A program made the position numbers and the translations under genes. Shown here piece by piece: positions 1-64,000 of a stretch of 64,000 bases of DNA (within the stretch, counting starts at the first letter, position 1; each line of letters opens with the position of its first letter). The notes under the pieces are model-generated. The model was not told where the DNA came from, searched no databases, and saw only the letters and a program-made list of their open reading frames with translations. The stretch comes from Fulvivirga maritima (GTDB taxonomy: Bacteria > Bacteroidota > Bacteroidia > Cytophagales > Cyclobacteriaceae): the NCBI RefSeq assembly GCF_021389955.1, contig NZ_CP089980.1, positions 3,839,001-3,903,000 on the forward strand, written 5' to 3'.

Positions 1-566
1 AATTTGTTGCACCTGAGTTTATAAAGTTGAAATTTAGCCCTCAAATATTATTGCCTAAAGAAAGTGGTGAGATAGAAGTAATTTATGATGGTAAGGCCAA
101 CAATAATTTAGGTTTTAACTCTGATAACGTTACTTTCTATACTGATGAGGAAGGTGATGATGCTACTAAATCAATATCGGTTTACGCTACTGTAATGGAG
201 TATTTCCCTCCTTTATCTCAAGAGGATTTGGCTAAAGCGCCAAGACTGAAAATCTCTTCTCCTGTGCATGACTTCGGCAAAATAAAGCAAGGCGAAAAAG
301 TGACTACCAGCTTTCAGTTATATAACGCAGGTAAAACTGAATTAAAAATAAGAGAAGCGAAATCTAACTGCTCTTGTGCTGATGCTTCAGTGAAAAAGGG
401 AACTTTAAAACCTGGTGAAAGTACAGAAGTAAAAATTACTTTCAATTCCAATGGAAGACGCGGAAATCAGCAAAAGTCAGTAACAATATTTAGTAATGAC
501 CCTACTGCTTCTGCTCAGAGAGTAACCGTAAAGGCTTATGTAGAAGCCGAAGGAGAGTTTAAATAA
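1..566 (+). CDS. DUF1573 domain protein, 5' end outside window
   Basis: The reading frame is already open at base 3 and has no stop before 566, so the gene starts to the left of the window; the TTG at 27 is not a convincing start. The visible ~188 residues hold two Ig-like beta-sandwich repeats of the DUF1573 type. The second begins at HDFGKIKQGE and continues with a Cys-Ser-Cys (NCSCAD) and a KPGESTEVKITFN stretch, the usual DUF1573 hallmarks; the first is its divergent counterpart. Such proteins are usually exported in Bacteroidota and have no settled function. The call is firm for the family and open for the role. Confidence 0.85.
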   Translation, partial: FVAPEFIKLKFSPQILLPKESGEIEVIYDGKANNNLGFNSDNVTFYTDEEGDDATKSISVYATVMEYFPPLSQEDLAKAPRLKISSPVHDFGKIKQGEKVTTSFQLYNAGKTELKIREAKSNCSCADASVKKGTLKPGESTEVKITFNSNGRRGNQQKSVTIFSNDPTASAQRVTVKAYVEAEGEFK

Positions 567-616
567 TCGGCAGTAGCTACTAAATCCTAATCATTTTTTA
601 AGTTTTAAATTGATTC

Positions 617-1078
617 ATGTACACACGTGAACAAGTGGCCAGGTTGAAGGAGGAGTTCTGGACTACATTTGGTCAATATATAGCCCCTCATTTATCAGCT
701 GAAGGTCTTAAAGTTAACTGGGTAAATTATAAGACCGGACTGAAAGATGTGTATTTCCGAATGGAAGCCGATAAGAAAAAGGCTTACATAGGTATAGAAA
801 TTACACATGCCGATGAGGGAATCCGGCAGTTGTTTTATGAGCAATTACAGGAGCTACACCTTATGCTGGCTGCTGCCATGAATGAAAACTGGGAGTGGGA
901 AGAGGAGTATCACAATGAATACGGGCAGCAAATTAGCAGGGTATACATTGAGAAAAGTGGGGTGAATGTTTTTAATAAAGACACTTGGCCTGATATCATT
1001 TCCTTTCTTAAACCCAGAATAATAGCACTAGATGAATTTTGGAGTGATGGAAAATATGCTTTTGAAGCCCTAAGGTAG
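617..1078 (+). CDS. DUF4268 domain-containing protein
   Basis: 153 residues, ATG start, 50 bases after the DUF1573 gene on the same strand, so possibly co-transcribed. It starts with YTREQVARLKEEFWTTFGQY and has the short aromatic-rich alpha/beta pattern of DUF4268 proteins, including WVNYKTG, YIGIEI and a C-terminal WPDIISFLKPRIIALDEFW helix. There is no signal peptide or membrane segment, so it is probably cytoplasmic. The domain is also found as a C-terminal part of restriction-related proteins, but this copy is single-domain and nothing nearby suggests defence. Function unknown. Confidence 0.8.
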   Translation: MYTREQVARLKEEFWTTFGQYIAPHLSAEGLKVNWVNYKTGLKDVYFRMEADKKKAYIGIEITHADEGIRQLFYEQLQELHLMLAAAMNENWEWEEEYHNEYGQQISRVYIEKSGVNVFNKDTWPDIISFLKPRIIALDEFWSDGKYAFEALR

Positions 1079-1101
1079 CTCCAAAAGCATATGAGTTTTT
1101 T
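1054..1101. terminator. Bidirectional hairpin terminator between convergent genes
   Basis: A 15-base stem with one mismatch pairs 1054-1068 with 1078-1092 around a 9-base loop and is followed by GAG and six T on the plus strand. It overlaps the last codons of the DUF4268 gene and lies just before the end of the convergent pyruvate oxidase gene. Confidence 0.65.
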
Positions 1102-2857
1102 ACTTGGCGAAATAGGCTTTTATTTCACTTTTAATATTATCCCACTGGCTGTCATCACCTTCTAATGCTAAAATGGCTTCTTTAGCTTTTGATTTGGTAA
1201 ATCCATACGCCTGCTCCAGTGTAATCTTAGGAGGCAGGGTAAGTGCACCAGAAGAAACTATGGCATCAATTACGAAAGGTTTAGGAGACTCAATCGCCTT
1301 TTTGATAGCAATAGGAATGTCTTCTGCTTTTTCTACTTTCATACCATCAGCTCCGCAGGCTTTAGCATAAGCCACAAAATCAGGGTTTTCTAATTTTAAT
1401 GATTCATTGGCCATAGGGAAGCCCGCTTCTTCCATTTCCATTTTCACAAAGCTCAACTCACTGTTATTGAAAACTATCATTTTAACAGGATAGTTGTACC
1501 TAACAGCGGTGATCAGGTCATGCATAGACATGCCGAAGGCGCCATCTCCAACCAGTCCCCAAACTTGTCTGCCAGGGAATGCTGCTTGTGCACCCAGGCA
1601 AGCGGGTAAGCCAACAGCCATAGAACCGTGATTGAAACTACCTATTATTCTACGATCGTTATTAAATGTGATGTAGCGTACGCCCCAAACTACAGATTCA
1701 CCTGTGTCCATAGCGAAAACTGCATCTGTGGCTGCTTGCCTGTTGATCTCAGCGGCAAATAGGCTGGGCAATAGTGGCGTTTTATCATTTTCAAGATCGC
1801 TTTCCTTTTGCATTTTCTCTAACCATTTTCGGTGAGATTTCTTGTGGCTATCCATGAATGAGGCATTTTCATTCGGAGAGATTTTGGCAGTAATCCTGCT
1901 AACCGTATCTGCAGCATCTCCTACTATTCCATGGGTGATGTGTGTTCTGTTACCCAAATTCTCTGGCCTGATGTCAATTTGAATAACTTCCTTATCATGA
2001 GGTAAAAAGTTGCTATAAGGGAAGTCTGTGCCAATCATCAATAATACATCACAATTAAGCACTGCGCTATAACCAGGGTGGTTTCCTATGAGTCCGGTGA
2101 GTCCTACTACATTTTCCAAAGATGAATCAAATACATCTGACGCCTTTAGTGTGTGTACAATAGGTGCTTTTAGTTTGTTGGAAAGGGCAATTACTTCATC
2201 TTTCGCTTTTCTGGCTCCACAGCCAGCTAAAATGGCTACTTTGCTCTTGCTGTTTAATATTTCAGTTGCTTTATCAATATCCTCATCGCTACAGATTAGT
2301 TTAGATTTAGAGCGAATGATCGGATGGTCAAAATAATCAGCATCCAGCTTTTGGGTAGTCAGGTCATGTGGTATTTCTATGCGTACTACAGTTTGCTCCC
2401 ACAGTGCTATTTGAATGGCCTTATTTAATAGACGAGGCGTTTGATCTGCCGTTCTTATAATTCCCTGGAAGGCACATATATCATCAAAGATTTTGGTGAG
2501 GTCCGTTTCCTGAAAGTAGTCGGTGCCAATGTTAGCGGTGGGTACTTGTCCTGTTATGGCAAGCACGGGCACACGAGCTTTTTTAGCATTATAAAGCCCG
2601 TTAATAAGGTGCAATGCTCCGGGGCCTACTGTACCTGCACATACAGCCAGGTCTTCCGTAAGCTGTGCTGATCCGTAGCAGGCAAAAGCTGCATTTTCTT
2701 CATGACGAACGGAGATCCACTCCAGCTCATCGTCTTTTTGCACCGCATCAGCGAATGAGTTAAGGGCATCTCCAGTTACGGCCCAGATGCGTTTAACTCC
2801 TATTTCTTTTAACTTCTTGAGTATATATTCGGTTACTGTCTCTTTCATGTGCTTCAT
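1100..2857 (-). CDS. poxB: Pyruvate dehydrogenase (quinone) / pyruvate oxidase, thiamine-diphosphate enzyme
   Basis: 585 residues and collinear with E. coli PoxB (572). It should oxidise pyruvate to acetate and CO2, passing electrons through FAD to the quinone pool at the membrane. Visible marks: N-terminal GVKRIWAVTGDALNSFAD, catalytic Glu in RHEENAAFA, CAGTVGPGALHLINGL, the FAD-domain VGLTGLIGNHPG, and the thiamine-diphosphate motif GDGAFGMSM ending in VFNN about 28 residues later. Two start Met codons lie three apart (2857 and 2848); either is possible. No partner gene is adjacent, and it is read towards the DUF4268 gene. An acetolactate-synthase-like role is less likely given the close PoxB collinearity. 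Confidence 0.9.
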   Translation of the reverse strand: MKHMKETVTEYILKKLKEIGVKRIWAVTGDALNSFADAVQKDDELEWISVRHEENAAFACYGSAQLTEDLAVCAGTVGPGALHLINGLYNAKKARVPVLAITGQVPTANIGTDYFQETDLTKIFDDICAFQGIIRTADQTPRLLNKAIQIALWEQTVVRIEIPHDLTTQKLDADYFDHPIIRSKSKLICSDEDIDKATEILNSKSKVAILAGCGARKAKDEVIALSNKLKAPIVHTLKASDVFDSSLENVVGLTGLIGNHPGYSAVLNCDVLLMIGTDFPYSNFLPHDKEVIQIDIRPENLGNRTHITHGIVGDAADTVSRITAKISPNENASFMDSHKKSHRKWLEKMQKESDLENDKTPLLPSLFAAEINRQAATDAVFAMDTGESVVWGVRYITFNNDRRIIGSFNHGSMAVGLPACLGAQAAFPGRQVWGLVGDGAFGMSMHDLITAVRYNYPVKMIVFNNSELSFVKMEMEEAGFPMANESLKLENPDFVAYAKACGADGMKVEKAEDIPIAIKKAIESPKPFVIDAIVSSGALTLPPKITLEQAYGFTKSKAKEAILALEGDDSQWDNIKSEIKAYFAK

Positions 2858-2862
2858 GGTTT

Positions 2863-2913
2863 GATTTACAAAAAAGAAACAAGCAGCAAAACGATATGTT
2901 AACGGTTTGCTGC
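2863..2913 (-). terminator. Rho-independent terminator after the acyl-CoA dehydrogenase gene
   Basis: An 8-base perfect stem (GCAGCAAA at 2883-2890 with TTTGCTGC at 2906-2913), followed on the minus strand by a T-rich tract, sits between the stop of the dehydrogenase gene and the pyruvate oxidase start. It suggests that the two minus-strand genes are separate transcripts. Confidence 0.55.
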
Positions 2914-2940
2914 CCTATTTTATGTTAAAACATGTGAAAA

Positions 2941-4157
2941 TCAGCTAAATGCAGGTATGCCTGTAATATCAGCACCTAGTATAAGCAGGTGTATGTCATG
3001 AGTACCTTCATAAGTGATTACTGATTCCAGATTCATCATGTGGCGCATAATGGGGTATTCTCCGGTGATACCCATACCGCCATGTATTTGGCGTGCTTCT
3101 CTGGCAATGGTCAGTGCGGTGTGTACAGAGTTTCTTTTGGCCATGGAGATTTGGGCTGTAGAAGCCTTGCCTTCATCCATCATTTTACCAAGCTTCCAGT
3201 TGAGCAGCTGAGCCTTGGTTATTTCTGTGAGCATCTCAGATAATTTCTTTTGCGTAAGCTGAAAAGAAGCGATGGGTTTATTAAACTGAATCCTTTCTGC
3301 TGCATATCGGCGGGCAGAGTCATAGCAATCCATAGCGGCTCCTATAGCTCCCCAGGCAATACCATAACGAGCAGAGTCAAGGCACATAAGGGGAGCGCCG
3401 AGTCCACTTTTCCGGGTAGGAGGTTCTCTTTAGGAACTTTCACATTGTCAAACACTAGTTCTCCGGTGCAGCTGGCACGCAGGCTCCATTTGCCATGAGT
3501 TTCAGGCGTGCTAAAGCCTTCCATACCCCGCTCTACTATCAATCCATGTATTCGGCCTTCTTCATTTTTAGCCCACACCACGGCTACATCAGCCTTAGGG
3601 GAGTTAGAAATCCACATTTTAGCGCCGTTAAGCAGGTAATGATCACCCATATCTTTGAAGTTAGTAAGCATGCCGCTGGGGTTAGAGCCATGGTCAGGCT
3701 CTGTAAGGCCAAAGCAACCTAACCATTCGCCTGACGCCAGCTTGGGTAGATATTTTTTCTTTTGCTCTTCAGAACCGAACTTGTAAATAGGGTACATGAC
3801 CAATGAACCTTGTACTGAGGCAGTAGAACGCATGCCGGAGTCTCCTCTCTCTATTTCCTGCATAATGAGGCCATAAGAAATGTAATCCAATCCGCCTCCT
3901 CCATATTGCTCGGGGATAGTGGGGCCAAAAGCACCGATATCTCCAAATTTCTTCACAATATCATAAGGGAAATAAGCTTCCTGACACCATTGCTCTATAA
4001 ATGGAGTAATTTCCTTCTTTACAAAATCACGAATAGAAGCTCTTATTAACAAGTGCTCTTCGGTGAGTAAATCATCTACTAAATAGAAGTCCGGAGATTC
4101 AAAGAAATCGTTTGCAGCCTTTTTTCCGGCAAAATGATTATGAGATTTGTCAGACAT
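2941..4157 (-). pseudogene. Acyl-CoA dehydrogenase, glutaryl-CoA dehydrogenase-like, split by a frameshift
   Basis: Two overlapping frames together encode one acyl-CoA dehydrogenase of about 405 residues. The N-terminal part (4157 to about 3410) carries LTEEHLLIRASIRDFVKKEI, SVQGSLVMYPIYKFGSEEQ and GCFGLTEPDHGSNPSGM; the C-terminal part (to 2941) carries RIQFNKPIASFQLTQ, RQIHGGMGITGEY and YEGTHDIH, whose Glu is the expected catalytic base. The best fit is glutaryl-CoA dehydrogenase, which makes crotonyl-CoA in lysine/tryptophan breakdown. The frame breaks at a run of four A on the coding strand (3408-3411); a fifth A restores LLPGKSGLGAPLMCLDSARYG exactly. Everything else is intact, so this is a very recent mutation, a slippage site or a read error. 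Confidence 0.85.
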
Positions 4158-4192
4158 ATAAAGGGAGATTTGGGTTATTCAGTTTTAAGTAT

Positions 4193-4224
4193 CAAATTTA
4201 CACAACAATAGCCACAAATCTCAA
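4193..4224 (-). promoter_or_regulatory. Candidate Bacteroidota-type promoter for the acyl-CoA dehydrogenase gene
   Basis: On the minus strand TAAATTTG (4200-4193) matches the Bacteroidota -7 consensus TAnnTTTG, with a TTG about 21 bases upstream (4224-4222) as the -33 box. The start codon at 4157 lies about 35 bases downstream. This is motif matching only. Confidence 0.4.
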
Positions 4225-4232
4225 TATCAAAA

Positions 4233-5198
4233 ATGCAGAAGTCGGAAATAGATCCGAAAATCCTGGAGCAAGTCAGGAAGTTGGAAGAGAAGTACGAAGC
4301 CATGGGCCAGGACCTCGCATCTTATCTGGACGGGCTTTTGTATTCTGACTACACTACCTATTGGGATTATATTCATCTAGACACACTGCTTAGCCTGCAA
4401 ACCCCAAAGACAGGTCTTGAAGATGAAATGGTTTTTATTATCTATCATCAGCATTCTGAGCTGTTCTTTAAGCTTATACTATGGGAGCTAGAGCAAATTG
4501 GTAGAAATGAAGACCTTACTGAGGCATTTTTTATTCAGAAAATAGAGCGTGTAAACAGGATTTTTAAACAGCTGGCAGATTCTTTTTCTATTATGATTGA
4601 AGGGCTGGATAAAGAGCAATTTCTTAAATTTCGCACCGCACTTCTTCCTGCTAGCGGCTTTCAATCGGCTCAATATCGCCTTATTGAAATGACTTCTACC
4701 TCGCTCAATAATCTGATAGATGCAGAAGAAAGACCTTCTTTTAAAGATGAAGAAGACCTAGAAGAGCTTCTTAAGCATATTTACTGGAAACGTGCAGCTT
4801 TAGAGCTTTCTTCAGGTAAAAAGACGCTTACACTGCAGCAGTTTGAAGAAAAATATACTGAATTTTTTATATCAAGAGCTAAAGCCTACAAGCATAAAAA
4901 TATAGAGGCGATTTTTAACGATAAATTCTCCAAAGAAAACCATCAACTTGTAGATTTGTTGAAAGAGTTCGATTACCTGGCAAATGTCTACTGGCCTTTA
5001 ACTCATTATAAGTCAGCGGTAAAGCATTTGCATAAAGATGAATCTGACATAGCAGCTACAGGCGGTACTAATTGGCAAAAATACCTTCCGCCAAGGTTTC
5101 AAAAAGTCATATTTTTCCCGGAGTTATGGTCTGAGGCTGAGAAAAAAGAATGGGGAAAGTCATGGGTGCTTAAGGAGGCATTAGGTAAAAAGGATTAG
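4233..5198 (+). CDS. kynA: Tryptophan 2,3-dioxygenase
   Basis: 321 residues. Opens tryptophan to N-formylkynurenine with haem and O2, the first step of the kynurenine pathway. The family motif FIIYHQHSELFFK is at residues 68-80 with the distal His at 72. FRTALLPASGFQSAQYRLIE carries the substrate-binding Arg and the SGFQS signature, and His258 in THYKSAVKHL is the likely haem ligand, followed by ATGGTNW in place of the usual GTGG loop. It is longer and more divergent at the C-terminus than the Xanthomonas enzyme, as is common in Bacteroidota. It is divergent from the glutaryl-CoA-dehydrogenase-like gene, with a 75-base shared promoter region. No other kynurenine gene is in the window. Confidence 0.85.
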   Translation: MQKSEIDPKILEQVRKLEEKYEAMGQDLASYLDGLLYSDYTTYWDYIHLDTLLSLQTPKTGLEDEMVFIIYHQHSELFFKLILWELEQIGRNEDLTEAFFIQKIERVNRIFKQLADSFSIMIEGLDKEQFLKFRTALLPASGFQSAQYRLIEMTSTSLNNLIDAEERPSFKDEEDLEELLKHIYWKRAALELSSGKKTLTLQQFEEKYTEFFISRAKAYKHKNIEAIFNDKFSKENHQLVDLLKEFDYLANVYWPLTHYKSAVKHLHKDESDIAATGGTNWQKYLPPRFQKVIFFPELWSEAEKKEWGKSWVLKEALGKKD

Positions 5199-5200
5199 GG

Positions 5201-7039
5201 GTGCACTTAAAAGATGTGGTTTTGAGAGAAAACGGAATTTTCATACTGTTTATTTTATTTTCTTTGCTGATGCATAATGCCGTGCAGGCTCAGTATGTGC
5301 AGTATACTTATCATGATGATGATAAAGAGCAGATAAAGGAGATCTTTCATGTAAAAGATACGATCTCTAACACGCTGGAAGGTAAATATCAGTCTTATTA
5401 TATCAACGGTAATTTAGAATCTCTGGGCAGCTTTGCCAATAATGAGACAGTTGGCGTTTGGGAGTTTTTTTATGAAGATGGAAAGCTCAAAATGCGAGGA
5501 GATCTGGAGCCAGGCTCTAGTGATGGCTATTGGGAATACTTTTTTGAAAGCGGAATCAAGAATATGGAAGGCCGCATTAAAGACCGAAAGCGCGTAGGTG
5601 AATGGAGTATTTACTACGAAAGTGGCGAGTTAAAAGAAAAGGGAATTTTCAGAGAAGGCAGAAGAGAAGGCCTCTGGGAGTTTTATTATGAAGATGGTCG
5701 TAAAAAAGGAAGCATAGATTATGCTGGCGGAAAAGGGTTGTTTACGGAGTTTTATCCTACAGGAGAATCAAAAGCAGAAGGCCCGCGGGTAGGTAGTGTT
5801 AATAATGGTCTATGGAAATATTACTATAAAGATGGTTCACTACAGGCAGAAGGAAACTACAATGGCGACGAAAAATCAGGAATTTGGAAATATTATCATA
5901 GGAATGGCCAGGTTTCTGCAACGGGCGAGTTTGATAACAATAAGCCTTCTGGTGAATGGCAATATTATTTTGAAAATGGAAAGTTAAGCTCTACAGGTAA
6001 TTTTAGTAAGGGTAAGAAGGATGGCCTTTGGAGTTTATATTATCCTGATGGTACCCTGAAAGGGGAGAGCGTATTTGATAAAGGAAGTGGTACATATAAG
6101 GAATTTTATGAAACCGGTGAGCTTAAAATAGAAGGCAAGATTGAAGATGGTCTTTACACCGGTTTATGGAAATATTACTATGAAGATGGTGTGCTTGAAG
6201 GTGAGTGTGAGTTTGAAGATGGCATAGGAGAATATACCGGTTATTTTCATGACGGCACTACCGTACAAACCATAGGCACTATAGAAAATGGTAAAAAAAT
6301 AGGCAAGTGGAAGCTATTTGGAGAAGATGGTGAACTTTCTGGTTACTACCACCCTGTGTATGGCAAAGGCACTATTAAACGTGATGAGCTTAGAGAAAAG
6401 GAAAGGGCTAATTACGGAATAGCTGATTATAAATTTAAAGGTAAAAAGCGCTCTTATTTTGAGCCTAAAAGGAATGAATACAGGGGGTTTATAGTAAGCC
6501 TGAGCCCATTATCTATGTTTGTGAATAGACTGCCCTGTGGCATGGAATTGTACATGGAAGAGAGAATGGGTTTTGAGTTTGAGTTTGAAGGGGTGAGGGA
6601 TCCGTTTTTTGAAGATGATAACGATGTGCCGCTTTATGATAACTATAAGCGGGGCTATCGCTTAGCCTTAAAACAAAAGTTTTATAACCCCTTTAATGAA
6701 TATGGGATGTGGTACTTTGGTCATGTTGTTCGGTTTTCTAACCTAAATCATTATGCCAACGTAATCTCACAACCAGAAAATGTAATCAGGGTACACGCCA
6801 AAGAGCATAGGGTAGAATATTCCTTAATGTTAGGATATAGGCTCATCCAGTCTACTTCAGAAGGTGGCTTTACGGCTGATGCCTTTATAAGTGGAGGAGG
6901 TGGCTATAGAAGCTATTCGGAAGATGATTATGCCGGCAGAGCATTCGATAGTCTGGACAAAGGCAGTGTTTCTTTTGCTTATAATTTTGGACTTAATATC
7001 GGTTATTCATTTTCTGTAGGCCATAGGCGTAGAAGATAA
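5201..7039 (+). CDS. Exported MORN-repeat protein with C-terminal outer-membrane-barrel-like domain
   Basis: 612 residues, GTG start two bases after the dioxygenase stop, so probably one operon. An N-terminal hydrophobic segment (IFILFILFSLLMHNAVQAQ) looks like a signal peptide. From about residue 45 to 400 there are some fifteen imperfect 22-24-residue repeats of the type GxWxYYYEDGxLxxEGxF, the MORN-variant motif also used by the so-called YwqK antitoxins. The last ~190 residues change character: alternating aromatic/polar strands (RGFIVSLSPLSMFVNR, WYFGHVVRFSNLNHYANV, YSLMLGYRLIQ, FNLGLNIGYSF-like end) as in small outer-membrane barrels. An antitoxin role is unlikely because it is exported and has no toxin neighbour. 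Function unknown; possibly surface or envelope scaffold. Confidence 0.75.
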   Translation: MHLKDVVLRENGIFILFILFSLLMHNAVQAQYVQYTYHDDDKEQIKEIFHVKDTISNTLEGKYQSYYINGNLESLGSFANNETVGVWEFFYEDGKLKMRGDLEPGSSDGYWEYFFESGIKNMEGRIKDRKRVGEWSIYYESGELKEKGIFREGRREGLWEFYYEDGRKKGSIDYAGGKGLFTEFYPTGESKAEGPRVGSVNNGLWKYYYKDGSLQAEGNYNGDEKSGIWKYYHRNGQVSATGEFDNNKPSGEWQYYFENGKLSSTGNFSKGKKDGLWSLYYPDGTLKGESVFDKGSGTYKEFYETGELKIEGKIEDGLYTGLWKYYYEDGVLEGECEFEDGIGEYTGYFHDGTTVQTIGTIENGKKIGKWKLFGEDGELSGYYHPVYGKGTIKRDELREKERANYGIADYKFKGKKRSYFEPKRNEYRGFIVSLSPLSMFVNRLPCGMELYMEERMGFEFEFEGVRDPFFEDDNDVPLYDNYKRGYRLALKQKFYNPFNEYGMWYFGHVVRFSNLNHYANVISQPENVIRVHAKEHRVEYSLMLGYRLIQSTSEGGFTADAFISGGGGYRSYSEDDYAGRAFDSLDKGSVSFAYNFGLNIGYSFSVGHRRRR

Positions 7040-7064
7040 TATTTAAGGATAAAAACCTTACAAA

Positions 7065-8642
7065 TTGAAGAAAATAGAATTAAAACTCCGTCCTGAGGAG
7101 GCTTTTGATGAAGAGGTTTTTCATCAGTTAGCGCAGAAGAAAGTAGGTAAGGGAGCTGCTTACCGAATTGTGAAAAGATCAGTTGATGCCCGCCAGAATC
7201 AAGTGTGGGTACGTGTACATTTAGAGCGCTTCCCCAATGAAGCAGCTAAACCACCGCTGATTAGTTATAGAAAAGATTACCCTAATGTGGCCTCTCAAAA
7301 GGAGGTGATTATTGTAGGGGCCGGGCCTGCGGGGCTTTTTGCCGCCCTCAGGCTGATAGAGCATAATATAAAGCCCATAGTAATAGAAAGAGGCAAGGAC
7401 GTAAAAGCCAGAAGGCGAGATCTTGCAGCTATAAATAAAGATCATGTAGTAAACCCTGATTCTAATTATTGCTTTGGCGAAGGCGGCGCTGGCACTTATT
7501 CGGACGGTAAGCTTTATACCCGTTCCAAGAAAAGAGGAGATGTGCAGCGCATACTGGAAATATTTGTGGCTCACGGTGCCCGTGAAGAAATATTATACGA
7601 TGCCCACCCTCATATTGGCACTAACAAACTGCCTAAGATAGTCACAGAGCTACGAGAAAGTATATTGGCAGCAGGAGGTGAAGTTCATTTTGATAGCAAG
7701 GTTACTGATTTTGTGGTCGAAAATGGAGAGTTGAAAGGCGTGGAAGTCAATAATGAATCCACCATTAAAGGTGATGCGGTGATCCTGGCAACAGGCCATT
7801 CTGCCCGTGATATTTTTGCACTTCTCGATAGCAAAGGAATAACTATTGAAGAAAAGCCTTTTGCTCTGGGCGTTCGTATAGAGCACCCTCAAAATCTGAT
7901 CGATAGAATTCAATACCATTGTGAAACGGATCGAGGCCCTTATTTACCTGCGTCTTCTTATGCTTTGGTTAATCAGGTAGAAGCTGAAAATGGAAAGAAC
8001 AGAGGTGTTTTCTCTTTCTGTATGTGTCCCGGAGGCTTTATAGTACCGGCAGCTACGGCTCCTGGTGAGTTGGTGGTAAATGGCATGAGCCCTTCCAGAA
8101 GAGATTCTAAATTTGCTAATTCAGGTATGGTTGTATCAGTAGAATTAGATGACTTGAAGGCCTACAATAAATATGGCAGGCTGGCAGCTATGCAGTTTCA
8201 AAAAGAGGTGGAACAAAAGGCTTGTAATATTACTGGTGGTGGGCAAACAGCACCAGCTCAGCGTATGGTAGATTTTGTGGAAGGTAAAGTTTCTTCTTCT
8301 TTAAATGATACCTCTTATCAGCCTGGCCTTTCGTCTCTGGATATGACAGAGGTGCTACCCGATTTTATTGCTAAGAGCTTGAGAAAGAGCTTCAAAGCTT
8401 TTGGTAAAAAAATGAAAGGGTATTACACTAATGAAGCTCAAATCATAGGAGTGGAGAGTCGTACTTCTTCGCCAGTAAGAATACCCAGAAACAAAGAAAC
8501 GCTGGAGCATGTTTCTTTAAGTAGATTGTATCCGTGTGGTGAAGGTGCTGGCTATGCAGGTGGCATAGTTTCGGCAGCCATGGACGGAGAGCGCTGTGCG
8601 GAAGCAGTGCTTATGAAATACTTGAATAAACAGATATTATGA
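7065..8642 (+). CDS. FAD-dependent oxidoreductase (uncharacterised dehydrogenase, COG2509 type)
   Basis: 525 residues from a TTG start with AAGGA about 15 bases upstream. An N-terminal ~85-residue region (LKLRPEEAFDEEVF) precedes the dinucleotide-binding motif VGAGPAGLFAALRL with the distal acidic residue in VIERG. CFGEGGAGTYSDGKLYTR and LATGHSARDIF are typical of the COG2509 flavoprotein family, as is the C-terminal CGEGAGYAGGIVSAAMDG, which closes the FAD site. The substrate is unknown for the whole family. It overlaps the next gene by 4 bases (ATGA), indicating coupled translation. Confidence 0.85.
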   Translation: MKKIELKLRPEEAFDEEVFHQLAQKKVGKGAAYRIVKRSVDARQNQVWVRVHLERFPNEAAKPPLISYRKDYPNVASQKEVIIVGAGPAGLFAALRLIEHNIKPIVIERGKDVKARRRDLAAINKDHVVNPDSNYCFGEGGAGTYSDGKLYTRSKKRGDVQRILEIFVAHGAREEILYDAHPHIGTNKLPKIVTELRESILAAGGEVHFDSKVTDFVVENGELKGVEVNNESTIKGDAVILATGHSARDIFALLDSKGITIEEKPFALGVRIEHPQNLIDRIQYHCETDRGPYLPASSYALVNQVEAENGKNRGVFSFCMCPGGFIVPAATAPGELVVNGMSPSRRDSKFANSGMVVSVELDDLKAYNKYGRLAAMQFQKEVEQKACNITGGGQTAPAQRMVDFVEGKVSSSLNDTSYQPGLSSLDMTEVLPDFIAKSLRKSFKAFGKKMKGYYTNEAQIIGVESRTSSPVRIPRNKETLEHVSLSRLYPCGEGAGYAGGIVSAAMDGERCAEAVLMKYLNKQIL

Positions 8643-9004
8643 AGAAAACAGCAATAATTGGAGCTACAACTAATACTTCTCGCTATGCCTATGCAGCAGC
8701 GGAGAGGCTTACTTCTCACGGTCATGAAATAGTGCCTATTGGTATAAAAAAAGGTGCAGTACTTGGTGAAGAGATTTTGAATTTGCGTGAAAAGCCAGAA
8801 GTAGAAGGTGTAGATACTGTAACCATGTATATAGGCCCTCAAAACCAGCCTGAATGGTATGATTATATTTTAAGTTTGTCGCCGAAGCGTATCATTTTTA
8901 ACCCGGGAACGGAAAACCTGGAATTTGAAAAGCTAGCTCATGAAAAAGGAGTGCAAACAGAGCGAGCTTGTACTTTAGTAATGTTAAGTGTAGGCAATTA
9001 TTAG
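8639..9004 (+). CDS. CoA-binding domain protein (YccU-like)
   Basis: 121 residues, starting inside the stop of the FAD oxidoreductase gene (ATGA overlap). It is a single Rossmann-like CoA_binding_2 domain: KKTAIIGATTNTSRYAYAAA (nucleotide-binding loop), HEIVPIGIKKG, VDTVTMYIGPQNQ and IIFNPGTENLEFEKLAHEKG, then the ERACTLVML end with the family's Cys. Members bind CoA or related nucleotides, and their physiological role is unknown. The tight coupling to the flavoprotein suggests joint function. Confidence 0.85.
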   Translation: MKKTAIIGATTNTSRYAYAAAERLTSHGHEIVPIGIKKGAVLGEEILNLREKPEVEGVDTVTMYIGPQNQPEWYDYILSLSPKRIIFNPGTENLEFEKLAHEKGVQTERACTLVMLSVGNY

Positions 9005-9018
9005 TTGCCCACACTTTT
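8986..9018. terminator. Bidirectional terminator between convergent genes
   Basis: A 12-base stem with one mismatch (8986-8997 pairing with 9005-9016), a 7-base loop, then T residues. It spans the stop codon of the CoA-binding gene and precedes the end of the convergent sugar-dehydrogenase gene, with A/T tracts on both sides. Confidence 0.65.
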
Positions 9019-9023
9019 AGCTT

Positions 9024-10301
9024 TTAGTTAGCCGCTACTCTCCAGATAGTGCCGCTGTCATCATCAGCTACCAATAAGGCTCCGTCTGGAGTTACAGTTA
9101 CACAAACTGGTCTGCCATATACCTTGTAGTCATTTTGATCTGCGATAAAGCCGGTAAGGAAATCTTCTGGTTCACCGGCAGGCTTGGCATTTTCAAAAGG
9201 AATGAATAACACCCGATAGCCGTTAAGCGTAGAGCGGTTCCATGAACCATGTTGGCCTACAAAGGCTCCTCCCTGATACTTCTCAGGAAACTTATTTTTA
9301 TTATAAAAGGCCAGGCCTAACGATGAGGTGTGAGCTCCCACAGCCATGTCTGGTTTTATAGATTTTTCTACCATTTCTGGTGCTTTATCGGCCATGCGTG
9401 GGTCTTTGTTATGCCCAAAATAAGCATAAGGCCATCCATAAAAACCACCTTCTTTTACACTGGTAACATAATCAGGCACCAGGTTATCACCTAGTTCATC
9501 TCTTTCATTTACTGCAGCCCATAATGTATTGGTGCCTGGGTAAAAGGCTATACCAACTGGGTTTCTTAACCCTGAAGCATATACTTGCTCATTACTTCCG
9601 TCCGGATTCATAACTAATACATTGGCTCTTCTTTTCTCTTTTTCCATACCGTGCTCACCTACGTTGCTCGATGATCCTACAGAGACAAATATTTTGCTGC
9701 TATCTGGGCTCAGTATAATGTTGCGCGTCCAGTGGTGGTTATAGCCACCAGCAGGTAAGTCTGCAACCTTTTCCGCTTCAGCATCTATGGCATCTTGACC
9801 TAGCTCATAGGGAAATCGTACTATTCCGTCTACATTAGCTACATAGAAATAATTATTGAGAATGAGCATGCCGAAAGGCTGATTCAAGCCTTCCAAAAAG
9901 GTTTTTTTGGTCTCAGGAATGCCATCCTGATCACTGTCTCTGAATAATATAATCCGATTAGCACTCTTCTTAGCATCATCAGATTCTACCACAAAAATAT
10001 CGTTATTAGGGCCTATATAAATCCAACGCGGATGTTCTAATTCACCTGCAAACTTAGTCACCGTAAAGCCATCAGGTGCTTTTGGTTTAACGGCTTCAGG
10101 CCAGCCTATGGCTTTGCCTTCGTTATCTACTTTGCTTGATTGTGGCTCAGGGAGTTTAGTAGTGTCAATATTTACGCCATAACCTGCCAGAGAATCCTGA
10201 AGACTGCTGGAGGCATCAGCCTGTTCCGTACTCTGCTCCTTAGTGCTGGAGCAGGAGCTTATGATTAATATTAGAAATAAATAGATGATCAGTTTTTTCA
10301 T
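9024..10301 (-). CDS. Soluble PQQ-type sugar/sorbosone dehydrogenase lipoprotein
   Basis: 425 residues. The N-terminus KKLIIYLFLILIISSCSS is a lipoprotein signal with Cys after ISS, so the protein is exported and lipid-anchored. The rest is a six-bladed beta-propeller of the glucose/sorbosone dehydrogenase superfamily: FAGELEHPRWIYIGPNNDIF, GLNQPFGML, GGYNHHWTRNI, ASGLRNPVGIAFYPGT, WAAVNERDELGDNLVPDY and GQHGSWNRS, the blade-lining segments that hold PQQ and the catalytic His in this superfamily. The sugar substrate cannot be told. It is divergent from the ECF sigma gene, with 225 bases between. Confidence 0.85.
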   Translation of the reverse strand: MKKLIIYLFLILIISSCSSTKEQSTEQADASSSLQDSLAGYGVNIDTTKLPEPQSSKVDNEGKAIGWPEAVKPKAPDGFTVTKFAGELEHPRWIYIGPNNDIFVVESDDAKKSANRIILFRDSDQDGIPETKKTFLEGLNQPFGMLILNNYFYVANVDGIVRFPYELGQDAIDAEAEKVADLPAGGYNHHWTRNIILSPDSSKIFVSVGSSSNVGEHGMEKEKRRANVLVMNPDGSNEQVYASGLRNPVGIAFYPGTNTLWAAVNERDELGDNLVPDYVTSVKEGGFYGWPYAYFGHNKDPRMADKAPEMVEKSIKPDMAVGAHTSSLGLAFYNKNKFPEKYQGGAFVGQHGSWNRSTLNGYRVLFIPFENAKPAGEPEDFLTGFIADQNDYKVYGRPVCVTVTPDGALLVADDDSGTIWRVAAN

Positions 10302-10526
10302 AGTTCACTTTTTTGTTACACAACAGTGAAAAAACATAAATGTTAAATTGTGCAATATTCCTGTTTTGATGATTTAGTTGTCTTTGGTGATATTATTTTG
10401 ATGGAGAATGAGACTATATTGACTGGTTTCGATTTCGGTTTGAATTAATTGTTAAATTTTAATTAATTACTAATTAATCCAGCCTGAGAATACGAAGAAA
10501 TGACTTAACTAATACAATAACAATTC

Positions 10527-11132
10527 ATGCTTAAACCAAACCTATTTTTAAATTCTTTACTACAAAAAATACAAAAGGAAAGCTGTCAGCAATCCTTTAG
10601 AAAGCTGTTTGATCTTTATCACGCACAGCTACTGCAGTATGCGGGTTTCCTTACGGGAAATAAGCAAATAGCAGAAGAAGTGGTGTCTGAGGTCTTTGTC
10701 TATTTGTGGAAGAATAGGTTGTCTATAGATGGAATACGGAAAATTAACAGTTTTCTATATCTAAAAACCAAGCACCTTTCTATTGATCACATTCGCAAAG
10801 TGAAAGATCTTTCGTGTGTTTCTATAGATCATGCTTCTGCCTTACAGCTTAAAGATGCCTCTAATCCTGAAGGCACACTTATTCACAAGGAGTGGCTTTT
10901 AGAATTAGAAAGAACTATCAATGCGCTGCCAGAAAGATGCCAGCTGATTTATCGGCTTATAAAAGAAGAAGGAATGAAATATGATGAGGCGGCTTCATTT
11001 CTTGATGTTTCCAAAAAAACAGTTGAGAATCAAATGGCCATTGCCACAAAACGCTTAAGGGAAGTGATGAAATCCTACATGGCTTATGAGGACAAAAAGC
11101 AACTGCGGAAGTTCTCTTATTTCTTCTTTTAG
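10527..11132 (+). CDS. ECF RNA polymerase sigma factor (Bacteroidota FecI-like)
   Basis: 201 residues. Region 2 is visible as FRKLFDLYHAQLLQYAGFLTG followed by AEEVVSEVFVYLWKNR. Region 4 is INALPERCQLIYRLIKEEG followed by MKYDEAASFLDVSKKTVENQ, a helix-turn-helix. It should bind core RNA polymerase and read the promoters of the downstream SusC/SusD locus when released by the FecR protein 82 bases downstream. The gene order sigma, FecR, SusC with STN domain, SusD is the standard trans-envelope signalling layout in this phylum. Confidence 0.92.
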   Translation: MLKPNLFLNSLLQKIQKESCQQSFRKLFDLYHAQLLQYAGFLTGNKQIAEEVVSEVFVYLWKNRLSIDGIRKINSFLYLKTKHLSIDHIRKVKDLSCVSIDHASALQLKDASNPEGTLIHKEWLLELERTINALPERCQLIYRLIKEEGMKYDEAASFLDVSKKTVENQMAIATKRLREVMKSYMAYEDKKQLRKFSYFFF

Positions 11133-11214
11133 AAAAAAAGTTTTAAAAATATTCAATATCGTTTGGGGGTATTTTCTGTCACTTCCGTCCTATAGGTAGT
11201 TCAGCAGAAAGTTC

Positions 11215-12231
11215 ATGCACCAGAATCACGACGATATTGATATTTTAATAAGCAAGTATTTTGCAGGGGAAGCGAGTATTCATGAAATCAGGCAGTTGAT
11301 TGCCTGGATAAATGAGTCTGAAGAAAATAAGAAGCTTTATCATCAACTAAAATACCTTTGGGAAGAAACCGAAATCACTTCTACCTCGGAGGCAGGCGAT
11401 AAGCTTTTTAGCAAAATAACGGAAAAGATAGGGGAGAGTGAACCTGCTAAGGTTATTCCTATTTCCAGGCCGGTAAAAAGGACTAATACCAGAAAATGGT
11501 ATGTAGCCGCTGCTGCTGTAGTACTGATTGGGATTTCTCTATTTTGGGTGCTAAAAGTAGAAAAAGTCAGCCTCAAAGAGGATTGTTATGAGAAATATAC
11601 CACTAAAAGAGGACAGAAAAGCAAAATTCAACTTCCTGATGGGTCAGTAGTATGGCTTAACTCTGATTCTGAACTTGAATATGTAAAGGATTTCCAAAAA
11701 AACAGAGAGGTCATACTTTCCGGAGAGGCATTCTTTGAAGTCACTAAAGATAAGAAGCACCCTTTCAGAGTTAAAACCAGCGCCCTTACCACTGAGGTGT
11801 TAGGCACTTCTTTTAACATCAAATCATTTCCGAAAGATGCAGCCGTAGAGGTAGCTCTGGTTACAGGCAAAGTGAAAATCATTGAAGCTACGGAGCAAAA
11901 GGATTATGTACTTACCCCGGGTTTTCAACTCACCTTAAATAAAACAGATAAGGCCATTTTAAAAACCAGTTTTGATAAGGCTCAGATTATGAGTTGGAAA
12001 AATGGTGTCATTTATTTTAAAGACGATGATTTGGCTGCTGTGATCAGGATCCTTGAAAGGTGGTACGGCGTCAGCATACGAGTGAGTGGCCCTATACCTG
12101 ATGATTTTAAGGTTTCCGGCCATTATGATGGTAATGACTACCTCAGCAATATTCTCAATTCAATTAAATACGGAAAAGACTTTGAATATACAATTGATGA
12201 AAAAAATGTAGATATAACCTTTAACCCCTGA
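11215..12231 (+). CDS. FecR-family anti-sigma factor
   Basis: 338 residues. The cytoplasmic N-terminal ~90 residues (ISKYFAGEASIHEIRQLIAW) form the sigma-binding part. One membrane helix is at about residues 98-117 (YVAAAAVVLIGISLFWVLKV). The periplasmic FecR domain follows with YTTKRGQKSKIQLPDGSVVW, LNSDSELEY, GEAFFEVTKDKKHPF and TSALTTEVLGTSFNI, and a C-terminal DUF4974-like domain is near VIRILERWYGVSIRV. It should hold the ECF sigma factor inactive until the STN domain of the SusC at 12380 signals substrate binding. Confidence 0.92.
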   Translation: MHQNHDDIDILISKYFAGEASIHEIRQLIAWINESEENKKLYHQLKYLWEETEITSTSEAGDKLFSKITEKIGESEPAKVIPISRPVKRTNTRKWYVAAAAVVLIGISLFWVLKVEKVSLKEDCYEKYTTKRGQKSKIQLPDGSVVWLNSDSELEYVKDFQKNREVILSGEAFFEVTKDKKHPFRVKTSALTTEVLGTSFNIKSFPKDAAVEVALVTGKVKIIEATEQKDYVLTPGFQLTLNKTDKAILKTSFDKAQIMSWKNGVIYFKDDDLAAVIRILERWYGVSIRVSGPIPDDFKVSGHYDGNDYLSNILNSIKYGKDFEYTIDEKNVDITFNP

Positions 12232-12261
12232 ACTATGAAATACCCTAGGAATAAACCATAA

Positions 12262-12289
12262 AAACCTGCGACTCCATAGTCACAGGTTT
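12262..12289 (+). promoter_or_regulatory. Hairpin between the anti-sigma gene and the first SusC
   Basis: 12-base arms with one mismatch (12262-12273 with 12278-12289) around a 4-base loop, 30 bases after the FecR stop and 90 before the SusC start. There is no clean T run, so it may be a weak terminator, an attenuator or a 5'-end stabiliser that separates regulator from transporter expression. Confidence 0.45.
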
Positions 12290-12379
12290 AAATGCAGGTT
12301 AAAATAAAGCACCGCCAAGTAACCTATTTTAACTCGCCAGTTTTTAACGCTTGTAATCATTAAAAACCAACTCAAATAT

Positions 12380-15300
12380 ATGAAAATTAGACATTTAGTA
12401 AATGTTAATGGTTTTACTAAATACTTTTTCATAGGATGTCTGCTCTCATGCTTCACCACTGTTTTCTGCTTTGCTTATGGTAAAAATATTCAGCAGGTAA
12501 AGAGTGTAAAAGAAGTGTCAGTAGAGCTGTCATTTGATGATAACACTTTAGTGGAAGTATTTAATAAACTAGAACGAGCTACTACTTTCAAATTCTCTTA
12601 CTTTTCTGATATAGATGTAGAATCTCGCTTCACTATGAAGAAGAAGAGGGTGACAGTAGCTGATATCCTTTTGAAAATCGCACTACGTAACCATGTCTCT
12701 TTCAGGCAGGTAAACAATAATATTACAGTTTATAAAAGTGAGCCCTCCAAAGGTAATGTGGAGGTTATTATAGCTGACAGAACTATTAAGGGCATCATTA
12801 CCGATGATAATGGAGATCCTCTTCCCGGTGTTTCCATTCAAATAAAAGGTACCACCAGAGGTACTATCAGTGATGTAGATGGGAGTTACACCATTACGGT
12901 GCCTGATAATCAGACCGTACTGGTATTTAGCTTCATAGGTATGCACACGCAGGAGATGGCCGTGGGCAATAGAAATGTAATAGACATCTCTTTGAAATCA
13001 GCCACACAGTCTTTAGATGAGCTGGTGATAGTAGGTTATGGTAGCCAAAAGAAGGAAACGCTAACCGGTTCTGTGGCCAGCATACAAACCCGTGAACTGG
13101 TGCAGTCTCCGGTTTCTAATATTAGTAACTCACTTGTAGGTAGAATGCCAGGGCTTATCGCCATGCAGTCGAGCGGTGAGCCGGGCTATGATCAGTCTAC
13201 TTTAAAAATACGCGGTATTAGCACCTTAAATGGTGGTTCAGAATCAGATCCTTTGATTTTGGTTGATGGGGTTCCCAGAAATTTCAATCAGATAGATCCT
13301 AATGAAATAGAGACGGTGACCATACTTAAAGATGCTTCGGCTACAGCCGTATTCGGGGTGAGAGGAGCCAATGGTGTGGTAATGATCACTACTAAAACCG
13401 GGGTAGCCGGTAAGCCGCAGATTAGCTATACCTCCAACTTTGGTTTTCAAACGCCTACTCAGCTACCAGAAATGCTCAACAGTTATGAATATGCTAAGCT
13501 GCATAACGAAGCCAGCGAAAATATGGGGCAGACTCCTTATTTCTCTCAACAGGACCTGGACCTTTATCAGAGTGGAGAAGATCCTTATTTCCACCCTAGT
13601 ATTGATTGGTTCGACTTTGTTCTTAAGGATTTTTCTTTCCAGCAAAGCCATAATTTCAATGTGAGAGGCGGTACTGATAAAACCAAGTACTTTATCAGTC
13701 TGGGCTATTTTGATCAAAACGGAGCCTATGATGTAGAGGATATTCAAGATTCATTTTCTGCTAACCCTCGCTATAAACGCTATAATCTAAGATCTAATTT
13801 CGATATTGATTTTAATGATAATTTCAGCGGATCAGTAAAGTTAGGCGGGCAGTTTACAGATTCTAATTACCCAGGTTATGGAGCGGGAGAGATATTTTTT
13901 AGAATACTGAATTCTAACCCTATTATGAATCCTGGTATTATAGATGGTAAGCTTATTTCAGGTGTGGAAGGCTTGCCTTCTAGTTCAGGTAATCCTGTGA
14001 GTGCCATAGTAAATAATGGTTATCAAAATAATTTCACCAGCACCCTTACTGCTAACGTAAGCTTAGAGCATAAGCTTAATTTTATTACTCAAGGCTTAAA
14101 GGTGAGAGGAATGGTGGCCTATGATAATTATTACACCCATAATGTTAGGCGAAACAAGGCCATGGATACTTACCGAATCATTAAAGATCCGGACGAGCCT
14201 ACTACACCTATATTTATATTTGAAGGTAATGAAGCCCCATTCTCTTTCAGCGAAAGCTATGGCAGAAATCGTAGGGTGTATTCAGAATATGCTATTGAGT
14301 ATAATCGTGTATTTGGAGATCATACGGTTAGTGGCCTGGCGCTTTATATGCAAGAAAAGTATACTGCTCCTGGTCAGGAATATAATGTGCCCAGAGGTTA
14401 TCAGGGACTCGTAGGTCGTGTTACTTATAACTATAAGTCAAAGTACCTCACTGAGGTGAATATGGGCTATAATGGTTCTGAAAACTTTCCTGAAGGTTCT
14501 CGCTTTGGCTTTTTCCCTTCTTTTTCTGTGGGCTGGGTGCTTACTGAGGAGGGTTTTATGCCTGATTCTGATTTATTGTCATTCCTCAAAATCAGAGCTT
14601 CTTACGGAGAGGTGGGTAATGATAAAATCGGTGGTGCACGTTTCTTATACCTGCCATCAGTGTATTATACTAATTCAGGAGGCTATCATTTTGGAGATCA
14701 GGAAGGAGGATCTTATCAGTATTACAATGGAGCACAAGAAGGCAGGCTGGGTAATTCTAATGTTACCTGGGAGCGGGCTAAGAAAACTGATATAGGTCTG
14801 GAATCTAGCTTTTTTGGTGATAAGCTGGTGATTAATGCCGATTACTTTATGGAGCGCAGAGATAACATTCTGGCTTATCTGGGTACTGTTCCGCTTATTG
14901 TTCAGGCAGATTTACCTCCTTATAACATTGGTAAAGTAGAAAATAAAGGCTTTGAAGTAGAAGTCAATTATAATAATCACATCGGCCTTTTTAAATATTG
15001 GGTCAAGAGTAACTACTCCTTCGCTAAGAATGAAATCAAGTATATGGATGAGCCTGATAGAGCCTATGAATGGCTTCGCAGAACAGGTAAGTCTGTAGGT
15101 CAGTACTGGGGTTTAGAGAGCGATGGCATTTATAATACTGAAGAGGAGCTGGAAAATGCACCTACTTCTTCTTACACCTCAGAGCTTCAGCCCGGAGACA
15201 TCAGGTATGTAGATCAAAATGGAGATGGAGTAATAGATGATTATGATGCCGTGCCGATAGGATACTCCAGATTACCGCAGATTGTATACGGTTTCTCATG

Positions 15301-15766
15301 TGGTTTTGAATTTAAAGGTTGGGATTTCTCAATTCTATTTCAGGGAGCAGAAAGAACATCTACTTATATAGATCAGATGGCCGCCTGGGCTTTTGATACT
15401 GACTGGAGAAATGCTACTACCAAACACCTGGAGCGCTGGACTCCCGAGCGTTATGCTGCTGGTGAAAAAATCACTTATCCAAGAGTGCAGCTTTCACCTA
15501 CTCCGGGAGATCATAATTACAGAGCTTCTGACTATTGGCTTAAAGATGCCAGCTACCTGAGACTTAAAAATGCTGAGATAGCCTATAGTTTTAAACCGGC
15601 TTCTTTTGCTAAGCTGGGTATTGAGAGGGTGAGGGTTTTCGCTAACGGTAATAACCTGATCACCTGGTCTGAAATGGATACTTATGATCCTGAAGCACCT
15701 GAAGGTAGAGGAGAGTTCTATCCGCAGATGAAGGTTTATAATGTAGGGGTAAACGTACAATTCTAA
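12380..15766 (+). CDS. SusC/RagA-type TonB-dependent outer-membrane transporter with STN signalling domain
   Basis: 1128 residues. The signal peptide ends near FCFAYGKN. An STN (secretin/TonB short N-terminal) domain spans about residues 50-115 (VELSFDDNTLVEVFNKLE, FTMKKKRVTVADILLKIA) and marks this as the sensor that talks to the FecR protein. A carboxypeptidase-regulatory-like domain follows (IKGIITDDNGDPLPGVSIQI), then the TonB-box/plug (LDELVIVGYGSQKKETLTGS, GRMPGLIAMQSSGEPGYD) and a 22-strand-type barrel ending in F. It should import oligosaccharides across the outer membrane together with the SusD 19 bases downstream. It is the first gene of the locus after the regulators. Confidence 0.95.
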   Translation: MKIRHLVNVNGFTKYFFIGCLLSCFTTVFCFAYGKNIQQVKSVKEVSVELSFDDNTLVEVFNKLERATTFKFSYFSDIDVESRFTMKKKRVTVADILLKIALRNHVSFRQVNNNITVYKSEPSKGNVEVIIADRTIKGIITDDNGDPLPGVSIQIKGTTRGTISDVDGSYTITVPDNQTVLVFSFIGMHTQEMAVGNRNVIDISLKSATQSLDELVIVGYGSQKKETLTGSVASIQTRELVQSPVSNISNSLVGRMPGLIAMQSSGEPGYDQSTLKIRGISTLNGGSESDPLILVDGVPRNFNQIDPNEIETVTILKDASATAVFGVRGANGVVMITTKTGVAGKPQISYTSNFGFQTPTQLPEMLNSYEYAKLHNEASENMGQTPYFSQQDLDLYQSGEDPYFHPSIDWFDFVLKDFSFQQSHNFNVRGGTDKTKYFISLGYFDQNGAYDVEDIQDSFSANPRYKRYNLRSNFDIDFNDNFSGSVKLGGQFTDSNYPGYGAGEIFFRILNSNPIMNPGIIDGKLISGVEGLPSSSGNPVSAIVNNGYQNNFTSTLTANVSLEHKLNFITQGLKVRGMVAYDNYYTHNVRRNKAMDTYRIIKDPDEPTTPIFIFEGNEAPFSFSESYGRNRRVYSEYAIEYNRVFGDHTVSGLALYMQEKYTAPGQEYNVPRGYQGLVGRVTYNYKSKYLTEVNMGYNGSENFPEGSRFGFFPSFSVGWVLTEEGFMPDSDLLSFLKIRASYGEVGNDKIGGARFLYLPSVYYTNSGGYHFGDQEGGSYQYYNGAQEGRLGNSNVTWERAKKTDIGLESSFFGDKLVINADYFMERRDNILAYLGTVPLIVQADLPPYNIGKVENKGFEVEVNYNNHIGLFKYWVKSNYSFAKNEIKYMDEPDRAYEWLRRTGKSVGQYWGLESDGIYNTEEELENAPTSSYTSELQPGDIRYVDQNGDGVIDDYDAVPIGYSRLPQIVYGFSCGFEFKGWDFSILFQGAERTSTYIDQMAAWAFDTDWRNATTKHLERWTPERYAAGEKITYPRVQLSPTPGDHNYRASDYWLKDASYLRLKNAEIAYSFKPASFAKLGIERVRVFANGNNLITWSEMDTYDPEAPEGRGEFYPQMKVYNVGVNVQF

Positions 15767-15784
15767 TCGCTCAATAGTCTTATT

Positions 15785-17518
15785 ATGAATAAATTATATA
15801 CACATAGAATAGTATGGTTATTTAGTGTGCTCATGCTCTTATTGCATGGGGCGTGTAATGATGACTTTTTGGAAAAACCAGAAAGTAATGATGTTACCAG
15901 AGATGAGATATTTTCTGAAAGGATCAAGGCGCTACCATTTTTATGGGAGACTTACAGAACCTGTGTGCCCTTAGGCTTTCCATATCAGTGGGATAGGCAT
16001 AACGGCATGTATGCTTCTATGATGGTGGGAGCTTGTGATGAAGGTGATGTAACCGCCTCATGGACAGGATCTAATAATCATAATGTAGGTAATGTTACTC
16101 CTGGTTATAATGGAGAAGATGAATTTAATCAACATTTTAAAGGCATTAGAAACGCTAATATTTTCATAGAAAATGTAGATCAGGTTCCTGATATCCCTGA
16201 CGGGGAAAAACAAGAGCTGAAAGCAGAAGCGCGTGTATTGAGAGCGTTGCAAGTGTTTGATCTTATGATCCGCTATGGTGGAGTGCCTATAGTTACCACT
16301 GTGCTTAGTGGAGATGGAGACATGTATTTGCCCAGAGACTCTTATGCGGACTGTGTTCAATTTATAGTTGATGAATGTGATGCTGCCAGTGCCATCCTGC
16401 CCAATGACTACCCTTCTAACTATACAGGTAGAGTAACTAAAGGAGTGGCGCTTGCTTTAAAGGCACGAACACTTTTATATGCTGCAAGTCCGCTGTATAA
16501 TACAGCTACCCCTTATTTATCTGAGAACAGAGCGCTTACTGGCTATGAGTCTTATGATGAAGGTAGATGGAAACTGGCGGCTGATGCCAATGAAGCCGTG
16601 CTCAACTGGGCTGATCAGCAGGGCTATCACCTGATAGAGGAGTATGATGATCCGGCTGAGAATTATAAAGAAGCCATTGAAACTCCTCAAAATGCAGAGA
16701 TCATTTTTGCTAATCAAATGAATGGCTGGTGGTCTACCGGTTATCTGTTTTTTCAGGCTGTAATGCCTACAGGCATTTATACCGGCTGGTATGGACATGG
16801 CATTACGTTAGAGCATGCTTCTAAATATTATACTACCGATGGCGAGGATCAATCCTGGCCTGATAGTGGACCGCAATCAGAGTTTCTAGAGAAAATGCAT
16901 GCTATGGAGCCGCGCTTTCAGTACTCGGTGATGTATTCTGGCAGTGCTTTTAATGATAACATCGGAGTAGTAAACTTTTACCGTCGTAATGACGGCTCAT
17001 GGTCTACCAATGCTCCTGTGAACGGAGTGGGTTATATGAAGAAATTCATTACTAAAGCCAGCTCCTCCGGTGGTCAGTTTAACTGGACAGTTTTTCGCTT
17101 GGCTGAGTTTTATCTCAACTATGCTGAGGCTTTGAATGAGTCATCGCCAATGGATTCTCGTGTGTTTGATGCCGTAAATGCTATAAGAAGAAGAGCAGGT
17201 ATACCGGAAATATCATCGGCAGATCCTCGCTATAATAGCCAGGATAAATTAAGGGAAGCCATCAGAAGGGAAAGAGCCATAGAGCTGGCTTTTGAAGAAC
17301 ATCGGTTTTTTGATGTAAGAAGGTGGATGATTGCCGATCAGGAAGGAGTGATGCGGGGCGATTTTCATGGTCTTAACCTGTATGAGCAGGAAGACGGCAG
17401 CTTTATCTATAGAAAAGAGGCCTTTGAAGAGCGGGTTTGGCAAAATAAGTTGTACCTCTATCCCTTCCCTCAAACAGAAATAGATAAAGGTTACATAGTA
17501 CAAAATCCAGGCTGGTAA
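15785..17518 (+). CDS. SusD/RagB-type surface glycan-binding lipoprotein
   Basis: 577 residues. Lipoprotein signal with lipobox LHGAC, so anchored at the cell surface as the lid of the preceding SusC. SusD hallmarks: CNDDFLEKPESNDVT after the Cys, KQELKAEARVLRALQVFDLM followed by RYGGVPIV, ALALKARTLLYAASPLYN, and the C-terminal RAIELAFEEHRFFDVRRWMI and LYLYPFPQTEIDKG. It should capture the polysaccharide released by surface hydrolases and feed it to SusC. The partner pairs are collinear (SusC-SusD, SusC-SusD), suggesting two related uptake complexes. Confidence 0.95.
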   Translation: MNKLYTHRIVWLFSVLMLLLHGACNDDFLEKPESNDVTRDEIFSERIKALPFLWETYRTCVPLGFPYQWDRHNGMYASMMVGACDEGDVTASWTGSNNHNVGNVTPGYNGEDEFNQHFKGIRNANIFIENVDQVPDIPDGEKQELKAEARVLRALQVFDLMIRYGGVPIVTTVLSGDGDMYLPRDSYADCVQFIVDECDAASAILPNDYPSNYTGRVTKGVALALKARTLLYAASPLYNTATPYLSENRALTGYESYDEGRWKLAADANEAVLNWADQQGYHLIEEYDDPAENYKEAIETPQNAEIIFANQMNGWWSTGYLFFQAVMPTGIYTGWYGHGITLEHASKYYTTDGEDQSWPDSGPQSEFLEKMHAMEPRFQYSVMYSGSAFNDNIGVVNFYRRNDGSWSTNAPVNGVGYMKKFITKASSSGGQFNWTVFRLAEFYLNYAEALNESSPMDSRVFDAVNAIRRRAGIPEISSADPRYNSQDKLREAIRRERAIELAFEEHRFFDVRRWMIADQEGVMRGDFHGLNLYEQEDGSFIYRKEAFEERVWQNKLYLYPFPQTEIDKGYIVQNPGW

Positions 17519-17543
17519 TAGCTTCACTAAAACTTGAAATCTA

Positions 17544-20399
17544 ATGAAAATCACTATAAAAAATATATTAAAATTCATGGGTTGTGTGGCTTTGTGTTCT
17601 ATGGGCATGGTTGCCTATGCTCAGGATGCTCCACCAGATACTGTGGATATAGTTAAAGAAGAAAAGATAGGCTCGCAGCTGGTGCCCGTGGCTTATGGGG
17701 TGAAAGAAAGGAGAGCGATCAACGGCGCTGTATCATATCTTGATGGTACTGAAATGACTAAAACGCTCACGCCAACCCTTAGTAATACCCTTTATGGTCG
17801 TGTTCCTGGCCTTACGGTAATGCAGGGCAGCGGTGAGCCAGGTTATGATTCGCCCTCTATGCTTATAAGGGGCTTGGGAACCTATAATGACAATGGCTTT
17901 TTGGTCTTGGTAGATGGCTTTGAAGCCTCTTTTGACCAGCTTTCCGTAGAGGAAATAGAAAGTGTAGTAGTGCTTAAGGATGCTGCTTCTTTGGCATTAT
18001 ATGGCATAAGAGGAGCTAATGGAGCCTTATTGGTTACAACGAAAAGAGGTCAGCAGCAAAAGGCTAAAATCACCTTTAATGCACGCTATGGATGGCAGCA
18101 GCCAACTCGCCTGCCAGAGTTTTTAGGATCATATGACTATGCCAGGCTTTATAATGAAGCCGCTATCAATGATGGTCTTGAAGCTCCTTATTCTGAAGAG
18201 GACTTGGCCGCTTATCAAAATGGTACAGACCCTTACTTGCATCCTGATGTTAACTGGTATGATGAAGTACTGAAAGATTCGGCTCCCATAAGTGAATACA
18301 ATGTGTCTTTTAATGGAGGTAATGATAATATGAAATATTTCGTACTTCTAGGACACATGCGAAATGAAGGCTTATATGCCAATACCGATGAAGATAGGAA
18401 GATTAATTCTAATGCTGATTTCCGAAGGTACAACTTCAGAACTAATATAGATGTAAAGCTTTCTGATGCTGTAAGAGGCTCACTTGATTTAGGTGGAAGG
18501 ATAGAAGATCGATCATTTCCTAATTTCAATGGCCCTTCTTTATGGCAGAATATGGCGCGCTATCCGGCCAATGCTTATCCTGTAATTAATCCGGATGGTA
18601 CTTGGGGAGGTAACTCTGTATATCCTGATAATCCGGTGGCTTCCATAATTGATAGAGGATACACTTCTAGTCATGATAGAAATCTCATGGCTACACTAAG
18701 AATGTCAGAGAAGCTGGACTTTATTACCGAAGGTCTCACTTTTCATCAGGCGTTGTCTGATAATAACTGGCATAGAGGTAACTACAATAAAACTAAGACC
18801 TATACTTATTCGGAGCTTACTATTGGGCAAACCAATGATGGTAGAGACTCTCTGATATATGTAACTCACGGTACAGAAACTGATTTTTCTGTGGGTGATG
18901 GTAGTTCAGATTCTTACAACTATAACGATCAGTATAACCGCATGAATGTTCAGCTGGCGCTGGATTATAACCACCGTTGGGATAACAGCGGTATTTATGC
19001 TTTGCTTATGTACCATCAGGATGTATACACCATTAGTGGTAATAATGTGCCTGCGGCGCAGCAAAGTATTATGGGGCGTATCAGCTATGATTACAAGGAA
19101 AAATACTACGCCGAACTGGCCTATTCATATAGCGGATCAGAGAATTTTCCGAAAGGAGATAGGTTCGGCATTTTTCCTGCCCTGTCACTGGGATGGATAG
19201 TGTCAGAAGAAGATTTTCTGAAAGATAAAACAGCCTTGAGTTACCTTAAGCTAAGAGCATCAGCCGGTTTAGTAGGTAATGATAGGCTTATTGGTAACCG
19301 ATTTGCATACTCGCATGACTTCTATTACTCAGGTAGTTATTATTACTTTGGGCCAAACGTAACAGGCAATAACTCAGTAACAGAAGGCACTATAGGTAAT
19401 CCTGACATTACCTGGGAGAAGTCCATGCAGTTTAACTTCGGTATAGATGGTCAGTTTTTTGATAATACGCTGGGCATCAATTTAGATGCTTTTTACGAAA
19501 AAAGGCATGATGTGCTGGCCAGTGCTAACGCCACCGTGCCCGACTATCTGGGGGTTGATGCTCCTTACGAAAATGTAGGTAAGGTCAATAACCGAGGCAT
19601 AGAGTTAGATATTAACTATCAAAATTCCATTGGAGATTTTAATTACTATGTAGGCCTTACAGGCTTTTATACCAAAAACAAAATCATAGAGATGAATGAG
19701 GTAGTAAGACCTGAGGATTATCTCTATCGTACTGGCCACCCAATCAATGCTTACTTCGGTCTGGAGTCTGATGGTTTTTATCAGCAAGCTGATTTCGATG
19801 CACAAGGGGAGCTTGTAGATGGCTTGCCGGTTTCTACTTTTGCTCCAGTGCAGCCCGGAGACATTAAGTACAAAGACCTTAATGATGATGGCCTCATAGA
19901 TCAAAACGATGAGACTTTTATAGGTGATCCTAATGCGCCGGCTTTAACCTACAGCTTGCAGTTAGGTGCTGAATATAAAGGCTTTTATGCTCAGGTATTT
20001 TTTCATGGTATAGGTGAGCGATCAGTATACCTTAATGGGCCATATTTCTGGGCTTTGGTAGATGAAAATAACATCGGAACCAATGCGCTTGGCCGTTGGA
20101 CACCAGAGAATGCAAATAATGCTACTTACCCACGATTAACTACGCAGCCTAATGAAAATAACTATCGCCTTTCTGACTTTTGGCTTAAGTCAGGTAAAGT
20201 GCTAAGGCTCCGTAATGTGGAGGTAGGTTATACGCTTCCGGCTCATTGGCTGGATGGCGTTAAAATTAACAGTGCTCGCATTTATGCCAGCGGTGTCAAC
20301 TTGTTTACCTGGGATGATGTGGATCGTCTTGACCCGGAAAATCTGGGAGGGTATCCTGTCTTAAAATCATTTAGTCTGGGTGCCAGACTGGAATTTTAA
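17544..20399 (+). CDS. Second SusC-type TonB-dependent transporter, short N-terminus
   Basis: 951 residues. The signal peptide ends at VAYAQDA. Unlike the first SusC it has neither the STN nor the carboxypeptidase-regulatory-like domain: only about 45 residues separate the signal peptide from the plug (GRVPGLTVMQGSGEPGYDSP, EIESVVVLKDAASLALYGIR). The barrel ends in GARLEF. The plug and barrel are clearly related to the first SusC (shared SGEPGYD, LPEFLGSYDYARLYNEA against LPEMLNSYEYAKLHNEA), so the pair probably arose by duplication. Without STN it cannot signal itself and would depend on the first transporter or the shared sigma factor for induction. Confidence 0.93.
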   Translation: MKITIKNILKFMGCVALCSMGMVAYAQDAPPDTVDIVKEEKIGSQLVPVAYGVKERRAINGAVSYLDGTEMTKTLTPTLSNTLYGRVPGLTVMQGSGEPGYDSPSMLIRGLGTYNDNGFLVLVDGFEASFDQLSVEEIESVVVLKDAASLALYGIRGANGALLVTTKRGQQQKAKITFNARYGWQQPTRLPEFLGSYDYARLYNEAAINDGLEAPYSEEDLAAYQNGTDPYLHPDVNWYDEVLKDSAPISEYNVSFNGGNDNMKYFVLLGHMRNEGLYANTDEDRKINSNADFRRYNFRTNIDVKLSDAVRGSLDLGGRIEDRSFPNFNGPSLWQNMARYPANAYPVINPDGTWGGNSVYPDNPVASIIDRGYTSSHDRNLMATLRMSEKLDFITEGLTFHQALSDNNWHRGNYNKTKTYTYSELTIGQTNDGRDSLIYVTHGTETDFSVGDGSSDSYNYNDQYNRMNVQLALDYNHRWDNSGIYALLMYHQDVYTISGNNVPAAQQSIMGRISYDYKEKYYAELAYSYSGSENFPKGDRFGIFPALSLGWIVSEEDFLKDKTALSYLKLRASAGLVGNDRLIGNRFAYSHDFYYSGSYYYFGPNVTGNNSVTEGTIGNPDITWEKSMQFNFGIDGQFFDNTLGINLDAFYEKRHDVLASANATVPDYLGVDAPYENVGKVNNRGIELDINYQNSIGDFNYYVGLTGFYTKNKIIEMNEVVRPEDYLYRTGHPINAYFGLESDGFYQQADFDAQGELVDGLPVSTFAPVQPGDIKYKDLNDDGLIDQNDETFIGDPNAPALTYSLQLGAEYKGFYAQVFFHGIGERSVYLNGPYFWALVDENNIGTNALGRWTPENANNATYPRLTTQPNENNYRLSDFWLKSGKVLRLRNVEVGYTLPAHWLDGVKINSARIYASGVNLFTWDDVDRLDPENLGGYPVLKSFSLGARLEF

Positions 20400-20418
20400 T
20401 CATTAAAAATACCATCTG

Positions 20419-22101
20419 ATGAGAATATTCATATCCATTTTAACACTATTGGTCACTATGCTGGCCATAATGTCTTGTGAAGATAATTTTCTGGATCGTA
20501 AAATAGATACCAATTATACTGAAGAGCAGGTTTTTGCTAACTACAGCACTATGCGTGATTTTGGTATTGGCGTTTATACCTACCTGCCGGGGGGCTTTAA
20601 CAGAATCAATGGAGCCATGCTGGCGGCAGCTACTGATGATGCCGTCCATTCAGGCACAGGTACAGATATTCAAAGCCTTACTAATGGCAGTTGGGGGCCT
20701 TTTAATAATCCTGATGACCATTGGGCGCATTTCTATGCAGGTATCAGAAAGGCCAATATGTTTCTGGAAAATACAGTGGAATATCAAACTACGTTGTATA
20801 GAGATACTATTACCGATGAAGGTAGGAATGATTACCGAAACCAAACCAATGATATCGGTTGGTTAAGAGCCGAAACGCGTTTGCTTAGGGCTTACTTTTA
20901 TTTTGAGCTTACGAAAAGATATGGTGGTGTGCCTTTAATCGCCGAAACCTTGGAAGTAGACGGTGACTATAATATGTCGCGCAGCTCGGTTGAGGACTGT
21001 ATGTCTTACATCATCACTGAGATTGATGCTTTGGAGGAGGATTTACGCCTTACTTGGGTAGGTTTTGAAGATGATAATAGTATTGGCAGGGCTAATTGGG
21101 GCGTTGCACTGGCTTTGAAGGCTCGGGCATTGCTGTATTATGCCAGCCCGTTGCATAACGAAAGTAATGATGTGGCCCGGTGGGAAGCCGCCGCTGCCGC
21201 TGCCCATGACCTAATAGCGCTCAATCAATATAATTTGGCCGCTGATTATGAAGGGCTATTCAGAGCCATCACTAATAATGAAATCATCTTTGCTCGCCGG
21301 TATCCTGGGAGTAACGGCCTGGAAAGAGCTAACTACCCTGTAGGATTTGAAGGAGCAGTAGGAGGTACCAATCCCACTCAGGATTTGGTAAATGCCTATC
21401 AGACTATAAATGGCTTACCAATAGAGGAGGATCCTGCTTATGATCCGCAAAATCCCTATGAAGACCGGGACCCGAGGCTCAACATGACCATAATTGTGAA
21501 CGGTTCTGATTATAAAAACAGGGCTGTAGAAGCCTTCGAAGGAGGTAAGGATGGTCCTGATAAGCCCAGAGGAACACGCACAGGCTATTACCTGAAAAAG
21601 TATTCCGCTGAAGGATTAGATCTGTTACAGAATACTACTTCTGCACATACCTGGATCTACTTTCGTTATGCCGAAGTGCTTTTGAATTATGCTGAGGCTA
21701 TGAATGAAGCCTATGGCCCTGATGACAATGCAGGCTTTTCTATGACTGCTCGTGAAGCGCTCAACATGGTGAGGCATCGGGCTGATGTGAACATGCCGGA
21801 TGTGCTGGTTGCCGGTCAGGCTGCTTTTAGAGAGGCAGTGAGAAACGAACGTCGTGTAGAACTGGCCTTTGAAGAGCATAGGTTCTGGGATGTAAGAAGA
21901 TGGGAAATAGCCGAAGAGACTATAGGCAGGCCAGTGCATGGTGTGGATATCGAGTCGCTGGGCAATGGAGAATTCTTATATCAATACCCTGAAGCTCCGG
22001 TAGAAGATCGGGTGTTTGAACCGCAAATGTACTTGTATCCTTTGCCTCAAAATGAAATTATAAAAACCTCAGGATCATTGGATCAGACTGATGGTTGGTG
22101 A
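20419..22101 (+). CDS. Second SusD-type surface glycan-binding lipoprotein
   Basis: 560 residues. Lipobox AIMSCEDNF. The SusD pattern is complete: LRAETRLLRAYFYFELTKRY, GGVPLIAETL, ALALKARALLYYASPLHN, YAEVLLNYAEAMNEAYGP, RRVELAFEEHRFWDVRRWEI and MYLYPLPQNEI. It starts 19 bases after the second SusC and is its partner lid. It is divergent from the first SusD outside the motifs, which argues for a different oligosaccharide size or branching. Confidence 0.94.
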   Translation: MRIFISILTLLVTMLAIMSCEDNFLDRKIDTNYTEEQVFANYSTMRDFGIGVYTYLPGGFNRINGAMLAAATDDAVHSGTGTDIQSLTNGSWGPFNNPDDHWAHFYAGIRKANMFLENTVEYQTTLYRDTITDEGRNDYRNQTNDIGWLRAETRLLRAYFYFELTKRYGGVPLIAETLEVDGDYNMSRSSVEDCMSYIITEIDALEEDLRLTWVGFEDDNSIGRANWGVALALKARALLYYASPLHNESNDVARWEAAAAAAHDLIALNQYNLAADYEGLFRAITNNEIIFARRYPGSNGLERANYPVGFEGAVGGTNPTQDLVNAYQTINGLPIEEDPAYDPQNPYEDRDPRLNMTIIVNGSDYKNRAVEAFEGGKDGPDKPRGTRTGYYLKKYSAEGLDLLQNTTSAHTWIYFRYAEVLLNYAEAMNEAYGPDDNAGFSMTAREALNMVRHRADVNMPDVLVAGQAAFREAVRNERRVELAFEEHRFWDVRRWEIAEETIGRPVHGVDIESLGNGEFLYQYPEAPVEDRVFEPQMYLYPLPQNEIIKTSGSLDQTDGW

Positions 22102-22128
22102 TTTGTTACATCAGAAATCAAGATTATA

Positions 22129-23175
22129 ATGAAAAATATTATTAATGGAATTTGTATCATGTTACTGTCACTAATGGCAGTAGCTTGTGACGATGAGGAG
22201 GTCTCGCTGCCTGAAGTAGAAACCACTGCAGTAGATGTAGGTATTCGTTTTGGCGGTACTCAGCTAAATATTCCCGAGCAAAGAAATTTCTCTGTAAATG
22301 CTGCACAGACCATGTTTACCATTCCTTTGGGAATCACGCTTTCTACCGTATCCATGGAGCCTTTTGAGGCTGAAGTTTCCGTGAATGATGACATGGTAAA
22401 CCAGCTCATTGCCAGTGGAGAGCTGGGAGATGCTGTTTTACTGCCTGCCTCCAGGTATACCATTCCTGATCATGTGTCTGTTCAGGCTAACACCATTTCG
22501 GCTCCGCTACCTTTGGTGCTTGATTTTGATTTACTTACCGAATATGAAGATCAGAATCTGGCTGTGGCCGTACAGGTAGATCAGATTAGTAAGCATACTT
22601 TGGTAAGCGAAAAAAGCACTGTGATCATATTGATTGATGCTGATCAGGCTTTTTCGCAAAGTCAGTTGGGAGATGTTACAGAGCAGTTTTTAACCAATAC
22701 AGGCTATCCGTTTATTTCTACTGACAGGGTGTATGACGGTGCCCGCTGGGGTAACCTGGATGGGTGGTTGGCTAATGATGCAGCTCTGAGTCATGATGGG
22801 TATGGTGGTTTTAACTCAGACGCCGGAGGCACCTTTGGGCTGGAAGCTGGTTGGGGCTCGCCCACTATTCCTAACGGTAAAGTGTATCAGGTTACAACAC
22901 TGCCTGAGGGTAATTATGTGCTGGAAGTAACAGAGTGGGAGTGGGATGGTATTAAAGATGATCCTGCCTATTTTGTAGTGAATATTGGGAATAATCTGCC
23001 TGATATCGATAACCTGGAGGGAGAAGCACTGAACTACGAACCTCTATCAAATGGAAGTATAGAATTTACGCTTTATGAGGAAACGGAAGTGGCTTTAGGC
23101 GTAGTGGTTAATTTTGTGCAGGATGTAGGGCAAGGTTTTAAAATCAAAAGGCTCACCCTTACCAGATCGTTATAA
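22129..23175 (+). CDS. Surface lipoprotein of the polysaccharide locus, DUF1735-like
   Basis: 348 residues. Lipoprotein signal with Cys in MAVACDDEE. The N-terminal part reads as a DUF1735-type domain (FSVNAAQTMFTIPLGITLST, LPASRYTIPDHVSVQANT, STVIILIDADQAF). The C-terminal ~150 residues (YDGARWGNLDGWLANDAALS, GGTFGLEAGWG, LEVTEWEWDG) look like a beta-sandwich, possibly carbohydrate-binding. It lies after the SusD and two bases before GH16, in the place usually taken by SusE/SusF-like glycan-binding proteins. Binding of the target polysaccharide at the surface is inferred from position; no enzymatic motif is seen. Confidence 0.75.
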   Translation: MKNIINGICIMLLSLMAVACDDEEVSLPEVETTAVDVGIRFGGTQLNIPEQRNFSVNAAQTMFTIPLGITLSTVSMEPFEAEVSVNDDMVNQLIASGELGDAVLLPASRYTIPDHVSVQANTISAPLPLVLDFDLLTEYEDQNLAVAVQVDQISKHTLVSEKSTVIILIDADQAFSQSQLGDVTEQFLTNTGYPFISTDRVYDGARWGNLDGWLANDAALSHDGYGGFNSDAGGTFGLEAGWGSPTIPNGKVYQVTTLPEGNYVLEVTEWEWDGIKDDPAYFVVNIGNNLPDIDNLEGEALNYEPLSNGSIEFTLYEETEVALGVVVNFVQDVGQGFKIKRLTLTRSL

Positions 23176-23177
23176 AT

Positions 23178-24050
23178 ATGACTTTATTTTTAAGAGGCAG
23201 GGTGCTGTCTTTGTTGTTAGTGGTGTTGGCTTGTATTGCTTTAGCTTGCAAAAATAATAAACCGGATAAACCGAAATCTCAAAATGGATATAGACTGGTT
23301 TGGAGTGATGAGTTTAATGAAAATGGCAGTCCTGACTCTGCTAATTGGTCATATGAATATGGTTTTGTGAGAAATGAAGAGCTGCAATGGTATCAGCCAC
23401 AAAATGCTTTTTGTGATAAAGGTGATCTGATTATCACCGCAAGGAAGGAAACTGTAGCCAATGAAAATTATGATTCAACCTCTAACAACTGGAAATTGAA
23501 CAGGAAGCAGGCGGAGTACACCTCTGCTTGCCTCCATTCCAGAGAGAAAGTGACCTTTAAATACGGTATACTGGAGGTCAAGGCCAAAATAGATACCACG
23601 CAGGGGCTCTGGCCAGCTATCTGGACACTGGGAGAAGAAAAGCCATGGCCTTCTAATGGAGAAGTAGATCTGATGGAGTTTTATCGTTCTGAGCAACAAC
23701 CGGTAATTATGGCTAATGCAGCCTGGGGAGATCATTGGCGTAATGTAATATGGGATAGTGAAAAGCTTAACCTGAATCACTTTACCGGTAAAAAAGACAA
23801 CTGGGCTGATGATTACCATATCTGGAAAATGGAATGGACAAATGAGTCTATCAAGCTCTTTCTTGATGATGAACTGTTGAACGAAATAGACATAAGTAAA
23901 ACCTTAAATTCTGATGGTTTTAATCCCTTTCATCAGCCACATTATATTTTGTTAAATATGGCGGTGGGTTCTAACGGTGGCAAGCCTCAGGAGTGGAGTG
24001 AGCCTAAAACTTATCTGGTAGACTATGTTCGCGTCTATGCTAAAATCTAA
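23178..24050 (+). CDS. GH16-family endo-glycanase lipoprotein
   Basis: 290 residues. Lipobox LALACKNN, so likely surface-anchored. GH16 marks: LVWSDEFNENGSPDSANWSY, LKVKAKIDTTQG-like ILEVKAKIDTTQGLWPAIW, and the active-site motif EVDLME with nucleophile Glu162, Asp164 and acid/base Glu167 (bulged ExDxxE type of the laminarinase, agarase and galactanase branches). It ends in YLVDYVRVYAKI as is usual. It should cut internal beta-1,3 or beta-1,4 bonds of a glucan or galactan at the cell surface; with the neighbouring GH43 a beta-1,3-galactan is the better guess. Confidence 0.9.
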   Translation: MTLFLRGRVLSLLLVVLACIALACKNNKPDKPKSQNGYRLVWSDEFNENGSPDSANWSYEYGFVRNEELQWYQPQNAFCDKGDLIITARKETVANENYDSTSNNWKLNRKQAEYTSACLHSREKVTFKYGILEVKAKIDTTQGLWPAIWTLGEEKPWPSNGEVDLMEFYRSEQQPVIMANAAWGDHWRNVIWDSEKLNLNHFTGKKDNWADDYHIWKMEWTNESIKLFLDDELLNEIDISKTLNSDGFNPFHQPHYILLNMAVGSNGGKPQEWSEPKTYLVDYVRVYAKI

Positions 24051-24088
24051 TCATCGCGACCTTTTATTAAACTATATATATTGAAAAC

Positions 24089-25246
24089 ATGCTGAAGAAA
24101 TTTTTTAATCATAAAGCCTATACTTATGTGATCTTAATGATGACATTCGTTTTATCTTATGAAGGCTTTAGCCAAACCAAGTACAAGGCTTTTCATCCAG
24201 GCGAACTTTGGTTAGATGACCAGGGAGATCATATAAATGCTCATGGTGGAGGTATTTTATATCATAAAGGTACCTATTATTGGTTTGGAGAAAATAAGGG
24301 GAAAGATAGTAACAATGCTTTTGTAGGCATTATGTGCTACTCATCTAAAGACTTGTATAACTGGAAGAGGGAAGCCGTGGCACTTCCTGTAAGTACAGAT
24401 CCTGATTCAGAAATTACCGCAGGCAGTATTATGGAGCGCCCGAAAGTGATTTATAATAAGAAGACTAAAAAATTCGTGATGTGGTTTCACCTGGAGCTGA
24501 AAGGACAAGGATATGCTGCTGCCCGTACTGGCGTGGCTGTGAGTGATAAGCCCGGTGGTCCCTATGAGTACAAAAAATCATACAGGCCTAATGCCGGTCA
24601 ATGGCCTGAGAATTTTCAAGAAGAGTGGAAGGATAGACCTGCCACTACTGAGGCAGACTGGTGGACAGAGCCCTGGAGAAAAGAAGTGAAAGAAGGCTTA
24701 TTTGTTCGTCGGGATTTTGAAAAGGGTCAGATGTCTCGTGACATGACGCTTTTTGTAGATGATGACGGCAAGGCTTACCATATCCATTCGGCTGAAGAAA
24801 ATCTGACGCTGCATATCTCAGAGTTATCTGATGATTATTTGTCATTTACAGGCAGGTATATTACCCTGGCGCCGGGCGGACACAATGAGGCTCCAGCCAT
24901 TTTTAAACAAGACGGTGTGTATTATCTGATCACTTCAGGCTGTACGGGGTGGGATCCTAATGCTGCCCGTTCTTTCAAATCAAATTCAATGTGGGGGCCA
25001 TGGGAATACCTGGGTAACCCTGCACAAGGCGAACATGCTAACCTTACGTTCTATTCTCAGAGTACCTATATTTTGCCCGTTCACGGTAAGAAGAATGCTT
25101 ACATTTATATGGGAGATAGATGGAGGCCTAAAGACCCGATTGACGGCAGGTATATCTGGTTGCCAGTATTTTTAGAACATGACAAGCCAGTAATCAAATG
25201 GTTTGATGAATGGGATCTTAGCATATTCGATCAGCAGATGCATTAA
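24089..25246 (+). CDS. GH43-family glycosidase, exo-beta-1,3-galactanase-like
   Basis: 385 residues. The signal peptide ends near SYEGFSQTK with no lipobox, so probably periplasmic. The five-bladed propeller shows INAHGGGILYHKGTYYWFGE, MERPKVIYNKKTKKFVMWFH, SRDMTLFVDDDGKAYHIH, NEAPAIFKQDGVYYLITSG and YIYMGDRWRP. These are the segments seen in fungal and clostridial GH43 exo-beta-1,3-galactanases (GH43_24 group and its relatives). As in those enzymes, the blade-1 Asp that serves as general base in ordinary GH43 is missing (HGGG). About 30 extra residues (GQWPENFQEEWKDRP region) form an insertion. Probably the last gene of the locus, before a terminator. Confidence 0.85.
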   Translation: MLKKFFNHKAYTYVILMMTFVLSYEGFSQTKYKAFHPGELWLDDQGDHINAHGGGILYHKGTYYWFGENKGKDSNNAFVGIMCYSSKDLYNWKREAVALPVSTDPDSEITAGSIMERPKVIYNKKTKKFVMWFHLELKGQGYAAARTGVAVSDKPGGPYEYKKSYRPNAGQWPENFQEEWKDRPATTEADWWTEPWRKEVKEGLFVRRDFEKGQMSRDMTLFVDDDGKAYHIHSAEENLTLHISELSDDYLSFTGRYITLAPGGHNEAPAIFKQDGVYYLITSGCTGWDPNAARSFKSNSMWGPWEYLGNPAQGEHANLTFYSQSTYILPVHGKKNAYIYMGDRWRPKDPIDGRYIWLPVFLEHDKPVIKWFDEWDLSIFDQQMH

Positions 25247-25284
25247 GAAAAACAATAAGGGAAAGTTAACAGCTTAATTTCTCT

Positions 25285-25328
25285 AAGTCCCTCTTCTGAT
25301 TTTTCAGGGGAGGGACTTCTCTTTTTTC
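25285..25328 (+). terminator. Terminator at the end of the polysaccharide locus
   Basis: A 9-base perfect stem (25285-25293 with 25310-25318) with a 16-base loop, followed by CTCTTTTTT. It sits 40 bases after the GH43 stop and closes the locus. Confidence 0.75.
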
Positions 25329-27714
<2,386 letters not shown>

Positions 27715-27735
27715 ATTCGAAAACAATATCAAATC

Positions 27736-27766
27736 AAAAGGGGTTCAAGATATTGGAGCCCTTTTG
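27736..27766 (+). terminator. Terminator after gyrB
   Basis: AAAAGGG pairs with CCCTTTT across a 15-17-base interval 20 bases after the gyrB stop; the descending arm supplies the T run. The ppk start lies immediately behind, so some read-through is possible. Confidence 0.5.
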
Positions 27767-27779
27767 TGTTTTATAGACT

Positions 27780-29981
27780 ATGGTAATATCAGAGAAAATA
27801 AAAAAGCAGATAGATCAAAGTGATTATATCAGCCGTGATTTGAGCTGGATAAACTTTAATTACAGGGTGCTTGATCAGGCCAAAAGTACTGATAAGAGCA
27901 TCATTGAACGTCTGAAATTTTTAGCTATCACCGCTTCTAACCTGGATGAGTTTTTCACCATCAGGGTGGGGAGTTTGTATAACTACCTGGATTACCATAA
28001 GCATAGAATAGATTATTCAGGTTTAAGAGAGCTGCCTTTCCGCAAGGTATTGCTTACCAGAGCTAAACAGCTGGCTGAGCAGCAGCAAGATCTTTATCTC
28101 AACCAACTCATGCCTGAGTTTGAGAAGCATGGCTTTTCTATACTCATGTATAAGCACCTTAACGCACAGGAGAAAGCGCGTGTGATGGACTTTTTTGAAA
28201 GTACCATTTATCCTATGCTTACCCCTATGGTGTATGATAGCTACCATACTTTCCCCATTTTAGGAGCCCTTCGTTTTGTGTTAGGGGTTGTAACCAAAAG
28301 TGTAGAGGATGGAGTGGATAATAAGAAGCTCAGCTTCATTCAGGTGCCTGTTAACCTGCCTCGTTTTTATGAAATAGAGAAGGAAGACAAGATCTATTTT
28401 GTGCCTATTGAAGATATTATCAGAAACAATGCTGACTACCTTTTCAGGAATGTGAAAATTCAATCTATCAACCTCTTCAGGATAACCAGAAATGGTGATT
28501 TTACGCTGGAAGAGAGTGATGATATAGAAGCTAACTTTCTGGAAGAGCTCAAGCAAAAGCTTAAAACACGCCGTACAGGCCGGGTAGTGCGTCTCGAGGT
28601 ATTTGGGCGACCAGATTCATGGATGCTGAAGGTGCTTAAAGAGCGTTGGGATATTGATGATGATAATATTTTCAGAACTAAGAAAAAAGGTCTTATAGAT
28701 TTTACAGGCTTATGGCAGATAGTAGGCCATAGGCACTTTAAAGATATGCTTACCGAAATGCCTAATATGGTTCCTCCTGTAAGCTATCCTGAGATCAGCA
28801 ATGATAATATTTTTGAAGTGCTGAAACATCGTGATGTGCTCCTCCATCATCCTTATAATGGCATGGAGCCCGTGCTTAACTTGTTGGAGCATGCAGCGGA
28901 AGATCCCGGTGTATTGGCTATTAAAATTACTATTTACAGGCTGGCTAAAGATAGCCGTGTTACAGCGGCACTGTTAAAAGCAGCAGAGAACAGTAAGCAC
29001 GTTTCTGTTCTTTTTGAGGTAAAGGCAAGGTTTGATGAAGAGAACAACCTCAGAGAAGCACAGCGTTTGCAAAAAGCAGGCTGTTTTGTGATTTATGGTT
29101 TCAGTAGCTATAAAACACATACAAAGTTACTTTTAATAGTGCGTAAGGAAGGCGAGAGAGTAACGCGCTATGTGCACCTTTCTAGTGGGAACTATAATGA
29201 ATCTACTTCTAAGTTGTATACTGATTTAGGCTTGCTTACTACCAATGATGTGCTGGCTCATGATGTGTCCGAATTCTTTAACGTAATCACCGGACATAGT
29301 ATGCCTGATAAATATCAAAACTTAATTACTGCACCTCGCGAGATGAAGCCGCAGTTGATAAAAATGATACGAGCTGAGGCTGAAAATGCCAGAAATGGAT
29401 TGCCGTCAGGTATAGTTATAAAAATCAACTCCCTGCAAGATAATGATGCTATAGAAGAGCTTTATCTGGCTTCGCAAGCAGGTGTGCCTATTAAGCTCAT
29501 TGTACGCGGTATGTGCTGCTTAAGGCCAGGAAGACCCGGACTCAGTGAAAATATTCAGGTGTTATCTATTGTAGGTCAATACCTTGAGCATAGTCGCATT
29601 TATTACTTTCATAATAAAGGTGAATCTCAAGTGTATGTAGGCAGTGCTGATATGATGGTTCGCAGCTTTGAGAGAAGGCTGGAATCTCTGTTTATGATTA
29701 CCGATAACCTTTTGAAAAGGCAGGTGATTAATATTCTTCAATATAATCTGAGAGATAATGTTAATAGCTACCTCATGCGTGAAGATGGTTCTTATGTGAG
29801 AAAAATAGCAGGTAATGAGCCACCATTTAACATACATAAGGAGCTTTACAACGTGCATAAAGAAAACCTTCAGGATCTTGATTTAACTTTTGAAACCGAA
29901 CCTGAAGTAGAGCATGAACCTGTAGTAACGGAAAATGGTCAGATGCATGATCAGGAGGAGGTGAAGAGTGACCTTAACTAA
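27780..29981 (+). CDS. ppk1: Polyphosphate kinase 1
   Basis: 733 residues. Makes inorganic polyphosphate from ATP, reversibly. N-terminal domain: SRDLSWINFNYRVLDQA and ASNLDEFFTIRVGSL; middle domain up to MEPVLNLLEHAAEDPGV; catalytic C-terminal domains with FEVKARFDEENNLREAQRL, the phospho-acceptor His447 in YKTHTKLLLI (E. coli His435 equivalent), VHLSSGNYNESTSKLYTD, and the second phospholipase-D-like part RGMCCLRPGRPGLSENI and YVGSADMMVRSFERRLE. A short acidic tail ends the protein. The 3' end overlaps the convergent exopolyphosphatase gene by 8 bases. Confidence 0.97.
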   Translation: MVISEKIKKQIDQSDYISRDLSWINFNYRVLDQAKSTDKSIIERLKFLAITASNLDEFFTIRVGSLYNYLDYHKHRIDYSGLRELPFRKVLLTRAKQLAEQQQDLYLNQLMPEFEKHGFSILMYKHLNAQEKARVMDFFESTIYPMLTPMVYDSYHTFPILGALRFVLGVVTKSVEDGVDNKKLSFIQVPVNLPRFYEIEKEDKIYFVPIEDIIRNNADYLFRNVKIQSINLFRITRNGDFTLEESDDIEANFLEELKQKLKTRRTGRVVRLEVFGRPDSWMLKVLKERWDIDDDNIFRTKKKGLIDFTGLWQIVGHRHFKDMLTEMPNMVPPVSYPEISNDNIFEVLKHRDVLLHHPYNGMEPVLNLLEHAAEDPGVLAIKITIYRLAKDSRVTAALLKAAENSKHVSVLFEVKARFDEENNLREAQRLQKAGCFVIYGFSSYKTHTKLLLIVRKEGERVTRYVHLSSGNYNESTSKLYTDLGLLTTNDVLAHDVSEFFNVITGHSMPDKYQNLITAPREMKPQLIKMIRAEAENARNGLPSGIVIKINSLQDNDAIEELYLASQAGVPIKLIVRGMCCLRPGRPGLSENIQVLSIVGQYLEHSRIYYFHNKGESQVYVGSADMMVRSFERRLESLFMITDNLLKRQVINILQYNLRDNVNSYLMREDGSYVRKIAGNEPPFNIHKELYNVHKENLQDLDLTFETEPEVEHEPVVTENGQMHDQEEVKSDLN

Positions 29982-30873
29982 ACTTGATCTTCTCTTTTAC
30001 GGTATTGCGCTCGTATAAATACTGCATAATCCCGTCTTTAAGACCAACAGCAGGAACTATGATATTGTGGGCTCCGGCCCACTCCATTACTGCTATGTAA
30101 ATGTCAGAAGCAGGTATGATCACATCTGCCCGGTCCGGGTTAAGTTGTAGATCATTGATCCTTTCTTCCATAGTCATATCACGGATGTATTTCTGAACTT
30201 CTTTCACCTTAGCCAGAGACATTTTATCTCCCTCTGCTTTTTCCGCCAGGTCAAATATTTTATTGATGTTTCCACCAGTACCTACAGCTGTAACTGGAGT
30301 TTTGCTCTCGGCAACTTTCTCTTTCACCCACTTGCTCATATTTTTCCATATAACCGGTGAGTCATTATGTTCTAATCGCCTTACAGAGCCAATTTTAAAT
30401 GAACGAGAAGCGATTTTTTTGCCTCCCTTGAGTAAGTTAAGTTCCGTGCTTCCACCTCCCACGTCTATATGTATGTAGCTTTTCTTTTTATCCAGAAAAG
30501 AGCTGATGGCATTATTAATTAAAAGGGCTTCTTTTACACCATCTATAATCTTAATCTTTAAATCCAGCTCTTCCTGCACTTCTTTGATAATGTCTGCTCC
30601 ATTTTTTGCTTCACGCATGGCACTGGTAGCGCAAGCCATATAATCATTCACCTCATATAAATCCAACAGGATTTTAAAGGCTCGCATGAGCTTTTTGAAC
30701 TTAGATTTTTTTGCTGCACTAATGGTTCCGCTATTAAACACATCCTGTCCTAAACGGAGAGGGAAACGTACATATTCCAGCTTTTTAAAATGAAGCTGGC
30801 CCTTACTTGTAATGGTGGTAGTTACCTGTAATCTAATGGCATTGGAGCCAATGTCTATAGCGGCTAGTTTCAA
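29974..30873 (-). CDS. Exopolyphosphatase / GppA-family phosphatase
   Basis: 299 residues, a single Ppx/GppA actin-like ATPase-fold domain without the C-terminal HD extension of E. coli Ppx. Phosphate loops are visible: [14 protein letters not shown] at the start and [17 protein letters not shown], plus [14 protein letters not shown] and the Asp/Glu in [15 protein letters not shown]. It should release phosphate from polyphosphate ends or hydrolyse pppGpp. Its convergent overlap with ppk1 joins synthesis and breakdown of polyphosphate in one locus. Confidence 0.92.
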
Positions 30874-30969
30874 TATGTTTTAAAGTTTAAATTAAAGATT
30901 ATAGAATTTAAAATTATAACTTTGAATAATCAATACGGTCTTAAAGTTATTAAAAGTAAAGTTTGCACC

Positions 30970-31983
30970 ATGGATATAACAAAATTATTAGCTAAAAAGA
31001 TACTGATTCTGGATGGAGCTATGGGTACCATGATACAAAAACATACCCTTACAGAAGAAGATTTTCGTGGTGATTATCTGAAGGATCATGAGTTTGATCT
31101 TAAGGGTAATAATGACCTTTTGTCTATAACCAGGCCAGATATTATCAAAGATATCCATAAGCAATATTTTGCTGCCGGAGCTGATATAGCAGAAACCAAT
31201 ACCTTTAGTGGTACTACCATCGCTCAGGCCGACTATCATTTGGGTGAGGAGGTAGTATATCAGATTAACTACCAATCTGCCTTACTGGCTCGTGAAGCGG
31301 CAGATGAGTTTACTGAGGCCGAGCCCAATAAGCCCCGTTTTGTAGCAGGCTCTATTGGCCCGACTAACAGAACGGCATCCATATCCCCTGATGTGAATAA
31401 TCCGGGATACAGGGCCATAACCTTCGAGGAGCTGGCCTCAGCCTATAAATTTCAGGCTAAAGCCCTTTTAGATGGAGGGGTAGATATGTTTTTAGTGGAA
31501 ACCGTTTTTGATACTTTAAATGCAAAAGCTGCTTTATTTGGTATAGCTGAGCTGTTTAATGAAATAGGTAGAGAATTACCAGTGATGGTATCAGGCACTA
31601 TTACTGATGCCAGTGGTAGAACGCTTTCCGGACAGACCACCCATGCTTTCCTGATTTCTATAGAGCATATGCCATTATTGAGCGTAGGGCTCAACTGTGC
31701 GCTTGGAGCTAAAGATCTGAGGCCGTACTTACAGGTACTGAATAAAGAAGCTCCTTTCTTTGTAAGTGCCCACCCTAATGCTGGTTTGCCTAATGAATTC
31801 GGACAGTATGATCAGTCGCCAGAAGATATGGCCGATCAGATAGAGGAGTTTTTACAAGAAGGCCTTATCAATATTATTGGCGGATGCTGCGGTACCACTC
31901 CAGAGCATATAAACGCTATCGCCAACGTGGCTGCTAAGTATGCACCCAGAAAGCTTAAGCAAGAACTGGAAGCTGCGGAGTGA
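30970..31983 (+). CDS. Homocysteine S-methyltransferase module of cobalamin methionine synthase (stand-alone)
   Basis: 337 residues from the ATG at 30970; an upstream TTG at 30922 adds 16 unlikely residues. [51 protein letters not shown] and [14 protein letters not shown] match the N-terminal module of MetH. The zinc ligands Cys243 (GLNCALGA), Cys306 and Cys307 ([10 protein letters not shown]) keep the spacing of E. coli Cys247/310/311. Only the first module is present, as in Bacteroidota that split MetH in two; the folate/cobalamin part is not in this window, and repeats follow instead. It should hand the methyl group from methylcobalamin to homocysteine with that partner. Confidence 0.88.
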
Positions 31984-32018
31984 GTTGATTTAAAAGAGAT
32001 GTTTTCTTTAAAAAATGA

Positions 32019-32133
32019 TGTCATCCCGGCCGCAACAAAGTGGAGAGCCGGGATCTCACCGTTCAGGCAGCAGTATCAGATCAGCGAGATTCCTGATATC
32101 CTTCCGCTACGCTTCATGATTCAGGAATGACGG
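32019..32133. repeat. Palindromic 115-bp repeat, copy 1
   Basis: Starts TCATCCCGGCCGCAACAAAG and ends CAGGAATGACGG. It contains two hairpins (TCCCGGC with GCCGGGA; ATTCCTGA with TCAGGAAT), and its ends form an outer inverted repeat (GTCAT/ATGAC). It lies 35 bases after the methyltransferase stop. Confidence 0.85.
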
Positions 32134-32358
32134 TTTTTATGTTGCTTTTTTGATAGATTGCAAAAAAGTATGGGGCTTAAGGAGTAAAATGTAGACTGTA
32201 GATTCTCTTGTCAAGAGGCTTTTGCAAAACTTCAATTAAATGAATACATAGATGTCTCCTTTCGTCGACATGACCCTAGATTTTTTGAGTTGGTTTATGT
32301 TATGATAAATGAAAAAAGGTATTTATTGTTCAATAAGAGATTAGTCATAACTCCATAA
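32134..32358. repeat. 225-bp spacer unit of the repeat array, first copy
   Basis: Begins with TTTTTGATAGATTGCAAAAAAG, includes GAATACATAGATGTCTCC and TCGTCGACATGACC, and is nearly the same as 32926-33146 and 33262-33410. Palindrome plus spacer form a larger unit of about 340 bases. No gene is seen in it. Confidence 0.75.
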
Positions 32359-32473
32359 CGTCATCCCGGCCGCAACGAAGTGGAGAGCCGGGATCTCACC
32401 GTTCAGTTAGCAGTATCAGATCTGCGAGATTCCTGATATCCTTCCGTTGCGCTCCATGATTCAGGAATGACGG
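32359..32473. repeat. Palindromic 115-bp repeat, copy 2
   Basis: Same element as 32019-32133 with a few changes (AACGAAG, GTTAGCAG). It is followed directly by the GIY-YIG gene rather than by the spacer unit. Confidence 0.85.
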
Positions 32474-32492
32474 TTTTTTGTTAAATTTAGTA

Positions 32493-32795
32493 ATGGTAGC
32501 TAAAGGAGGATACATATACATTGTCAGTAACAAAATCCGATCGGTATTATATGTTGGTGTTACAGCTAATCTTTCTGCTCGTTCTTGGGAACATAAAAAC
32601 GGAGAAGGCTCCTTCTTTACCAAAAAGTATAAATGCACAGATATTATATATTATGAATTTTTCCCAGATATTGAATCTGCTATTACTAGGGAAAAACAGC
32701 TTAAAAAATGGAAACGGGATTGGAAACTAGAGTTGATTCGAAAATTTAATCCTACACTTAAAGATCTATATGAAGAGGTTGAAGACATGAAATAG
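32493..32795 (+). CDS. GIY-YIG nuclease-family protein (YhbQ/UPF0213-like)
   Basis: 100 residues from ATG 32493; a TTG at 32478 would lie in the repeat edge. The complete single-domain GIY-YIG fold is visible: GYIYIVSN (GIY strand), LYVGVT (YIG strand), the catalytic Arg in LSARSWEHKNG, FFTKKYKCTDIIYYE, the metal-binding Glu in ITREKQLKKWKRDWK and the LIRKFNPTLKDLYEE end. It should cleave DNA, perhaps structured DNA, with one Mg ion. It sits exactly between copies 2 and 3 of a palindromic repeat, with 20-25 bases on either side, in place of the usual spacer. The association suggests that it is the mobility or maintenance gene of the repeat, but that is inference. Confidence 0.88.
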   Translation: MVAKGGYIYIVSNKIRSVLYVGVTANLSARSWEHKNGEGSFFTKKYKCTDIIYYEFFPDIESAITREKQLKKWKRDWKLELIRKFNPTLKDLYEEVEDMK

Positions 32796-32810
32796 TCAAT
32801 CAAAACTAGG

Positions 32811-32925
32811 CGTCATCCCGGCCGCAACGAAGTGGAGAGCCGGGATCTTACCGCTCAGTTAGCACTATCAGATCAGCGAGATTCCTGATATCCTTCCGCT
32901 GCGCTTCATGATTCAGGAATGACGG
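32811..32925. repeat. Palindromic 115-bp repeat, copy 3
   Basis: Starts CGTCATCCCGGCCGCAACGA 15 bases after the GIY-YIG stop and ends AGGAATGACGG. Same two internal hairpins as the other copies. Confidence 0.85.
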
Positions 32926-33146
32926 TTTTTATGTTCCTTTTTTGATCGATTGCAAAAAAGTATGGGGCTTAATCAATTAAATGTAGACTCTAGATGAGTT
33001 TGGTCAGAGGCTTTTTGCAAAGCTTCAATTAAATGAATACATAGATGTCTCTTTTCGTCGACATGACCCCGGATTTTTTGAATTGGTTTATGATAAAAGA
33101 AAAAAGGTGTTTATTGCTCAATAAGGGATTATTTATAACTCCATAA
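32926..33146. repeat. Spacer unit of the repeat array, second copy
   Basis: About 220 bases, near-identical to 32134-32358 including the GCAAAAAAGTATGGGGCTTA and TCGTCGACATGACCCC segments. No gene is seen. Confidence 0.75.
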
Positions 33147-33261
33147 CGTCATCCCGGCCGCAACGAAGTGGAGAGCCGGGATCTCACCGCTCAGGTAGCA
33201 GTGTCAGATCAGCGAGATTCCTGATATCCTTCCGCTACGCTCCATGATTCAGGAATTATGG
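33147..33261. repeat. Palindromic 115-bp repeat, copy 4
   Basis: Same element; its right end is altered (AGGAATTATGG instead of AGGAATGACGG), so the outer inverted repeat is broken in this copy. Confidence 0.82.
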
Positions 33262-33526
33262 TTTTTTTGTTACTTTTTTGATCGATTGCAAAAAAAATAA
33301 AGGTACTAAAGCAATAAAATGTAGATTCTCTTATCAAGAGGCTTTTGCAAAACTTCAATTAAATGAATACATAGATGTCTCCTTTCGTCGACATGACCCC
33401 GGATTTTTAATTCATATCAATAGAAAGTTTCTGAGAAGATACCATTGACGAAGTAGTAATTCATAACCCATTTTGGTAGTTTGGCGTTCTTATTAATTCA
33501 TAATAAATATTACGCATTCGGAAGAA
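33262..33526. repeat. Truncated third spacer unit and leader of the Crp-like gene
   Basis: 33262-33410 repeats the spacer up to CGACATGACCCCGGATTTTT; the sequence then becomes unique and should hold the promoter of the regulator gene at 33527. No gene is seen. Confidence 0.6.
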
Positions 33527-34093
33527 ATGAAGCAGTTGATAGATTATATTTTGCAGTATGGGCACCTAAATGAAGAGCAAATTGATTTTGTTTTACAAAG
33601 ATCAAAGGTGATAAGTCTGCGAAAAGATGAATGCTTTTCTCAACCAGGTAAAATACCCAGACAAGTTGGTTTTGTGCTCGAAGGCGTTTTTCGAGGGCAT
33701 TATTATACAAATGATGGCGAGGATGTAACCCGTTGTTTTATAGGTGAAAATAGTCTTATGGTAGATTATGTCAACTTTGAAGCCCAGACCGTAGCCACTG
33801 AATATTTACAAGCCTGTACAGACGCCCAGCTTATAGTTTTTTCTAAGCAAAGCTGGGAGGAGCTTTCTGAGAAAATTGAAAGCTGGGATAATATTAAAAA
33901 CAAAATGGTACAACTATGCATGTATCAAAAATCAAGAACAGGGCCGGTAGTATCACAAGATGCCACTACCCGATATTTGGAGTTTATTAACAACTACCCT
34001 ACACTGATCAATCGTGTTCCTTTAACATACATAGCCTCATACCTTGGGGTTACACAGCAATCTCTAAGCAGAATAAGAAAAAATATTCGTTAG
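33527..34093 (+). CDS. Crp/Fnr-family transcriptional regulator
   Basis: 188 residues. The cyclic-nucleotide-binding-type beta-roll runs from LRKDECFSQPGKIPRQVGFV through LEGVFRGHYYTNDGEDVTRC to about residue 110. It is followed by the dimer helix and a short helix-turn-helix, VPLTYIASYLGVTQQSLSRIR. As in many Bacteroidota members, the ligand-contact residues of true Crp are absent, so the effector is unknown. It lies 78 bases upstream of a short-chain dehydrogenase gene, with a perfect palindrome between; control of that gene is likely. Confidence 0.88.
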   Translation: MKQLIDYILQYGHLNEEQIDFVLQRSKVISLRKDECFSQPGKIPRQVGFVLEGVFRGHYYTNDGEDVTRCFIGENSLMVDYVNFEAQTVATEYLQACTDAQLIVFSKQSWEELSEKIESWDNIKNKMVQLCMYQKSRTGPVVSQDATTRYLEFINNYPTLINRVPLTYIASYLGVTQQSLSRIRKNIR

Positions 34094-34097
34094 TGCT

Positions 34098-34115
34098 TTT
34101 TACCATATGGTAAAA
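34098..34115. promoter_or_regulatory. Perfect 18-bp palindrome, candidate operator
   Basis: TTTTACCATATGGTAAAA is fully symmetric and lies between the Crp-like regulator and the dehydrogenase it precedes. A -7-like TAATCTTTG follows at 34135, so the palindrome falls near the expected -33 region, a position fit for a repressor or activator dimer. Alternatively it helps end the regulator transcript, but no T run follows. Confidence 0.5.
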
Positions 34116-34171
34116 CAGCTGTTCTATAATTGGCTAATCTTTGCTTCATAAATATAAAAATAGAAGCAATT

Positions 34172-34912
34172 ATGAAAAAAGTATTTGTAACAGGAGCTAA
34201 CAAAGGAATAGGTTTTGGCACGGCAAAACTCTTATTACAAAACGGGTTTTATGTTTATATTGGTAGCCGAAATCTAAAAAATGGTGAAGCAGCGGCAGAT
34301 CAGTTAAAAGCGGAAGGATTAAAATATGTTGAAGCGGTGCAGATAGATGTAACTGATGACGTATCTGTAAAAGCAGTTTTTGAAGAAATCAAGAAAAAGA
34401 CAGGGGTTTTAGATGTCCTAATTAATAATGCAGGTATAAACGGAGGTAAAGATCCTTACACTGCACGTGCTGCAGAGCCGGAAGAATTTAAAGCTGCATT
34501 TGATACTAATGTAGTCGGTACGGCCAGGGTAACTAACTTATTTATTGAATTACTGCGAAAGTCTAGTTCGCCAAGAATTGTAAATCTGAGCACGAGCGTA
34601 GGGTCGCTAACCTTGCAGAGTGATCCTGAGTGGCCCGCGTACAGCTATGCTAAATATGCAGTATATGCTTCGTCTAAAGCCGCATTAAATATGTACACAG
34701 TTCACTTAGCTTATGAACTTCGTGATACCAATTTTAAGGTGAATGCCGTTTGTCCTGGCCTGACAGCTACTGATTTTACCGGTGGTAATGGGGGTGATGT
34801 GGAAACAGCAGCGGGCAGAATTGTTAAATATGCCATGATTGGCGAAGATGGTCCTACAGGTAAGTTTTTTAGTGAAGAGACTAACCCGGAAACAGGTGAA
34901 GTGCCTTGGTAA
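34172..34912 (+). CDS. Short-chain dehydrogenase/reductase
   Basis: 246 residues from ATG 34172; the TTG at 34130 lies in the promoter region. Classical SDR: cofactor loop VTGANKGIGFGTAKLL, Asp for the adenine ring in VQIDVTDD, LINNAGING, catalytic Ser in NLSTSVGSL, and Tyr-x3-Lys in YASSKAALNMY, then VNAVCPGLTATDFTGG. The Arg in IGSRN suggests NADPH. Plant-carbonyl-reductase-like proteins share this length and the substrate is unknown. Probably controlled by the adjacent Crp-like protein. Confidence 0.9.
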   Translation: MKKVFVTGANKGIGFGTAKLLLQNGFYVYIGSRNLKNGEAAADQLKAEGLKYVEAVQIDVTDDVSVKAVFEEIKKKTGVLDVLINNAGINGGKDPYTARAAEPEEFKAAFDTNVVGTARVTNLFIELLRKSSSPRIVNLSTSVGSLTLQSDPEWPAYSYAKYAVYASSKAALNMYTVHLAYELRDTNFKVNAVCPGLTATDFTGGNGGDVETAAGRIVKYAMIGEDGPTGKFFSEETNPETGEVPW

Positions 34913-34934
34913 TATTATCTAACAAACTTGAATA

Positions 34935-34976
34935 TAGGCCATTCCAAATAAAAATTGGGATGGCCTTATTTTTTTA
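34935..34976 (+). terminator. Terminator after the short-chain dehydrogenase gene
   Basis: GGCCATTCC pairs with GGGATGGCC (one G-T pair) around an A/T loop and is followed by TTATTTTTTTAT. Strong Rho-independent type. Confidence 0.8.
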
Positions 34977-35110
34977 TGGCAATGTATGAAGGAAAACAAG
35001 TGATGCAAGTGCTTAATAATAAATATTAAAATAACTATATTGAATATTCTTTTTATTGATCTTGGGTTGGAGTATCAAGGAAGAGATTATTGATTATCAC
35101 TTAAAACATA

Positions 35111-35671
35111 ATGAATATCTTCAGGATTTTTAGAAATAGAAAAATGAACCCTAAAGAGCTTTGTTTGCAGTTAGGGAAAAGACTTTATCATACTCATTCA
35201 GTAGAATTTCAAGATTATTATGAGGAGTATCTTGAAGACTTAGGGGAGTTTAAGGATATGTATTTTGACGTATATGAAGAATTTGACTTTAAAAGATTAG
35301 GCCCTTTTGAGGTGTTGTATGCATATGGAGCACACTATGAGCATGCGTATTATATAGATTGGAGGGGAGAGGAAAACGAAAAGGAAGTAGAATCTTATGT
35401 AGAGCAGACCTTTCCAAAGGTGAAATTTAGTTGGTCGGCTACTGAGACATTGCGAAGTGAATATTCAGCATCAAATCTTAGAGATGGTAATTTTATAATT
35501 AAGCTTTTTAAGGCGGTAGATGAGGACATAAGAAGGCAGGGCTATGCGCTTCTGTTTTTCACTATAGATGCTGATGGTTATTGTTTCATTCCTACTGATA
35601 TAGATACTTATGAGCTAGCCATTGGAGGCCTGAAAAGAAAATTTAATGGGGCTGCTGACATTAAAGGTTAA
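35111..35671 (+). CDS. Unrecognised acidic protein
   Basis: 186 residues, not recognised with confidence. There is no signal peptide or membrane segment. The first half is rich in Tyr, Glu and Asp (FQDYYEEYLEDLGEFKDMYF, EEFDFKRLGPFEVLYAYG); the second half ends in a GYALLFFTIDADGYCFIPTD segment that resembles the end of small DUF6630-like or immunity-like proteins. An inner ATG at 35144 would drop a basic 11-residue start (NIFRIFRNRK). It is followed at 45 bases by a membrane protein gene and may be co-transcribed with it. Confidence 0.6.
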   Translation: MNIFRIFRNRKMNPKELCLQLGKRLYHTHSVEFQDYYEEYLEDLGEFKDMYFDVYEEFDFKRLGPFEVLYAYGAHYEHAYYIDWRGEENEKEVESYVEQTFPKVKFSWSATETLRSEYSASNLRDGNFIIKLFKAVDEDIRRQGYALLFFTIDADGYCFIPTDIDTYELAIGGLKRKFNGAADIKG

Positions 35672-35716
35672 GCACTAGCATTTTATTATTCACTAAATGA
35701 GAAGCATCAATTAACA

Positions 35717-36355
35717 ATGGAAAATTGGGTTGTACTGGGCCAATATTTAGATAAGGACGTCTTAATGATGACGGAGGCGATCTTAAATGGTCATAAGATT
35801 TCATTTAGAGTGAAATCACCGGAAAGTCATTTGAATTCTGCCCTTGGACAGGCTACCTCGCAGGGCTTTGTGGTAGAGGTGGCGGCTGATCAGTATGACC
35901 TGGCAAAGCAACTAACAGAGTCAGAAGGTGATGTAGCGTCTGATGCTGAGGTGCCTATGGAAGAATACACTACTGAAGAGCTAAAAGAGATTATTCTTAA
36001 CCCTGAAGACTGGCATGAACAATTGCTCTTTAATGCTAAAAATGAACTTAACCGCAGAGGGGCGGTGGTGCAGGAAGAAGAAATAGAAAGTTCGAGAGAA
36101 GAAAAAATCAGGCAGTTGCAAAAGGGGGCAGAGCCATCAGGAATTATTTATTATTTTATGTGGGCCTTTGCGTTACTGGGAGGATACATTGGTATTATAG
36201 CGGGCTATTTTTATTGGAGAGGGAAAATCAAGGGTTTTGATGGTAAAAGATATTATATGTATTCGAGAAGGTATCGTAATCAAGGTTATTATATGTTCAT
36301 GCTAGGGGTGGTTTCCGCCATATTGCAGACTTACATATATATTATCAATAGGTGA
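35717..36355 (+). CDS. Membrane protein with DUF2007-like N-terminal domain
   Basis: 212 residues. Residues 1-75 (WVVLGQYLDKDVLMMTEAIL, VVEVAADQYDLAKQLTESE) resemble the small DUF2007 putative signal-transducing domain. A linker with EYTTEELKEIILNPEDWHEQ follows, then two membrane helices (IIYYFMWAFALLGGYIGIIA and MFMLGVVSAILQTYIYIINR) separated by a basic, Tyr-rich loop. Probably inner membrane with the DUF2007 part in the cytoplasm. Function unknown. Confidence 0.65.
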   Translation: MENWVVLGQYLDKDVLMMTEAILNGHKISFRVKSPESHLNSALGQATSQGFVVEVAADQYDLAKQLTESEGDVASDAEVPMEEYTTEELKEIILNPEDWHEQLLFNAKNELNRRGAVVQEEEIESSREEKIRQLQKGAEPSGIIYYFMWAFALLGGYIGIIAGYFYWRGKIKGFDGKRYYMYSRRYRNQGYYMFMLGVVSAILQTYIYIINR

Positions 36356-36390
36356 TGTTTTACCCATTTTGAAAAGCAAATATCGATTTA

Positions 36391-36408
36391 GCGCGCGTAG
36401 CGAAGCAA
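36391..36408. repeat. Short dispersed motif, copy 1
   Basis: GCGCGCGTAGCGAAGCAA recurs at 50496-50513 and, as the reverse complement with one change, at 40666-40683. It is G+C-rich against its surroundings. Confidence 0.5.
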
Positions 36409-36423
36409 ATTACCGCAGCAATT

Positions 36424-36795
36424 TTATTTTTTGAAAATGAAGTAAACCGCCAAAATGAGAAAAATGAAGCCTATTAAATGGTTGATTTTGAAGGTTTCAT
36501 TCTTGAAGAAAACAATGGTAAACAAGGTGAAGATAGTGAGCGTAATCACTTCCTGAATTACCTTTAGTTGCCATAAATTAAAAGGACCGCCGTTTTCATT
36601 AAAGCCGATTTTGTTAGCAGGTACCTGAAAGATATATTCAAAGAGCGCTATCCCCCAGCTGATAAGAATAACCGATACCAGCCCCAAATGGGCAAACCAG
36701 CTCATCTCTTTAAATTTTAAATGACCATACCAGGCGAAGGTCATAAAAGTGTTGGAAACCACCAATAGCACTATAGTAAGGAGTCCTTTGTTCAT
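36424..36795 (-). CDS. DMT-family small membrane protein (DUF486)
   Basis: 123 residues with four predicted membrane helices (LLTIVLLVVSNTFMTFAWYG, SVILISWGIALFEYIFQVP, VITLTIFTLFTIVFFK, HLIGFIFLILAVYFIF). The conserved FQVPANKIGFNENGGPFNLW stretch and the FAWYGHLKFK start identify the DUF486 family, relatives of drug/metabolite transporters. Function unknown. It is isolated, read opposite to its neighbours. Confidence 0.85.
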   Translation of the reverse strand: MNKGLLTIVLLVVSNTFMTFAWYGHLKFKEMSWFAHLGLVSVILISWGIALFEYIFQVPANKIGFNENGGPFNLWQLKVIQEVITLTIFTLFTIVFFKNETFKINHLIGFIFLILAVYFIFKK

Positions 36796-37264
36796 TAATG
36801 TATTAGAATAGTGACGAGTATAAAATCTGCAGTAAATGTACTACTCTTATCATTTTGAATAATTAGTTAGGGGAGAAGAAATTCTTTAGGATCTTCAGTT
36901 TAAGATGTGCCAATCATGATGTTGTGAGTAGACGAAGTATGTCACTACTAGAGATTATTGCCTTTTGTCATTTTATCTCACCTTATGTCCATTAGTACAT
37001 CCGGTTTTTAGCCGAGAGCGATTAAAAGCTTTTGATAATAATTTCTGTTTTAGACTTAAATTTTTATTGGAATTATTAAATTAAAGTATAGAAAGTTAAT
37101 CGATTATAAAGGCTTATAAGTATTTAAAATGGATATACTTCTGATAATTAATGATTTAATTAAATTTTACGAAGTATTGTGTGGTCAGTGTATTGCACAT
37201 ATTCGGATATTACCAGCAAGGCAAAAAAAAATTGTGCATATAATTAAAATACGAACAAAATAAT
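36796..37264. other. Intergenic region at the left side of the HEPN module, no gene seen
   Basis: 469 bases, increasingly A/T-rich towards 37.2 kb. An inverted pair TTGCACA (37195-37201) and TTGTGCA (from 37232) flanks the expected promoter of the HEPN gene and could be an operator. The change in base composition here may mark the edge of acquired DNA. Confidence 0.4.
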
Positions 37265-38062
37265 ATGTCAAACCCATTCATTGAAAACTCAGAAAGATGG
37301 TTAGCTATTGCCAACACAGATTATTTGACTCTTTTTGTAAAGGCATGGATTCCATTTAATGCTTGGTATAGGAATAGTTATCCCTCGATTAAAACGGATA
37401 GAGAAACTATTAATATCATAAAGTCTTCACCTAATCTATTCCGTGATAAAATGCTTTCTTTATTAAAGGGTAGAGATTTTAAAAGTACAACATTTAAAGA
37501 TAAAATTGGATTATTGTATCATATTTTAGAAGAAAATTATATCCCGAATGCGGATAGTAGAATTTCATTTGAAGAAATAACTGTTGAAAGAAATCCTGAC
37601 ACTTTAAAAATAAACCAAAAGCAAGGATGGAATTATAAAGTTGAATTGGTTTATACCAATCCTCCTCATAATAATTTAAACATAAACATTCTAGTAACAG
37701 GAAGAAACCGAGCTACAAAGTACACTCATTCTCAAAACAAATACGATGTGAATGATTTGAAAGACAATATTGAAAACTCTTCCTCATTAAGTGAAAATCA
37801 AATTTTAACATTGATTGAAACTTATGAATTTATCAACCCAAAGAAAGCAATAAATTTGATTACTGAAAAAAAGAATGGAATTGAGGCTGCAGATATAAGA
37901 TTAGTGAATGATGTGGATAAAGTTGCCAAAGGAATTATTGAAATATTATATAGGCTTAGGTGTATTCTTTTCCATGGAGAATTGAATCCCAGTAAAGAAA
38001 ATCAAAAAGCATATGAACCAGCTTTTTATATTTTAAAAACATTAATAACAAGTTTAAAATAA
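37265..38062 (+). CDS. HEPN-domain protein, candidate RNase of a two-gene module
   Basis: 265 residues. No family name can be given for the N-terminal half (WLAIANTDYLTLFVKAWIPF NAWYR region). The C-terminus has YRLRCILFHGELNPSK, where Arg232-x4-His237 fits the RxxxxH signature of HEPN ribonucleases, followed by an amphipathic helix. Short helices and the FVKAWIPFNAWY start also recur in HEPN proteins next to DUF262 genes. The gene stops 4 bases before the DUF262 gene, so the two form an operon. Both are visibly more A+T-rich than the core genes, which suggests transfer. A defence or toxin role is inferred. Confidence 0.7.
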   Translation: MSNPFIENSERWLAIANTDYLTLFVKAWIPFNAWYRNSYPSIKTDRETINIIKSSPNLFRDKMLSLLKGRDFKSTTFKDKIGLLYHILEENYIPNADSRISFEEITVERNPDTLKINQKQGWNYKVELVYTNPPHNNLNINILVTGRNRATKYTHSQNKYDVNDLKDNIENSSSLSENQILTLIETYEFINPKKAINLITEKKNGIEAADIRLVNDVDKVAKGIIEILYRLRCILFHGELNPSKENQKAYEPAFYILKTLITSLK

Positions 38063-38066
38063 AGCT

Positions 38067-39872
38067 ATGTCAAATTCAGCAGCAAATAAGATAGATGCAG
38101 ACGATAGAAGTCTTAGAGATATACTACAATCAAAAAAATATTCAATCGATTTTTTTCAAAGAGAATATAAATGGCAAAGAAGACATATAGAGCAACTCAT
38201 TATAGATATTGAAGAAGCTTTTACGGATAGTTATAAACTTGGAGATAAAATACAGGATGTTTCTAGTTATAATTCATATTATATGGGGCCTGTTATATTT
38301 TATGATAAGTCAGGTACACTTTCAATTATTGATGGTCAACAAAGATTAACCTCAATTACATTAATTTTAATCTACATTCATAATCTTCAAAAGGATAATG
38401 AAAATGCAGAACCAATCACTGATTTGATTTATTCTAGAAAACATGGGAGAACTTCTTTTAATCTTGAAGTACCTGAGCGATATGATATATTAAACGCCTT
38501 GTATAATGGAAATGAAGATGATTATGATATTGCTAATGAAAAAAATCTTTCAATAATAAATACATTTGAAAGATACCAAGATATTAAAGAGTTGTTTCCA
38601 GAACATTTAATTGGGGATAAATTGCCCCTTTTTATTGATTGGTTAAAAGAAAAACTAACATTTGTAGAAATCATTGCTTATTCAGACAAAAATGCTTACA
38701 CAATTTTTGAAACAATGAATGACAGGGGATATAATTTAACCCCAAGTGAAATGTTAAAAGGATTTCTACTTTCAAAAATTGAAAATGAGGATTATCTTAT
38801 TGAATTAAATGAGATTTGGAGAGAAAAAATATCTGAATTTCATTATTATTCCGTAGATGAAGATTTAGAGTTTTTTAGGGCGTGGCTAAGAGGTCAATAT
38901 GCTGAAACCATGAAAAAATCCACTGCCGCAGGCACTGCGAGAGAAGATTTTGAGAAAATCGGTACTAGTTTTCATCGTTGGGTAAAAGAAAATTCTAGTA
39001 AATTAAAACTTAAATCGGAAGAGAGTTATTTTTATTTTGTTAAAGGTGATTTTGTTTTTTTCGCTGACTTATATTTGAGAATTAAAGAACTTGAGAGGTA
39101 TCCTATCGAGGAAATAGAATTAGTTAATTATATCTCAAATTACTCAATAGCAACTTCATTGTCATATCCCCTTTATATTTCCCCAATTAAAAAATTAGAT
39201 TCAGAAGAGATAATTGAATCTAAACTAAAAATCATTGCAAGTTACATTGAAAGGTTCGTAGTGTATCGTTCAATAAAAAGTTTACCTATTTCTCAAACTT
39301 CTATTAGATATTCTTTTTTTAATAATGTAATAAAAGGTTCAAGAGATTTAGATAATACTGAATTAATTAATTTTCTCAATTCAACAATAGAATATGAAGA
39401 AGCATTTGAACAAATTAATTATGTTCAGACATTTAATTTAAATCGTAAATTTTTTAGATACTTTATTGCAAGAATTACTTATCATATTAATTCTGTTTGT
39501 GATTTAAATATTGACTTTTATGATCTAATGTCTGCAAGACGCAAGACTGGCAGTCTCTTAGAACCTGTCTTTGATTATGATCTTATAAGCAATGAGGGCG
39601 AGATTGAGGAAGAAAAAGATATTGATAAGTTTTATTTTAGTCTCTGTAATTATGTACTTAAAAGAAAGGATATTGAAGATGATGTAGACAGTGAATATCA
39701 TAATTTATATTACCGCCTTATGGTATCTGGTGAATTGTCAGACGCTGAAAAATCTGAATTATCAATAAGATATACTTTGCCAACGACATATAGTTTTTCT
39801 TCTGAGTGGCTTGAAGAAAGAAAAAAAATAATGATAGAAATTTGTAATGATATATGGAAACCAATTGAATAA
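38067..39872 (+). CDS. DUF262 (GmrSD/ParB-like) protein with degenerate DUF1524 region
   Basis: 601 residues. The DUF262 domain is complete: FFQREYKWQRRHIEQLIIDI, the nucleotide-hydrolysis motif DGQQRLTS at 89-96, and ETMNDRGYNLTPSEMLKG. The C-terminal part aligns by pattern with DUF1524 (NLNRKFFRYFIARITYHINS, EWLEERKKIMIEICNDIW end), but the expected His of the EHI motif and the Asn/His of the HNH site are not there: the region reads LLEPVFDYDLISNEG and CNYVLKRKD. In GmrSD-type and SspE-type defence proteins DUF1524 is the nuclease. Here it looks inactive, and the HEPN partner could supply the cleavage. Antiphage role inferred, not shown. Confidence 0.82.
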   Translation: MSNSAANKIDADDRSLRDILQSKKYSIDFFQREYKWQRRHIEQLIIDIEEAFTDSYKLGDKIQDVSSYNSYYMGPVIFYDKSGTLSIIDGQQRLTSITLILIYIHNLQKDNENAEPITDLIYSRKHGRTSFNLEVPERYDILNALYNGNEDDYDIANEKNLSIINTFERYQDIKELFPEHLIGDKLPLFIDWLKEKLTFVEIIAYSDKNAYTIFETMNDRGYNLTPSEMLKGFLLSKIENEDYLIELNEIWREKISEFHYYSVDEDLEFFRAWLRGQYAETMKKSTAAGTAREDFEKIGTSFHRWVKENSSKLKLKSEESYFYFVKGDFVFFADLYLRIKELERYPIEEIELVNYISNYSIATSLSYPLYISPIKKLDSEEIIESKLKIIASYIERFVVYRSIKSLPISQTSIRYSFFNNVIKGSRDLDNTELINFLNSTIEYEEAFEQINYVQTFNLNRKFFRYFIARITYHINSVCDLNIDFYDLMSARRKTGSLLEPVFDYDLISNEGEIEEEKDIDKFYFSLCNYVLKRKDIEDDVDSEYHNLYYRLMVSGELSDAEKSELSIRYTLPTTYSFSSEWLEERKKIMIEICNDIWKPIE

Positions 39873-39980
39873 GCCCAGCTGGTAACACTTTATATACAAA
39901 ATGGGCGAGATTGTAGTAAATCAAGTACTGTAGCCCGCTTCAAAATTGTCTCGGTTTGATAGGTTTGGAGCCCGCAATCC

Positions 39981-40221
39981 TCGTTCCCGCTATGCTCAGC
40001 ATGGTGGTTTGCTATCTGATCAGGTAAATGCTATTTTTATTCAGTGATTAGTAACTATGAATTCCATAATCCTCAAGGAAGCATGGAAAATATTACTTTC
40101 ATCACTTTTATAGCAGCACCTGAATCCTATGACACCGTTTACTGATTAATCTGAAAAATGACTCGTGAACTAACAGAAATAGAATTTAAAAAAACATTTG
40201 GGAATAGCATGGCTGACATTA
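39981..40221. repeat. 240-bp direct repeat, copy 1
   Basis: From CGTTCCCGCTATGCTCAGCA to the end of GCATGGCTGACATTA it is about 93% the same as 41177-41415. It includes the hairpin CCATGCTnAGCATGG-like core at its left end and the first 21 codons of a small gene at its right end. A shorter relative starts at 51811. Confidence 0.8.
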
Positions 40222-40259
40222 CCCCCACTGGTCGTAGGTTAAGCGCAGTGGTCCTATGA
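40158..40259 (+). pseudogene. 5' fragment of a ~100-residue gene, first copy
   Basis: Starts ATG at 40158 with TRELTEIEFKKTFGNSMADI and then runs into unrelated sequence and a stop. The same 5' end recurs at 41353, where the rest of the gene is kept but a base is missing from the A run. In this copy the A run has seven A and the frame is intact, so it serves as the reference for the break in the other copy. Confidence 0.65.
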
Positions 40260-40368
40260 CCTATTATGAGCAAGAGCATATGCTCTGAATAAGATAAGCG
40301 GATATCTGAAGCTACAATGCTTAGGTCAGTATTTCATGAATATGAATTTGTACATTAAGAAAGGAATT

Positions 40369-40412
40369 TGAGCGGACGCTCAAGCAATATATGGATCGTA
40401 GCGGACGCTACG
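40369..40412. repeat. Two REP-like palindromes
   Basis: TGAGCGGACGCTCA (40369-40382) and CGTAGCGGACGCTACG (40397-40412) share the core AGCGGACGCT and lie just upstream of a transposase remnant of the REP-associated class. Such hairpins are the usual substrates of those transposases. Confidence 0.6.
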
Positions 40413-40418
40413 ACCAGA

Positions 40419-40653
40419 TGAGAGCATTTGAAAAAGCCGTAGGTTCATTAAAAAGAATTACAACTAACAAATTATGGAAAGATGGAAACCATCCTGTAGA
40501 ATGTATAGTGCAGAACTTGCAGCGCAACGTGTTGACTAGATCCATAATATTCCTGTAGAGTCAGAGATAGTAGATGAGGCTGAAAATTATTGTTATAGCT
40601 CCGCACGAGATTATGTTGGAGGAAAAGGGTTATTATAAGTAGAATTATTGTGA
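40419..40653 (+). pseudogene. Remnant of a REP-associated tyrosine (Y1, IS200-like) transposase
   Basis: Read with one frameshift and several stops, this stretch gives LWKDGNHPVE, MYSAELAAQRVD, IHNIPVESEIVDEAENYCYS and SARDYVGGKGLL, the C-terminal signature of RAYT proteins (DGNHP, YIHxNPV, YSSARDY). The N-terminal part with the HUH motif and the Tyr is missing, so the gene is dead. It lies next to two REP-like hairpins, as complete RAYT genes do. Confidence 0.75.
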
Positions 40654-40800
40654 TGGTAACGCGTGTTGCTTAGCTACGCGCGCAAAAATGGAATATTTTG
40701 TATCTCATTAAATATTACTATTTCTATATATATTAGTCTTAATATATTAAATTGAGCTTTGAGCAAAATTAAGCTTTCACGAAAAATAGACACTAAGATT
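40654..40800. other. Short intergenic stretch with dispersed motif
   Basis: Holds the reverse-complement copy of the GCGCGCGTAGC motif at 40666-40683, then A/T-rich DNA that should be the promoter of the small membrane protein gene. Confidence 0.4.
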
Positions 40801-41130
40801 ATGAAAAAGAACTTCTATTACGAATATAGAAGCTGGACTTTCTTTTGGGGGCTCTTCCTTGACCAAAAAAAAGAAATAAGAAAAGCTATTGACAAATATA
40901 ACGCAGAAGGTTGGACAGTTGCACAATTTCAAATGCATTCAACTAAAGTGACTGTATTTATGTGGATTATAATTTTTCTTATTTCTGCTTTAACACTTGG
41001 TTTTATTAGTTATTGGGTAGGTTTTTCAATTATTTTTGAAAGAGATGAATCAGAAATTTATAAGAAGCCGAAAAGTACTTTGACTAATGAAGAAAAGGCT
41101 AGACTATTCGATGAATCTATGAATAAATAG
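40801..41130 (+). CDS. Small membrane protein, unrecognised
   Basis: 109 residues from ATG 40801; a TTG at 40759 would add 14 basic residues. A charged N-terminal part (NFYYEYRSWTFFWGLFLDQK, KAIDKYNAEGWTVAQFQMHS) is followed by a long hydrophobic stretch (VFMWIIIFLISALTLGFISY) that forms one or two membrane helices, and a charged tail. The KYNAEGWTVAQFQ segment recalls DUF4177-like small proteins. It sits between the two copies of a 240-bp repeat. Confidence 0.6.
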   Translation: MKKNFYYEYRSWTFFWGLFLDQKKEIRKAIDKYNAEGWTVAQFQMHSTKVTVFMWIIIFLISALTLGFISYWVGFSIIFERDESEIYKKPKSTLTNEEKARLFDESMNK

Positions 41131-41176
41131 CTCATAACATCAACTAAAAGGTTATAGCTATGTTTTTGGCATCCCT

Positions 41177-41415
41177 TCGTTCTCGCATGCTTAGCATGGT
41201 GGTTTGCTATCTGATCAGGTAAATGCCATTTTTATTCAATGGTTAGTAACTATGAATTCCATAATCCTGTAGGAAGCGTGGAAAATATTACTTTCATCAC
41301 TTTTATAGCAGTGCCTGAATCCTATGACACCGTTTACTGATTAATCTGAAAAATGAATCGTGAACTAACAGAAATAGAATTTAAAAAACATTTGGGAATA
41401 GCATGGCTGACATTA
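41177..41415. repeat. 240-bp direct repeat, copy 2
   Basis: Copy of 39981-40221 about 1.2 kb away in the same orientation. It differs by scattered substitutions and by one A in the run at 41382-41389, which shifts the frame of the embedded gene start. Confidence 0.8.
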
Positions 41416-41654
41416 CTCAAATGGAAATTGAAGATCCCATTGAAATTTGGGATTATGTAGAGGTCTTGACAAAGGCTAAGGTTGTTGACCAAATTGTCTT
41501 TGACAAAGAACTGGTAGAAATGGTTTACAGAAATGACACAAACACTTTTGACCATATTTTACTTCCTACTAAAGACGAAAATGTATTTACCGTTATTGTG
41601 GTTGACTTAAAGAACAAAGCAATCCTTGGGCATCGAGTTTTGGATTTGAATTAA
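41353..41654 (+). pseudogene. Small unrecognised gene with a one-base frameshift near its start
   Basis: With one more A the frame reads NRELTEIEFKKTFGNSMADI and continues into TQMEIEDPIEIWDYVEVLTK to the end DLKNKAILGHRVLDLN, about 100 residues. As it stands, translation from the first ATG goes out of frame after 12 codons; only the internal ATG at 41403 opens the last 83 residues. The protein has no signal peptide. The pattern (FDHILLPT, VIVVDL) recurs in small Bacteroidota proteins of unknown function, some near toxin-type loci. The intact start is preserved in the truncated copy at 40158. Confidence 0.65.
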
Positions 41655-41849
41655 TAATATGGGTTGAAATAAAAAACATCGCTGTTCATAATCTATTCCA
41701 AAGAATCACCTAATAATCACTGATGTATCAGATGTGGAAGATCGAATCTTCATCTTTTTGGTGATCAATGAACTGACCCAAAAAGGCAATTGATAGGGCA
41801 CAGAATTGGCGCACTTCGAAAAAAGGCAAGCCAACGTTTAGGTGCAGGC
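41655..41849. other. Non-coding stretch before the 225-bp repeat
   Basis: No convincing frame. A few short segments look like decayed coding DNA (around 41700-41790) but cannot be assigned. Confidence 0.35.
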
Positions 41850-42074
41850 ACTATTCGGCTAAGTCGTACCTGAGCAGTGAGATCCCGGCTCTTCACTTCG
41901 TTTCGGCCGGGATGACGCTAATGATAATTATACTGGTTATTCCGAACATAACGAAGTGTAGAGAAGCCATCTCTAGCTTGCTTCTGCAGCTCGGTGCTGC
42001 TTGCATTCCATAGTTTAGAGATTACTTCGTCATGCCTTCCTCCTAATTACTAGGTAGGGGGAAGGGCATCATTT
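41850..42074. repeat. 225-bp repeat, copy 1, containing an inverted half of the 115-bp palindromic element
   Basis: Contains GAGATCCCGGCTCTTCACTT and CGTTTCGGCCGGGATGACG, the inverted left half of the element arrayed at 32-33.3 kb, then GGTTATT, CTAGCTTGCTTCTGCAGC and TTAGAGATTACTTCGTC. The whole stretch recurs at 45695-45920. Confidence 0.8.
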
Positions 42075-42258
42075 ATTTTAAATCAGTGAGGCAAACTGGA
42101 GGAGGGCCGCCTTTGGCATACATAACCATGTAAAGGCCTAATCAAACGCTCTTTTTCGCTATGAGTTTTGCAGTGAAATGGTTAGATTGACCATGTAAAA
42201 CGATTAATGAGATATTTGCTTTATTATGTTTTGTTGACTGTAACTCTTCTGTTTGAAA

Positions 42259-42756
42259 ATGAATAAAATAAGACAAACATCATCTGATAAGGTTAACGGT
42301 AAATTGGTTAGATACCGAGAAGGTGATTGCATTTCCATTAATGTCAACAACAGGTACTTAGGAGCAATCATGACAGGTAAGTTTAACAAGTATTACAACC
42401 TAACCCTCATGGAATTCGAACTACCAGATAGACCTAAACTATCCGACTTTTTAAACAGCCGATTCTTTGGAACAAGGTTTGGATCGTGGGAGGATCTTAC
42501 TTATGCTGTAGATCAACAAATGGTAACTTGTAAATATGTTGATAACGATGATAATTTTGAGAAGATAGGTTCTATTCAGTTAATACAGAACGTAATGCCT
42601 GCTGGCTATTCCTATCTAACTGACAGAACTGACATATTTGATTACTTTAGCACTCAACTTCCTATTCGAATAGAGAAAAGTAATAACGCAGCTAAATTTC
42701 CAGCAATTGCTTTTGTTGGCAAACACCTAATTGAAACTGAGAAAATAATAATATAG
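42259..42756 (+). CDS. Unrecognised protein, Imm26-like pattern
   Basis: 165 residues from ATG 42259 (a TTG two codons upstream is less likely). YREGDCISINVNNRYLGAIM at the start and a beta-rich body recall immunity-protein folds of the Imm26 group, which also begin with a GD-x-F/I barrel strand, but the match is only by pattern. No signal peptide. It is flanked by repeats on the left and an M48 peptidase gene 168 bases to the right. No toxin partner is visible. Confidence 0.5.
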   Translation: MNKIRQTSSDKVNGKLVRYREGDCISINVNNRYLGAIMTGKFNKYYNLTLMEFELPDRPKLSDFLNSRFFGTRFGSWEDLTYAVDQQMVTCKYVDNDDNFEKIGSIQLIQNVMPAGYSYLTDRTDIFDYFSTQLPIRIEKSNNAAKFPAIAFVGKHLIETEKIII

Positions 42757-42924
42757 AATATTACGTATATCTGCAATGAATGGAAGTGAGGATATTTTCA
42801 TGAGGATTGGAAAGTCAGGTACATGTGATGAATTTAAAATCGTTTCTATTTTGTAGAAGTTGGGTTAGTGTTTTCTAACCCTGTTCATCATAGTAAGTCG
42901 TTGCTTACGAATAGAAATACCTAA

Positions 42925-45000
42925 ATGGCTAAAAGAGAGATCAGAATTTCGTCAGAGTTTAAGGCTCAAACTACCAAAGCAATACTTTCCATTGTATTAT
43001 TCATTTTTGCGTATGTGTTAATGTTGGCTTTGGCTGTGGGCCTAACTGCTTTATGTGTTTATGGAGGCATAATGCTGATTATAGCCCGACCCATGTTTTT
43101 TACAATAGCATTTGGAAGTGGGTTGGCGAGCTTAGGTGTGCTGGTGCTTATATTTTTGCTCAAATTCATATTTAAGTCACACAAAGTGGACCGCTCTCAT
43201 CTTTTTGAAATTAGTAAGGCGGACGAACCTGAACTTTTCAATCTAATTAGCGACATAGTAAAACAGGTAGGGACCTCCTTTCCGAAAAAGGTTTACTTAT
43301 CAAGTGATGTGAATGCTTCTGTTTTCTATAACTCCAATTTTTGGAGTATGTTTTTGCCTACTAAAAAGAACCTTCAAATAGGATTGGGGCTTGTAAATAC
43401 GGTTTCTAAAGCAGAGTTTACAGCAATTTTGAGTCATGAATTTGGCCACTTTTCTCAAAAAACAATGAAAGTAGGAAGCTATTTTTATAACGTTAATCAA
43501 GTAATTTATAATCTGCTATATGATAATGAATCCTATGATAACCTTATCCAGAGGTGGGGTAGTATCAGTGGCTATTTTACAATTTTTGTAGTGCTTGCTG
43601 TTAAGATTAATGAAGGGGTACAGTGGGTTTTAAGAGCAGTTTATGGAGTGGTTAACAAGAGTAATATGGGACTCTCAAGAGAAATGGAATTTCATGCAGA
43701 TGAAATTGCCGCCAGCGTAACGGGGTTTGAACCCTTGAAAACTTCATTACTTAGAATGTCTATTGCAGACTATTCTTTTAACTATGTTCTGTCCTTTTAC
43801 GATGCAAGAATAGCTTCAAATCAAAAAAGCGAGAATATTTACAAAGAGCATTTATATGTGATGAATTTTCTTGCTGAAAACAATAACATGAAAATTGAAA
43901 ATGGTCTGCCTCAAATTACTGTTGAGGAATTGGGCAAATTCAATAAATCAAAATTGGTTATTAAAGATCAATGGGCCTCACACCCTAGCACAGAAGATAG
44001 AATAGAGATGTTGGAAAAAACAGGTGTACTGACACAACAGACCGAATCTATGCCCGCAAATAGCATTTTCACGGACATTATCGAAACTCAGAAGGCCCTT
44101 ACTGATAAGATATTTAAAGGGGTTCATTATGAAGGGAAAGCTGCACCTATTCCATTTGAGGAGTTCCAAAAAGAATACAGAAAGGAATATAGAGATAACA
44201 CATTTTCTAAGATTTACAATGGTTATTATGACGATAAAAACCCTAGTTGCTTTGATGTATCCGCTTCAGAATCAAGTGATAAGGAAGCTGCAATAGATGA
44301 ATTATTCTCTAGCGAAATGGTGGATACAGTCTATACCGCTATAGCTTTACGAAATGATATTGAAACGTTGAGGCAAATTGCCGAAAAGGCTGTACCAATA
44401 AAAACATTTGATTATGATGGTAAAAAGTACAAAAAGAAAGATTGTAAGGAGCTAATAGATAAGCTGGGGAAAGAATTAAGTCTAACAGATGATCAAATCA
44501 CACAAAATGACATCAGAATATATCATTTTTTTCGTCAGTGTGAAGTGAAAAGCGACGCTATACCGATATTGGAATATGATTATAAGAAATTTTTCAATTA
44601 TGATAAAGAATTTGACTCTAAATTCGAACCCTATACTAAGCTTACTAACGCATTGCAATTTGTAAACCAGACTACTCCTTTTGATGGGATTCAAGCTAAT
44701 TTCCGTAGAATTGAACCTATTGAAGCAGAGTTGAAAAATGGCATTAAAGAATTGTTGGCAGACAGTATATATGAAACTGAATTGACAAAAGAAATCAAAG
44801 ACAATTTTGAGCTGTATAATTCAAAAAAATGGCAGTATTTCGGTAATGAAAAATACTTTGATGACAACCTGAACGTCCTATTTACCGCTTTGAATAATTA
44901 CGCATTTCTGCTATCAAAGGGGTATTTTTTATTAAAAAAGGAATTGCTCGATTATCAGGTAAAGCTATTAAAAGCCACAGACAAGGTGTATAGCCAATAG
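42925..45000 (+). CDS. M48-family membrane metallopeptidase
   Basis: 691 residues. Two N-terminal membrane helices (IVLFIFAYVLMLALAVGLTA and IAFGSGLASLGVLVLIFLL) anchor it in the inner membrane. The zinc site is complete: His171-Glu-Phe-Gly-His175 in ILSHEFGHFSQ and the third ligand Glu255 in EMEFHADEIAAS. The ~350-residue C-terminal part is helical, without known domain, and makes this larger than HtpX (about 290). SHPSTEDRIEML is the usual end of the M48 domain. Probably a membrane-protein quality-control or signalling protease of unknown substrate. Confidence 0.85.
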   Translation: MAKREIRISSEFKAQTTKAILSIVLFIFAYVLMLALAVGLTALCVYGGIMLIIARPMFFTIAFGSGLASLGVLVLIFLLKFIFKSHKVDRSHLFEISKADEPELFNLISDIVKQVGTSFPKKVYLSSDVNASVFYNSNFWSMFLPTKKNLQIGLGLVNTVSKAEFTAILSHEFGHFSQKTMKVGSYFYNVNQVIYNLLYDNESYDNLIQRWGSISGYFTIFVVLAVKINEGVQWVLRAVYGVVNKSNMGLSREMEFHADEIAASVTGFEPLKTSLLRMSIADYSFNYVLSFYDARIASNQKSENIYKEHLYVMNFLAENNNMKIENGLPQITVEELGKFNKSKLVIKDQWASHPSTEDRIEMLEKTGVLTQQTESMPANSIFTDIIETQKALTDKIFKGVHYEGKAAPIPFEEFQKEYRKEYRDNTFSKIYNGYYDDKNPSCFDVSASESSDKEAAIDELFSSEMVDTVYTAIALRNDIETLRQIAEKAVPIKTFDYDGKKYKKKDCKELIDKLGKELSLTDDQITQNDIRIYHFFRQCEVKSDAIPILEYDYKKFFNYDKEFDSKFEPYTKLTNALQFVNQTTPFDGIQANFRRIEPIEAELKNGIKELLADSIYETELTKEIKDNFELYNSKKWQYFGNEKYFDDNLNVLFTALNNYAFLLSKGYFLLKKELLDYQVKLLKATDKVYSQ

Positions 45001-45694
45001 TCTGCTGAGGGTATGGTTTGATGGTTTATAGTTTTGATCTCATAGTAAGCAGTAACGATGAAAGGTGAGGATGGCCTTGTAATCCACTCACCCTGGCTGT
45101 GAGTCTTCGAAATGCTCTTTTATAATCCGCTCCTTTAAATCTAAAGTCATTTCGAGATCTAGGATTTGTTTCAACCGCACCAAGAAGAATGACATATCAT
45201 TGGATTGAAAGGATGCATAAATCTATACTTTTAAGTTAGACATTTCAAATACCAGCCTACTTGTATTATCTAGTATTTATGTTCCATAGCTTAGGTTCCT
45301 TACTTTTTTGCAGTCGATCAAAAAAGTAACAAAAAACTCTTTCTTGCTGTGAGGTCTTCCGCTCACTGAAACATTTCATAGTAATGAACTGCCACTAAGG
45401 ACTTGAGAAAGGCCTATTTTTCAAACCTCTTTCACCTCACGACGGTACAGCAAGATGAAACCACAGCCGAGTCACACTGAGCCACGTCGAAGTGTAGACG
45501 ATCGGTACTGATCATGATTTAATTAGATCTCCATTGTTTTGATCTTTTCATATTACGTACTATTTGCTTATACTGCCATTGGTGCGAAAGGAGACATCTA
45601 TTTATTAGTTTAAGATTGACTTTTCAAACACCTGTGTCTTTTTAAGAACCAAGGGCACTATTGCATAGGGTAATCATGTAGCGTAATGAATCTT
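45001..45694. other. Non-coding stretch with scattered repeat fragments
   Basis: No gene seen. TTTTTTGCAGTCGATCAAAA at about 45303 and GCGAAAGGAGACATCTAT at about 45583 are inverted pieces of the spacer unit found at 32134-33410, so this looks like a decayed, inverted remnant of that array. Confidence 0.5.
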
Positions 45695-45920
45695 ACTATT
45701 CGGCTAAGTCGTACCTGAGCAGTGAGATCCCGGCTCTTCACTTCGTTTCGGCCGGGATGACGGTACTTATAATTATACTGGTTATTGTGCGAACGTAACG
45801 AAGTGTAGTGAAGCCATCTCGAGCTTGCTTCTGCAGCCCAGCGCAGCCTGCTTTCCATAGTTTAGAGATTACTTCGTCCTGTCTTCCTCGTAATTATCAT
45901 GGAGGGGAAGGACATCATTT
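45695..45920. repeat. 225-bp repeat, copy 2
   Basis: Copy of 41850-42074 with small indels, same orientation, including the inverted half of the 115-bp palindromic element (GAGATCCCGGCTCTTCACTT, GGCCGGGATGACGG). Confidence 0.8.
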
Positions 45921-46257
45921 CTATCAAGTATGTGCGTGAAAGGGAAGGAGGTCGGAACTGATTTGTATTTTATATAGATGTTAAGCTTTCTCGAGCGTTT
46001 AAAATACCTACTGTCAGATTATATTTTCATCCAACGACCATTGGTAATTAGTCTGTTCCGGAATAAGATAATGAAGCCGCCAGCAGAGGTGTGGTGTCAG
46101 GCAGATTGATCTATTTTGCTATATTTATGGAATATTGGGAATATCCGGTTTTTTGGTAAAGTACAAGCTAACTGTCTATTGCTTAAAAAATTACAAGTGG
46201 AGTAGATAGAAGAGCGTTAGAGGTATTCCTGGTTTGGGGAAATCAAAAAGATACTGC
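45921..46257. other. Leader of the alpha/beta-hydrolase gene, no gene seen
   Basis: About 340 bases without a convincing frame; presumably holds the promoter of the gene at 46258. No structured element was seen. Confidence 0.35.
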
Positions 46258-47187
46258 ATGAACAAGACTATTAGAATTTTTAAAAAGGCCATTTTATATA
46301 CTTTTTTCACCCTCTTACTCCTTTCTGTAACCGGGTATATTTATTTCTATGTGCTCCCTAAAGGGCCTGAACTCACCCCGACTAATGACATAGGTACCGG
46401 AATAGATTCTTTTGTTATCTACGCTTATAAAGATAGTGAGAGGAAATCGATTAAGGTATGGACTTACAAGCCAGAAAGTTGGAAAGACAAAGACAAAATG
46501 ATTTTTGTAATGCACGGCGGCGGACGAAATGCAGATGACTATTTAAAAGCATGGGTTGAATTAGCTAATGAGAATAACCTGCTAATAATAGCGCCTGAAT
46601 TTGAGAATAAGTTTTCAAAATATACTACAAACGATTATCAGGAAGGAAATTTATTCACCTTTTTCGGTACTGAAAACCCGAAAAGTGAATGGGCTTATAC
46701 GGTAGTTGAAAACATATTTGACCACATTAAATCGGCAAATAATATCACCAACGAGCAGTATGACATTTTTGGTCATTCTGCGGGTGGGCAATTTGTGCAT
46801 AGAATGGTCATGCTGATGCCTGAAGCGAGAATAGGCACAGCTATAGCCGCAAACGCTGGGTTTTACAGTTTGCCAAATGAGGACTTGGAATTTCCTTACG
46901 GAATAAAAAATACAAACACAGATTTGCAAAAGGCTTACAAAAAGAAATTGGTTATTCTCTTGGGAGAATTAGATAATGACCCAAGTTTAGGGACTTTTAG
47001 AACAACAGATTTGGCAATGCAACAAGGGACGCATAGGCTGGAGCGTGGAAGCACCTTTTTTAAGATGAATAAGGAATTGACTAACAAAAATAATTGGTCA
47101 TTTAACTGGGAAATAGATACCGTTAAAAATGTAGGTCACAACTATAAAAAGATGTCTGAAAGTGCAGTAGAGTTAATCAAAGACTGA
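46258..47187 (+). CDS. Membrane-anchored alpha/beta hydrolase
   Basis: 309 residues from ATG 46258; a TTG at 46234 is the only longer option. One N-terminal hydrophobic segment (AILYTFFTLLLLSVTGYIYF) acts as anchor or uncleaved signal, placing the enzyme outside the cytoplasmic membrane. Oxyanion strand IFVMHGGGRNADDYLKAWVE, nucleophile Ser174 in FGHSAGGQF, and a likely catalytic His in VKNVGHNYKKM; the acid is probably in LLGELDNDPS. The fold resembles esterases of the polyhydroxybutyrate-depolymerase or feruloyl-esterase type. Substrate unknown. Confidence 0.82.
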   Translation: MNKTIRIFKKAILYTFFTLLLLSVTGYIYFYVLPKGPELTPTNDIGTGIDSFVIYAYKDSERKSIKVWTYKPESWKDKDKMIFVMHGGGRNADDYLKAWVELANENNLLIIAPEFENKFSKYTTNDYQEGNLFTFFGTENPKSEWAYTVVENIFDHIKSANNITNEQYDIFGHSAGGQFVHRMVMLMPEARIGTAIAANAGFYSLPNEDLEFPYGIKNTNTDLQKAYKKKLVILLGELDNDPSLGTFRTTDLAMQQGTHRLERGSTFFKMNKELTNKNNWSFNWEIDTVKNVGHNYKKMSESAVELIKD

Positions 47188-47470
47188 TTCTGGTCATGTG
47201 TTGAATGGGTACTGTTGATTGATGTTCATTGATTTATGGCATACCTTCGAATTTATTAAGTGGCAATAGTGTCGACCTTAGAGAAAGGCTTTATTTAATA
47301 ACAAGTGGAGTTTGTATAGCCCTTTGGTAAGGCTTAATAGCGGGCTGACAAACCAATCTTTTCTGCTAATTTCTATAGCTTTACCATAGCACTTAATTGG
47401 TAACACTATTCTGAAATGCGGTGGTGCCTGGGCAGCTCTAACAATCAAAATTTAACATAATAAAGACTAT
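47188..47470. other. Intergenic, no gene seen
   Basis: Unique sequence between the hydrolase and the acetyltransferase; no hairpin with T run or other element stood out. Confidence 0.3.
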
Positions 47471-48094
47471 ATGAAGGGTCCTGATAAAGACTTAAAATTT
47501 CCTATTGAAAATTATGACAAGCTTTGTTTTTTGAAGAATATCATTAAAAATCCCAATATTATTGTTGGTGATTATACGTATTACGATGATTTTGAGAACG
47601 TAGAAAATTTTGAGAAGAACGTAAAATACCATTTTGACTTTATAGGCGACAAACTCATTATAGGTAAGTTTTGCATGATTGCATCTGATGTGAAGTTTAT
47701 AATGAATGGTGCCAATCATTTAACAAATTCTCTAACCTCTTATCCTTTTGCGATTTTTGGCAATGGTTGGGAAAATGCGATGGATGGTAAATCCTATCCC
47801 ACTAAAGGTGATATAAATATTGGTAATGATGTTTGGATAGGCTACAATGCCACTATAATGGGGGGAGTAAATATTGGTGACGGAGCAATAATCGCTACTA
47901 ATTCTACCGTTACGAAAGATGTGGAGCCCTACACCATAGTTGGCGGAAATCCTGCTATAGAAATCAAAAAGAGATTTCCTGAAGATGTAATTACTAAGCT
48001 TTTGGAATTACAATGGTGGAACTGGGATATCGAAAAAATTACGAAGAACATACAGAACCTAACAGATAGTAATGTTGAAAAGTTGATTGGATAA
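47471..48094 (+). CDS. Xenobiotic acetyltransferase of the Vat/CatB type (hexapeptide repeat)
   Basis: 207 residues, the normal length for streptogramin-A (Vat) and type-B chloramphenicol (CatB) acetyltransferases. It starts with the family segment NIIVGDYTYYDDFENVENFE, then GDKLIIGKFCMIASDVKFIM, the catalytic His in NGANHLTN, TSYPFAIFGNGW, the left-handed beta-helix turns IGNDVWIGYNATIMGGVNIG and DGAIIATNSTVTKDVEPY, and IVGGNPAIEIKKRF. It should transfer acetyl from acetyl-CoA to a hydroxyl of an antibiotic or similar molecule. It stands in a repeat-rich accessory stretch, so it may have been acquired. Actual resistance cannot be read from sequence. Confidence 0.88.
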   Translation: MKGPDKDLKFPIENYDKLCFLKNIIKNPNIIVGDYTYYDDFENVENFEKNVKYHFDFIGDKLIIGKFCMIASDVKFIMNGANHLTNSLTSYPFAIFGNGWENAMDGKSYPTKGDINIGNDVWIGYNATIMGGVNIGDGAIIATNSTVTKDVEPYTIVGGNPAIEIKKRFPEDVITKLLELQWWNWDIEKITKNIQNLTDSNVEKLIG

Positions 48095-48628
48095 AACTCT
48101 CATAAAACCGTCTTTTAATCACTATGAGTTTTATGAGCTATACAACTCCGAATCTTTGAATCAACTCCGAATAGCATACATCAAGGAACACCCTACTGAA
48201 TTCACACAGAAATAGAGTAAAGCTGATAATAAAAGGTTTACAATACCTTCAGTGCAATAATGACCAAGAAACTAAAGCATAGCATTGAAAACCTTTACAA
48301 GGATTTTGAGAAATATAAGGCGACCGATATGACGGGGAACCCTTTATATGAAGATTTGTCGGAATGGAATCAAGACTTGCTATCAAAACCATTACGAGAA
48401 CTTAATGAAGATAATTTGTCTCGATTCACCGGAAAGGTTTTGACGAGTTGGGGAAGTGTAAACGACTATAAACATTTTCTACCCCGAATATTCGAATTAA
48501 CAGCTTATTTAAGAACGCCTTATGAGGTATGGATTGTCTTACAGAAACTTATTTTGGCCGAGTTTCAAAATTGGGCGGATGAGGAAAAAAATGGAATTTA
48601 CGGATTTATGGTTGCTCTATGGGAATGT

Positions 48629-48637
48629 ATTGTAAAT
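48629..48637. repeat. Target-site duplication, left copy
   Basis: ATTGTAAAT, repeated exactly at 50030-50038 on the other side of the IS4-family element. Confidence 0.92.
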
Positions 48638-50029
48638 CACTAGTGTCCGAGAAAAAAGATAGGGGCCTCTGAATAATTTCAAGAGTGCCCCATAATGTGT
48701 ATTTTCGGTTTACCACAACAAAAAATCACACATGAGTAAAAATACATATTTCTACGGACAGCCAATCTTTTCTCAACTATTATCGCTGATAGATAAATCG
48801 GTGTTAAATCAAATAATATCAAAATACCAATCTGACAGATATTACAAGAAATTGAATACTTGGCATCACCTAGTAAGCATGTTATACTGCTGTTTCAGTG
48901 GGGCAAGTGCTCTCAGAGAGCTTACTACGGGGCTTTTGGCCTGCCAAAACAAGCTGATCCATTTAGGTATTCAATTTATACCCAGACGTTCCACTTTATC
49001 AGATAGCAACAAAAAACGCAGTAGTATAGTCTTTGCAGACATTTACATGAAATTGTTTAAAAAGTATCGGCACCTTTTGCCGGACAGCCGCTTGAGAATG
49101 GAAGTTCTCAATAAACTTTATATTGTTGATTCAACGATTATTAGTCTGTTTAAAGATATTCTCAAGGTAGCAGGACGCCCTAGAAAAGATGGCAAAAGCA
49201 AGGGAGGCATTAAAGCTCATGTAATGATTCATGCGGCAGAATTAATGCCATGTTTAGTACGGTTGACCAAGGGAAGTCAGCATGATCATACATTTTTAAA
49301 GCAATTACAACTCCCAGAAGGATCCTATGTGGTGATGGATAAAGGGTATATCGATTATAGACAATACGCACAATGGAGTCATCAAGGGATATTTTACATT
49401 ACTAGAATGAAGGAAAATGCCAGATATCAATCAATAGATGAGCTAGAACTGCCTGAAGATAAAGACTTTTGTGTACTTAAGGATGAAAAAGTTGTTATCA
49501 GTTTCAAGACTGATGGACAAGTGCAAGAGCTTCAAAATAGAAGAATAGCCTATTATGATGACCTCAATAATAAATTATTAGTGTTTATGACCAATAATAT
49601 GGAGTTGGAAGCAGCCACAATAGCGGCCATTTATAAATACCGATGGCAGATAGAGCTTTTATTTAAAAAGCTGAAGCAGAACTTTCCTCTCAAATATTTT
49701 CTGGGGGACAACCAAAATGCTATTGAGATCCAAATTTGGAGTGCCCTGATCTGTCTATTATTGATGGAAGTAGTCCGAAAACAGATCAAAAAAAGATGGG
49801 CCTTCTCTAATATGGTCTCATTGGTAAGGTTTCACTTGATGGCCTATGTTCACCTTACCCGCTTTCTAAACAATCCAGACCTAGAACTTCAAAAAACAAT
49901 ATATAAAACCAATCAATACCCTTTATTTAGTCCATAGAGGGCTCACTTTTCCAGATTAGAAGAAAACCACTTTATTTTTGCTTAGAATCGCTAAAATTTC
50001 TTAGACCAGAGTTTAGTCGGACACTAGTG
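48638..50029 (+). mobile_element. IS4-family insertion sequence, complete, 1392 bp
   Basis: Bounded by a perfect 13-base terminal inverted repeat (CACTAGTGTCCGA at 48638 and its complement ending at 50029) and by the 9-base duplication ATTGTAAAT. One intact transposase gene fills it. It interrupts a gene, and both duplications are unmutated, so the insertion is recent. Confidence 0.95.
48732..49937 (+). CDS. IS4-family DDE transposase
   Basis: 401 residues. An N-terminal DUF4372-like part (YFYGQPIFSQLLSLIDKSVL, WHHLVSMLYCCFSGASALRE) precedes the DDE core: first Asp in YIVDSTIISLF, then GRPRKDGKSKGGIKAHVMIH, second Asp in VMDKGYIDYRQY, and the IS4 signature Tyr-x2-Arg-x3-Glu-x6-Lys in YKYRWQIELLFKKLKQ, which gives the last Glu. 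No frameshift, so the element should be active. It starts 94 bases from the left terminal repeat. Confidence 0.95.
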   Translation: MSKNTYFYGQPIFSQLLSLIDKSVLNQIISKYQSDRYYKKLNTWHHLVSMLYCCFSGASALRELTTGLLACQNKLIHLGIQFIPRRSTLSDSNKKRSSIVFADIYMKLFKKYRHLLPDSRLRMEVLNKLYIVDSTIISLFKDILKVAGRPRKDGKSKGGIKAHVMIHAAELMPCLVRLTKGSQHDHTFLKQLQLPEGSYVVMDKGYIDYRQYAQWSHQGIFYITRMKENARYQSIDELELPEDKDFCVLKDEKVVISFKTDGQVQELQNRRIAYYDDLNNKLLVFMTNNMELEAATIAAIYKYRWQIELLFKKLKQNFPLKYFLGDNQNAIEIQIWSALICLLLMEVVRKQIKKRWAFSNMVSLVRFHLMAYVHLTRFLNNPDLELQKTIYKTNQYPLFSP

Positions 50030-50038
50030 ATTGTAAAT
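50030..50038. repeat. Target-site duplication, right copy
   Basis: ATTGTAAAT directly after the right terminal inverted repeat, same as 48629-48637. Confidence 0.92.
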
Positions 50039-50493
50039 GATAATAGCCCAAAAGCTGAATTTGAATTCAAAGATTACTTTTCTGCTATTTCTCATTTCTA
50101 TCCAAATTTCACTGAATTATTGGATATTTGGAGTAAGTCAGAGTCAAAAGCTGGGATAAAGCATATAGCGGGCCTTATAATTGACGAACAAACCAATCTT
50201 TTTGAAGGTAAAAAAATCAGTGGATTTCGTGACCAAAAAGACAATGCAAAAGAATTTATAGAGTGGATTCTTTCCGATAAGATGTTAGACAAACACCAAC
50301 AGAAATATTTTGAATTTGAAACGGAAAGCTTTGCCGAGAAAATTTCTTGGGCTGAACAACTTATAAATACACAACGAAAAAGTAAAGCATATGATAATGT
50401 GTAGCTACTCATGACCGCCTTCAACAGTGAACTGACCATTGTGTTTAAGTTATAAAAGGAGTAGAATGCCAATTACCAGAAGATAAAACGATC

Positions 50494-50513
50494 TAGCGCG
50501 CGTAGCGAAGCAA
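50494..50513. repeat. Short dispersed motif, copy 3
   Basis: TAGCGCGCGTAGCGAAGCAA matches the motif at 36389-36408; it is followed by TACGCG. Confidence 0.5.
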
Positions 50514-50533
50514 TACGCGTGCTCATTACAGTC

Positions 50534-50637
50534 TGTGATTAATAGCGGCTTTCAATTGTACTGGAGGTTGAGGCAATGTTGGCTGTAAGCCTAATGATAT
50601 AAAGCAGTGCCACCATGCATAGCATGGCAGTAACGGG
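50534..50637. repeat. Right-end fragment of the MITE-like element
   Basis: From ATTAATAGCGGCTTTCAATT to CCATGCATAGCATGGCAGT it parallels 51993-52090, the right half of the 280-bp element, sharing CTGTAAGCCTAATGATATAA. It ends inside the start of a gene read on the minus strand and has cut that gene short. Confidence 0.7.
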
Positions 50638-50751
50638 GGTACTATCAGACGTGTCTGCTACTCTTCCTCTAATAGTATAAGATTGAGCGTAGACAGCTCT
50701 GCTAGCTGTTATACAGATAATCAATAACAGAAATGTTACCTTACGCATCAT
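50539..50751 (-). pseudogene. 5' end of a carboxypeptidase-regulatory-like outer-membrane protein, truncated by a repeat
   Basis: About 40 residues are genuine: a signal peptide (RKVTFLLLIICITASRAVYA) and SYTIRGRVADTSDSTPV, the first strand of a carboxypeptidase-regulatory-like domain as at the start of large barrel proteins. Beyond about 50638 the frame runs into the repeat (TAMLCMVALLYIIRLTANIA). It lies 20 bases after the GLPGLI gene, where such a partner normally stands. The rest of the gene is missing. Confidence 0.7.
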
Positions 50752-50771
50752 AACAAGTGTATTAATTATGT

Positions 50772-51479
50772 CTAATTAGAGGCTGAAGCGAGTTCCTTCT
50801 TCTTCTTTTTAAGCCATTTCTTATCGATGATAAAAGGTCTTACTATTTCTTTAGAGGAAACTTCTACCCCTTCTGTGGGTATTTTTATGGTTGGCACATC
50901 AGCCTTAATATCTATCTCTTTTACTTCATAAAAAATACTTCTACCGGTAAATGATAACTCTAATATCAAACCTGGCAGCCCAAAGTATCTTTCTGGGCCA
51001 GCCTGAAACGGGATTTCGGTAGTAAACCAGGCAACAGCTTCTTTATAATCCAAATCAGAGCCTTTTTCGGCCATCTCATATGCAGGTGCTGCCGCCTTTT
51101 GAACAGTATACCCCATTATTTTTTTACTTTCTCCGGTCATTTTCCAATTCAAATTATTATTCCATTGGGCTATAAGCATCATTTCCTTGTCTTTCATTAA
51201 GCGTTGCTCTGTTACGTTTTTAGATAACAAGTCATAATACGTTTCGTAATGTCTGAAATAGTGAAAGAACTCTGCAGTATTTACTCCCTGTATGGTGGTG
51301 TCTTCCTTATGAAAAATAAATTGAGAAATACCATCTTTAATCAGCAAGGTCATATCACGTTTATATCCTCCATATGAATGGTAAGTGTAAGTTACTTTTG
51401 CCTGCGTCTGGCCTGCGGATTCGAAAACAATAACTGTTAATAATAATTGTATAGACAGTAATACTATTAGCTTTTTCAT
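50772..51479 (-). CDS. GLPGLI-family protein
   Basis: 235 residues. The signal peptide (KKLIVLLSIQLLLTVIVFES, cut near AGQTQ) sends it to the periplasm or surface. It carries the family's own motif, GPERYFGLPGLILELSF, at about two thirds of its length, and the IMGYTVQKA and TTEIPFQAGP segments that come before it. The family is confined to Bacteroidota and its function is unknown. It is normally followed by a large outer-membrane protein gene; here that gene is truncated. The C-terminus ends in KKWLKKKKKELASASN. Confidence 0.92.
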   Translation of the reverse strand: MKKLIVLLSIQLLLTVIVFESAGQTQAKVTYTYHSYGGYKRDMTLLIKDGISQFIFHKEDTTIQGVNTAEFFHYFRHYETYYDLLSKNVTEQRLMKDKEMMLIAQWNNNLNWKMTGESKKIMGYTVQKAAAPAYEMAEKGSDLDYKEAVAWFTTEIPFQAGPERYFGLPGLILELSFTGRSIFYEVKEIDIKADVPTIKIPTEGVEVSSKEIVRPFIIDKKWLKKKKKELASASN

Positions 51480-51810
51480 TATAGTTAGGTTAGGTATTAG
51501 TTACCGTAACAGCAAAAACTGTAACGGTAATAAAATTATTAAATAGCGTGCTCCTTCCGCCAACTTTTTACAGTTACAAATAACACGGCTTGCGATAAGA
51601 TCTCATTATAACATTAGTTACTGGCTCGATAATGCACGAGTTGATATCACAATATAATTGTATTAATTTATTTAAATATAATAATAAGGTGCTTATTTTA
51701 TTAAAAAATATAATTTATTTATAAATGATTAATTATTTTGAGTGTGATGGTTGATTATCTAAATGGCGAAATAGCTGCTACAGGCCTTATTCAGGTATTT
51801 ATTTCCTCCT
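51480..51810. other. Leader of the GLPGLI gene, A/T-rich, no gene seen
   Basis: A 330-base stretch rich in A/T around 51650-51730. CGTAACAGCAAAAACTGTAACG at 51505-51526 forms a small inverted pair near the expected promoter of the GLPGLI gene. Confidence 0.35.
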
Positions 51811-52090
51811 TCCCGCCATGCTTTGCATGGTGGGTTGCTACCTGATTAGATAAATGCTATTTTTATCCAATGGGCCGGAACTATAAATTTTTATAATCCT
51901 GAAGGATGGTATTTTGTTTGATCTAGAAAACTTGGGTTATTTGCCTGAACTAGCGTGTGTAAAGAAGTCATGCTAGTGCATACTACAGTCTGATTAATAA
52001 CTACTACTTTCAACTATGCAGGAAGTAAGGGGACGTTGACTGTAAGCCTAATGATATAAAGAATAGCCACCATGCAGAGCATGGCGGGGA
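51811..52090. mobile_element. 280-bp MITE-like element with hairpin ends
   Basis: The left end TCCCGCCATGCTTTGCATGG and the right end CATGCAGAGCATGGCGGGGA are imperfect inverted copies of one another, and each also folds as a small hairpin. There is no gene inside. Left-end relatives stand at 39981 and 41177, and a right-end relative at 50534-50637. No clear target duplication was seen. Confidence 0.6.
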
Positions 52091-52159
52091 CGGTGAAAAT
52101 AATTGATTTAATTCTGAGTGAGCTTGAATATTTAGTGCTTTTTAATCTATAAAGATAAA

Positions 52160-52615
52160 ATGATCTCGAATATATTGAATATAGGGCTTGACCGAAAGTT
52201 AAAATCTGTTGAGGTGATAGAGGTACTAGGTAGATTATTTCCAGACATCACATTTTTAGATATTGAAGATTTAATTAAAAGTGAGACTAATCGAGAAAAG
52301 GAGGTAGGGTCTTTTCAGTTATTTACTGATTTAGAATACGAAAAATTTAATTTTAAAATAGATATTTTCTTACCGAAAAAAACTGCCGTAGATAACGGCA
52401 TAGAAGTTAAAATTGCTAAAGAGATATCTGAAAAATACAGATGCCGAGCCGTTGTGGCAGGTGACTTCTATGATAGGGTTCATTTTCCTTACACTTGGAT
52501 AATAATTGATAATGGAAAGTACTTTGAAGCCTCAGAAACTGTATCAGAAATAGAGGGATTAGAACGTTTTGAGATTATTAGAGAAATTAAAATAAATACC
52601 AATGGTAATAATTAA
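52160..52615 (+). CDS. Unrecognised cytoplasmic protein
   Basis: 151 residues, ATG start, no signal peptide or membrane helix. KSVEVIEVLGRLFPDITFLD is followed by an alternating beta pattern and an IAKEISEKYRCRAVVAGDFY helix-strand, ending YTWIIIDNGKYFEASET. The pattern is that of a small alpha/beta protein, perhaps immunity-like, but no family was recognised. It stands alone behind the MITE-like element. Confidence 0.6.
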   Translation: MISNILNIGLDRKLKSVEVIEVLGRLFPDITFLDIEDLIKSETNREKEVGSFQLFTDLEYEKFNFKIDIFLPKKTAVDNGIEVKIAKEISEKYRCRAVVAGDFYDRVHFPYTWIIIDNGKYFEASETVSEIEGLERFEIIREIKINTNGNN

Positions 52616-52933
52616 ATCATGTTTCTCATTATTAAACAATGGATTAATCAAAGGAGGTGATACCTATCCAAAGCACATTACTTGAAAAAGCTCACCAAAC
52701 CTAACAACATTTTCCTTCTTTACGTAAGTTATTTTCATTTCCTTAGGTAATAAAGTCATATATAATTGTTCTTCCATAATTAAAGCGCTAGCTTTGCAAC
52801 TGGAACGTAATTAACGGTCATTCTACATACTTAGCCTTTTCATATCATATCCAGGGCATTTCAAGTATTTGATTTTATTCATTCCAGGTTGTCGGAGACT
52901 CCGATAATCAATTTTTCAATTAAAATCATACCT
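52616..52933. other. Non-coding stretch with a strong ribosome-binding-type sequence
   Basis: No clear gene. AAAGGAGGTGAT at 52650-52661 is complementary over 12 bases to the usual 3' end of 16S rRNA. The only frame at its end is a 15-codon GTG frame whose start overlaps the site, so it cannot serve it. Confidence 0.45.
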
Positions 52934-53118
52934 ATGGGCAGATCGCAAAATAGTTTTATCAAGAAGCAAAAAGAGAAGAAAAAGAGATGAAGAAAAAGGC
53001 AAAAATGGAAAAAAAGAAAGAACGTCAGGAAAACAACCTGAAAGGAGCGGAGCTTTCTGAAATGATTGCCTATGTAGACGAGGAAGGTAATATCGTAGAC
53101 ACACCACCTGAAGATTAG
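52934..53118 (+). CDS. Small basic protein like the N-terminal extension of Bacteroidota cold-shock proteins, frame-broken
   Basis: ATG 52934 reads GRSQNSFIKKQKEKKKR and stops at 52990; ATG 52987, overlapping that stop as ATGA, reads on as KKKAKMEKKKERQENNLKGA and ends ELSEMIAYVDEEGNIVDTPP. Joined by one base they match the MGRSxxTFxKKxxEKKRxxK...MIAYVDExGNxxDTPPD extension that precedes the cold-shock domain in this phylum. No cold-shock domain follows; a stop comes right after PPED. It is therefore a stand-alone short form, in two coupled frames or with a frameshift. Confidence 0.5.
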
Positions 53119-53156
53119 TAGAGAAAACATTAGGGGAAGATCTGTTGTAACGTGTT

Positions 53157-53187
53157 CACCTTGGCTGGCATTGTAATCGCCAAGGTG
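53157..53187. terminator. Hairpin between convergent genes
   Basis: CACCTTGGC (53157-53165) pairs perfectly with GCCAAGGTG (53179-53187); outer bases around GGGAAGATC and GATCTTTCC extend the pairing. It lies just behind the end of the MenE gene on the minus strand and of the small cold-shock-like gene on the plus strand. Confidence 0.55.
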
Positions 53188-53199
53188 TGCGGATCTTTC

Positions 53200-54279
53200 C
53201 TAAAAATTTACTTCCTTCAATATCTCACTTCTATTCACCTTACCGGTTTTTGTTTCTGCAAATGAAGCTATGTAATAGATCTGTTTAGGAATTTCATATT
53301 TATTCACTGCAAGTTTTAGTTTATCTATAATCGCTGTTTCGGGTAATGAAGCATTAGACTCTACTACCATAATCACTTTTTGGCCTAAAGTGCTATCAGG
53401 CACGCCTGCAATGAAAAAACGATGGGTTATCCTTAACCCGCTGAATATTTTTTCAATGGCCCTTTCTACTTTTTCACTTTGAACTTTTACACCACCACTG
53501 TTGATCACATTATCTATTCTCCCCAGCCATTCAAAGGTATGAGGAGTCTTTAGGTCTACGCGGTCATTGGTAATAATAGTCTCACCATCGGTTACTGCTG
53601 ATTGTATAGTAAGGCAACCTCTTTCATCTAGCGCCAGCTGTACTTCATCAAAGGCGATATAAGTATCATCTTTTTCAGAACCATTAAGTCGTTTTAGTGC
53701 AATATGTGAAACGGTTTCTGTCATGCCATAAGTGGCATAGGCAGGTACTTGTAATTTTTCTATTTGCTGAGCTAAATGATTGCTAACCGGAGCTCCGCCT
53801 ATGATTACTGCCTGCATGCGGTTAAGCATGTTTTTGCTCTCTTCATCGGCCAGAATGGTTTCTACTTGTAGAGGTACCAGTGCAGCGAAGTCAGGCTGTG
53901 TATTCAGGCCTTTCAGTGGGTTAGAACCGGGCGTTACGGCTATGATGTTCATTTGGTGGAGGAGTGCACGAACCAGCATCATTTTACCAGCTATATAAGC
54001 GGTGTCCAGACAAACCAGGGCATTACCCTGAGTTATTCCTAGTGCTTGCATGGTTTGCCGTGCACTGGCTTCCATTTGGCTTCTTTTAATTTTTATCTTC
54101 TTAGGAGTGCCGGTAGATCCTGAAGTCTGTAGCTCGAAGCTGCTTTGGCCACTGAGCCAATCTTTAATAAAAGAAACAGTTGTGTTTTCAAAAGGGTTAG
54201 AAATAGCAAAGGACCCAATGTTAGTCAGGTCCATGCTTTTATTATTAATGATTATGTCGGGAATGTTATTGTCTTTCAA
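53200..54279 (-). CDS. menE: AMP-forming acyl-CoA synthetase, o-succinylbenzoate-CoA ligase type
   Basis: 359 residues, shorter than the usual 450-500 because the N-terminal part is reduced, as in Bacteroidota MenE. Motifs: LQTSGSTGTPKKIKIKRSQM (ATP loop), VIIGGAPVSNHLAQQIEKL, ATYGMTETVSHIAL, EWLGRIDNVINSGGVKVQSE (Asp of the ribose contact and hinge) and the catalytic Lys in ETKTGKVNRSEIL. It should activate o-succinylbenzoate in menaquinone synthesis; other men genes are not in the window. The start overlaps the end of the next upstream gene by 4 bases. Confidence 0.82.
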   Translation of the reverse strand: MKDNNIPDIIINNKSMDLTNIGSFAISNPFENTTVSFIKDWLSGQSSFELQTSGSTGTPKKIKIKRSQMEASARQTMQALGITQGNALVCLDTAYIAGKMMLVRALLHQMNIIAVTPGSNPLKGLNTQPDFAALVPLQVETILADEESKNMLNRMQAVIIGGAPVSNHLAQQIEKLQVPAYATYGMTETVSHIALKRLNGSEKDDTYIAFDEVQLALDERGCLTIQSAVTDGETIITNDRVDLKTPHTFEWLGRIDNVINSGGVKVQSEKVERAIEKIFSGLRITHRFFIAGVPDSTLGQKVIMVVESNASLPETAIIDKLKLAVNKYEIPKQIYYIASFAETKTGKVNRSEILKEVNF

Positions 54280-54638
54280 AACTTCTTTAAATCGCTCTCG
54301 AATCGGTCCAGTATAAATTCATCTATCTCTGTGTTACCACAGGCTTGGGCTACTTTTCGAAGTACGGTTACGGCTGTAGTTTTGAGCTCCGGTGTAAGTT
54401 GCTCTTTGTATAACTTCAGTCCGTGTAGTGCTTCGTTATAGGCATGATCTATAGTAGGATGAATTTTCTCATCCAGAATTTCAAACCTGCTCTCTGCAGC
54501 CCACGCCTCAAATTTAAGCTCTTCTTTTATAATTTGCATAAAAGCAGCCTTTTCTTCTGGCTGTAAGCCGTTGGTAGCTTTAGCTATTACATAGGCTAAT
54601 TCGCCAATAGCACGATAAATTTCCCTTTTTTCGAACAT
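54276..54638 (-). CDS. Small helical protein, TerB-like pattern
   Basis: 120 residues, all-helical, no signal or membrane segment. ELAYVIAKATNGLQPEEKAA with an acidic residue in the LQPEEK loop and a second helix pair (ISEFILDRFESDLKKF-like end) recall the TerB/DjlA fold, but the match is by pattern only. It overlaps menE by 4 bases (ATGA) and starts 3 bases after the metalloprotease stop, so the three genes form one operon. Confidence 0.6.
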   Translation of the reverse strand: MFEKREIYRAIGELAYVIAKATNGLQPEEKAAFMQIIKEELKFEAWAAESRFEILDEKIHPTIDHAYNEALHGLKLYKEQLTPELKTTAVTVLRKVAQACGNTEIDEFILDRFESDLKKF

Positions 54639-54641
54639 ATA

Positions 54642-56966
54642 TCACCCTTTAGGATTGAGAATTAAGTCTATTCTGGCCAGAAGGTCCTGCACATGATATG
54701 AGGACATTCTATCGCTTATATTACTTTTTTGAAGTTTTCTCTTTAAATCTACTAATTTTCCTCTTGCTAATGAACGAATATCTGATTGATCTACTTCCAC
54801 TTCAGTGCCAGCGGAGTAGTATCTCCCTCTCGATGATTGCTCTTTAGTCATTAAATACCCTAATCTTTCTACATATGCTTTTTGTAAGTCTCTGCGGTAA
54901 GCATCTACTTTTTGATTTCGTGTTATCTCCAAGAATATGCCATTTTGCAGGTCGTCCATCATGTTCAGCGCGGTATAGGTTTTTGATCCCATAAAGGCTT
55001 CTGCTTCTGATAATCTTTGTAATACCTCAAAGCTAAGAATAGTATTGAGGTGCCTGGCTTGTAAAGATCTTACTCTTTCCAGGGCACCTGAATGTTCTAT
55101 GCGTCTAAGGATATCTTCATTAATTAACCAGTCAGGTGTGCTAAAGGCTTCATTGATCATAAAGTTCATGGCACTTTTTTGCTGTTCCTTACTTACTGGC
55201 TGGTACACTAAACCTGCTTGATCGGCTGTTTTTAATGTTTCTGTAACTCCACCGATGTTTTTGGCTACATGGCCTATATATCGGCTCCAAACGCCGGTGA
55301 GCTCACCATACAGTTCTTGCAGGTCTTCATAATTTTCACCTTCCTCAGTAGTCCAGTCAATTAGATTTTTGCTTACAATTTTAAGGTTGCTCAGCCCGTA
55401 GCTGCTGGCTTTTACAGCATCATCTCCTATACATTCTGTCTGTGAGGTGGGGTCGAAGCCGCCGTATCCGTTTCCGAAAAGGTATTTAGGGTCACCTTCT
55501 TTTTCTTTTATCCAGCTGTCTAAAGTGGATTCCTCTGCTGTGGGGCTGTCGGCCTCGGGTATAACTCTGTACCCCCAGTTGATGGCGTAGTGATCATAAG
55601 GCCCTATTTGTCTAATAAACCTGATGTTTTCATCTCCTGGCTGTGCTACGTAGTTATAGCGAGCATAATCCATAATGGTGGTGGCTATGCCGTATTTTTG
55701 AGTGAAAGCGCCTGATCTGAGAGAATCAGTAGGGTAGGCGCTGCTGGCTTTCATATTATGCGGTAAGCCCAGTGCATGTCCTACTTCATGAGCTATGACC
55801 ATGCGCATCATTTCGCCGATTTGCTCTTCGGGGGTGTCTAGCGAGCGAGCTTCAGGGTTAGCAGCTCCAGTTTCCAGCATAAATCGGTTTCTGTAAGATC
55901 TTAAATGGTTATGATACCAGATGATATCACTTTCTATGATCTCGCCTGAACGAGGATCAGAGGTGCTTGGGCCAATGGCATTACGCGTAGTGCTAGCCAC
56001 ATAGCGCACAATAGAGTAACGCACATCTTCAGGGCTAAAGTCTGGATCTTCCTCTTCTGTAGGTGGATCTTTAGCAATAATGGCATTTTTAAAACCTGCA
56101 CTTTCAAAGCATTCTTGCCAGCTTTCAATACCTTGTTTGAAATACTTTCGCCATTTCATAGGTGTGGCAGGGTCCAGATAATAAACAATGGGCTTAACGG
56201 GCTCTACCAATTCACCTCTGGCATAAGCTTCCGGGTCTTTAGGCTCCAGTCTCCATCGTCTGATGTAGGTCTTACGATCCGCCTTAAGTGCCTCAGAGCT
56301 ATAATCTACCTGGCTTACAGTAAACCAGCCTACTCTTTCGTCATGCAGACGAGGTTGCATAGGCTCTTTGGGTAGTAAAACCATAGATTGGCTCATAACC
56401 ATGCTGATGGTTCCGGAGCTTTGATTTGATGGCGGCTCATCGGCCACATAAGTCATTTCATGTTTCACTTCTATATTCTCCGGGTAGCTCTTGGCTGATT
56501 GGATAAAGCTGCGGTCAGAGTCCAGCCTTTTTACTTTGTACTCTTTCCTCATTTCATTAGAAAGTCCGCTGATAGAGGGTACATCTTTAGTGAAGAAATC
56601 TGTTACTTCTACTACTAATGCTGAAGAATCCGGGGAATAGGCTTCTATTTTAAAGCTGTAAAGCGAAGGAGCGTAGTTGTTTGACTCTACTGATTTATAA
56701 ATGGGCAGTGAGTCGCTGGCTACTGCATTGTAAGAAATGGATCTTAATAATATTTTATTCTGGTGCTTTTGCCACTGTACTACCTGCTCTTCTCTTTTGG
56801 TGCCGGCGTTGATGTATCCACCGCCAAAGCGAGGGGAGATTTTGGATATTCGGCTAATCAACAGCATGTCAGTGTTAAGCAAGCTGTCAGGTATTTCGTA
56901 ATAAACTTTCTCTCCGTTAATATGAATTTTGAAAAGCCCTTCATCAGTCTGAGTGTTTTTAGACAC
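54642..56966 (-). CDS. Zinc metalloprotease, DUF5117/DUF4953 family, main part
   Basis: 774 residues as read from a GTG at 56966. The zinc site is VIAHEVGHALGLPHNMKASS, the extended HExxHxxGxxH motif of metzincin-type proteases, and IMDYARYNY behind it resembles the Met-turn. DUF5117-type beta-rich region first (PRFGGGYINAGTKREEQVVQ), then VKPIVYYLDPATPMKWRKYF, GIESWQECFESAGF and DVRYSIVRYVAS leading to the catalytic domain. The true start lies further upstream: an in-register lipoprotein signal is encoded at 57094 but is out of frame by one base. Likely a surface or periplasmic protease of unknown substrate. Confidence 0.85.
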   Translation of the reverse strand: MSKNTQTDEGLFKIHINGEKVYYEIPDSLLNTDMLLISRISKISPRFGGGYINAGTKREEQVVQWQKHQNKILLRSISYNAVASDSLPIYKSVESNNYAPSLYSFKIEAYSPDSSALVVEVTDFFTKDVPSISGLSNEMRKEYKVKRLDSDRSFIQSAKSYPENIEVKHEMTYVADEPPSNQSSGTISMVMSQSMVLLPKEPMQPRLHDERVGWFTVSQVDYSSEALKADRKTYIRRWRLEPKDPEAYARGELVEPVKPIVYYLDPATPMKWRKYFKQGIESWQECFESAGFKNAIIAKDPPTEEEDPDFSPEDVRYSIVRYVASTTRNAIGPSTSDPRSGEIIESDIIWYHNHLRSYRNRFMLETGAANPEARSLDTPEEQIGEMMRMVIAHEVGHALGLPHNMKASSAYPTDSLRSGAFTQKYGIATTIMDYARYNYVAQPGDENIRFIRQIGPYDHYAINWGYRVIPEADSPTAEESTLDSWIKEKEGDPKYLFGNGYGGFDPTSQTECIGDDAVKASSYGLSNLKIVSKNLIDWTTEEGENYEDLQELYGELTGVWSRYIGHVAKNIGGVTETLKTADQAGLVYQPVSKEQQKSAMNFMINEAFSTPDWLINEDILRRIEHSGALERVRSLQARHLNTILSFEVLQRLSEAEAFMGSKTYTALNMMDDLQNGIFLEITRNQKVDAYRRDLQKAYVERLGYLMTKEQSSRGRYYSAGTEVEVDQSDIRSLARGKLVDLKRKLQKSNISDRMSSYHVQDLLARIDLILNPKG

Positions 56967-57094
56967 TATTTTTTCATAAGGCTTTTTCTCTTTTTTTCTG
57001 AGTCTGATTTAGATGAAGTATTGGTTGCTTTTTTAGTGGTTTGGCAGCCGAATACAGCAATCAGTATTAAAAATATCGATGCGGTTTGTTTCAT
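56966..57094 (-). pseudogene. Lipoprotein signal peptide of the metalloprotease, out of frame by one base
   Basis: ATG at 57094 opens KQTASIFLILIAVFGCQTTK, a good lipoprotein signal with Cys after VFG, and then SDSEKKRKSLMKK and a stop whose last base is the first of the GTG at 56966 (TAGTG). With one more A in the run of five (or seven) A at 56983-56996 the frame would read KKPYEKIVSKNTQTDEG and join the protease. Either a slippage/read error or a stop-start coupling. Confidence 0.7.
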
Positions 57095-57180
57095 ACTTTG
57101 AATATAGGGATTCAAAGGGCGGCATAATAATCAATTTGATTTGAAAGGTTGAATATTCTTTTCAGGGGTGAGGAAGGAGA

Positions 57181-57251
57181 TAAGCTGCCTCTGCCAATGT
57201 TAGGTTAAATTGCTGCTGAAGTGATTGTTGTGAGAGGGCAGAGGCAGCTTA
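57181..57251 (-). terminator. Long perfect hairpin behind the metal-binding lipoprotein gene
   Basis: 15 bases at 57181-57195 pair perfectly with 57237-57251 around a 41-base loop, starting 9 bases after the stop at 57260 on the minus strand. No T run follows, so it may act as an mRNA 3' stabiliser rather than a classical terminator. Confidence 0.5.
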
Positions 57252-57259
57252 AACTGTGG

Positions 57260-58144
57260 TTAGTATTGCTTGGTAGATCGCTCGTAGGTGAAGCCTCCAC
57301 CAGGATTTTGGTCTCCGCTACCCCACTTTGTGAAGGTAAGGGTGAAGAAGATGTTTTCTTCAACTAGCCATACGCCCAGTTTTTTTCCTTCCAGATCAGG
57401 TAGGCTGGTGCCTGTTAATTGTTGATCCGTATCGGTTGTAATGGTAAAGTTGTCTAACACTTCGGTGATTTTGCTTCCATTTTCAAGATACCTCACAAAT
57501 GAGCCTATGTTATGAAAACTGTAAAAATGAGTGGTGTCTCCAAGTGTTCCATATAAAGGAAAATCCGGATCCCAGTTTTCACTTCCTCCAGTATTATCAA
57601 GTAAAGCCCACTTTACGCCTTTAGTGCCACCGGTAGGAGTGAAATCAAAATTTGCAGGAGTGTCGTTCCAAAATTCAGCGTTTAAAGCCTGATCATCTGC
57701 ATCTTGAGAGAAGGTATCCTGCCACCATTGGTAGTTGTATAGCTGTCTTCTGTGCTGACGAGTGAAAGTGACCTTTTCAGTTATTTTATCCTGATACTGA
57801 GGGTCAGTCCAGTCAGCGCTGTCTGGTTTGTTAAAGGTAAGGTTGGGGCCGGTCCATATAATGATGCTTTCTACGGTGCCATCGCAGTTACTGTCAATGC
57901 CATCAAAATCATCTTCTTCTGCTCCTGGGTTGATGTCAGCATTACTGTCGTCACAGTCGGTATTATCCATCACATAGCCTTCTGGTTGAACGCAATCCTC
58001 TAGCATATCAGAGGCATCTCCAAAGCCATCACCGTCAGCGTCTCTGTACCATGTTGTAGGGGTACAAGCGTCATCATCATCACCACAAGAAATTAAGAAT
58101 GAACCAGCTAAGAGTACTGGTAAAAACAATAAAAGTCTCTTCAT
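57260..58144 (-). CDS. Lipoprotein with MopE-like metal-binding motif
   Basis: 294 residues from the ATG at 58144 (an upstream ATG at 58174 adds ten residues before the signal). Lipobox FLISCGDDDD. Residues 35-80 hold the putative metal-binding motif WYRDADGDGFGD, then NTDCDDSNADINPGAEE and GIDSNCDGT, the repeat seen in MopE-like and myxobacterial surface proteins, where Asp and Asn bind Ca. The remaining ~210 residues form an unrecognised beta-rich domain (WTGPNLTFNKPDSADWTD, SFHNIGSFVRYLENGS). It lies upstream of the metalloprotease on the same strand, beyond a hairpin. Confidence 0.75.
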   Translation of the reverse strand: MKRLLLFLPVLLAGSFLISCGDDDDACTPTTWYRDADGDGFGDASDMLEDCVQPEGYVMDNTDCDDSNADINPGAEEDDFDGIDSNCDGTVESIIIWTGPNLTFNKPDSADWTDPQYQDKITEKVTFTRQHRRQLYNYQWWQDTFSQDADDQALNAEFWNDTPANFDFTPTGGTKGVKWALLDNTGGSENWDPDFPLYGTLGDTTHFYSFHNIGSFVRYLENGSKITEVLDNFTITTDTDQQLTGTSLPDLEGKKLGVWLVEENIFFTLTFTKWGSGDQNPGGGFTYERSTKQY

Positions 58145-58438
58145 AATCATTAAATGTTTTAAAAATTCCCACAATGAAAATATTTAAATTCATATAAAAA
58201 AGGTACATGAAGATATTTTGATGAAATTCCCTTGAGCTCTATTTATGTTGTTAAAATAGTTATATAATCATATGAAAAAAATGAATGATTATATTAAAAG
58301 TTAATTTTACGTTTATTAATGGTTTTGGAACTTACATTTAGGGAGATGAAATGGAGCCAATAAAGCTATTGAAGGTTTACTTTTGTTAATGAGCAAAAGC
58401 ACTCACAGATAATTGGAAAGTCTATCCTTCGAGAGCCT
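58145..58438. other. Leader of the lipoprotein gene and left flank of IS110 copy 1
   Basis: A/T-rich to about 58370; from there to 58438 it matches part of the 164-bp repeat unit (ACTTTTGTTAAT, AAAGTCTATCCTTCGAGAGC). No gene is seen. Confidence 0.5.
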
Positions 58439-58455
58439 ACCAATGACGTAATACA

Positions 58456-59775
58456 CTAAATAGGTATTTGTTCAAGCTCATAACCTAATTCTTTAGCTGT
58501 TTTTACTAGCCATCTTTCCCTATGGAGCTGCATTTTTTCTTCATATGCTTTGATGCCCCGTTCTGTGTAATCAAGCCCTTTTACCATAAGCCGCCAGTAG
58601 AGTACGGCCAGTTTTCGGGCGGTAGCTTTAGTGGCTATGCCTGGACCTCTTTTGCTTTTCAATCTACGCCCAAAAGCTCCCAGTGCTATCTTTTTGCTTT
58701 CTATTAAACTTTGGGCTATTTGTCTGAATATTTGTCCTGCCTTTGGCCTGTACTTTCTGTTTCTGGTTTTATTTTTCTTGCCAGACTGGTGTTGACCTGG
58801 AGATAATCCTAGCCATGAAGTGAAATGTTTCTCACTGGGCCACTTACAAAGTTCCATGCCTATTTCAGAATACAATTGTAGCCAGGTATAATCGGTAATA
58901 CCCGGCAAACACGTAGCATCTTTGCCTGAAAAGATTTTCAGCAGGTGTCCTCCTAAGTGGTCTATATCAGGTTTATTATGTCTAACAGGTTTTCGATCTT
59001 TAACAGAATCTATTTCATTTTTGCTTTCCATATCTGAATCGTAGTTATTGAACCGCTTCATGACTTCATCCAGTTTTTGGTCACATGCCAGTATTTGTTG
59101 TTTATAAAATTTGTAACCACCGTATGCCTGTCCCAAAGCAAATAACCCTGACTCGGTATAATAGCCTGAAAGTGCCTTGATGACTTGAGAGGCTTTCTTT
59201 TCTCTAATACTGCTATGGCACAGGGATAAGAGCTTTTGGGCATCACGTTCCCCTGCCAGGATGGCTTCTATGATCGCCAGACCACTGGCGCCATGTATCT
59301 GACTGAGCACTTCTTTGAGCCGGATGTTCATCTCTATTAGCGCCTTTTGCATGTGGTTTACATGCATAGAGGCTGTTCTGAGATGATCTTCTCGCAACCG
59401 CTGGTAAGCACGAACTTCCTTCACTTGAGCATCGGGAACAAAACAGCGATTCAATAAGCCATGACTATGAAGTTGCTGAATCCATTGACAGTCCTTTACA
59501 TCAGTCTTTCGACCTGGTACTTGTCTTGTCTGGCGCCCATCTACTAACCAGACATCTAAACCTGCTGATTCTAGGATCTCATAAAGGATGATCCAGTAAA
59601 CGCCGGTGGCTTCCATGGCCACTGTCTCGATCCCCTCTGATAATAAATAACACGATGCCTCTTTAAAACTTTCAGTGAAAGTCTCAAAAACACGAACATC
59701 CTTGTTTTCCACGGATACGAAAATGTGCTTGGCTCCTATATCTATGCCTGCAGCATTTGCTCTCATCTTTTTCAT
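58456..59775 (-). CDS. IS110-family transposase, copy 1
   Basis: 439 residues. The N-terminal DEDD (RuvC-like) domain starts AAGIDIGAKHIFVSVEN with the first Asp, has AMEATGVYWIILYEIL with the Glu, and VDGRQTRQVPGRKTDVKDCQ with later Asp residues. The C-terminal Transposase_20 domain holds LPGITDYTWLQLYSEIG and the catalytic Ser in GLSPGQHQSGKKNKTRNR. This class recombines DNA with a bridge RNA guide. It differs from copy 2 at six residues (for instance Lys/Arg in TESFKEAS and Cys/Tyr in KDATCLPG). Both are intact. Confidence 0.95.
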   Translation of the reverse strand: MKKMRANAAGIDIGAKHIFVSVENKDVRVFETFTESFKEASCYLLSEGIETVAMEATGVYWIILYEILESAGLDVWLVDGRQTRQVPGRKTDVKDCQWIQQLHSHGLLNRCFVPDAQVKEVRAYQRLREDHLRTASMHVNHMQKALIEMNIRLKEVLSQIHGASGLAIIEAILAGERDAQKLLSLCHSSIREKKASQVIKALSGYYTESGLFALGQAYGGYKFYKQQILACDQKLDEVMKRFNNYDSDMESKNEIDSVKDRKPVRHNKPDIDHLGGHLLKIFSGKDATCLPGITDYTWLQLYSEIGMELCKWPSEKHFTSWLGLSPGQHQSGKKNKTRNRKYRPKAGQIFRQIAQSLIESKKIALGAFGRRLKSKRGPGIATKATARKLAVLYWRLMVKGLDYTERGIKAYEEKMQLHRERWLVKTAKELGYELEQIPI

Positions 59776-60006
59776 GACTAATTTTCTAAAAGTTAAACAA
59801 AGACCTGTAGGATGAAATATTGTACACGACAGACTACCAATCGGACATTCCTATAAAAACAAGGAAGTACCATACTTTGTGACTCCTTTCTATCCAACCA
59901 TGCTCAGGGACAGGCAAATTGCACTATGCCAGGTTCGGCTATATTGTACAGGCCACTTCTATTCTTAACGTCATTTCTTTTTGTGCGGTTGAAACAAATG
60001 TTAGGT
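59776..60006 (-). ncRNA. Candidate bridge RNA region of IS110 copy 1
   Basis: The 231 bases between element end and transposase start are conserved almost base for base in copy 2 (one A less in a run), although they code for nothing. In the IS110 group this long end encodes the bridge RNA. Possible stems: AAGGAGT with ACTTCCTT around a 13-base loop. TGTACAATAT occurs twice. CCCTGAGC in the middle resembles the target centre CCTGAGGC on the same strand. The exact RNA ends cannot be seen. Confidence 0.5.
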
Positions 60007-60008
60007 CT

Positions 60009-60992
60009 CAGGATGACTTTGGTTCTGTTGGTGGTACACATCTTAAGGTCAAGCTGAGGCACTCGAAGCTTAGACCGGTATTATGGAATACCATCTTTTT
60101 TGTTTTCAACTTTACTTTTGTTAATCAGTAATGGAAATTTGGGATTGTAGAAAGTCTATCCTTCGAGAGCCTCAGGCTGACTTTGGTTCTGTTATAGTAC
60201 ACACCTTGAGGTCAAGCTGAGGCATTTGAAGCTTCGGCCGGTATTATGGAATACCATCTTTTTTGTTTTCAACTTTACTTTTGTTAATCAGTAATGGAAA
60301 TTTGGGATTGTAGAAAGTCTATCCTTCGAGAGCCTCAGGCTGACTTTGTTTCTGTTATAGTACACGTCCAGAGGTCAAGCTGAGGCACTCGAAGCTTCGG
60401 CCGGTATTATGGAATATAATCATTTATGTTTTCAAATTAACTTTTGTTAATCCGCAATGGAAATAATGGGTTGGAAGAAAGTCTATCCTTCGAGAGCCTT
60501 AGGCTGACTTTGGTTGTGTTGGTAGTACACATCCTGAGGTCAAGCTGAGGCACTCGAAGCTTAGGTCGGTTTAATGGAATACCATCTTTTATGTTTTCAA
60601 GTATACTTTTTTAATCCGCAATTGAAATTATGGGATTGTAGAAAGTCCATCCTTCGAGAGTCTCAGGATTACTTTGGCTCTGTTATAGTACATATCCTGA
60701 GGTCAAGCTGAGGCTCTCGAAGCTTCGGCCGGTTTAATGGAATCCTATCTTTTATGTTTTCAACTTTACTTTTGTTAATCAGTAATGGAAATTATGAGAT
60801 TGTAGAAAGTCTATCCTTCGAGTGCCTCAGACTGACTTTGGTTTTGTTGATAGTACACACCCTGAGGTCAAGCTGAGGCACTCGAAGCTTAGGCCGGTAT
60901 TATGGAATCCCATCTTTAATGTTTTTAAATTTACTTTTGTTAATCAGCAAAAGCACTCACAGGTAATTAGAAAGTCTATCCTTCGAGAGCCT
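60009..60992. repeat. Tandem array of 164-bp units (five complete, two broken by IS110)
   Basis: Unit starts at 60151, 60314, 60478, 60642 and 60806, with a partial unit at 60971 that is interrupted by IS110 copy 2; 60009-60150 is the right part of the unit interrupted by copy 1. Each unit carries an ~85-base palindrome (CTTCGAGAGCCTCAGGCTGA with TCAAGCTGAGGCACTCGAAG) and a 79-base A/T-rich linker ending in ACTTTTGTTAATCAGTAATG. Units differ by scattered substitutions. There is no gene in it. Confidence 0.9.
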
Positions 60993-61008
60993 ACCAATGA
61001 CGTAATAA

Positions 61009-62328
61009 CTAAATAGGTATTTGTTCAAGCTCATAGCCTAATTCTTTAGCTGTTTTTACTAGCCATCTTTCTCTATGGAGCTGCATTTTTTCTTCATATG
61101 CTTTGATGCCCCGTTCTGTGTAATCAAGTCCTTTTACCATAAGCCGCCAGTAGAGTACGGCCAGTTTTCGGGCGGTAGCTTTAGTGGCTATGCCTGGACC
61201 TCTTTTGCTTTTCAATCTACGCCCAAAAGCTCCCAGTGCTATCTTTTTGCTTTCTATTAAACTTTGGGCTATTTGTCTGAATATTTGTCCTGCCTTTGGC
61301 CTGTACTTTCTGTTTCTGGTTTTATTTTTCTTGCCAGACTGGTGTTGACCTGGAGATAATCCTAGCCATGAAGTGAAGTGTTTCTCGCTGGGCCACTTAC
61401 AAAGTTCCATGCCTATTTCAGAATACAATTGTAGCCAGGTATAATCGGTAATACCCGGTAAATACGTAGCATCTTTGCCTGAAAAGATTTTGAGCAGGTG
61501 TCCTCCTAAGTGGTCTATATCAGGTTTATTATGTCTAACAGGTTTTCGATCTTTAACAGAATCTATTTCATTTTTGCTTTCCATATCTGAATCGTAGTTA
61601 TTGAACCGCTTCATGACTTCTTCCAGTTTTTGGTCACATGCCAGTATTTGTTGTTTATAAAATTTGTAACCACTGTATGCCTGTCCCAAAGCAAATAACC
61701 CTGACTCGGTATAATAGCCTGAAAGTGCCTTGATGACTTGAGAGGCTTTCTTTTCTCTAATACTGCTATGGCACAGGGATAAGAGCTTTTGGGCATCACG
61801 TTCCCCTGCCAGGATGGCTTCTATGATCGCCAGACCACTGGCGCCATGTATCTGACTGAGCACTTCTTTGAGTCGAATGTTCATCTCTATTAGTGACTTT
61901 TGCATATGATTTACATGCATAGAGGCTGTTCTCAGATGATCTTCTCTCAAGCGCTGGTAAGCACGAACTTCCTTCACTTGTGCATCGGGAACAAAACAGC
62001 GATTCAATAAACCATGACTATGGAGTTGCTGAATCCATTGACAGTCCTTTACATCAGTCTTTCGACCTGGTACTTGTCTTGTCTGGCGCCCATCTACTAA
62101 CCAGACATCCAAACCTGCTGATTCAAGAATCTCATAAAGAATAATCCAGTAAACACCCGTAGCTTCCATAGCCACTGTCTGGATCCCCTCTGATAATAAA
62201 TAGCACGATGCCTCTCGAAAACTTTCAGTGAAAGTCTCAAAAACACGAACATCCTTGTTTTCTACGGATACGAAAATGTGCTTGGCTCCTATATCTATGC
62301 CTGCAGCATTTGCTCTCATCTTTTTCAT
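61009..62328 (-). CDS. IS110-family transposase, copy 2
   Basis: 439 residues, identical to copy 1 except six positions: Arg for Lys in TESFREAS, Gln for Glu in SEGIQTVAM, Ser for Ala in QKSLIEM, Ser for Gly in AYSGYKF, Glu for Asp in KLEEVMKR, Tyr for Cys in KDATYLPG. None falls on the expected DEDD or Ser residues. It should be active. Its start at 62328 is preceded by the same leader as copy 1. Confidence 0.95.
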   Translation of the reverse strand: MKKMRANAAGIDIGAKHIFVSVENKDVRVFETFTESFREASCYLLSEGIQTVAMEATGVYWIILYEILESAGLDVWLVDGRQTRQVPGRKTDVKDCQWIQQLHSHGLLNRCFVPDAQVKEVRAYQRLREDHLRTASMHVNHMQKSLIEMNIRLKEVLSQIHGASGLAIIEAILAGERDAQKLLSLCHSSIREKKASQVIKALSGYYTESGLFALGQAYSGYKFYKQQILACDQKLEEVMKRFNNYDSDMESKNEIDSVKDRKPVRHNKPDIDHLGGHLLKIFSGKDATYLPGITDYTWLQLYSEIGMELCKWPSEKHFTSWLGLSPGQHQSGKKNKTRNRKYRPKAGQIFRQIAQSLIESKKIALGAFGRRLKSKRGPGIATKATARKLAVLYWRLMVKGLDYTERGIKAYEEKMQLHRERWLVKTAKELGYELEQIPI

Positions 62329-62558
62329 GACTAATTTTCTAAAAGTTAAACAAAGACCTGTAGGATGAAATATTGTACACGACAGACTACCAATCGGACA
62401 TTCCTATAAAACAAGGAAGTACCATACTTTGTGACTCCTTTCTATCCAACCATGCTCAGGGACAGGCAAATTGCACTATGCCAGGTTCGGCTATATTGTA
62501 CAGGCCACTTCTATTCTTAACGTCATTTCTTTTTGTGCGGTTGAAACAAATGTTAGGT
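62329..62558 (-). ncRNA. Candidate bridge RNA region of IS110 copy 2
   Basis: Counterpart of 59776-60006, with one A fewer in the run after CATTCCTATA. Conservation without coding capacity between two copies whose coding parts have diverged slightly supports a functional RNA. Confidence 0.5.
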
Positions 62559-62560
62559 CT

Positions 62561-62659
62561 CAGGCTGACTTTGGTTCTGTTGGTGGTACACACCCTGAGG
62601 TCAAGCTGAGGCACTCGAAGCTTCGAGTGCTAAAAGTTAATTAAATTGAATAATCAAAC
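62561..62659. repeat. Right part of the repeat unit interrupted by IS110 copy 2
   Basis: CAGGCTGACTTTGGTTCTG to GAGGCACTCGAAGCTTCGAG continues the unit broken at 60992; CACTCGAAGCTTCGAGTG at 62611-62628 is a perfect palindrome that closes the array before the next gene. Confidence 0.8.
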
Positions 62660-64000
62660 TTAATACCCATAATCGCGCAGGTCTTGTATGTACTCTTTGG
62701 CTTGTTTTTGCCAGTCATCTTCTACGGTTTCCCAGGTGCTGTAAGATTGGTTGCCTTTAAAGTCTAATGGATTCTCTTCAGTGTAAAAGCCCGAAAGTGC
62801 CAGGTAGCTGTTTTCGTAATCCTCATATTTACAAGAGAATACATATACCGTGCTATTGTCAATGTTTATGGTGCCAAGTATCTTTATTTCGTCAGGGATT
62901 TCACCTTCGTAGCTTAGGTATTCATATAGGCAAGTTCTGGCGAATGTATCAGCTTTTTTGTATTTCTTCGGAATTTTGGATTCCTGACCACTCTTTTTAA
63001 AGCTTTGCATTACGGCATATCGGGTATTCATAGATTCCATGAGGTTATCTACTTCCTTTTTGTCATAAGGCAGATGATTATAAATTCTGGCGGTGATGGA
63101 ATTGGTGCGCATCCAGCCCTCTTTCTGGTGTTTTAGAAGCTTTGTAGTAATATCATCAGTGAGCTGTGGTGCACTTACCTTATTTAGTAAAAGCAAATAC
63201 TGATTTACGGTACCATCATAGGCATAAAAGTTCTCAGAAGTATCCGCTTCCATGCGGCTTATATAGTCATTTAAATCATCAAAGGCATATTTAAGAAGTG
63301 CTGGTGTTTGGCTGGTGATAAAATCTTTGTACACGCTATCATTCACCATAGTAAGGGCTGTAGATAATAGCTCGTAACGATAATCTTCGTAATCAAGAAG
63401 GGGCAAAATTTCAGCAAAATAATGCTTTGTAAGTGCCAGCGAGTCAGTAAGAGGGTTTAGTATCTTCCATGAATCGTTATCAAGTGTATGGGGTGGATTT
63501 TCGGTTAATAAGGTTAGATATTCTTCTGTGCTGTAATTATCAAAATTTTGTAATTGAGATAAAATATTGGTTTTTATGACATCAGTAGCACTTTCGTTTT
63601 TATAATAAGTGAGTAAAAATTCTATGGAAGAAGAATCTGCCAGTATGCCTATTTCCTGAATAAGACTTGATTTAATTTCATCTGAAATAGAGTCTGGTGC
63701 ATATGTTTTTTCTATTGCCTGATAAATGGCAGGTAAATCTTCAGTAGTAAATTCATAATAATTTAAAGCTCCCAACGCTTTTTTATAGGTGACACTATCT
63801 GTGGAAGCAAGGCTTTCAAGTATAGCATGGGTTTTAGAGCTATACATATCAAAGTCATGATTTCGGTTAGGGTTTGAGTAGGATTCAAAAAACTGATTGT
63901 TAGTAGGGCTGAACATCTGATCATCAGAGGTGAAGGAGACCGCAAAAAAGAGATGATTTTCATCTAACCATATCCTTTCTCTTTTTTTAATGCCTGTGTT
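62660..64000 (-). CDS. Unrecognised large helical protein, 5' end outside window
   Basis: The frame stays open to the right edge (TQALKKRERIWLDENHLFFA before the ATG at 63916), so the gene starts beyond the window and at least 445 residues are visible. It is mostly helical, with repeat-like segments (YKKALGALNYYEFTTEDLPA, SIEFLLTYYKNESATDVIKT, DVIKTNILSQLQNFDNYST) that suggest HEAT- or TPR-like solenoid. The end (STWETVEDDWQKQAKEYIQD) is charged. No catalytic motif was seen. The last gene before the repeat array. Confidence 0.7.
   Translation of the reverse strand, partial: NTGIKKRERIWLDENHLFFAVSFTSDDQMFSPTNNQFFESYSNPNRNHDFDMYSSKTHAILESLASTDSVTYKKALGALNYYEFTTEDLPAIYQAIEKTYAPDSISDEIKSSLIQEIGILADSSSIEFLLTYYKNESATDVIKTNILSQLQNFDNYSTEEYLTLLTENPPHTLDNDSWKILNPLTDSLALTKHYFAEILPLLDYEDYRYELLSTALTMVNDSVYKDFITSQTPALLKYAFDDLNDYISRMEADTSENFYAYDGTVNQYLLLLNKVSAPQLTDDITTKLLKHQKEGWMRTNSITARIYNHLPYDKKEVDNLMESMNTRYAVMQSFKKSGQESKIPKKYKKADTFARTCLYEYLSYEGEIPDEIKILGTINIDNSTVYVFSCKYEDYENSYLALSGFYTEENPLDFKGNQSYSTWETVEDDWQKQAKEYIQDLRDYGY

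What the first reader, a model, noticed from the sequence alone, without database searches (positions are those of the whole stretch)
58439..62560. Twin IS110 elements at the same repeat site, with defined ends, core and bridge-RNA leader
Two copies plus unbroken target units in the same window let the element ends be read directly: target GAGCCTCAGG is split with a shared CT, leaving a 17-base end behind and a 230-base end before the transposase. The long end is conserved without coding, as expected for a bridge RNA in the IS110 group. The target lies in a palindrome (AGCCTCAGGCT), and CCCTGAGC inside the leader resembles the target centre. This is a complete natural data set for guide and target of an undescribed Bacteroidota bridge recombinase.
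Basis: partly seen in the sequence, partly recalled or inferred. Interest (0 to 1): 0.72.

Follow-up and report, generated by a model that had tools for sequence, protein, structure and literature searches.

The report
RNA-guided jumping genes retargeting genomic repeats
Two copies of a bacterial jumping gene sit in the same DNA repeat because a short RNA encoded in the gene's own leader matches that repeat, and sister copies whose RNA letters changed have moved to a different repeat that matches the change.

Summary
Both window copies are complete IS110-family elements (1568 and 1566 bp) in units of one tandem repeat, with 17-nt right ends and ~230-nt leaders. The genome has 12 copies. Ten carry target guide CCCTGAG and sit at matching repeats. 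Two carry TGTCGAG; one of these sits in an exactly matching site of another repeat family (the other's left flank is rearranged). Across 20 homologous leaders with readable sites, the left target matches one leader segment only (gain 1.40; null 95% 0.48). The element's right end likewise matches a donor guide. The leader folds into two loops with strong compensatory changes (18 of 25 pairs). This is a bridge-RNA recombinase.

Three points differ from described systems. Both identified guides lie on the 3' side of their loops, the order reported for IS1111 elements, although this RNA lies upstream of the transposase as in IS110. Only the A of the 'core' is shared. A 50-bp miniature element with similar ends sits in the second repeat family, once inside this window.

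The right-target guide is only moderately supported and the right-donor guide is not identified. RNA expression and activity were not testable. New variant of a known kind.

The parts
58439..60006 (-). IS110-family element, copy 1 (1568 bp)
   Evidence: ends shared by 12 genomic copies; empty site restored by joining flanks
60993..62558 (-). IS110-family element, copy 2 (1566 bp)
58456..59775 (-). transposase (bridge recombinase), copy 1, 439 aa; D12, E55, D92, D95 and serine motif G323..P326....S331-G332 conserved
   Evidence: predicted fold matches IS621 and ISCro4
61009..62328 (-). transposase, copy 2, 439 aa
58437..58438 (.). insertion-site CT (AG on transposase strand), right junction of copy 1
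60007..60008 (.). insertion-site CT, left junction of copy 1
60991..60992 (.). insertion-site CT, right junction of copy 2
62559..62560 (.). insertion-site CT, left junction of copy 2
58439..58455 (-). right end (17 nt), copy 1: TGTATTACGTCATTGGT, left donor
59776..60006 (-). left end / leader (231 nt), copy 1
59810..59940 (-). predicted bridge RNA double-loop domain, copy 1
   Evidence: 91.9% of cells paired, 18/25 pairs with compensatory change
59896..59940 (-). target-binding loop (closing stem AGCC/GGTT, hairpin TAG(T)GC..GCCTG)
59903..59910 (-). left target guide TCCCTGAG, on the 3' side of the loop
   Evidence: matches left target across 20 families
59927..59935 (-). hypervariable 5' side of the loop AACCTGGCA, probable right target guide
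   Evidence: best register p=0.0044 of 18 tests; one base co-switches with the left guide; moderate
59810..59895 (-). donor-binding loop (closing stem GGATAGAAA/TTTCATCC, hairpin GG(T)AC..TGTCC)
59834..59841 (-). left donor guide ATTGGTAG, equal to the right end plus core
   Evidence: covaries with right end in 18 families
62455..62462 (-). left target guide TCCCTGAG, copy 2
60009..60990 (.). tandem ~164-bp repeat units with five intact insertion sites between the two copies
45156..45205 (+). 50-bp miniature element (left-end-like 38 nt plus right-end-like ATCATTGGAT) inside a second-type repeat unit
   Evidence: its removal gives a 190-bp gapless alignment to an empty unit

Best explanation
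The two copies are autonomous IS110-family bridge-RNA elements. The leader upstream of the transposase encodes a two-loop RNA. The target loop pairs with the left half of a palindromic intergenic repeat (guide UCCCUGAG against CCTGAG). The donor loop pairs with the element's own right end (AUUGGUAG). The recombinase joins a circular form of the element to the repeat at a shared A, giving a precise insertion in one orientation without target duplication. Changing a few letters of the guide sends the element to another repeat family. Shown here: element ends, empty sites, the conserved two-loop fold, left target and left donor guides, the guide switch with its target switch. Inferred: transcription of the RNA, circular intermediate, order of strand exchange. 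Moderately supported: right target guide on the 5' side of the same loop. Not identified: right donor guide.
For: Family; the predicted fold has IS621 and ISCro4 bridge recombinases as best PDB matches (E 1e-8 to 3e-7). Guide: in an unguided scan of the leader against the left target, the three strongest cells are three adjacent leader columns on one diagonal, matched in 19.7, 17 and 20 of 20 families; diagonal gain 1.40 against a null 95% of 0.48. Donor guide: gain 0.70 against 0.40. Fold: 91.9% of cells paired against 77.5 shuffled, covariation 0.488 against 0.220 +/- 0.016; closing stem of the donor loop -10.2 against -6.7 kcal/mol, 0 of 2000 permutations. Natural switch: two copies differ from the ten others consistently only at leader position 79 and guide positions 98-101 (CCCT to TGTC); one of the two sits in GTCATGTCGA, the rarer G variant (3 unoccupied exact copies against 6 C and 6 T) of a second repeat. 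A sister species has guide CCUCGAG and targets mostly ATCTCGAG.
Against: No RNA or activity data. Minimum-energy folding of the single sequence is no better than shuffles (z +0.43); the structure is visible only comparatively. The right target guide is not significant in the whole-leader search (P 0.18). Two homologues (L017, L056) match their left target imperfectly. Permutations do not correct for relatedness of families. The second copy with the changed guide (L006) has a rearranged left flank.
Confidence: 0.93

Rival explanations
1. Protein-only site recognition: the recombinase itself recognises the repeat, and the leader is conserved for control of transposase expression (as small RNAs control ISPpu9). 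The guide-like match would be coincidence.
For: A GTCA motif lies at a fixed distance from the site in nearly all targets and in the element's right end, which could be read by protein. Regulatory RNAs are known for ISPpu9 (PMC8450116, abstract).
Against: The leader segment tracks the left target across 20 families and switches with it inside one genome while the transposase stays nearly the same. A second leader segment tracks the right end.
Confidence: 0.03
2. The leader segment resembles the target because the element captured repeat DNA or by gene conversion with neighbouring repeats, not because it is a guide.
For: The outer ~38 nt of the left end do resemble a repeat family in the genome.
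Against: That resemblance stops at ATGAC, well before the guide. Guide and target match at the same loop position in distant homologues. The donor guide matches the element's own right end, not the repeat.
Confidence: 0.03
3. Guide order is the ordinary IS621-type order and I have assigned the loop sides wrongly; the left guides would then lie in linkers rather than on the 3' sides of loops. (This rival concerns the guide order only, not the bridge-RNA reading.)
For: Right target and right donor guides are weakly or not resolved.
Against: Stems flanking both loops show compensatory changes. Both left guides follow their hairpins and precede the 3' arm of the closing stem. In the IS621 control from E. 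coli the left guide precedes its hairpin.
Confidence: 0.15

Closest known systems
IS621 (IS110 group), bridge RNA in the left end (PMC11208160, PMC11208158)
   Same: DEDD recombinase with serine motif, RNA gene upstream of the transposase, two-loop RNA with target and donor guides, palindromic intergenic repeat as target, one invariant core T on one strand
   Different: IS621 left guides lie on the 5' sides of both loops and its core is CT on the transposase strand; here left guides lie on the 3' sides and the N-T core lies on the other strand. Transposase 439 aa against 326 aa
IS1111 group, seekRNA in the right end (PMC11187229)
   Same: Guide order: top-strand complement (probable here) precedes bottom-strand complement; subterminal inverted repeats (here ATGACGT / ACGTCAT, partly covarying)
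   Different: Here the RNA lies upstream of the transposase; the left inverted repeat lies over 30 nt from the end, not 7; the transposase is not close to IS4321
ISEc21 (IS110 family, PMC11187229)
   Same: Upstream RNA; a natural redirection is reported for its relative ISMch6 (three guide bases changed)
   Different: Guide order bottom then top; there the redirection is between elements at 72% protein identity, here within one genome between near-identical copies
IS110-family elements in REP sequences (PMC1525189; ISPpu9 in PMC8450116; abstracts)
   Same: Insertion in intergenic palindromic repeats
   Different: Here guides in many genera follow the local repeat family, and one genome holds two guide types

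Membership tests
IS110 family (DEDD recombinases) | DEDD RuvC-like domain plus C-terminal serine motif G--P----SG | tested here: met
IS110 family (DEDD recombinases) | Precise insertion, one orientation relative to target, no target duplication | tested here: met
   flanks join to the intact repeat unit
IS110 family (DEDD recombinases) | Circular intermediate with abutted ends | not testable with these tools
   needs PCR across the junction
IS110 group (as against IS1111) | Long non-coding region upstream of the transposase | tested here: met
   231 nt upstream, 17 nt downstream
IS110 group (as against IS1111) | Bottom-strand guide precedes top-strand guide in the RNA | tested here: not met
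   left target and left donor guides lie 3' of their hairpins; IS621 control shows the opposite
IS1111 group | Non-coding region downstream of the transposase | tested here: not met
IS1111 group | Subterminal inverted repeats 7 and 3 bp from the ends | tested here: not met
   ACGTCAT/ATGACGT present but over 30 nt into the left end and 5 nt into the right end
IS1111 group | Transposase of 330-350 aa grouping with IS1111 members | tested here: not met
   439 aa; groups with other long IS110 transposases (only one IS1111 reference, on a long branch)
Bridge-RNA systems | RNA with a target loop matching the insertion site | tested here: met
   left target guide; right guide moderate
Bridge-RNA systems | RNA with a donor loop matching both element ends | tested here: inconclusive
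   left donor guide met; right donor guide not found
Bridge-RNA systems | RNA transcribed and bound by the recombinase | not testable with these tools
   needs small-RNA sequencing of purified protein

The most novel reading that the evidence does not exclude
A clade of long-transposase IS110 elements in Bacteroidota (and, by inspection, in Caballeronia) carries its bridge RNA upstream of the transposase but with the guide polarity of IS1111 in both loops and an N-T core on the opposite strand. That would be a third arrangement of bridge recombinases, able to cross over with a single shared base and able to mobilise 50-bp elements made only of the two ends.
Probability: 0.55. Interest if true: 0.72.

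Novelty: new variant of a known kind. Interest (0 to 1): 0.62.

Why it matters
Bridge recombinases are of interest as programmable insertion tools, and the best-studied one (IS621) has a short protein (326 aa) and one guide order. This group offers natural pairs of guide and target that switch within a genome, a different guide order, a relaxed core, and a possible minimal donor of about 50 bp. The data make three open questions directly testable: how guides are rewritten in nature, what fixes guide polarity, and how much core identity recombination needs.

Tried and rejected
Rfam: no relevant RNA family matches, so no curated bridge-RNA model applies. Single-sequence folding: no support. RNAalifold on the whole leader gave only a partial fold; a named structure was tested instead. 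Right donor guide: AGGTCT in the tail equals the complement of core plus left end in this element, but it does not covary in the family, so it is not claimed. Right target guide: several registers tried, best p 0.0044 of 18 tests. Viral contigs and phages hold only distant relatives, 23-42% identical. PDB by sequence: none; found by fold instead. A promoter across the circle junction was looked for by eye; no clear Bacteroidota motif, not claimed. Placement against IS1111 rests on one reference with a long branch, so only 'not close' is claimed. Reading the first- and second-type sites as two arms of one fixed repeat was dropped: they often lie 60-115 bp apart, but the distance varies.

Full report
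Check of the observation. The window holds two near-identical IS110-family elements on the minus strand at 58439-60006 and 60993-62558. Each encodes a 439-aa transposase with both IS110 domains; copy 1 scores 214 bits with the NCBIfam IS110 model, cut-off 140. The right end after the stop codon is 17 nt and the leader is 231 or 230 nt. Joining the flanks of either copy restores the repeat unit, and five uninterrupted units lie between the copies.

All copies. The genome (6.39 Mb, one contig) has 12 copies with the same ends, ACCTAAC...CATTGGT. The right junction continues with AG in ten copies and AC in two. Ten copies have leader guide GTCCCTGAGC. Seven of these ten have a right flank AG|GC and three AG|CC; one of the seven (L007) is joined to an internal transposase site of a truncated second copy. 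Their left flanks are TCAT- or TCAG-CCTGAG, or TCACACTGAG in two. Two copies (L006, L010) have guide GTTGTCGAGC. L010 sits in GTCATGTCGA|CGAAAGG. L006 sits in a related unit with a rearranged left flank.

The switch. An alignment of the 12 elements shows 64 variable columns. Only five separate the two guide types consistently: one in the 5' side of the target loop and four adjacent ones in the guide (CCCT to TGTC). The transposase backgrounds do not follow the guide type: the CCCT guide occurs on both main backgrounds. So the target loop changes as a module (inference). The sister species G004 has guide CCUCGAG and targets mostly ATCTCGAG, so the second repeat type is probably the older target (inference). 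Unoccupied second-type sites with an exact pattern match are GTCATGTCGACG (3), GTCATCTCGACG (6) and GTCATTTCGACG (6); the L010 copy sits in the G variant its guide requires.

Guide mapping across homologues. Leaders and sites of 22 homologues, 57-100% identical in protein, were read. A scan of every leader column against every left-target position gave three adjacent leader columns on one diagonal as its strongest cells: 19.7, 17 and 20 matches of 20. As diagonals, left target against leader gained 1.40 (null 95% 0.48) and right end against leader 0.70 (null 0.40). For the right target the best diagonal in the whole leader fell on the 5' side of the target loop but was not significant (P 0.18); in a register test the best p was 0.0044 of 18 tests. 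The right donor guide was not found.

Structure. A two-loop structure named by hand was tested on 22 sequences: 91.9% of cells paired, 18 of 25 pairs with double changes, covariation 0.488 against 0.220 shuffled and at most 0.246 when slid. Both hairpins share one shape, with a bulged U. One pair of the donor hairpin is A-U in 12 and G-C in 10 sequences. Energy alone gives no support.

Guide order. Siddiquee et al. (PMC11187229) report that the complement of the top strand precedes that of the bottom strand in IS1111 RNAs, with the reverse in the IS110 member tested. Structural work on IS621 (PMC11208158) gives stem, left guide, stem loop, right guide for both loops. In E. coli IS621, read here as a control, the left guide precedes its hairpin. 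In this family both left guides follow their hairpins. The RNA therefore has IS1111-like guide order at an IS110-like place. By eye the 45-49% relatives share it (L075, L079, L080, L083; Caballeronia L107); this was not tested statistically. The transposases form a clade of long proteins away from IS621 and from the one IS1111 reference. The predicted model (mean pLDDT 75.5) has IS621 and ISCro4 as best solved matches.

Core. In eleven insertions whose right junction is not G (C, A or T; one tandem pair counted once), the left junction is G without exception. Only the A is shared by donor and target. Seen from the other strand this is an N-T core with invariant T, as reported for IS621 (PMC11208158). 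If both resolutions were equally likely the chance of eleven of eleven would be 1 in 2048, but biased mismatch repair could also explain it.

Repeats and miniature elements. Nearly all sites lie in repeats that begin with GTCA, and the right end also carries GTCA. A search with the left end found at least 16 short genomic stretches matching its outer ~40 nt without the rest of the element. In one family these are followed by AT and a right-end-like ATCATTGGAT. Removing the 50-bp insert from the window's example at 45156-45205 gives a 190-bp gapless alignment with an empty second-type repeat unit, and the best removal point is exactly the crossover. The simplest reading is a miniature derivative of only the two ends, moved in trans; the copies may have spread with the repeat rather than by separate insertions.

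Verdict. An IS110 bridge-RNA element, confidence 0.93. It is a new variant because of guide order, relaxed core and natural within-genome retargeting. Expression, circle formation and activity remain untested.

Noticed in passing
window 45146-45253 (L134, L128): Repeat unit with a 50-bp insert made of left-end-like and right-end-like sequence; about 12 similar units in the genome and one in the sister species G004. Possible miniature IS110 element.
   Followed up: partly
L070 (genome 4232641-4233957 and downstream): An intact copy is joined at its right end to an internal transposase site (ACAG|GCC) of a second, truncated copy; looks like a recombinase-made deletion at a pseudo-site.
   Followed up: partly
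L001 right end: The terminal 19 bp of the right end (TGTATTACGTCATTGGTAG) are duplicated.
   Followed up: no
L006 left flank: The left flank reads GTCATTGGTAG, as in the element's right end, instead of the expected GTCATGTCGAG; possibly the scar of a former tandem copy.
   Followed up: no
L002 and L006 (genome 4126744-4131801); L115, L116: First-type and second-type sites often lie 60-115 bp apart; the two guide types occupy two sites about 68 bp apart at one locus.
   Followed up: partly
window 32258-32274 and 33381-33397: Unoccupied second-type sites GTCATGTCGACGAAAGG that match the rarer guide.
   Followed up: no
L107 (Caballeronia plasmid): The second of two tandem IS110 copies appears to have inserted in the right end of the first, at CGCGGGAG, which matches its own guide-like UGCGGGAG.
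   Followed up: no
genome 1909707, 1935868, 3642113, 5383703: Four intact Y1-type transposase genes (the family that includes REP-associated transposases), candidates for spreading the repeats.
   Followed up: no
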